Below are positions 1-26,658 of a stretch of DNA of 26,658 nt, one piece after another; position 1 is the first letter of the stretch, and each line of letters opens with the position of its first letter. The notes under the pieces were generated by a model. That model was not told where the DNA came from, did not search any database, and saw only the letters and a program-made list of their open reading frames with translations. The DNA is taken from positions 1 through 26,658 of the IMG/VR virus record IMGVR_UViG_3300025010_000213; one strand, given 5' to 3'. The position numbers were made by a program, and so were the translations under genes. Origin of the DNA: a virus.

Positions 1-28
1 TAATAACTATACCAATAATTAAATCCAT
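1..28 (-). CDS. 5' end of a further leftward gene (partial)
   Basis: On the minus strand an ATG at 28 follows an AAAGGAGGTG Shine-Dalgarno site that sits inside the last codons of the SLOG gene. Nine codons are visible (MDLIIGIVI), a hydrophobic beginning that could be a membrane segment, before the window ends. The short gap after the upstream gene and the strong ribosome binding site indicate continuation of the leftward operon. Nothing can be said about its function. Confidence 0.55.
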
Positions 29-29
29 G

Positions 30-515
30 TTAAACACCTCCTTTCATATTGTTTGGGTTGATGAAAATGATACGTTTACCTTTTGTCTTAGCGTACCTTA
101 CGCAATTCCATGTCCCACCTTGCTCAACACCATCCCATACTGCAATGAGTACGTCACATTCATCCACCATATACTCATTACGTGCTTGCATACAACGTGG
201 TGTGAAGTATGATTTGGTGACTTGAGTAATGATGTGTGCTTTATTTAATATGTGATGATAGAGTTTGATGCTTTCGTTGTACCATCTCTTTTCGTGGTCA
301 AAGCAGGGAATAGCACACTCAAGCTTAATATCAAGCTGTAAAACAACGAGAGCAAAGATAGTGTCTACTCCAAGTGCCATACCTGAGATGGCGTAATCGC
401 ATTCAAGTTCTAGTAAATGAGAACCAAGCACATTGCCTAGCTCTTTGTACTTCGGGTGATTGTAATCATACCCCCATAGTTTACCGGGACGGTGACCTGT
501 TACTGCAACGATCAC
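30..515 (-). CDS. SLOG-fold protein (DUF1273/YpsA-like)
   Basis: The 161-residue product has the hallmarks of DUF1273-type members of the SLOG superfamily, a Rossmann-like fold that binds nucleotides or nucleotide-derived ligands. It begins with a beta strand followed by TGHRPGKL (residues 6-13), has a glycine-rich SGMALGVD loop (44-51), an acidic CDVLIAVWDG segment (120-129) and GGTWNCVRYAK (133-143). Translation probably starts at GTG 515, preceded by AGGAGG about 10 nt upstream; the only nearby ATG is followed at once by a stop. The start overlaps the 3' end of the 481-651 gene, which suggests translational coupling. Such genes are common in phages of Gram-positive bacteria but their role is not settled. 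SLOG domains also occur as signal sensors in defence proteins such as ThsA, which is of interest because a Tad2-like gene lies in the right arm. The fold assignment is fairly secure; the role is unknown. Confidence 0.8.
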   Translation of the reverse strand: MIVAVTGHRPGKLWGYDYNHPKYKELGNVLGSHLLELECDYAISGMALGVDTIFALVVLQLDIKLECAIPCFDHEKRWYNESIKLYHHILNKAHIITQVTKSYFTPRCMQARNEYMVDECDVLIAVWDGVEQGGTWNCVRYAKTKGKRIIFINPNNMKGGV

Positions 516-651
516 TTACATTGTCCTCCTTTTTTTCCTCTTCTTCTCTGTATGATTGGATTGTTTCTAAGATTTCATAGAGTTTTGAAATGTTATTTTT
601 AATTTCTTTGATAAGTTCATCTGACTTTTTGTATAAATCAGATTGAGACAT
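481..651 (-). CDS. Small charged, possibly coiled-coil protein (56 aa)
   Basis: An ATG at 651 follows AAAGGAGGTGAATAA, an ideal ribosome binding site. The reading frame runs 56 codons to TAA at 481. The peptide starts MSQSDLYKKSDELIKEIK and continues with alternating charged and hydrophobic residues (about 5-35) that look like a single amphipathic helix or coiled coil, then an acidic stretch (residues 36-43). The last 11 codons overlap the beginning of the SLOG gene in another frame, so the two are probably translated in a coupled way. I do not recognise the protein. The strong ribosome binding site and operon position support a real gene. Confidence 0.6.
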   Translation of the reverse strand: MSQSDLYKKSDELIKEIKNNISKLYEILETIQSYREEEEKKEDNVSDRCSNRSPSR

Positions 652-689
652 TTATTCACCTCCTTTAAATTTAACGTAATTAATGTGAT

Positions 690-1382
690 TTAATGGTAAT
701 AATGAGTTCCGTTGACGAATATAATGAGTCGCGTTGCTTCACCTTTAGTCATCCAAGTAAAAAATAGGGTTTTGGGGTACATTTCTGCACCCCTGTATTC
801 TTGTTCTTTACCTTGCTCGACCTGATCCTTTACGTGGAGTAGGAGGTAGTTCAACGGTTTCATCCATGTTAGGGTGAAAACTGTACTCTGGAATGTATGG
901 GTCTTCGTCTGGAATAGGTGGGGTAGGAGGTTGTGTTCCCATTTGTGCCAACCGAAGGCACTTATACCAAAGAAGTAGTAGTTCTCATCGTTTTTGAAGA
1001 AGCGTACATACTTGTTGTTGATGAGAGAATCAAGGGTTGCACTGATCCCTTCGTTGGATACTTCAAGGTTGCGTACTTGTTTGAGATAATCACGAATGTC
1101 ATAAACACGGGTCATTTTGGTGCGTTCACCTTTGCCTTCGATGATGGCAATCATAGCTTTGAGTACATCGCTACGCATACGGTCAGATACTGGGATATTA
1201 CCAACCATTTGTCTACCTTGATTGGTGCGGATCATTGGATCAGCTTTAGGTTGTTGCATTCCTGTACCTTGACATGTGAAGCATTTACCGGTTGTACCTC
1301 TTGGTGATGTGTAGATACCTGAACCATCGCATTTGATACATACTACCTCGGTTGTTTGTTGTTGGTTAGCATTGATTGTCAT
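690..1382 (-). CDS. DnaJ-type zinc ribbon plus winged-helix-like protein, probably frameshifted
   Basis: The likely start is ATG 1382, with AAGGAG 10 nt upstream; a GTG at 1391 is in frame but lies too close to that site. The N-terminus carries two Cys-x2-Cys-x-Gly-x-Gly motifs (CIKCDGSG and CFTCQGTG), the zinc-binding pattern of the DnaJ central domain. A region of about 75 residues follows that looks like a winged-helix DNA-binding domain (ending near YVRFFKNDENYYFF). After this point the open frame runs to 690, but its last ~80 residues look unlike a natural protein and pass through a hairpin at 774-793. The -1 frame instead gives a coherent Pro-rich tail ending at 808. I therefore suspect the true product is 808-1382 through a frameshift (natural indel, sequencing error, or programmed). 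A DNA-binding or regulatory role is inferred. Confidence 0.6.
   Translation of the reverse strand: MTINANQQQTTEVVCIKCDGSGIYTSPRGTTGKCFTCQGTGMQQPKADPMIRTNQGRQMVGNIPVSDRMRSDVLKAMIAIIEGKGERTKMTRVYDIRDYLKQVRNLEVSNEGISATLDSLINNKYVRFFKNDENYYFFGISAFGWHKWEHNLLPHLFQTKTHTFQSTVFTLTWMKPLNYLLLHVKDQVEQGKEQEYRGAEMYPKTLFFTWMTKGEATRLIIFVNGTHYYH
774..793 (-). terminator. Hairpin just after the -1-frame stop
   Basis: On the minus strand GGGGTGCA, a GAAA loop and TGTACCCC form an 8-bp stem (one G-T pair), followed after 8 nt by a run of six T. It lies 14 nt downstream of the TAA at 808 that ends the alternative frame. It may be a weak intrinsic terminator or a transcript-stabilising 3' hairpin; the T run is not directly adjacent to the stem. 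Confidence 0.5.
808..984 (-). other. -1 frame continuation of the zinc-ribbon gene (Pro-rich tail)
   Basis: In the -1 frame relative to the upstream gene, the sequence is open from just after a TGA at 985-987 to TAA at 808. It encodes a segment rich in Pro, Asp and Glu, including MGTQPPTPPIPDEDPYIPEY and VELPPTPRKGSGRAR. The composition is typical of a flexible C-terminal tail and much more protein-like than the competing frame. A single-base change in the TTCTTTGG run (968-975) would join it to the upstream winged-helix-like domain. It could alternatively be a short separate gene from ATG at 942, but no Shine-Dalgarno site is visible there. Confidence 0.5.
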
Positions 1383-1440
1383 TGTTAACACACTCCTTAG
1401 TTTTAATTTCGTTGCTTCTTCTTAATTGGGCATATTTAAA

Positions 1441-1462
1441 AATAGGGGTGTATACCCCTATT
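1441..1462 (-). terminator. Rho-independent terminator
   Basis: AATAGGGG and CCCCTATT form a perfect 8-bp stem around a 6-nt loop. On the minus strand the stem runs into TTTTT. It starts 5 nt after the stop codon of the 51-residue gene (1467-1622) and lies upstream of the next gene's ribosome binding site, so it probably ends or attenuates that transcript. Confidence 0.65.
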
Positions 1463-1466
1463 GTTG

Positions 1467-1622
1467 TTAACACTGTTTAATATTTGTTTTGCGGAAATCA
1501 AAGGTGAACACTGGTTTTTGCTTAACTTCATTTTCTTGCTTAATGTAATTTATAAGTTCTTCCTTGATGTAATCTAATTCCATATTTAGTTCTTTGATCC
1601 GTTGTAGTAAGTAATCAGGCAT
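1467..1622 (-). CDS. Hypothetical protein (51 aa)
   Basis: An ATG at 1622 follows AAGGAGTGTGTGTTAATT, nearly the same leader as the neighbouring zinc-ribbon gene. The 51-codon frame ends with TAA at 1467. The product begins MPDYLLQRIKELNMELDYIK and its first 30 residues form a probable amphipathic helix; the C-terminus (KPVFTFDFRKTNIKQC) is strand-like and basic. I do not recognise a family. The ribosome binding site and the terminator immediately downstream support a genuine small gene, perhaps a small regulator or inhibitor of the early region, but the function is open. Confidence 0.6.
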   Translation of the reverse strand: MPDYLLQRIKELNMELDYIKEELINYIKQENEVKQKPVFTFDFRKTNIKQC

Positions 1623-1661
1623 AATTAACACACACTCCTTATTTGTTTTAGTTTATAGTGA

Positions 1662-1679
1662 GAGGGGCTTTAACCCCTC
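1662..1679 (-). repeat. Intergenic GAGGGG/CCCCTC hairpin
   Basis: GAGGGG, a 6-nt loop CTTTAA and CCCCTC form a 6-bp stem with no adjacent T run on either strand. It lies about 40 nt after the cysteine-rich gene, so it may be an RNA-processing or stabilising hairpin rather than a terminator. Confidence 0.4.
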
Positions 1680-1705
1680 ATCAACTCAATAAATTATGTT
1701 TATAA

Positions 1706-1725
1706 GGTAACAGGGTGCTGTTACC
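1706..1725 (-). repeat. Hairpin overlapping the stop codon of the Cys-rich gene
   Basis: GGTAACAG, loop GGTG and CTGTTACC form a perfect 8-bp stem that contains the TAA stop codon (1721-1723) of the cysteine-rich gene. On the minus strand it is followed by TTATAAA, too weak a T-tract for confident terminator assignment. Confidence 0.45.
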
Positions 1726-1912
1726 AATTACATTTGTCGTCTAGGTCAGTAATTTCGTTTTTCTCCCACTCAGCAGGTTCATCAACATAGTCTTGATGAT
1801 TGTGACATGTTATATCGTTGCACTTATCACATTCACCATTGCATGATAAGCTGAATTGAACACAATAGTCTGCGTGTTCACAATTTGGGCAATCACTGTT
1901 ACATTTGTTCAT
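1721..1912 (-). CDS. Cysteine-rich miniprotein, probably zinc-binding
   Basis: The 63-residue product has nine cysteines, mostly in Cys-x2/x3-Cys pairs (MNKCNSDCPNCEHADYC, then CNGECDKCNDITCHNH), plus nearby histidines. The spacing suggests one or two structural zinc sites. The C-terminal third is acidic (DEPAEWEKNEITDLDDK). The start ATG at 1912 overlaps the TGA of the upstream open frame (TGATG) and has AGAGGAGAG upstream, indicating translational coupling. Small Cys-rich zinc proteins are frequent in phage early regions, often as host-takeover or regulatory factors; no specific family is recognised. Confidence 0.65.
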   Translation of the reverse strand: MNKCNSDCPNCEHADYCVQFSLSCNGECDKCNDITCHNHQDYVDEPAEWEKNEITDLDDKCNW

Positions 1913-2130
1913 CAGTCAATCTCTCCTCTCATTACTTTGTTAAAGATGATAATTTGTCGTTCTAATTCTTGTTTACCCATGTTAACACGTTCCCTTCCGT
2001 CGAAGATAAAATAAAATATACCATCCTTGCGTACATCATAATCATTCCATGCAAAATCATTTCCTCCTACTAATTTAGAGTAAATCTTCCCAACTTGAAG
2101 GAAAGGATTTGCATAGAATGATTTGATGTA
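1912..2130 (-). pseudogene. 5'-truncated gene remnant
   Basis: A minus-strand frame, open from 2232 down to TGA at 1912, encodes convincing protein in its downstream part (for example FAWNDYDVRKDGIFYFIFDG followed by GRERVNMGKQELERQ), but no ATG, GTG or TTG is found upstream in frame before the stop at 2233-2235. The only ATG in frame is at 1980. It is preceded by GAAGGGAACGTGTTAAC and would give a 22-residue peptide coupled to the Cys-rich gene. The simplest reading is that the 5' end was lost when the hairpin-rich control region was joined here. Alternatively the short peptide alone is translated. I do not recognise the parent protein; the 5' boundary given is approximate. Confidence 0.45.
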
Positions 2131-2243
2131 ACACTTATGAAAAAGAACACAAACTAATGAATAGAATGTGTACTGTACGTATAGTAGAGTGAACAGCCGA
2201 TGTATTTTTCCTGATGAGGATGTACTTGTAAATTACATTTAAC

Positions 2244-2330
2244 GTTCGAGCGTAGCGAAGCGAAGCGAAGAACAAGGCGTCCTTAGACGCCTTAACGATG
2301 ACCTGTACTGTATTAACGTTTATAAACGTT
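2244..2330 (-). ncRNA. Structured leader element, copy L
   Basis: Read on the minus strand, this contains in order: a palindromic hairpin (2330-2315); the 10-mer AGGTCATCGT (2304-2295); a perfect 8-bp stem AAGGCGTC/GACGCCTT with a TAAG loop (2293-2274); and an arm bounded by GTTC (2273) and GAAC (2244), filled with CGCTTCGC repeats. The same order and the same unpaired motifs occur on the plus strand at 3192-3267 with different but fully paired stem sequences. Conservation of pairing rather than sequence points to a structured RNA (or single-stranded DNA). It would lie in the leader of the leftward operon. Confidence 0.5.
2315..2330. repeat. 16-bp perfect palindrome
   Basis: AACGTTTATAAACGTT is identical to its reverse complement. 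It may fold as a hairpin in RNA (part of copy L of the leader element) or be a dimeric protein binding site. It resembles the 2996-3011 palindrome in having an AT-only centre. Confidence 0.6.
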
Positions 2331-2400
2331 ACGTAGATAAGGTATTGTACTAACGTCTTAGACGTTTTGTAGGAACATATTGCTATATGTACTGGTATGA

Positions 2401-2443
2401 GTGGCTGATGTGTAGGGAATGTGTGCTGTATGCCTACAGCCAC
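2401..2443. promoter_or_regulatory. Mutually exclusive hairpins
   Basis: GTGGCTG (2401-2407) can pair perfectly with CAGCCAC (2437-2443), while GCTGTA (2425-2430) can pair with TACAGC (2435-2440) across a TGCC loop. Both structures need bases 2437-2440, so they exclude each other, as in attenuators or riboswitch expression platforms. No ligand-binding family is recognised and the transcribed strand is uncertain. Confidence 0.3.
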
Positions 2444-2458
2444 GCGGTGTACATGGGT

Positions 2459-2480
2459 GTGAACGTGTAGTGAACGTGTT
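2459..2480. repeat. 11-bp tandem repeat GTGAACGTGT(A/T)
   Basis: Two tandem copies of an 11-bp unit (2459-2469 and 2470-2480) lie immediately upstream of TATAAT at 2480-2485. The one-helical-turn spacing is what an activator binding beside RNA polymerase would need. Whether a promoter is active here is not known. Confidence 0.45.
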
Positions 2481-2807
2481 ATAATACAGTTGATACTGTT
2501 ATAGTGCACAGTACTTAATGTGTTGCTGAAAGTCTGCTGAAAGCTGGTTGCTATACCTATTAGTACTCAAAACCACACATGTGGGTGTGATGTACTTGTG
2601 TTGTATTTGTGTGCTGTTAGTGGTGTAACTTACGTTTTATGTATGTGGTATAAGTTATCAATTAGGTATGCCCCGGGAGGGGCAAAGTGGTAACGTGGAA
2701 CCTTTCGTTCTTCCTCTTCGATATAATGTTTCTGTCCACAGAGGTGTTTATATATAAACTACGTTGTGTAAAAAAAGTTGTGTGTGAAGGTGCAGAGACA
2801 TAAAATT

Positions 2808-2838
2808 CATTGTGTAAATACATTGTGACTACATTGTA
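2808..2838. repeat. CATTGT direct repeats
   Basis: CATTGT occurs at 2808, 2821 and 2832 (spacing 13 and 11 bp), the first two as CATTGTG, each followed by an A/T-rich stretch. They could be operator or iteron-like sites; no protein is assigned. Confidence 0.35.
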
Positions 2839-2995
2839 AAAATATACTGTGTGTATTTTTTTTAGGATGAAATAATCAGAAAAACGGAAAGAACGTGTTC
2901 TCTAGGTACTCTTCCACATCAGCCCGTCAGTTATGTATAGACTACGTAGTACTTTAGTACTTACTCCATTTGAAGGTGGCTAATGTACTATACGT

Positions 2996-3011
2996 AGTGC
3001 TTATAAGCACT
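2996..3011. repeat. 16-bp perfect palindrome near the promoters
   Basis: AGTGCTTATAAGCACT is a perfect palindrome directly upstream of the phased GTTAAGA repeats. It could bind a dimeric regulator or form a hairpin in a leftward transcript, whose predicted start is at about 3035. Confidence 0.55.
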
Positions 3012-3013
3012 TT

Positions 3014-3072
3014 GTTAAGATTATGTTAAGAAAATATAAGTTTTCTAAAAACTTGTTAAGATTGTGTCAAGA
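3014..3072. promoter_or_regulatory. Two pairs of GTTAAGA sites with 11-bp phasing
   Basis: GTTAAGA occurs at 3014 and 3025, again at 3055, and as GTCAAGA at 3066. Each pair forms a 20-bp repeat (3012-3031 and 3053-3072) with two differences, and the pairs are 41 bp apart, about four helical turns. Tandem direct repeats with an 11-bp period are the usual layout for OmpR-type response regulators and some phage activators. They sit just upstream of the rightward promoter and inside the leftward one. Confidence 0.5.
3042..3070 (-). promoter_or_regulatory. Leftward promoter candidate
   Basis: On the minus strand TTGACA (3070-3065) is followed after 17 nt by TAGAAA (3047-3042), a perfect -35 with a 4/6 match at -10. 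It diverges from the rightward promoter; the two -35 hexamers form the inverted repeat TGTCAA-N6-TTGACA. It would transcribe the left arm through a long leader. Confidence 0.4.
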
Positions 3073-3076
3073 CGTA

Positions 3077-3105
3077 TTGACAAGTTCTAAAAGTACAGTT
3101 ATAAT
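3077..3105 (+). promoter_or_regulatory. Consensus sigma-A promoter for the structural operon
   Basis: TTGACA (3077-3082) and TATAAT (3100-3105) are both perfect consensus hexamers with the optimal 17-bp spacer. The expected start is around 3112, giving a leader of about 240 nt before the first gene (TTG 3352). Its strength implies repression or timing control, for which the surrounding repeats are candidates. Confidence 0.85.
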
Positions 3106-3141
3106 TAGTTAACCCCCGTTTACGAATGAAATGAGTAAACG

Positions 3142-3169
3142 AAAATTAAGAGCGAAGCGATTTAATTTT
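3142..3169 (+). ncRNA. Leader stem-loop with an 11-nt loop complementary to a later loop
   Basis: AAAATTAA (3142-3149) pairs with TTAATTTT (3162-3169), leaving a 12-nt loop GAGCGAAGCGAT. Bases 3150-3160 of this loop are the exact reverse complement of bases 3253-3263, the loop of the GTTC/GAAC arm further down the same leader. A kissing-loop interaction, or competition between local and long-range pairing, is possible. Confidence 0.5.
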
Positions 3170-3191
3170 GAACACTCTAAGTACGTGTGTA

Positions 3192-3267
3192 GTAAACCGT
3201 TAGGTTTACGTTATGTAGAGGTCATCGTAACTTTGCTAAGGCAAAGTTGTTCTCGCTTCGCTCGAAC
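3192..3267 (+). ncRNA. Structured leader element, copy R
   Basis: In order this holds: stem GTAAACC/GGTTTAC with a GTTA loop (3192-3209); AGGTCATCGT (3219-3228); an 8-bp stem AACTTTGC/GCAAAGTT with a TAAG loop (3229-3248); and the GTTC...GAAC arm with loop TCGCTTCGCTC (3249-3267). It parallels copy L on the opposite strand. It lies 85 nt before the first rightward gene and within the transcript expected from the consensus promoter. Confidence 0.55.
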
Positions 3268-3313
3268 ATTTAACAAATCAATAAAAATAACTATACGTAT
3301 AAGTTTGTGTGTA

Positions 3314-3330
3314 GTGGGCGTTTAGCCCAC
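3314..3330 (+). promoter_or_regulatory. Hairpin just upstream of the first ribosome binding site
   Basis: GTGGGC, loop GTTTA and GCCCAC form a perfect 6-bp GC-rich stem ending 7 nt before the AAGGAGG (3338-3344) of the 3352 gene. There is no T run, so it is not an obvious terminator. It may stabilise the mRNA or influence initiation. Confidence 0.4.
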
Positions 3331-3351
3331 GTTACGTAAGGAGGAAATAGA

Positions 3352-3723
3352 TTGAGTTTTCTTAAAGTAGCTAATCTTATTATATCCAGTGCAACATTAT
3401 TTATACTTGTCAAAGATAAATTACCTTGTTTAGCCGATATACCTCAGGTACCTCCACCACCTCAAGTACCTCCGCAATCTCAAGTATCCGAAGTACCCGA
3501 TATTTCTCCTGATGTGGACGTTCCTTCTTTACACCTCTCACGTAACGAACAAGAACGGGTATTTGATGCACGTATTGCACGTTTGAAGAGTGAAGTGTCA
3601 AGTAGACAGTCTGCCCCAATCCACACCCCTACAGTTGCCGCTATACTTGATCCTAATGTGTATAACCTCCCTCATGACGTAATTCCAAGTGATCATTTCC
3701 CTGATGAGGAGGTGTCGGAATAA
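3352..3723 (+). CDS. Proline-rich protein with N-terminal hydrophobic segment
   Basis: Translation starts at TTG 3352, seven nt after AAGGAGG. The 123-residue product has a hydrophobic segment at about residues 4-20 (LKVANLIISSATLFILV), which could be a signal anchor. A Pro/Gln/Val-rich linker follows with repeated PPPPQVPPQ-like units (about 32-60), then a charged helical part (SRNEQERVFDARIARLKSEV) and a Pro/Asp-rich C-terminus. It is the first gene after the consensus promoter and leader. I do not recognise a family. A membrane-tethered role or a small virion component is possible but unproven. Confidence 0.65.
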   Translation: MSFLKVANLIISSATLFILVKDKLPCLADIPQVPPPPQVPPQSQVSEVPDISPDVDVPSLHLSRNEQERVFDARIARLKSEVSSRQSAPIHTPTVAAILDPNVYNLPHDVIPSDHFPDEEVSE

Positions 3724-3726
3724 AAT

Positions 3727-3939
3727 ATGGATAAAACATTACTAAAGTTCTTTGCCGACGTACTGTACCTTAAAGGTCTTCTCTGTTCAGAGGAGATTGG
3801 TGCTATATACGAGGTGAGAACTTTTTCTGATTTGGATGTTCTTTTTGAAAGGATGATGCGTGGTGAGTTTAACACCTACAAAAAAGGAGAGTCCTACCAC
3901 ACAATTACTCCCCATACCAAATTCTTTGAAGGAGGATGA
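3727..3939 (+). CDS. Hypothetical protein (70 aa)
   Basis: ATG 3727 lies 12 nt after GAGGAGGTG, which is inside the end of the previous gene. The 70-residue product (starting MDKTLLKFFADVLYLKGLL) is predicted mostly helical: residues 1-45 look like two amphipathic helices, followed by a basic and aromatic tail. Its last 80 nt overlap the start of the small terminase gene, so the two are probably translationally coupled. No family is recognised. Its position directly before the terminase small subunit hints at a packaging-related or regulatory role, which is only inference. Confidence 0.5.
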   Translation: MDKTLLKFFADVLYLKGLLCSEEIGAIYEVRTFSDLDVLFERMMRGEFNTYKKGESYHTITPHTKFFEGG

Positions 3940-4363
3940 TTGTGAAGAAGGGGATTTAATCCTTACGTTAGAACCAAAGGTTCAACGATTTATCCATTTG
4001 TACACTACAGGTCAATACACTCTAGCAAAGTTAGCTCAATTGCTTGATGTAGGTCATAACACACCCACACGTTGGATGAAGAATCCAGTGGTGAAACAGG
4101 TTATTGAGGAAATGCAGTTAGGTACTCATGACATTGTTACAACACAATTAAAAGCCCTTACGCTGAAAGCGGTGAATAAGTTATCCGACTTAACGCAATC
4201 TCCCATTGATGGGGTTGCACTTCAAGCAGTTAAAGATATTTTGGATAGAGCAGGACACAAAGCTAAACAAGAAATTAAGATTGATAAAACGGTTCACACA
4301 TTTGAGGAAAAGATGAGCCGCCTAATTGATGAAACGATACTTGATGGGGAGGTAATTGAATAA
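3860..4363 (+). CDS. terS: Terminase small subunit
   Basis: The 167-residue protein has the layout of phage small terminases. A variable Pro/Thr-rich N-terminus is followed by a helix-turn-helix region (about 35-80; VQRFIHLYTTGQYTLAKLAQ, then a recognition-like helix with NTPTRWMKNPVVK). An oligomerisation helix follows (QLKALTLKAVNKLSDLTQ) and a charged C-terminus that usually contacts the large subunit. In the family, the N-terminal domain binds the packaging site and a ring of small subunits loads the motor. The start is uncertain: GTG 3860 has AAAGGA nearby, and GTG 3863 is a close alternative. The stop overlaps the next start (TAATG). The large subunit gene follows after two inserted genes, supporting the assignment. 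Confidence 0.75.
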   Translation: MVSLTPTKKESPTTQLLPIPNSLKEDDCEEGDLILTLEPKVQRFIHLYTTGQYTLAKLAQLLDVGHNTPTRWMKNPVVKQVIEEMQLGTHDIVTTQLKALTLKAVNKLSDLTQSPIDGVALQAVKDILDRAGHKAKQEIKIDKTVHTFEEKMSRLIDETILDGEVIE

Positions 4364-4587
4364 TGGGATTTGGTTATGCGTTAGATTGGTTAAAAGATGG
4401 TATGTCAGTTTATCGTGAAGGTTGGAACGGTAAGGGTATGTGGTTAAAACTTCAAAATCCCGATGCACACTCCAAAATGACGTTACCGTATATTTACATG
4501 CGTACTGCTGATGGGAACCTTGTGCCTTGGTTAGCATCACAGACCGATATACTGGCAAGTGATTGGCGTATTAGGTATGCAGACTAA
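4363..4587 (+). CDS. tad2: Tad2-like DUF2829 protein (putative anti-Thoeris)
   Basis: The 74-residue product matches the DUF2829 pattern. It has an N-terminal helix FGYALDWLKDGMSVYREGWN with the family's GWNGKGM turn, a middle strand, then YIYMRTADGNLVPWLASQTD and ILASDW at the end. DUF2829 proteins include Tad2, which assembles into tetramers and sequesters the cyclic ADP-ribose-type signal made by Thoeris TIR proteins, so that the effector ThsA is not activated. This copy is slightly shorter than many homologues but retains both ends of the domain. It overlaps the small terminase stop (TAATG) and has no separate promoter, so it would be expressed with the structural genes. Family membership is seen from motifs; anti-Thoeris activity is inferred and some DUF2829 proteins may bind other signals. 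Confidence 0.75.
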   Translation: MGFGYALDWLKDGMSVYREGWNGKGMWLKLQNPDAHSKMTLPYIYMRTADGNLVPWLASQTDILASDWRIRYAD

Positions 4588-4623
4588 CACATAATTAACA
4601 ATATATACTAATTGTAACCCTCA

Positions 4624-4632
4624 TGTTATAAT
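4624..4632 (+). promoter_or_regulatory. Extended -10 promoter for the HNH gene
   Basis: TGTTATAAT (TG-N-TATAAT) fits an extended -10 promoter; no good -35 hexamer is present at 17 bp. It lies in the only sizeable gap of this operon, 19 nt before the HNH start, suggesting that the endonuclease gene brought its own promoter. Confidence 0.55.
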
Positions 4633-4650
4633 ATACGTGGGGGTGATTTT

Positions 4651-5172
4651 ATGGCAATACCATATGAGCAACGTGTTGGTGAAAAAATTAATAAGCTCAA
4701 AATTTTGGAACTTATTGGTAAACGTCATAATGGTCATAGAGTTAAGATAATGTGTTTGGTTGAATGTGAATGTGGTACAAAGTTTGAAACTTTAATTGAA
4801 AGTGTTGTTAGTGGTCAAACAACTAGTTGTGGATGTAATCGTAAAAAACACGGTAATTCTGCTCAAAGAAAAATGTATAATAATTATAAAAATGGTGCTA
4901 AAAGTAGAGGGTATTCTTTTGAATTAACTCAAGAAGAGTTTGTTTTTATTTCATCGTCTTATTGTCATTATTGTGGTGCCGAACCATCTAATGTTAAAGA
5001 AATGTATGGTGATACTTTTGTTATAAATGGTATTGATCGTATGGATAATACAATTGGTTACACAATAGGTAATTCTTTACCTTGTTGTTCTATTTGTAAT
5101 CGTGCTAAGGGTATTCTTTCTTATGATGATTTTTTAGGTTGGATTGAGGCGATAAAAGAATGGCAAAGTTAA
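4651..5172 (+). CDS. Free-standing HNH (homing-type) endonuclease
   Basis: The 173-residue protein has an N-terminal zinc-finger-like part (CECGTKFE with C39/C41, then TTSCGCNRKKH with C60/C62) common in phage homing nucleases. A basic linker follows, then an HNH domain. The latter has zinc ligands C105/C108 (YCHYCGA) and C146/C149 (CCSICNRAKG), and the core segment NGIDRMDNTIGYTIGNSLPC. It would cut DNA and promote its own spread. It has its own extended -10 promoter and GGGGGTGA site. Its codon usage is strikingly AT-rich, and the AT-rich tract runs on into the first ~110 codons of the large terminase. The 3' end overlaps the terminase start by 13 nt. The placement between small and large terminase genes is a typical homing-endonuclease location; no intron boundaries are seen. 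Confidence 0.85.
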   Translation: MAIPYEQRVGEKINKLKILELIGKRHNGHRVKIMCLVECECGTKFETLIESVVSGQTTSCGCNRKKHGNSAQRKMYNNYKNGAKSRGYSFELTQEEFVFISSSYCHYCGAEPSNVKEMYGDTFVINGIDRMDNTIGYTIGNSLPCCSICNRAKGILSYDDFLGWIEAIKEWQS

Positions 5173-6911
5173 CAAAAGAACAACTTTTTTTTTATAAATT
5201 AAGAAACGATAGATGTTGGTATATTGAAACTTTTCTTCGTATTAAAAATAAATCGGCTGTTATTGTTCCTTTCAAGTTAAATGTTGCTCAAAAAATTGTT
5301 ATGAAAATTGTTGAAAGCGATATTAAACAAGGTAAACCCTTGCGTTATATTGTATTAAAGGCTCGTCAAATGGGTTTATCAACATTGTTTGAAGGGTTAA
5401 TTTTTCAAGATACTGCTAATAACGATAACAAAGCTTCTTTAATTATTGCACATGAAGAATCTGCATCGTCTAACTTATTTCAAATATCGAAATTGTTTTA
5501 TGAGGAAATGCCTGAACTAATTCGTCCGATGAAAAAGTACTCCAATGGTAAAATCCTTAGCTTTGAGAATCCTGAAAGTGATGAAAACGTTAAACAGAGT
5601 AATCCGGGGTTGAGAAGTAAGATTACCATTGCTACAGCCGGTACTGGTGAGGTGGCACGTAGTGCTACCTATCACAATGTACACGCCTCAGAGGTGGCAT
5701 TCTTTCCCGATGCAAAGACAACCATGTTAGGACTCATGCAATGTGTACCAGATTTACCGAATACGTTGGTGGTGTGGGAAAGTACCGCCAATGGAGTGGG
5801 GGACTTTTTTCACGATCAGTGGCAAAAGGCTGTACGCGGTGAAAATGAACTTACGCCGATCTTTCTAGCATGGTTCGTTGACCCAACGTACTCTCGTCCC
5901 TTCACATCAGACACAGAACGAGATCAATTTCTATCAGAAATTAATGCTGTATCAAGGGATAGTAGTGGTGTAACAATGCACACCTATGAATATGAGTTAA
6001 TGAAGGCTAAAAGCCTTACGTTAGAGCAAATGAATTGGCGTAAATACACCATTGCTAACAAGTGTCAAGGTGATGAGATGTTGTTTATGCAGGAATATCC
6101 CTCAACACCTGAAGAAGCCTTCATTTCAACAGGACGTCCTAAATTTAGCATTAAATCCCTTAAAAAGTACCAAACGATTAGTAAAAAACCCTTATTTGTG
6201 GGGTATTTAGTGGAAAATGATCAAGGAGTCTTCTTTCAAGACGATCCCAAAGGGTATATTGCTATTTGGAAGAAACCTGAAGAGGGAGTTTCTTATTCGA
6301 TTGGTGCTGACGTGGCAGAAGGTCTTGTACAAGGTGACTATTCTTGTGGTGTGGTTGGTAATAGTGATACGTTTAACGTGGATGCTATGTGGCATGGTAA
6401 GATTGATCCTGATTTGTTTGGACTTGAACTGGTTAAACTTGCCAAGTATTACAATCAAGCGTATCTTGGCGTAGAGAATAACAATCATGGTGGCACAACA
6501 TTAAACACGATTAAGAAGGCTGAATATTGGAACCTCTTTTTTAGTAAGAGTTACGATAAGATTAATGATGTGCAAACCACAAAGGTCGGTTGGACAACCT
6601 CTCCACGAACAAAACCGTTTATGATTGATAAATTAGCCGAGTTCCTTCGAGAGTGTTATTTAGGGATTTATTCTGATGTGATTATCTCTGAGGCCTTCAC
6701 TTATATTATTGAGGATAATGGTAAAACAAATGCCCAAGGTGGCTGTAATGACGATACTATCATGGCACTTGCCATTATGTTACAATTATTATTGGAAGGA
6801 AAAGGAGAAGATTACACACCGGAAGTTCCCATTGAACAAAGAGAAAGTAAGCCTAGAGATATACTTGATCCTTTGTTTGAAAGTGAAGAAGTACACGAAG
6901 TAGCAGAATAG
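5160..6911 (+). CDS. terL: Terminase large subunit
   Basis: This 583-residue protein is the ATPase/nuclease packaging motor. The ATPase half shows a Walker A variant KARQMGLST (67-75), the HASEVAFF segment with a likely catalytic Glu (E178) and the coupling motif VVWESTANG (204-212). The nuclease half has the RNase H-like acidic residues in YSIGADVAEG (D384), YLGVENNNHGG (E439) and GGCNDDTIMA (D531/D532). Length and motif order match complete large terminases. It starts at ATG 5160 inside the end of the HNH gene. The first ~330 nt are much more AT-rich than the rest, as if converted together with the endonuclease insertion. It functions with the small subunit at the portal vertex. Confidence 0.93.
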   Translation: MAKLTKEQLFFYKLRNDRCWYIETFLRIKNKSAVIVPFKLNVAQKIVMKIVESDIKQGKPLRYIVLKARQMGLSTLFEGLIFQDTANNDNKASLIIAHEESASSNLFQISKLFYEEMPELIRPMKKYSNGKILSFENPESDENVKQSNPGLRSKITIATAGTGEVARSATYHNVHASEVAFFPDAKTTMLGLMQCVPDLPNTLVVWESTANGVGDFFHDQWQKAVRGENELTPIFLAWFVDPTYSRPFTSDTERDQFLSEINAVSRDSSGVTMHTYEYELMKAKSLTLEQMNWRKYTIANKCQGDEMLFMQEYPSTPEEAFISTGRPKFSIKSLKKYQTISKKPLFVGYLVENDQGVFFQDDPKGYIAIWKKPEEGVSYSIGADVAEGLVQGDYSCGVVGNSDTFNVDAMWHGKIDPDLFGLELVKLAKYYNQAYLGVENNNHGGTTLNTIKKAEYWNLFFSKSYDKINDVQTTKVGWTTSPRTKPFMIDKLAEFLRECYLGIYSDVIISEAFTYIIEDNGKTNAQGGCNDDTIMALAIMLQLLLEGKGEDYTPEVPIEQRESKPRDILDPLFESEEVHEVAE

Positions 6912-6922
6912 GAGGTGTTAAC

Positions 6923-8923
6923 TTGTATGATTTGATCGACAACGATGCTGATGAAGTAACACTGGCAAGTGATTGGAACTTTAAGTTTAAAGATGCTATG
7001 GTTCACAAAGCACCTTATACCAGAAAATGGTTAATGTATATGGATGCTTATATGGGTGATTACTTTAAGAATGCTGCGTTACCGGATTATAAATCGGATT
7101 TGGTTAGTAATTACATTTTCTCCGTTGTGGAAACGATACGACCCATTATGTTAGACAATAACCCGAAATTTCTTTCAATGCCTAGGCAACCAGAAGGTAT
7201 GAAGTTTGCTAACGATCAACAAGAAGCCTTTATGTATGAATGGGATCGAGAGGATATGTCTGCCAAACTATATAAGGAATTGGTTAATACACTAGTGTTA
7301 GGGACAAGTGTATGGTTTATTCCTTGGGATAGTGATGAAAAACAAATCAAAGGAATACCTGTCAACATCTATAACATTTTCCCTGATCCACTAGCAACCA
7401 GTTTTGATGATGCTGAATATATTATTTATGCCTCATATCGTAATGTGAACAAACTTAAGAAAATGTTTCCTACTAAGGCAAAAAAGTTAACTGGTGGTCA
7501 AATTAATTATACGGAATTGGTACAGGATAATTCACGGAATGCTCGGATTGATAATCAAGTGTTGGTACTTGAAGTATGGACAAGGGACTATGATACCTAT
7601 GAAGAAGTGTCTGAAAAGGAAAAGACGGTTAAGCTTAAATACCCTCATGGTCGTGTGATTACACTTTGTCCTGAACTTGGTACTGTTCTTTCAGATAAGG
7701 CCAATCCTTATAATGATGGTGAATTTCCCTTTGAAATGATTAAGGATTATGATTTGCCGGGTAAGTTTTGGGGTGAAGGGGAAGTTGCACAATTATTGTC
7801 TCCACAGAAGTATTTAAACCAGATGAACAATGCAATCTTAGATAATGCCAAGTCAACGGCGAATATGCCATGGATCATTGATAAGAACTCCGGTGTAAAG
7901 ATTGGAGGAATTACAGCAAGGCCGGGACTTGTTATTCGCAAGAACCCGGGTAGTGAGGTAAAAAGAGATCAACCACCTAGTATGCCTAACTATGTTATTA
8001 ATGCTGTAGAAACGTACAAGGCAGATATAGAACAAATCAGTGGCGTTTATTCTTCGTTGAAAGGTGAAAACTCAACCGGTGTTTACACCGCTCAAGGAAT
8101 CTTAGCACTTAAGGAAAGTGGTCAAGTTCGTATTCGTCTTAAAGTAAAATTGATGGAAGACAGTCTTGGTAAGATTGCTATGAAGTGGAATTCACGTATG
8201 AAACAGTTTTGGAAAGAGGATCGTTGGATTATGATTACTCGTCAAGACGGTTCGTATGATATGAAGAATTTCACAAAGAATGTTTTAAAATATGACTATG
8301 ATACAAAGGTATCGTCTGGATCAACGATGCCTGTAAATAGGGGTGCAATGCTTGACCTTATGATACGTTTGGCACAAACTCAAATGCCGGATGGTCAACC
8401 TTTGGTTGATAGGGAAGCGGTAGTTGAATATTTACCTGAAGAGATTAAAGGAGCACTCCTACGTCGGATGGGTGATAAACAACAAATTGTTGAACAACAA
8501 TTGCAAGAAATGCAACAAGCGTTAGAACAATTGGGTCAACAGTTACAGCAGTTTGCGAAACAAGATCAGCAAGATGATAAGGCCACACTAAGTACTCTTG
8601 ATCAACTCACATCAGCTATTGAGTCGATAAATGCAAAAATTATACAATTGCAAGAAGAGTATGATACGATGCAACAAGAGAAGAAAAAAATGGAAGAAAC
8701 AGAGAAGATTAAAACAATGTCTTACAATCAAGGGTATACGGATTCTGAAAAATTGTACGATCCTTCTCAACAAAGTAATCCGATGATGGGACAAGAAAAA
8801 ACTCAAGTGGGTGGACTTGATTCATTACCGGATGATTTGTTAAAGGGGATTAACGGTATGAATGATGAAGAGTTTAAACTTTTGATGAGTCAAAACCCAC
8901 AGTTAATGGATTTGATTAAGTAA
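6923..8923 (+). CDS. Portal protein
   Basis: The start is TTG 6923 after GGAGGTG. The 666-residue length and content fit a podovirus-type portal: an N-terminal helical and wing region (YKSDLVSNYIFSVVETIRPI, PVNIYNIFPDP), a core (FWGEGEVAQLLSPQKYLNQM), and a stem/crown region after VYSSLKGENSTGVYTAQGIL. The C-terminal ~150 residues form a Gln-rich coiled coil (for example EQQLQEMQQALEQLGQQLQQ) typical of barrel domains. The portal forms a dodecameric ring that admits DNA and joins the capsid to the adaptor. It sits between terminase and scaffold as usual. Identification rests on context, length and motif style. Confidence 0.85.
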   Translation: MYDLIDNDADEVTLASDWNFKFKDAMVHKAPYTRKWLMYMDAYMGDYFKNAALPDYKSDLVSNYIFSVVETIRPIMLDNNPKFLSMPRQPEGMKFANDQQEAFMYEWDREDMSAKLYKELVNTLVLGTSVWFIPWDSDEKQIKGIPVNIYNIFPDPLATSFDDAEYIIYASYRNVNKLKKMFPTKAKKLTGGQINYTELVQDNSRNARIDNQVLVLEVWTRDYDTYEEVSEKEKTVKLKYPHGRVITLCPELGTVLSDKANPYNDGEFPFEMIKDYDLPGKFWGEGEVAQLLSPQKYLNQMNNAILDNAKSTANMPWIIDKNSGVKIGGITARPGLVIRKNPGSEVKRDQPPSMPNYVINAVETYKADIEQISGVYSSLKGENSTGVYTAQGILALKESGQVRIRLKVKLMEDSLGKIAMKWNSRMKQFWKEDRWIMITRQDGSYDMKNFTKNVLKYDYDTKVSSGSTMPVNRGAMLDLMIRLAQTQMPDGQPLVDREAVVEYLPEEIKGALLRRMGDKQQIVEQQLQEMQQALEQLGQQLQQFAKQDQQDDKATLSTLDQLTSAIESINAKIIQLQEEYDTMQQEKKKMEETEKIKTMSYNQGYTDSEKLYDPSQQSNPMMGQEKTQVGGLDSLPDDLLKGINGMNDEEFKLLMSQNPQLMDLIK

Positions 8924-8939
8924 ATTAAAATTGGAACAA

Positions 8940-8955
8940 AGTTACTGCAAGGTAA
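8940..8955. repeat. Small hairpin between portal and scaffold genes
   Basis: GTTAC, a 6-nt loop and GTAAC form a 5-bp stem in the 54-nt gap. No T run follows. It may modestly affect mRNA processing between two genes that are needed in very different amounts. Confidence 0.3.
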
Positions 8956-8977
8956 CATTCCAGAGGAGAGTGTTGAA

Positions 8978-9736
8978 TTGAATATTACTCAATATCGTGA
9001 ATTAGTGGCACAGGAAGCCCTACAAGCTGCTAATCCTGCTGTAGAAGTTAAACCTGAAGTGATTGCACCAGTAGTAACGGAAGAACCCATTAAAACCCCT
9101 CCTGTGGCTCCTGAGAAGATTACAGTTGATGGTGAAGAGTTTACCATTGAAGAGTTAAAGAATGGTTATCTTCGCCAAAAGGATTATACTCAGAAAACCC
9201 AAGAGGTTGCAAGACAACGTGAAGAGAGTAAAGAAGCGATTGCTTTTTATGAGCATTTGAAACAAAACCCTCAGTTGGCAGAACAAATCAAACAAGTGGC
9301 ACCGGTTCCAACTCAGCTTGATCCAGCAATGGCTAGAGTTGCTGACCTTGAAGCAAAGTTGTACGACATGAAGTTGGAACGAGATATTGAGGTATTGCAA
9401 AATAAATACCCTGACTTTGAAATTCGTGAAGTCATTAAAATGGCTCAAGAGAAACAGATTGTCAATTTGGAAGATGCCTATCATTTGATTAAGTCAAGCA
9501 AACCAGTAACACCTGTTGATACAGAGGCACTTAAACGAAGCATAAGGCAAGAAATCTTAGCTGAGTTAAAACAGGAAGGTATTAGCACTCAAACACTTAT
9601 TTCTTCAAATGATGGAACAGCACATATTCCTGATAACAAACCAAGTATTTCTCCTGATGAGCAAAAGGTTGCTCGTATGATGGGATTAACTGAAGCAGTC
9701 TACGTCAAGTGGCGTGATGCTTCAACTAGAAAGTGA
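8978..9736 (+). CDS. Capsid scaffolding protein
   Basis: TTG 8978 follows GAGGAGA. The 252-residue protein is Gln/Glu/Lys-rich and almost entirely helical. A Pro/Val-rich N-terminus (25-50) is followed by VDGEEFTIEELKNGYLRQKD, a motif frequent in phage scaffolds, then long coiled-coil segments (about 75-150) and a basic C-terminal helix (QKVARMMGLTEAVYVKWRDA) suited to contacting the coat protein. Scaffolds guide coat assembly into a procapsid and leave before or during packaging. Position immediately upstream of the coat gene supports this. No protease domain is evident. Confidence 0.8.
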   Translation: MNITQYRELVAQEALQAANPAVEVKPEVIAPVVTEEPIKTPPVAPEKITVDGEEFTIEELKNGYLRQKDYTQKTQEVARQREESKEAIAFYEHLKQNPQLAEQIKQVAPVPTQLDPAMARVADLEAKLYDMKLERDIEVLQNKYPDFEIREVIKMAQEKQIVNLEDAYHLIKSSKPVTPVDTEALKRSIRQEILAELKQEGISTQTLISSNDGTAHIPDNKPSISPDEQKVARMMGLTEAVYVKWRDASTRK

Positions 9737-9756
9737 TAGAAAAGAGGGTGATACGT

Positions 9757-10752
9757 ATGGATTTTATATTTGATCTTCAACGGTTTGCTGTCCCTGTACA
9801 ACCAACTGTTGATAATGCGTTTAACTACACTACGGATGATGTAAAAAACAAGACCAATTTTGGTATGTTGCTTGAACCCGGTCTTCGTAAGATTTTCTTT
9901 GAAACGTATGATGAATTGCCGGAACAGTTTGCCAAGGTTTACAATGTGGCTGATTCTACAAAAGCTATGGAACACGATTGGGGCATGGGTGCCTTTGGTG
10001 ATTGGGATAAGCGTGGAAGTCAGTTTGATGTGGTTTCCTACAAGAAACTGTCTCCCGGTTTGAAACGTGACTATATTCACGAAGCATTTACCCAAGGATT
10101 CATGATTACTCGGGAAATGTACGATGATGAACAATACCGTCAAATGGAGAAAATGCCAAAAGCAATGGCACGATCTGGTCGTGCTAAGGTAGAGAAAGAT
10201 GCTATGGTTCCCTTGCTTACTGGCTTTGTTACAGACATTTACGATGGTAAGAAGTTGTTTGCTGCGGATCATCCATTACTTGATAACGCTGCTAAGGTTG
10301 GTAAGAACTTGGCAACGGGTGCCTTGACGGATGTAAATCTTAAGAAGGCTTTGCAACTAATGAGAGAGACATTGGATGAAGCAGGGAACTTGGTTCAGTT
10401 CAAAGCAACTCGCCTTATCATCCCTCCGGCTCTTGAGGATACAGCCATTCGTATCTTGAAAACCGTACAAGTTCCGGGTGGAAACCTGAATGATACAAAC
10501 ACCTTCCTTAACTCCTATGGGATTGAAATTGTTGTCTTGGATTACCTTGGTCTTGCATCGGGTGGATCGGATACTGCATGGTTCTTACAGGATGCTTCTA
10601 GACATGAACTTAACTTCTTCTGGCGTGTACGTCCTGAGTTCAAATGGGAAGAAACTTTCGATGACTTCATGAGTAAATATCGTGGTTATATGCGTTACAG
10701 CATGGGAGTATCGGATTGGCGTGGACTCATGGGTAGCACAGGAATTGGCTAA
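9757..10752 (+). CDS. Major capsid protein
   Basis: The ATG at 9757 (after GAGGGTG) is preferred to an in-frame GTG at 9733. The 331-residue product opens with MDFIFDLQRFA, an N-terminal pattern frequent in coat precursors of Gram-positive phages. It continues with HK97/Mu gpT-like features: an E-loop-like region (REMYDDEQYRQMEKMPKAMA), FAADHPLLDNA, KATRLIIPPALEDTAIRILK and a C-terminal FKWEETFDDFMSKYRGYMRY. The middle part resembles the FAA.HP.L...GNL...L pattern of Mu-type heads. It forms the icosahedral shell with the scaffold. Codon usage is richer in C here than in neighbouring genes, as is common for highly expressed coat genes. Confidence 0.88.
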   Translation: MDFIFDLQRFAVPVQPTVDNAFNYTTDDVKNKTNFGMLLEPGLRKIFFETYDELPEQFAKVYNVADSTKAMEHDWGMGAFGDWDKRGSQFDVVSYKKLSPGLKRDYIHEAFTQGFMITREMYDDEQYRQMEKMPKAMARSGRAKVEKDAMVPLLTGFVTDIYDGKKLFAADHPLLDNAAKVGKNLATGALTDVNLKKALQLMRETLDEAGNLVQFKATRLIIPPALEDTAIRILKTVQVPGGNLNDTNTFLNSYGIEIVVLDYLGLASGGSDTAWFLQDASRHELNFFWRVRPEFKWEETFDDFMSKYRGYMRYSMGVSDWRGLMGSTGIG

Positions 10753-10781
10753 TTCAGCTAACTAAATAGGAGGTGGTTTAT

Positions 10782-11036
10782 ATGGCAGATCGTTTTGTAG
10801 CTATGGAGAAGTTTGCTAAAGTTGCAAGTGCGGCTGAGGGTACAGCAAATGCTGTTGTGTTTTCTTGTCCACTTTATGCTCCTGTAGGGATGATTCCCAC
10901 AGTGCTTAAAGTGACATCAGGTGCTTTGTATGTAACAGGGGTTACGTGTTTGTACGATGCAACAGCTAAGACAATTACAGTAGCCGGTACTGATATTACA
11001 GAAGGTGATAAAGTATCCGTTCTAGCGTTTGCGTAA
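10782..11036 (+). CDS. Small capsid-associated (decoration-like) protein
   Basis: The ATG at 10782 follows AGGAGGTGG. The 84-residue protein is Ala/Val/Thr-rich with alternating beta strands (AVVFSCPLYAPVGMIPTVLK, then ALYVTGVTCLYDATAKTITV) and a compact VSVLAFA end, consistent with a small beta-barrel that decorates capsids. It directly follows the coat gene and is closed by a strong terminator, so it shares the high-expression part of the operon. Family membership is not recognised; the role is inferred from position and size. Confidence 0.6.
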   Translation: MADRFVAMEKFAKVASAAEGTANAVVFSCPLYAPVGMIPTVLKVTSGALYVTGVTCLYDATAKTITVAGTDITEGDKVSVLAFA

Positions 11037-11047
11037 ATTAAATAAAT

Positions 11048-11077
11048 AAGGGGGTGGTGAAAAATCCACCCCTTTTT
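11048..11077 (+). terminator. Rho-independent terminator after the capsid genes
   Basis: GGGGTGG (11051-11057) and CCACCCC (11066-11072) form a 7-bp GC-rich stem with an 8-nt loop, followed by TTTTT; outer A-T and G-T pairs extend it. No clear promoter was found right after it, so it likely lowers rather than ends transcription of downstream tail genes. Confidence 0.85.
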
Positions 11078-11098
11078 GTTTGGATAGGAGTGATAAAA

Positions 11099-11320
11099 AT
11101 GGCAAATAGAACAACAGATATAAATGGTCATCCGATTAAGTTAGTTGATTTGGGTGATGGTACCTTTGGTATTGCAACATCTGAAGTTGCCATGGAAGGG
11201 TTTGGTGCAACGGTTGCAACAAGACCTGCCGCAACAACGGTACCGATTGGGTTTGCTTGGATGAGTGTAGCGACACAAGAAGTGTGGCAAAGTGATGGAA
11301 CGAATTGGGTGGTGGTATAA
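11099..11320 (+). CDS. Small fibre-type protein (73 aa)
   Basis: The ATG at 11099 follows GATAGGAGTGATAAAA. The protein starts MANRTTDINGHPIKLVDLGD. It ends with a pattern often seen at the ends of phage head- or tail-fibre modules, TTVPIGFAWMSVATQEVWQS then DGTNWVVV, which resembles short beta-strand modules that attach fibres. Its stop overlaps the ATG of the giant fibre gene (TAATG), so the two are coupled. A role as a small partner or connector of the fibre is likely but unproven. Confidence 0.6.
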   Translation: MANRTTDINGHPIKLVDLGDGTFGIATSEVAMEGFGATVATRPAATTVPIGFAWMSVATQEVWQSDGTNWVVV

Positions 11321-14300
11321 TGGGTATTATTGATTTAAAGTTTGCAAAGAAATACATTGATTCAAAAGTTAGTTCGTTTATTGATCCTTCAGCTATTGAT
11401 GTTGCTAGAGCTGGATTAGTTCGTTCACAACGTCATTCTGGGGTTATCGATTATAAACCTATTGTCACAGGATCAACAACGAATTTGAATAGTATTACCA
11501 TTCCTGAAACAACGTATTCTGTGAATGGGTATGAAATTACTATGCCTTTGACGGTTATTACATTACCTATTGCTCCTGCAAATGTTGGAGAGAAGTGGGA
11601 AGATTTTGTTCTTTTTGAATCATGGTTTCCTTCAACCGGAAATGGATATGCGATAAGTGGTCGATACAGAACGGTATCAAATGTTAACTTTACTACCTAT
11701 CCTGATGGTGTAAATGATACGGTTAATGTAAAAGCATGGGGTGGTAATGTTGCCAATACTGCATTGACGTATGCAATGGGTAGTGTTGATAAAGGAGTTT
11801 ATGTTTCTGGAAGTGGGAGTGCAGGAGATAAAGCTACTCTCTTAACCTATGATGGCTACTCCTACGCAATTCCATTATTTAGGGTTAAAAGACGGAATTC
11901 ATCGGGTTTCAGTCCTGCTAATCCGAATGGGGGTAGGAATTATTTTTCACTTACACCTACAGCACAATCTCCTAATCCTGTAAATAGGAATAGCGTAACA
12001 ACAATCACCGTAAGTTCTGGTGCCTCTACACTTCAAATAGGAGACATAGTTACACTGGCTAACTACACATATCTTACACTCAAAGTAGAAAGCATTGTGT
12101 CAGACACGCAATTTACTGCAACTTATTTAGGCATTGATTCCACATGTGTTGTATTGGGTAATCAAATTATCAAATCTAGTTTGTTAAATATGCACCCCCA
12201 ATCCCTCTACTCCAACGTCATCGACCAAAGAGACATCACAGACTTGAGACACGAAACAAAAGCTCAATATAATTATGATTACATCCTCAAAAAAGCAGAT
12301 GATCAATTCAAGCGTGGAGAACTTTCGCCTAAGAAAATGCTGACTGAGCATCATGGTATACCTAAGACAGAGATAGATGGGAACACTGTGTTTTATGCTA
12401 GTTTGGATGGGACGTTAGTACCCGAATTTCCTTTAGGCAGTAGTGCTATGAATCTTGGTACAGGGTCATTTAAACCTATGCCTACTGGGAGTGGGTATAA
12501 GTTTAATGGGGATAGTGCCTTACTTCTAGACGTTAGTGGAATAAGCGTGAATGATGGTTCGATTGGGTTTGAAGTGAACACGGTAGATTTAAAAAATGAA
12601 ACTGCAAGTTTTCCTATAGCAGTTTCAATTAGAGATTCAAGCGATACGCAAGTGTTTTCTGTAATCTATGGAAAATCTGTTAATGTCTTATATTTGGAAG
12701 AGAAGTATACTGATAGCACAACGGTTTCTACCCCTAGTAATTATACTTTGTCAAATATGCCCTATCTTAATATTTGTGCATCATGGGATAGCATTAATTT
12801 ATATTTACGTGTAAACGGTAATTTAATAGGTACTGTTGCAAGAAAATCGAATACTCTATGGAAAATTCCCGCCAAGGTACGCTTTGGTTCCTCAAATCTT
12901 AAATCTACCCTCTCAAACATCTCAATCTCCAACATCGACCGTGGCTCACTATTCCCCAATCTCCCTCCCGACTTCATCTCAGGTGACGCTATCATAATGC
13001 CAGCATACACCGACCAAAGACGCATTTTATCGGAAGCTCAAATGAGTCAAACAGTCAATTCTATTGTAAAATCGACAAATTTGTTAAATAGTCATGGAAT
13101 TAATCGTGTAGTAATTGGTACTCCTAATACTTGGAGTGCTAGTGATACTATTACTGTAACAGGTATGGCAGGAGAATTGATTTCTGGAGTGTTTGATGAG
13201 GGTACTGCTTTGGCTAAGGTCACTTATATTAGTGGTGAAGGAACAACGAGTCTCTCATATAAAGCAGAGAGCGTATCTGGAATCTCTGTAGGTGACATTG
13301 TAGTCCCTGTATATGGTGATACTTGGGCTCCATCAAGTGCCGTTTTTACAATCACTAGTGTTGATACGGCAACTAAAATAATTAACGTTACATCAAGTGT
13401 AACCATTATTGTAGGCTACGGTATAAGAATCGCTTATCTAGTTGAAACAACAACTGCATCCTCAGTCCCATTGGCCTACCACATGGTAGCAGGAGTCAAA
13501 ACAGCAGTAGTAGGAACATGGGCAACACTTGGAACAAATGTAGCAACATTTACATTAGGAACAAATGCAGGACTTGTAGCACAGGATATTCAGATTGATT
13601 ATTCCTTGATTATGCCAGCAGGTCAACCTGCATTTAGTGTGCCTACTACGACTACTTTAATGGGTGAAGCAGGGTTTAGATTACCTTATGCTAATCAGAC
13701 TATTGTGAGTGATTATGCTAGTAAGATTAGTGGTAGGACTTGGGAGAATCCTAATATTGCTAAGACATTAAGTGGGATTGTAGCAAATAATCCTGCTCCT
13801 AGTGCATTTTTGACTGAGTTAGATGATGTTGAATATCCTAAAATTTATACTCAGAATGGTGTAGTGACTACATTTAGTACAAGTATAAATGGTGAGCAAG
13901 CATGTGTGTTATTGGGTTTTGATGCAATTAAATGGGCAGAAAGGAAACTTGGTTGTAAGATTCCTGCTGTTGGAGTGACAAGTAAGGTTGCTTGGATTAA
14001 GAATAACTTGAGTGCATTAACAGGAAATGTCTGGTGTAGTGGTAGTTCAACTGCTGGAAATATTGCTGCATTGAAAACTTGGAATGTTACTAATACTGCT
14101 TATTCTACAGGTAGTTACTCAAATTCTAATGCGTCTATTGCTAAAGTGTCATTTGCTTTAGGTTCTGGTTATGCAAGTTATATTACTGCTGAAGGTTATG
14201 TTTTCTTTGTGGTTTATTCGGGTACATCAAATGGCGACATACCATCCACCATCAACGTAGACTATGCTTCACTAGACATCAAATTCGCCGATAAAATCGT

Positions 14301-15657
14301 GAATTCATTTGGTTTAGCAACAGGTCAAACCGTTGATATTAGGGATGATTTTGCAGGGAAGATAGTAGGGAGTATTGTTGAGTGTCCTAATACTATTAGT
14401 ATATCTGTAAATACATCTTTAATTACTCCTTCTGATACAGTGGGCGTAGTTGAGGTATCAAATTGGGGTACGACTTACGATCAATTAACCTCTTTAAATA
14501 ACACACTATGCACAGTTGCTAATAATGTTAATTTAGCTATTGCCCAAATGCGCTTTAAATTTAATCTAATCCGCATAGTAGAAGATAAAATGGGAACTAT
14601 TCCTGCAATTGATAAGGTTCAGTGGTTGAAGGATAATTTGACAAGTATTACTTGTAATTGGTGGGGATATGGAAGTTCACCGACTGGGAACAAGGCGACA
14701 TTAGCTGGTTGGTATCAGGGTGCTTGGAGTTCCACATCGTCTACCTACCATACTAATTCTAGCGTGACTAAAGTGCTTAGAAAATTCGACGAAGTTGCGA
14801 GTGGATCAATTAATTTAATTGGAACTACTAACGACGGTTTCGTTCATTTTCTTTCTTATGCAGAACCCAGTGACGGAGTAACAGCATCAACCATCTACAC
14901 GGACTATTGCAACATTGAATTAACACTTAAAAAGCCAACTGGATATGATGTTTTATCTCCAAGTAATCCTAGAAGAGATTCAGGATTGAGTAATATTTTG
15001 CTTGTAAGAAAAGAGACTAAAGAAGTTCAGTCCTTGTTCCCCTACTCCAATGAGTTTATGCTGACTACGTACAGTGATTATCTTGAAGCTCCTACGCCTA
15101 TAAGTGCGAATACCGATGTAACAATACTTGCTGAAGCAGATGACTTTACTTTAACTGACATTGGTTCTGCTGTTGGTAACAAAATAGGTACTCATCAATG
15201 GGGAAATATTGCAAGTAAAACCTTAAACGACAATGATAACATGTCTGGTGAGTTTGGTTATTCGGTTGTTAAATTTGCACCAGATTCTAAAGGTATTAAC
15301 ATTGGGAGTAAAGTCACTGTTAATGCTACAGGGTTTGCAAATAACTATTGGAAACAGTTTGCATTAAACACAGTAAGTAAACCAATGGTTGGTATTGCAA
15401 GGTATCTAGTATTGGTTAATGGTGAATTAAAACTGTTTGTGTTTAGTAAATACTCTGCTACTGGTGGATTCACAACAGATGGTACAGGTATTGGCATTCT
15501 TATCAATCTACAAGGTAAACCACTCAGTAAAGAATCAGAGGGTATTGTTAGAAGTGGTGTTAATACACCGACAGCATGGAAGTCTGGTGAGTTGATTCCT
15601 ACAGGTTATGTTGATAAGGCAACTGGTAAACTCATCACCACCAATAACAGTATCTAA
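11320..15657 (+). CDS. Giant modular tail/head fibre protein (1445 aa)
   Basis: The ATG at 11320 overlaps the previous stop. The N-terminal ~350 residues form a virion-attachment-like region of beta-rich segments, including FIDPSAIDVARAGLVRSQRH. Residues about 351-543 look like a LamG/concanavalin-type jelly roll (VFYASLDGTLVPEF, LLLDVSG, LNICASWDSINLYLRVNG). Two related ~120-residue domains follow (about 873-991 and 1086-1208), sharing IPA...KV.W.K.NL..., GSS..GN.A.L..W and STI..DY. A beta-rich tip ends the protein. It probably binds the host surface polysaccharide. Base composition alternates between T/G-rich and C-rich patches, as in genes assembled by repeated recombination. Whether it belongs to the tail or the head cannot be decided from sequence. 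Confidence 0.75.
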   Translation: MGIIDLKFAKKYIDSKVSSFIDPSAIDVARAGLVRSQRHSGVIDYKPIVTGSTTNLNSITIPETTYSVNGYEITMPLTVITLPIAPANVGEKWEDFVLFESWFPSTGNGYAISGRYRTVSNVNFTTYPDGVNDTVNVKAWGGNVANTALTYAMGSVDKGVYVSGSGSAGDKATLLTYDGYSYAIPLFRVKRRNSSGFSPANPNGGRNYFSLTPTAQSPNPVNRNSVTTITVSSGASTLQIGDIVTLANYTYLTLKVESIVSDTQFTATYLGIDSTCVVLGNQIIKSSLLNMHPQSLYSNVIDQRDITDLRHETKAQYNYDYILKKADDQFKRGELSPKKMLTEHHGIPKTEIDGNTVFYASLDGTLVPEFPLGSSAMNLGTGSFKPMPTGSGYKFNGDSALLLDVSGISVNDGSIGFEVNTVDLKNETASFPIAVSIRDSSDTQVFSVIYGKSVNVLYLEEKYTDSTTVSTPSNYTLSNMPYLNICASWDSINLYLRVNGNLIGTVARKSNTLWKIPAKVRFGSSNLKSTLSNISISNIDRGSLFPNLPPDFISGDAIIMPAYTDQRRILSEAQMSQTVNSIVKSTNLLNSHGINRVVIGTPNTWSASDTITVTGMAGELISGVFDEGTALAKVTYISGEGTTSLSYKAESVSGISVGDIVVPVYGDTWAPSSAVFTITSVDTATKIINVTSSVTIIVGYGIRIAYLVETTTASSVPLAYHMVAGVKTAVVGTWATLGTNVATFTLGTNAGLVAQDIQIDYSLIMPAGQPAFSVPTTTTLMGEAGFRLPYANQTIVSDYASKISGRTWENPNIAKTLSGIVANNPAPSAFLTELDDVEYPKIYTQNGVVTTFSTSINGEQACVLLGFDAIKWAERKLGCKIPAVGVTSKVAWIKNNLSALTGNVWCSGSSTAGNIAALKTWNVTNTAYSTGSYSNSNASIAKVSFALGSGYASYITAEGYVFFVVYSGTSNGDIPSTINVDYASLDIKFADKIVNSFGLATGQTVDIRDDFAGKIVGSIVECPNTISISVNTSLITPSDTVGVVEVSNWGTTYDQLTSLNNTLCTVANNVNLAIAQMRFKFNLIRIVEDKMGTIPAIDKVQWLKDNLTSITCNWWGYGSSPTGNKATLAGWYQGAWSSTSSTYHTNSSVTKVLRKFDEVASGSINLIGTTNDGFVHFLSYAEPSDGVTASTIYTDYCNIELTLKKPTGYDVLSPSNPRRDSGLSNILLVRKETKEVQSLFPYSNEFMLTTYSDYLEAPTPISANTDVTILAEADDFTLTDIGSAVGNKIGTHQWGNIASKTLNDNDNMSGEFGYSVVKFAPDSKGINIGSKVTVNATGFANNYWKQFALNTVSKPMVGIARYLVLVNGELKLFVFSKYSATGGFTTDGTGIGILINLQGKPLSKESEGIVRSGVNTPTAWKSGELIPTGYVDKATGKLITTNNSI

Positions 15658-15668
15658 TCTAAGCCACA

Positions 15669-15693
15669 GGAAGGGGGTTTTAAGCCCTCTTCC
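15669..15693 (+). terminator. Hairpin after the giant fibre gene
   Basis: GGAAGGGGG pairs with CCCTCTTCC (one G-T pair) around a 7-nt loop, giving a stable 9-bp stem 10 nt after the stop. There is no T run, so it may protect or process mRNA rather than terminate it. Confidence 0.45.
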
Positions 15694-15710
15694 ATTTAAG
15701 GAGGGGTATT

Positions 15711-16277
15711 ATGTACAACATTGTATTTAACAGGCTTACAAGGCAAGTGTGTGGCTATGATAGGCAACCTATGCCGTTTGAATTGGAGTTGTTGATTCCT
15801 TACCCAATCAGTCTTTCCAAAACAGTTGAAGAAATTACTGGAATGGTAATTCAAAAGGTTAATGAAAATGGTGAATTGCTTTATCTTAATGGAGAGGTTG
15901 AAACCACTGAAGCACGAGTGGCAACAGAGTTTGAAACTGTGATTAACACCTACCGAATTGCCACAGATGAAGTTACTCTTGAAACGGTGGTTGATGAGTT
16001 GGGTGTTACTACAGAAGTTGAAGTACCGATTTATGAGGAAATCTCCACATCAGTAGAAATGCCTATTTCCTTTGATGAACATGAACCTATTATGATTGAT
16101 GAGGTTGTGAGCAAAACTTATACCTTTGATCAAAACCCTTATATCTTTGTGGTGGATGAAGTAATTGAGGCTATAGCCGCTACTGTTCCTGTGAAGACAG
16201 AATTTGAATTAGCCGTTGATCGAGTCAGTGCTACAGAAGATGCTATTATGACATTGATGGATATGAACTTACTGTAA
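15711..16277 (+). CDS. Hypothetical acidic beta-rich protein (188 aa)
   Basis: The ATG at 15711 follows AAGGAGGGG. The 188-residue product is unusually acidic and rich in Val, Thr and Glu, with many alternating strands (for example VINTYRIATDEVTLETVVDE, and TEVEVPIYEEISTSVEMPI). It ends in a helix, AVDRVSATEDAIMTLMDMNL, of a type seen at the ends of small tail-associated proteins encoded just before XkdX in Gram-positive phages. Its position between fibre and XkdX-like genes suggests a tail or fibre accessory role. I do not recognise a named family. Confidence 0.6.
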   Translation: MYNIVFNRLTRQVCGYDRQPMPFELELLIPYPISLSKTVEEITGMVIQKVNENGELLYLNGEVETTEARVATEFETVINTYRIATDEVTLETVVDELGVTTEVEVPIYEEISTSVEMPISFDEHEPIMIDEVVSKTYTFDQNPYIFVVDEVIEAIAATVPVKTEFELAVDRVSATEDAIMTLMDMNLL

Positions 16278-16289
16278 GGGGGTTATGCT

Positions 16290-16415
16290 GTGTATAATTT
16301 CATTTTAAAAATGTTTCTCATTGGTAAAATTGATGATGTTAAAGTCCAATCTTATTGTCCTACGTATATTACGCAAGATGATGTTGATGCTATTTTGGCA
16401 ACCAAAGGAGGTTAA
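16290..16415 (+). CDS. xkdX: XkdX-like miniprotein (41 aa)
   Basis: A short frame starts at GTG 16290, seven nt after AAGGGGG, and ends at TAA 16413-16415. Its 41-residue product starts MYNFILKMFLIGKIDDVKVQ and continues SYCPTYITQDDVDAILA. This matches the XkdX family pattern: an aromatic start, a short amphipathic helix, G-K/R, V...Y/F, and then IT followed by a helix. XkdX of the PBSX prophage lies downstream of the fibre-type genes; its function is not well defined. The last codons contain the AAAGGAGG site of the next gene. Confidence 0.7.
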   Translation: MYNFILKMFLIGKIDDVKVQSYCPTYITQDDVDAILATKGG

Positions 16416-16417
16416 TT

Positions 16418-16873
16418 ATGAGACGATTAGATTTAATTTTACGTGTTCGATCTTATACACGTGATTTTTCTAATTCTATTTTTCGTGAAGCAGATATTGT
16501 TGATTATCTTAATGAAGGGATTGATCGGTTTAAACAGATTGTTCCTGAGTTAAAGAATCTAACGTATTTGCTTACAAGCACACAGGTTCCTGAATTGATA
16601 CCAAGTGAATATCATCACTTGCTTTCGTTGTTTGCCGCTTCTCGATGCTTTGCACAAGATGAAGGTCATTATCGGGCAACAACGCTAATGAATGAGTTTG
16701 AAGTTAAGTTGCAAGAGTTCTTATCAAGAATTGAAAGTGGTCACATCAAGATACTGGATGCTAGTACTGGATTACCTATTGTTCTTGATGAGGAATTGGA
16801 TTATGTTAAGTTGGATTCGTATTGGGGTACTGAGATTGTTGATCTTGATGATGGTGTGGAGGGAGTTGAGTAA
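16418..16873 (+). CDS. Head-tail adaptor protein
   Basis: The ATG at 16418 follows AAAGGAGG by 8 nt. The 151-residue protein is helical with a conserved adaptor-like pattern: FREADIVDYLNEGIDRFKQI, a stretch with PSEYHHLLSLFAASRCFAQD, then EFEVKLQEFLSRIESG, and an acidic C-terminal tail. Podoviral adaptors form a dodecameric ring below the portal and their C-terminal arms insert into it. The neighbouring downstream nozzle gene fits. Assignment is from fold pattern and order, so the exact family is uncertain. Confidence 0.65.
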   Translation: MRRLDLILRVRSYTRDFSNSIFREADIVDYLNEGIDRFKQIVPELKNLTYLLTSTQVPELIPSEYHHLLSLFAASRCFAQDEGHYRATTLMNEFEVKLQEFLSRIESGHIKILDASTGLPIVLDEELDYVKLDSYWGTEIVDLDDGVEGVE

Positions 16874-16875
16874 GT

Positions 16876-18657
16876 ATGGTTTATATTCAGAAATCAACCC
16901 CTCCTCAAAATAAACTCATGACGTTTTCAATGGCTAATTTTGTTGGTGGTCTTAACAATCGTTCTGAACAACTTGAAGCCAATGAGACGTCAAATTGTTT
17001 AAACATGATGTTTACCGATGATACGGTTATGGAAAATCGGTATGGACAAAAGTATTATGATGAGTTAGTACTTGATGATGACATTGTGTTTATTGATGAG
17101 TTTAAGCCTTATGCTGATGACAATGTTCTTATACGTGCTACGGTGGGTAAACTTTATATAGAGGAAAATATTCTTACAACGATTAGTGGTAAGCCTTGTG
17201 GTGTTAATCATTCTGGTAGGTACTTCTTTGTTGATGGGGAAAAGTTGTATGTCTATGGTAAGTTTGCACAAGTTACTTCAACGTATGCTAAAGTGATTGG
17301 TGTGGCGATTAATGATTATGTTTTACTTGAAGTAGTAAGTCCTACGGTTGGGCATCCTCGTCTTGATACAAGTCATGTACAAGGTGTCTTGAATGTTGAT
17401 TACACTGACTTTAAAGTGTTTTATGAACCTTGTGAGAATGAGTTTGTCGATACGTACAGTGGTGCTAATGTCGTTCCTCTTGGAGTTAGTTATATCATAT
17501 CTCATAATGGTCGATTGTTTGTTTCAGGGGACGATAAGGATGATGACAATATTTTTATAACAGATGTTCAGAACCCTTTTTATTACCCGGTAGCTTTGCC
17601 TCTTCAATTACCGCCAAATTCTGATATGATTGTTGGTATGTGTGTCTATGATAACTCAGTGATTGTTGGTCGGAATAACGATTTGTACGTTGTGTTTGGT
17701 TCTACTAATCGACTAGATATGGGGGTTGATGTGTTTCAACTGCACCGTATTAATTCTCATACTGGATTTGCTAATCAGGATTCTGTTAAAGTGGCTCATA
17801 ATTACCTCTTCTTTATGGGTAATGATGGAAACGCTTACAGTCTTTCAAGTGCTAAAAATGATACAAAGATTCTCTCAACGACTATTTTGACTAAAGATGT
17901 TGATATTACAAAGGAACCCTTGAATCTTTTAATTACAGATATTAACACATCAACTAGTATCTTCTTTAAAGATGAATGGTATGTAAGTATCAAAGATAAG
18001 GTCTTGGTTTATTCTTATCTTCTCAAGAAGTGGACGTTTTATAATAAAATTGATGCAACATCCTTTTATGTTCTTAATCGTGAAATTATTTGGGGTAAGC
18101 CCGATGGAAGAATTGCTATGTTTGATAAGGAAGTTTTCTTAGATTTTGGATTACCGTATCAATCTCTTTGGTATTCTAAACGATTTGATATGGATAATGC
18201 CAATAATTTCAAACAGTTCAAAGAGTTCTTTTTAGTGGCTAAAACATTTGAACTATATCCATCGGATATTAATGTGTTGTTTGAGATTGATTATTCTGAT
18301 GTGAAAGATCGAGTTACAATATCGAATCAAATTTCTGTTTACGGTCGAACCAAATGGGGTGATCGTTATATCAATCGTACTATATCTGAGAGTTTACCTT
18401 TTATAATTGGTCGAAGAGGTCGTACAATACGTTTTAAGCTTTCTTGTGGTCATTTTAAAGATGGTGAGGTTGCTAGTTATCCTGATTTGTTAATCTATGA
18501 AGGTAAAAAAGACGGATTGTTAATTTACGTTCTTGATGAAAGTGCTTACTATTTATTTATGGATAATGATTGGTCGTTAATTCCCATTGCTGAATTGAAT
18601 CAACGTATGAAAATTTATCAAGTTAATGGGGATTATGAATTACGTGGAAAGAGGTGA
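16876..18657 (+). CDS. Tail nozzle / stabilisation protein
   Basis: The start at ATG 16876 lies two nt after the adaptor stop. The 593-residue protein opens with NFVGGLNNRSEQLEANETSN, the usual N-terminus of podoviral nozzle proteins (P22 gp10 / T7 gp12 type). Repeating beta-propeller-like strands follow (for example GRYFFVDGEKLYVYGKF). ALPLQLPPNSDMIVGMCVYD and NDLYVVFGSTNRLD come next, segments that recur in these proteins around residues 245-285. It would form the hexameric tube below the adaptor that plugs the DNA channel and carries fibres. It shows that the phage tail is of the short type despite the PBSX-like XkdX gene next to it. Confidence 0.75.
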   Translation: MVYIQKSTPPQNKLMTFSMANFVGGLNNRSEQLEANETSNCLNMMFTDDTVMENRYGQKYYDELVLDDDIVFIDEFKPYADDNVLIRATVGKLYIEENILTTISGKPCGVNHSGRYFFVDGEKLYVYGKFAQVTSTYAKVIGVAINDYVLLEVVSPTVGHPRLDTSHVQGVLNVDYTDFKVFYEPCENEFVDTYSGANVVPLGVSYIISHNGRLFVSGDDKDDDNIFITDVQNPFYYPVALPLQLPPNSDMIVGMCVYDNSVIVGRNNDLYVVFGSTNRLDMGVDVFQLHRINSHTGFANQDSVKVAHNYLFFMGNDGNAYSLSSAKNDTKILSTTILTKDVDITKEPLNLLITDINTSTSIFFKDEWYVSIKDKVLVYSYLLKKWTFYNKIDATSFYVLNREIIWGKPDGRIAMFDKEVFLDFGLPYQSLWYSKRFDMDNANNFKQFKEFFLVAKTFELYPSDINVLFEIDYSDVKDRVTISNQISVYGRTKWGDRYINRTISESLPFIIGRRGRTIRFKLSCGHFKDGEVASYPDLLIYEGKKDGLLIYVLDESAYYLFMDNDWSLIPIAELNQRMKIYQVNGDYELRGKR

Positions 18658-18662
18658 TGATT

Positions 18663-19829
18663 ATGGCAATGGATTATTTAGTTGTATCGTATCCTAACTT
18701 TGTTTTGGGACAGATTATTGATCCTGAAGAAGCAAATCAAAACAATACAGATATTACAAGTAAAGTCAATGAAGTTGTTGATGGTGTTAATATAAATTAT
18801 AGTGCTATTGCTAATCATAAGATAAGTACCGATCATAACACCTTGTATTACACTAAAACAGAAATTGACAGCAATCTATTAGTGTTTAGTACTAATGAAA
18901 ATACAAGGGTTCAAAATGAATTACTCAGAGTACAACAAGAAGCACATCGTCAATTAACGTATACTGATTTTAACGTTGCTGAGACAACAAGGATTAACAA
19001 CGAAATTATAAGACAAGCAACGTATTCTGAATTTAACGATGATGAGTTGATTCGAATTGATAATGAGGTTGCTCGTCTTGCTTCTGAGGATGCTCGTCTT
19101 GCCTCTGAAGAGATTCGTTTAAACAGTGAAGCGTTGAGGGTTTTAGCAGAAGAGAATAGGGTTTTACAGGAGGCATTAAGAATTGCCGCACTTAATGTAA
19201 CAACAGCTAATGTCAATTACTATATTGACGCTGTGCTTGGTAATGATGCTAATCTTGGTACAAGTGCTGGTGCTGGTGGTGCATTTAAAACAATTGGCAA
19301 AGCACTTTCTTTAATACCTCAAATTGTAAATCATTCAATTAATATTTGGGTTGCCGCAGGAGATTATTCAAGTGAACTTTTTATAACCGTTAAGGGTAAA
19401 ATTGGGTCTGGTATAATTAGTTTTTGGGGTGACGATAATGCCATTTATAAATACATCTCACTATCTAATAATTCTATTACGATTGTATTTGATAGTGGTC
19501 GGTTAAGTGGTATTACTGGTGCAATTATAGAGGTTGCTAATTGTAAAAAAGTTGCTCTTAGATATTTGAACTTTATTGGTGCATCAGGGATTGGACATGG
19601 GATTGTATGTGATAATAGCACAGTGTACTCTTATGCTTGTGCCATATCTAATAGACTTGGCAATGCTATATGGTGTAGTTATGGTCTTGTTATTAGTGAT
19701 AATAATGGTGGTACAAGTAATAACGTATGTCTTTCCGCAGGTAGTGGTGGTACTATTGTTAAAATTGGAACACAACCTACTGGAACAACAGCTGAAAGTG
19801 TTTATTATGGTGGTCAAATTCGAGCTTAA
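18663..19829 (+). CDS. Tail fibre with heptad coiled coil and beta-helix tip
   Basis: Of the clustered ATGs, 18663 is preferred because GAGGTG lies 7-8 nt upstream; the ribosome binding site overlaps the end of the nozzle gene. The 388-residue protein has an N-terminal attachment part (about 1-75) and a coiled coil that ends in six near-perfect 7-residue units (137-178; ARLASED, ARLASEE, IRLNSEA and so on). From NYYIDAVLGNDANLGTSAGA onward it has a right-handed beta-helix-like domain (GGAFKTIGKALSLI, IWVAAGDYSSELFITVKG). This is the standard plan of trimeric receptor-binding fibres or spikes. Catalytic residues of a depolymerase cannot be recognised. Confidence 0.75.
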   Translation: MAMDYLVVSYPNFVLGQIIDPEEANQNNTDITSKVNEVVDGVNINYSAIANHKISTDHNTLYYTKTEIDSNLLVFSTNENTRVQNELLRVQQEAHRQLTYTDFNVAETTRINNEIIRQATYSEFNDDELIRIDNEVARLASEDARLASEEIRLNSEALRVLAEENRVLQEALRIAALNVTTANVNYYIDAVLGNDANLGTSAGAGGAFKTIGKALSLIPQIVNHSINIWVAAGDYSSELFITVKGKIGSGIISFWGDDNAIYKYISLSNNSITIVFDSGRLSGITGAIIEVANCKKVALRYLNFIGASGIGHGIVCDNSTVYSYACAISNRLGNAIWCSYGLVISDNNGGTSNNVCLSAGSGGTIVKIGTQPTGTTAESVYYGGQIRA

Positions 19830-19854
19830 GTCAATAGTTTAAATTAGATAATTA

Positions 19855-19863
19855 TGGTATAAT
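19855..19863 (+). promoter_or_regulatory. Extended -10 promoter
   Basis: TGGTATAAT (TG-N-TATAAT) in an otherwise gene-free gap fits an extended -10 promoter without a good -35. Transcription would begin near 19870, just before or inside the hairpin at 19869-19890. Confidence 0.5.
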
Positions 19864-19868
19864 TCATA

Positions 19869-19897
19869 GGAGAAGGTTAACGCTTTCTCCTTGTTTT
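19869..19897 (+). terminator. Terminator or leader hairpin
   Basis: GGAGAAGG and CTTTCTCC form an 8-bp stem (one G-T pair) with a TTAACG loop, followed by TTGTTTT. It could end transcription from the fibre gene. It also lies at the very start of the transcript expected from the adjacent promoter, where it would act as a 5' cap-like hairpin. Confidence 0.6.
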
Positions 19898-19917
19898 AAT
19901 ATAAGGTGGTGATTTTA

Positions 19918-20412
19918 TTGGCAGATACAAATGTTTACACTTCTTCTATGAAGAAAGCTATGGAGAGTGCTGGAACTTGGTCTTCAGATAATGATAAGGC
20001 TTATAACAATTATCATAAGGTTTCAACTCCTGTTGTTGCACCAGTTGTCAAATCAACTGTTTTATCTGAGCCTTCTTTTGATTATAATGCTGTGTTTACT
20101 CAAATGCAGAATGATTTTTCTAAACAGTTATCTGATTTGCAATTGCAATGGAAGACGCAATCCGATGCACAACAAGCACAAGTTAATCAGGCTAACGCTT
20201 ATCAAGCAAGTTATTTGAACAATAATAAAGGAGTTCTTGGAGGTACAGCTCAAGACAGTTCATCAGGTATTGGTTTGAACACATCTCAATATCAAGCAGG
20301 TGTTGGTAATTACAATCCTGTTAAGAATGTACGTAATGATGCTACGATTAAGTCAAGTGCCATTAGTCGGTACTTGAAAAACAATCCGGATATGTGGAGT
20401 CAAAAATTGTAG
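19918..20412 (+). CDS. Small Gln/Asn/Ser-rich virion-type protein (164 aa)
   Basis: TTG 19918 after AAGGTGGTGA is preferred to an in-frame GTG at 19906. The product starts MADTNVYTSSMKKAMESAGT and is low in aromatic residues. It has a helical middle (NAVFTQMQNDFSKQLSDLQL) rich in Gln and Ala and a flexible Gly/Ser/Asn tail ending in ISRYLKNNPDMWSQKL. This composition resembles small internal or ejected virion proteins and the larger Gln/Ala-rich protein encoded at 21512. It is the first gene after the promoter/hairpin. The role is inferred. Confidence 0.5.
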   Translation: MADTNVYTSSMKKAMESAGTWSSDNDKAYNNYHKVSTPVVAPVVKSTVLSEPSFDYNAVFTQMQNDFSKQLSDLQLQWKTQSDAQQAQVNQANAYQASYLNNNKGVLGGTAQDSSSGIGLNTSQYQAGVGNYNPVKNVRNDATIKSSAISRYLKNNPDMWSQKL

Positions 20413-20424
20413 GAGGTGGTTTTG

Positions 20425-20727
20425 TTGGCAGAGTATGTTACGACTGAGGCTTGTGCAAGAACACGTGAATCGTTTAGTAAAGAGTTTGGTAATATTGGCT
20501 CTGAATTGTGTTCTCATGATGAGGATTTAACGGATATTAAAATTGCCATAACCAAATTAACACTTATTCAAGAGGTGTTGCATGATAATCAAAAAACAGT
20601 TATTCAGTTTTGGCAGAGTGAAACAGGTAAGCGTTTGATTTGGGGAGTCTTTATGTTGGTTGCTGTTATTACATTTGTTGCTTTAGGTAAAGACCTTGAT
20701 ATAGTTAGTGCATTTTTTGGTAAATAA
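20425..20727 (+). CDS. XhlA-like membrane protein of the lysis cassette
   Basis: TTG 20425 follows AGGAGGTGG; a TTG at 20422 is an alternative. The 100-residue protein has a soluble helical N-terminus of about 65 residues (ITKLTLIQEVLHDNQKTVIQ) and one C-terminal membrane segment (RLIWGVFMLVAVITFVALG). That is the layout of XhlA, which assists the holin in Gram-positive phages. It precedes the amidase gene with strong coupling. XhlA family membership is likely but not proven; it might itself be a holin. Confidence 0.6.
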   Translation: MAEYVTTEACARTRESFSKEFGNIGSELCSHDEDLTDIKIAITKLTLIQEVLHDNQKTVIQFWQSETGKRLIWGVFMLVAVITFVALGKDLDIVSAFFGK

Positions 20728-20740
20728 GGAGGTGTTTGTT

Positions 20741-21310
20741 TTGGATTTAAGAGTACGTCCGATTAAATATTTGATCATTCATCACACAGCTGGTAATGAG
20801 GCAAACACTCAAGTGATACGTAATTATCATGTCAATGTTAATGGTTGGGGTGATATTGGATATCATGGTGTGGTTGAACGAAGTGGTGTCATTGGGGTAG
20901 GTCGTGATGTTAAATATATTGGTGCTCATAGTTTAGGTAGAGCACCGGGTGAGACATTAAATATGAATCACCTTGGTTATGGGTTAAGTTGTATTGGTAA
21001 TTTTGAAACAGGGATTATGAGTCCTATTCAATTTGATGCTTTGGTTAAAGAGGCTTGTCGTATTTGTAAATTATATAATATTCCGTTTGAAAACATTCGT
21101 CGGCATAGTGATGATGATTCTACATCGTGTCCCGGCAAACTATTTCCTTGGATGAATTTTCTTACTGAAGTTAACAAAGTGATGAAAGCAGTTGTTTCTT
21201 CTGATGTGGATGTTTACCTTTCAGTACGTGTTCGCACATCAAAGAAAAATATGGTTATTAAACAGATTATTGATATGGGGTATGCATGTAAGGAATTATC
21301 CCTAGCTTAA
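20741..21310 (+). CDS. Endolysin: N-acetylmuramoyl-L-alanine amidase
   Basis: TTG 20741 follows AAGGAGGTG, which overlaps the end of the upstream gene. The 189-residue protein is an Amidase_2/PGRP-type zinc enzyme that cleaves the amide bond between MurNAc and L-Ala in peptidoglycan. Zinc ligands are visible as H14 (LIIHHTAGN), H122 (RRHSDDD) and C130 (TSCPGK). Y41 (IGYHGVVER) and K133 match the catalytic Tyr and Lys of T7 lysozyme-like enzymes. The last ~35 residues (VYLSVRVRTSKKNMVIKQII) are not a known wall-binding repeat. No signal peptide is present, so release would depend on the neighbouring membrane proteins. Confidence 0.92.
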   Translation: MDLRVRPIKYLIIHHTAGNEANTQVIRNYHVNVNGWGDIGYHGVVERSGVIGVGRDVKYIGAHSLGRAPGETLNMNHLGYGLSCIGNFETGIMSPIQFDALVKEACRICKLYNIPFENIRRHSDDDSTSCPGKLFPWMNFLTEVNKVMKAVVSSDVDVYLSVRVRTSKKNMVIKQIIDMGYACKELSLA

Positions 21311-21323
21311 AGGAGGATGAATT

Positions 21324-21497
21324 ATGAAGAAATGGTATTTAAGTAAAACACTGTATGCGAATGTGTTATCTATGATTGGTGTGGTTGTTTATAACGCCTT
21401 AGGTCAGGACTATCTCACTGTAGAGGCTCAGGTAGGTCTTCTAGCCGTTATAAACGTTGTGTTGAGGGTTATTACCAAAGAAGAGATTACGTGGTAA
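21324..21497 (+). CDS. Small holin-like membrane protein (57 aa)
   Basis: The ATG at 21324 follows AAAGGAGGATGAATT. The peptide begins MKKWYLSKTLYANVLSMIGV and ends LRVITKEEITW, with two hydrophobic helices (about 11-27 and 37-53). The K-W-Y-x-S-K-T start and L-R-x-x-T end are common in short phage proteins encoded beside endolysins and often annotated as holins. Together with the amidase and the XhlA-like protein it completes the lysis cassette. Function is inferred from pattern and position. Confidence 0.7.
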   Translation: MKKWYLSKTLYANVLSMIGVVVYNALGQDYLTVEAQVGLLAVINVVLRVITKEEITW

Positions 21498-21511
21498 GGG
21501 AGGTGCTTTAA

Positions 21512-22891
21512 ATGGCTAACAAACCAACTGTCATTGTTACGCAAGGGTCTGTTGATGAACAAGCCCTGCGTAAACAATATGGAGATACCATTGATTATAA
21601 ATATGGTAACAATCAGTTTGTCGGTGCTGATCGTGCGGCAACTAATACTATGTACGCTCAGTATCTCGGTAATCTTGGTGTTGGTAGGCAAAACACTGAT
21701 GTTGATTTGAACTCACTTACTTCACAGCCTGTTCAACAACAAGTCGTGTCACAACCTTCACGGTATGATTCAACTCAAGCTACGGCTGATATTCAATCAA
21801 GTCTACGTCAAAATTCAGATTCTTATATGACCAATCAAAAGGCTCAACTTGATGCCGCTCTTTCTACTCAGATTAAGATGCTTCAATCAGCGTATGAAAA
21901 AGCCATATCTGATGGTCAGATTAGTGTACGTGATGCTCAAGATAACTTTGTTAAACAAAAAGCAAGTCTTGAACAACAAGCTTATGTTAATGCAGAGAGG
22001 ACAGCGTTAATCTCACAAGATATGGGGATTCAAAACTCTCAACAATCGCTTGGGTTGATACAAGGGGATCAGGCTCGAAGTGCAACTCTTAAGAATGCGA
22101 ATATGACAGAACGAGATAAGGCCATTTTTGATATTCAAACTCGACTTAAATCATTAGGAACTCAAACAGCACTTTCTGTAACCGATGCTCAAGCACAACA
22201 TGACTATGGATTAGTTGCCGCTCAAGCTACAGCTGATCAACAATATGCTCAAGGTATGCTTGGTATTCAAAGTGATGCACTGAATGCCAATCGTAATCAA
22301 CAATTTGCCCTTGATAACATGAGTACAGCCAATGATTATCAACTTGGACAATTGGCAACGAATCAAGTGTATCAACAAGAGAATATGAAAACAGCACAAG
22401 AGTTTGCTGTAGAAAATATGTATACAGGTCATAAGCTTGATTTGGAGAAACTTGATGTACAGTTTGAACGAGATGTTAAAATGGCAGAGATTCAATTTGG
22501 TTATTCTTCATCCCTTCAAGGAAGTGCTCATGCGAATGCAATGGCTCAAGCTAAGGCAAATATGAGAGATGCTGTAGCTGAAGAACAAGCAAAGTATGAT
22601 TTGTTTAATAGTCGTCTTGTGAAACAAGGTATGGTTGATGATAATGGTAAGCCGTTAACCGTTGAAGCAGAAATCTACCAACAACAAGCGAAACAAGCAA
22701 TGGATAAATCAGTTTCTGAAATTTATACTAAGAGTATTGCTGAAATAACTGTTGAGAAAATGAAGAAGACACTCATTGAACCCACAAAAAGTTTCTTTGA
22801 TTGGTCTGGAACTGTTTATGACAAAGAGATGGAAGCATATAATGCTGAAAAGAAAGCACAAGATGCTTGGCTTAAAAAGTATGGACAATAA
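21512..22891 (+). CDS. Gln/Ala-rich internal virion (ejection) protein
   Basis: The ATG at 21512 follows AAGGGAGGTG. The 459-residue protein is rich in Gln, Ala, Asp and Asn and nearly free of Cys and Pro in its middle part. Long helical stretches repeat Q/A/D patterns (AALSTQIKMLQSAYEKAISD, QFALDNMSTANDYQLGQLAT). This is typical of internal core or ejection proteins of podoviruses, which unfold, leave the head and form a conduit through the cell envelope. It sits between the lysis genes and the giant protein. No enzymatic motif is recognised. Confidence 0.6.
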   Translation: MANKPTVIVTQGSVDEQALRKQYGDTIDYKYGNNQFVGADRAATNTMYAQYLGNLGVGRQNTDVDLNSLTSQPVQQQVVSQPSRYDSTQATADIQSSLRQNSDSYMTNQKAQLDAALSTQIKMLQSAYEKAISDGQISVRDAQDNFVKQKASLEQQAYVNAERTALISQDMGIQNSQQSLGLIQGDQARSATLKNANMTERDKAIFDIQTRLKSLGTQTALSVTDAQAQHDYGLVAAQATADQQYAQGMLGIQSDALNANRNQQFALDNMSTANDYQLGQLATNQVYQQENMKTAQEFAVENMYTGHKLDLEKLDVQFERDVKMAEIQFGYSSSLQGSAHANAMAQAKANMRDAVAEEQAKYDLFNSRLVKQGMVDDNGKPLTVEAEIYQQQAKQAMDKSVSEIYTKSIAEITVEKMKKTLIEPTKSFFDWSGTVYDKEMEAYNAEKKAQDAWLKKYGQ

Positions 22892-22904
22892 ATGAGGTGA
22901 TGAT

Positions 22905-25900
22905 TTGGCTTGGAAACCATTGACGTATAAAGCTTATATAGGTAGCAATAGTTATTCAAATCTGTACAATAACCCATTGTCTTATGGTGAACAAACGTTA
23001 TCACCTGAGTTACTTGCTATTCTTCGTAGGAATGATAATCCCGATGATGATCGGTATTTGGATAAAGGCAAACGGACTACTTGGAATCGAGCTATGTCTG
23101 TGTTGATGGGAGGTGCTTACACATCAGCAGGATTTGTTAAGGGGGCTATTGATCCGAATAAGGGAGCACTTGAAGGAGCATGGGAGGGTGTTAAGGCAGG
23201 TAACCCCTTTGGTGGTGGATACAGTCGTGGTGAGACGACGTATAGTGATGTTCTTGAAGAGTTGGGTTGGAAACCAACTACCCTTGCAGGGAAGGTAGTA
23301 AGAGGAACTCTTGGTTTTGTAGCGGATGTAGCACTTGATCCCACCACATATGCAACTGGTGGATTGAGTGCTATTGTTAGAGGTACAGGTAAAGCAAGTG
23401 CTGCACTTCATGGTACTGAGTCAATTGTTAAACTTGGTGAAAGTGTTGGGGTTAAGACAACTGGTAAGGTTGAAGATATTGCAACGATTGGTTCTGCCTT
23501 AAAGGATAAGTTGATTCAGGAGAGTGTTGATCAAGGATACCACATTACACAAGCCACAGCAGAGGCTACAAGGCGTTCAAATAAGATCATGGATGATTTG
23601 TATACTTCAAGTCGAGGTATGACCTTAGAGAAGGCTGTAGACGTTGTGAGGGGTACTGGGTTAGCTAAGACACCTGAGGAAGTGATTAAGGATGCTCATG
23701 CCTTAATGAAGAATTACAATAAAACATTAGGGTTACGCACCAATGTTGGTCACACGTTAAGTTTAGCAAATGCACCTCTTGGTAAGAAAGTCTTTGGTAA
23801 GTTAGCAGATCACGAATTAACCATTACAAGTGTTGAGACGTTGAACAAGATTGGTGATGCAACCCTTGCACCGGCTTATGCTAAGTTACGTAATTACATT
23901 TATGGGTCTAAGTTTGGTGAGTTGTTCTCCCCCGGTAGTAAACTTTATAAGGCAAGTAGAGTTAATCCTGAAGCGGTGTATCACGTGTTCAAACAAGAAG
24001 ATATGGCACGTGGTCTTGGGATGGATCGGATTAAGTCGATTGCTTTTGTTAACGAGAAAATGAAAGAGCTAGGTGATTTGGGGTTAACTCCTGCTGAAGC
24101 TAAGGAAGTGGTTGAGTTAATGCAGAACAAGACTGTGTATAGTAAGGTTGCACAGTCCTTTGATTTTCTCAAGAGTCAAGAAGCAGGGTTCATCAAAGAG
24201 ACATTACATGCTAGTCAAGTTCAAAAGAAGCAAGAGATTAACGAGTTACTTCAACAAAAGAAAGATCTTGAACATTCCAGGTACATCAAAGAAGATGATG
24301 TTATAGGGTATCAACTCAACACTCATAAGGACATTCTTTCAGATATGAAACGAGAGTATGTTCAAAAGTTACTTGATTTTGATGTGTCTCGTTTAACCGA
24401 TGAAAAAGATATTGAAGCAGTTTTAAAACTGTATGAAGATCATCTGGCAAGTACTGATGAGGTGGTACGTTACACTCAAGAGGCATTGACAAGTCTTGAA
24501 AAGAGTCACAAGGATAATCTCAAAGCTCTTGAAGTGGAGTTTAAATCAAAGATTAATCCTCTTAAATCTGAGGTTAACGCTCATCAGAAAAAAATTATTG
24601 AATTACAAGATGCTGTTAAGCAGGATGTCTTACGTAAAGAAGAGGCTGAACGATTAGCGACTGAACGTATTGAGACTGAGCGGTTAACGATTCTTGATGA
24701 GTATAAAAAGTATTCTCAAATGATTGAAGAGAATAAGTTAAATCGTAACATTAAGGATGAAGCAAGGCAAGCGAAATCCAACTCTATTACTATGGGTAAG
24801 GAAGAGTTTGAACAGGTTACTGAACTTGAAGGTATTCTTCGTCCTGATGGTATGGCTTTAGCTAAGTTTAAGGCTATTATTAATGTTGCACGTAGAGATG
24901 GTTCTGTTGTTAAGAAACAGAGAAAAGCAATCAATGATTTTGAAGCAAGCTTTCCTGATTGGAAAAAAGTAGAACATCTTGATAGTACAGAATTTTTCCC
25001 TCCTACAGTACTTAAACCCAAAACAGTTGAAGAGGTTATTGAAAAACCTGTAAGTCATGTTGGTTTTGTAGAAAAACTATCCACCTATGTTTACGGCAAA
25101 TCAGATGTAATCTCTGTGGCTACTTGGAAGGCTAATTTAGATGATGTGGCAAAATTCATTGAACAAGGTATGAGTAAGGAGTTTATTCAGAATTTTATTG
25201 ATGGAAGTAAAAACTTCTACAATGGTAAAGCCGGAGTTATTTATCCGTGGGTGAATGCTAAGTTAGGAATCGACAGCTGGAAAGAAGCCTATACTGATGT
25301 GGTGAAGGCTATTGAAAAAAGAGCTAAAGATAATCCAAAACAAGTAATGCCTAATCGTGATACATTGCAAATGGCTGAACTTCAAAAGAAAGCACTTGAA
25401 CGACAAGTGTTACTTGCTAAATTTGATGATATGACTCTTTCTCAAGTGGTTAAGTTTGTTGGACGTGAGAATGAACTTGCTAATGCTAAACTCATGGATG
25501 AGTTAGGAGATATGGCCTACTCTCAAAGTAAGAAAGCTGATGAGTTGGATGACTTTGTTAATGGGTACGACAAAAGACGTGAAGCCCTTCGTAATGATCG
25601 GTTGAATGATCTAAGTACGATTAATGAAGGTGAACGTAAGTTTGCACCTCATGATTATAGTAAGGAGATTGAGCGGTTAAGAAAGAGTATTAATCCTCCT
25701 CCTGAAGAACGAATAGCAATGGATGAACGTATTGCTAAGTACAAGAAAGAGTTGGAAGAATTACGTGCTCAATTTGTTAAAGCGGATGCTGATGAGAAAT
25801 CTAGTATCCTTCTTAAAGTTAAAGGTGGTAACAATCAAAAAGGTCTTTTACAGAAAATTGCTGAATTAGAGAAGGAACGGATGCCTAAAGTTAACAAAGA

Positions 25901-26658
25901 TATTGTTAAGATCAGACAACAGATTGCCGAGTTACAAAAGAAGATGGAAGTTCGTACTCCGGGTATTAGTAAAGATATGCGTACCAATTACACTCAAGCT
26001 GAACGTCAACGTGACTATGTTCAAGGGATTGAACGTGTTGAAGAAAAAGTTGATTACAAGAATCATTTCTTTAACAAGGCATTAGATTTTATGGCAACGG
26101 CTAAAGATGCTGAAGGTAAGCGTCTTATTCCTGATGTGAAGGCTATCTCTTCAGCTCACGTTGATTATGCTAATTTGATTGCTAATCAGATGGAATTGAT
26201 TTTAAAGACGAAGCTTAAAGTTCCTTACCCTGAATTAACATCGGCTGAACAGAAGTGGTTGTTTCATATTGCCTTGAAGGATGTTGAATTACTCAAGAGT
26301 GGTAAACCAACGTTAAGCGGTTATGAAAAGGTGCTTGCCCATAAGGAAGAGATGGAACGAATCAAATGGATTAAGCGTGTTGTTAAGGAAGGATCTGAAG
26401 TACACGTTCTTAAAAGTGGTAAGCTTTATATTGGTAAAGTACAAGACTTCCATCCTAACGCCACATATACCATCTTAACGCCTTCAGGAGTTAAAGTGGA
26501 TGGAATCATACCGGGACAGATTAAGCGTGTCAACAAGACCACTTACAGCTTCTCTGATGACACTCTGATGGATGAGGTAGAGCGTGTTATTGGTGAGAGT
26601 ATGATAAGTAAGCGATTTATTGATGAAATTGCTGAACATGAAGTAATGATGGATGAAG
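22905..26658 (+). CDS. Giant coiled-coil virion protein, 3' end beyond the window
   Basis: TTG 22905 follows GAGGTGATGA. I followed the frame codon by codon to the window end without a stop (1251 codons), so the gene is incomplete here. The N-terminal ~150 residues are Gly-rich (GALEGAWEGVKAGNPFGGG; GFVADVALDPTTYATGG, a motif I associate with giant phage internal proteins). A central part (about 420-640) is highly charged coiled coil (KSEVNAHQKKIIELQDAVKQ). More coiled coil lies at about 880-1050, and a beta-rich part near the end (SEVHVLKSGKLYIGKV) is SH3-like. It is probably a large ejected or minor structural protein. No polymerase, lytic transglycosylase or protease motif was recognised in the visible part. 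Confidence 0.75.
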   Translation, partial: MAWKPLTYKAYIGSNSYSNLYNNPLSYGEQTLSPELLAILRRNDNPDDDRYLDKGKRTTWNRAMSVLMGGAYTSAGFVKGAIDPNKGALEGAWEGVKAGNPFGGGYSRGETTYSDVLEELGWKPTTLAGKVVRGTLGFVADVALDPTTYATGGLSAIVRGTGKASAALHGTESIVKLGESVGVKTTGKVEDIATIGSALKDKLIQESVDQGYHITQATAEATRRSNKIMDDLYTSSRGMTLEKAVDVVRGTGLAKTPEEVIKDAHALMKNYNKTLGLRTNVGHTLSLANAPLGKKVFGKLADHELTITSVETLNKIGDATLAPAYAKLRNYIYGSKFGELFSPGSKLYKASRVNPEAVYHVFKQEDMARGLGMDRIKSIAFVNEKMKELGDLGLTPAEAKEVVELMQNKTVYSKVAQSFDFLKSQEAGFIKETLHASQVQKKQEINELLQQKKDLEHSRYIKEDDVIGYQLNTHKDILSDMKREYVQKLLDFDVSRLTDEKDIEAVLKLYEDHLASTDEVVRYTQEALTSLEKSHKDNLKALEVEFKSKINPLKSEVNAHQKKIIELQDAVKQDVLRKEEAERLATERIETERLTILDEYKKYSQMIEENKLNRNIKDEARQAKSNSITMGKEEFEQVTELEGILRPDGMALAKFKAIINVARRDGSVVKKQRKAINDFEASFPDWKKVEHLDSTEFFPPTVLKPKTVEEVIEKPVSHVGFVEKLSTYVYGKSDVISVATWKANLDDVAKFIEQGMSKEFIQNFIDGSKNFYNGKAGVIYPWVNAKLGIDSWKEAYTDVVKAIEKRAKDNPKQVMPNRDTLQMAELQKKALERQVLLAKFDDMTLSQVVKFVGRENELANAKLMDELGDMAYSQSKKADELDDFVNGYDKRREALRNDRLNDLSTINEGERKFAPHDYSKEIERLRKSINPPPEERIAMDERIAKYKKELEELRAQFVKADADEKSSILLKVKGGNNQKGLLQKIAELEKERMPKVNKDIVKIRQQIAELQKKMEVRTPGISKDMRTNYTQAERQRDYVQGIERVEEKVDYKNHFFNKALDFMATAKDAEGKRLIPDVKAISSAHVDYANLIANQMELILKTKLKVPYPELTSAEQKWLFHIALKDVELLKSGKPTLSGYEKVLAHKEEMERIKWIKRVVKEGSEVHVLKSGKLYIGKVQDFHPNATYTILTPSGVKVDGIIPGQIKRVNKTTYSFSDDTLMDEVERVIGESMISKRFIDEIAEHEVMMDE

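Follow-up and report, generated by a model that had tools for sequence, protein, structure and literature searches.

What role is played by the two similar hairpin arrays that lie on either side of a divergent intergenic region, one at the head of each outward operon, is the question raised by the stretch of phage DNA analyzed here (26,658 nucleotides, positions 1 to 26,658 of IMGVR_UViG_3300025010_000213; hereafter, the window). The window is part of a tailed-phage genome, which seems to be complete in IMGVR_UViG_3300001041_000004, a near-identical record of 53,499 bp that has an 80-bp end repeat. This genome has a single large divergent region, at about 2100-3350 of the window. Rightward from it runs the structural (late) operon, which begins with a 123-aa gene that has orthologues in relatives (3352-3723, plus strand) and continues with the small and large terminase, a P22-type portal, capsid, and tail genes; leftward runs the replication (early) operon, with a SLOG-family protein, a DnaB-type helicase, a primase, and DNA polymerase III alpha. 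The nearest annotated phage terminases matched at 37%, a terminase match of 39.5% came from a Brevibacillus phage-like plasmid with a layout unlike that of the window phage, and terminase searches of genome contigs returned neither a host nor a prophage. Between the terminase subunits, a small gene (4363-4587) strongly matches a Tad2-like family (Thoeris anti-defence), and a reading frame at 4651-5172 resembles, by eye, a putative HNH-type zinc protein. In L128, positions 9375-16721, within the late operon, encode a 2448-aa protein without any Pfam or PHROG match, in which polymerase motifs B and C were sought and neither was found. Short ACGT-centred palindromes (CACGTG, ACGTGT...ACACGT) are abundant in the divergent intergenic region of the window (2330-3000) and likewise in L004, L134, and L145, and are possibly origin or regulator sites.

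The core of element A occupies 2304-2244 on the minus strand, and that of element B 3219-3267 on the plus strand. Element B reads AGGTCATCGT-AACTTTGC(TAAG)GCAAAGTT-GTTC...GAAC, that is, a linker (3219-3228), a hairpin 1 with a perfect 8-bp stem (3229-3248), and, abutting it, hairpin 2, GTTC-TC-GC(TTC)GC-TC-GAAC (3249-3267), whose inner GC(TTC)GC would, in our reading of the letters, pair as well; a box search in the leaders placed CAAATCAA at 3274-3281, 3' of hairpin 2. Element A reads AGGTCATCGT-T-AAGGCGTC(TAAG)GACGCCTT-GTTC...GAAC, with the same linker (2295-2304, minus strand), which was not found in relatives, a hairpin 1 that again has a perfect 8-bp stem (2274-2293), and a hairpin 2 arm in which GTTC and GAAC enclose TTCGC repeats (2244-2273). 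Only four perfect Watson-Crick hairpins of at least 8 bp occur in the whole window, and two of these are hairpin 1 of A and of B. When the two TAAG stems were aligned, five of the eight pairs differed on both sides and 100% of the cells were paired, versus 23 to 50% in controls in which the A/B alignment was slid by one to three columns. Since the GTTC...GAAC arm is invariant between A and B, it provides no covariation evidence. The first-pass annotation of this DNA had described the coordinates, the linker, the TAAG loops, and the 8-bp stems exactly as we found them, and its claims that the stems had swapped letters while staying paired, and that each element is sense-oriented in the leader of its outward operon, held up as well. 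It had also listed a further hairpin upstream of each core as changed but still paired: TAACGTT(TATA)AACGTTA (2314-2331, minus strand) and GTAAACC(GTTA)GGTTTAC (3192-3209, plus strand) are indeed both paired, but their homology is weak and they do not align as one stem.

Several other features surround element B. It is overlapped by a 64-aa reading frame (3131-3325), which we judged, by eye only, to be non-coding, with no ribosome site seen ahead of it. The segment GAGCGAAGCGA at 3150-3160 is the exact reverse complement, over 11 nt, of the loop of B hairpin 2 (3253-3263), and in the predicted fold of leader B this long-range pairing replaces hairpin 2, which may represent either a switch or a folding artefact. 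The hairpins at 3178-3209 and 3300-3330 share a preceding 16-nt stretch that is 88% alike and ends in GTGTGTAGT, and the latter hairpin lies just 5' of the first late gene's ribosome site.

We then asked how far the elements extend beyond this phage. A pattern of the form AGGTCATCGT..TAAG..GTTC was scanned over 2.9 million viral contigs and gave 110 stretches, of which solely those from the window phage contained the stem; the remaining matches were rejected, as their stems of at most 4 bp were at chance level. A covariance model built from A and B gave only chance-level scores beyond the window phage over 0.6 Mb comprising the window and its relatives. By the refuting condition that the first-pass annotation had set, an absence of further copies with compensatory changes from related phages, the literal form thus fails, while a broader layout, two adjacent hairpins with a CAAAYCA box, does recur in related phages. 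The conserved unit is this general layout, which is absent from the first-pass annotation.

The layout was analyzed in several dozen relatives, gathered by terminase and small-terminase alignments. Two adjacent hairpins are present in the late-operon leader of 15-20 of these phages, mostly downstream of a near-consensus sigma70 promoter (many of them 30-150 nt from it), and their loops are mostly C(UUC)G, C(UAC)G, or C(UAAC)G. In L138, for example, GAACCCC(TTC)GGGGTTC is followed by GAAAGTTCC(TAAC)GGAACTTTC, and in L142, TACTTCCC(TAAC)GGGAAGTA by GGTAATTAC(TTC)GTAATTACC; double hairpins occur likewise in L004, L134, L135, L136, L140, L143, L150, L153, L162, L166, and L213; in L194 and L209-L212, the second hairpin is weaker. 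A strict descriptor, requiring that both loops begin with T and be closed by C-G, matched eight pairs across 431 kb of strand sequence, each lying in a leader and in sense orientation, whereas 2.16 Mb of dinucleotide-preserving shuffles gave no match. The CAAAYCA box was found at most 40 nt 3' of the hairpins in 14 of 21 leaders versus 0.70 expected, a ratio that is indicative only, since the relatives are not independent; in L209-L212 the box is paired as part of hairpin 2, and in L150 as part of an outer stem. An outer stem is also seen in L004 (GAGTTA/TAACTC), where it closes close to the predicted start. Among the 332 pairs of 44 annotated stems, 331 are Watson-Crick, none is G-U, and one is a mismatch, and the sequence itself is not kept; perfect stems were favoured by the search, yet G-U is also missing from the flank-anchored sets. 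A structure selected for its RNA form alone would not usually lack G-U pairs, which leaves room for a role at the DNA level. No leader of the window or of 15 relatives matched Rfam. As a separate observation, L166 carries at about 3520-3607 an insert of ~55 nt that is absent from its close kin L134 and L135 and contains two more hairpins, whose loops read GAA and GTT on the plus strand.

Compensatory change was also seen within the relatives. In L209, L210, L211, and L212, whose flanks align, hairpin 1 shows three double-sided pair changes and no break, and L212 was recovered through the box, independently of the hairpin search. The A-side copies of L134, L135, and L166 added two more double-sided changes (AAGCC/GGCTT versus GAGTC/GACTC). 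Because these sets are small (four and three rows), their shuffle controls are modest, and what carries the case is that position, orientation, and adjacency agree with the changes; a mixed-hairpin alignment was left out of the covariation evidence, as its rows had been chosen for being hairpins. The earlier claim of a selected structure in both divergent leaders is upheld by these findings, and A and B are very probably a selected leader RNA.

Five lineages have a copy in each divergent leader, namely, the window phage, L134/L135/L166, L140, L143, and L213. An identical hairpin, GAATCAC(TTC)GTGATTC, stands on both sides in L140, and the A-side gap between hairpins is 4 nt in L140 as well as in L134/L135/L166. 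In G011/L162, L138, and L150, the A side yielded no copy; the A copy is common among the relatives but not universal. Another two-sided likeness inside one phage was noted in L155, where the late-leader hairpin AACCCAGC(GAA)GCTGGGTT (4.9-5.1 kb; 4438-4477 in L225) has its stem in common with a hairpin on the minus strand at about 3909, AACCCAGCC(TCAC)GGCTGGGTT.

To consider what the leaders may do, promoters and terminators were mapped. The late promoter, TTGACA-17-TATAAT (3077-3105, plus strand), is a 12/12 sigma70 match and the sole one of this quality in the complete genome; upstream of A, no sigma70-like promoter was recognised. Immediately 5' of the late promoter lies an operator-like direct repeat, TTGTTAAGATTRTGTYAAGA (3012-3031 and 3053-3072). 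A terminator role for the hairpins themselves was rejected, for hairpin 2 is followed by no U-tract in the window or in the listed relatives. A scan of the complete genome revealed only two strong intrinsic terminators, both internal and in sense orientation, one per operon. The first (11050-11078, plus strand; stem of -15.2 kcal/mol and a T-run) lies 7.7 kb into the late operon, directly after a small gene behind the capsid gene, and the second (1461-1437, minus strand; stem of -10.8 kcal/mol and a T-run) lies near the start of the early operon, after a 54-aa gene. The late operons of the relatives contain ten such terminators in sense and none in antisense orientation, four of the ten belonging to the close kin L134, L135, and L166. 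Since the internal terminators are strong and the promoter-like sites behind them few and at best 11/12, a polymerase started upstream of the leader must pass a strong terminator to reach most genes of each operon, unless unrecognised promoters exist.

These findings led us to hypothesize that put-like processive antitermination, a function already suggested by the first-pass annotation with reference to HK022, is the most likely role of the leaders, although we propose it tentatively. It is plausible because intrinsic terminators, in sense orientation, lie inside the operons that follow the leaders. A and B would then be two copies of one cis-acting leader RNA, one per divergent operon, with two directly abutting hairpins as its core; in B and most relatives, a short CAAAUCA box comes next. 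Both elements would be transcribed, and the nascent leader RNA, by itself or together with a bound factor, would cause the host RNA polymerase to read through the internal terminators, here those at 1461-1437 and 11050-11078. Several points argue against this proposal: (i) a terminator placed after capsid genes could be a deliberate, partial stop, (ii) the letters of the stems are exchanged freely, while the action of put relies on certain bases, (iii) A has no recognised promoter and some relatives have no A copy, and (iv) G-U is absent from the 332 annotated pairs.

Known put RNAs suppress termination through the zinc-binding domain of the RNA polymerase beta' subunit. In HK022, putL and putR each consist of two stem-loops, the copies are alike, and one is present in each divergent operon before terminator-bearing transcripts (PMC9378689). 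The leaders described here resemble them in having two stem-loops within about 70 nt (linker, hairpin 1, and hairpin 2 together span 49 nt in B and 61 nt in A), in the likeness of the two copies within the phage, and in having one copy in each divergent operon; the two-hairpin arrangement recurs in relatives. A put copy stands downstream of each of two divergent promoters, and in the window phage a promoter was recognised for B only. However, in HK022 put the stems include mismatches, and certain bases are critical for function, whereas the stems here are near-perfect and exchange their letters freely, a CAAAUCA box follows, and one of the two operons is structural. The leaders are put-like by analogy and are not filed in the put family. 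Long terminator-bearing operons are the targets of HK022 put, LoaP, and conAn alike (PMC9378689, PMC12691694, PMC8955417). In the LoaP-dependent dfn/mln operons, a leader hairpin with a UNCG-like loop precedes such an operon (PMC12691694), but dfn is a single hairpin read by a NusG paralogue, and the loop here reads as a triloop closed by C-G. A search for PF02357 (NusG) in nine phage records found none, while the control was positive in 10 of 14 genomes, the search covering phage-encoded proteins; a LoaP could be encoded by the host. The conAn and EAR RNAs of Gram-positive bacteria also stand at the start of long operons with internal terminators (PMC8955417); conAn also requires the ConAn1 protein next to its conAn2 RNA, and EAR, like other Rfam families, has a covariance model that the leaders do not match.

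A role in mRNA stability or processing, in which the 5' stems would block exonucleases or be cut by RNase III with termination unaffected, is unlikely, even though the leaders are rich in stable hairpins, the outer stem of L004 closes near the predicted start, and free exchange of stem letters suits a role that needs only pairing. A stabiliser would require less constraint than is seen in the loop types, in the adjacency of the two hairpins, and in the CAAAYCA box, and many copies lie 30-150 nt from the promoter. Quite unlikely is that the leaders are bound by a small RNA or by a protein, of phage or host origin, that sets the translation or timing of both operons rather than termination. A and B are more alike within a phage than between phages (the linker and loop here, the hairpin of L140), as expected if both follow one partner, and the pairing of the box into hairpin 2 or the outer stem could be a switch; on the other hand, no partner was identified, and a NusG-type protein is absent from the phage genomes.

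The lack of G-U pairs in perfect stems is a point in favour of a function at the DNA level, as single-stranded hairpins for replication priming or as promoters of an N4-type virion polymerase with a GAA or GTA loop on the template strand. Promoters of the N4 virion RNA polymerase have a short stem and a three-base, purine-rich loop on the template strand, a feature shared by the hairpins here, since the opposite strand of C(TTC)G is C(GAA)G and that of C(TAC)G is C(GTA)G; moreover, the elements are placed symmetrically about the intergenic region of a phage that carries its own replication genes. Nevertheless, we consider this explanation very unlikely, because host-type promoters stand directly 5' of the B copies and the tetraloop variants TAAC and TAAG do not fit. 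No polymerase gene was recognised either, PF00940 (T7-type polymerase) giving no match with its positive control likewise silent, and the 2448-aa protein lacking motifs B and C. Finally, a chance or duplication artefact, in which a sequence was copied once with no selection on structure, has next to no probability, for although the TTCGC repeats of A hairpin 2 resemble slippage, it is already contradicted by the relatives with their compensatory changes, by the five double-sided A/B changes, and by the lack of double hairpins in shuffles.

To our knowledge, RNA-based antiterminators have been described in only a few settings: put in lambdoid phages, EAR in bacilli, and conAn with its protein partner. 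It is conceivable, though we would not call it probable, that the leaders constitute a new family of processive antitermination RNAs of largely uncultivated phages, defined by two adjacent perfect hairpins with C(UNC)G-type loops and a CAAAUCA box, active in both divergent operons, and keeping their structure despite nearly complete sequence turnover. Even without antitermination, what we describe is a real and apparently selected structured leader, compact, lacking an Rfam entry, shared across a group of largely uncultivated phages, and directly testable. If the leaders do act in the same way as the known antiterminators, RNA-guided read-through would prove a more widespread strategy among phages, one to be recognised from layout instead of sequence.
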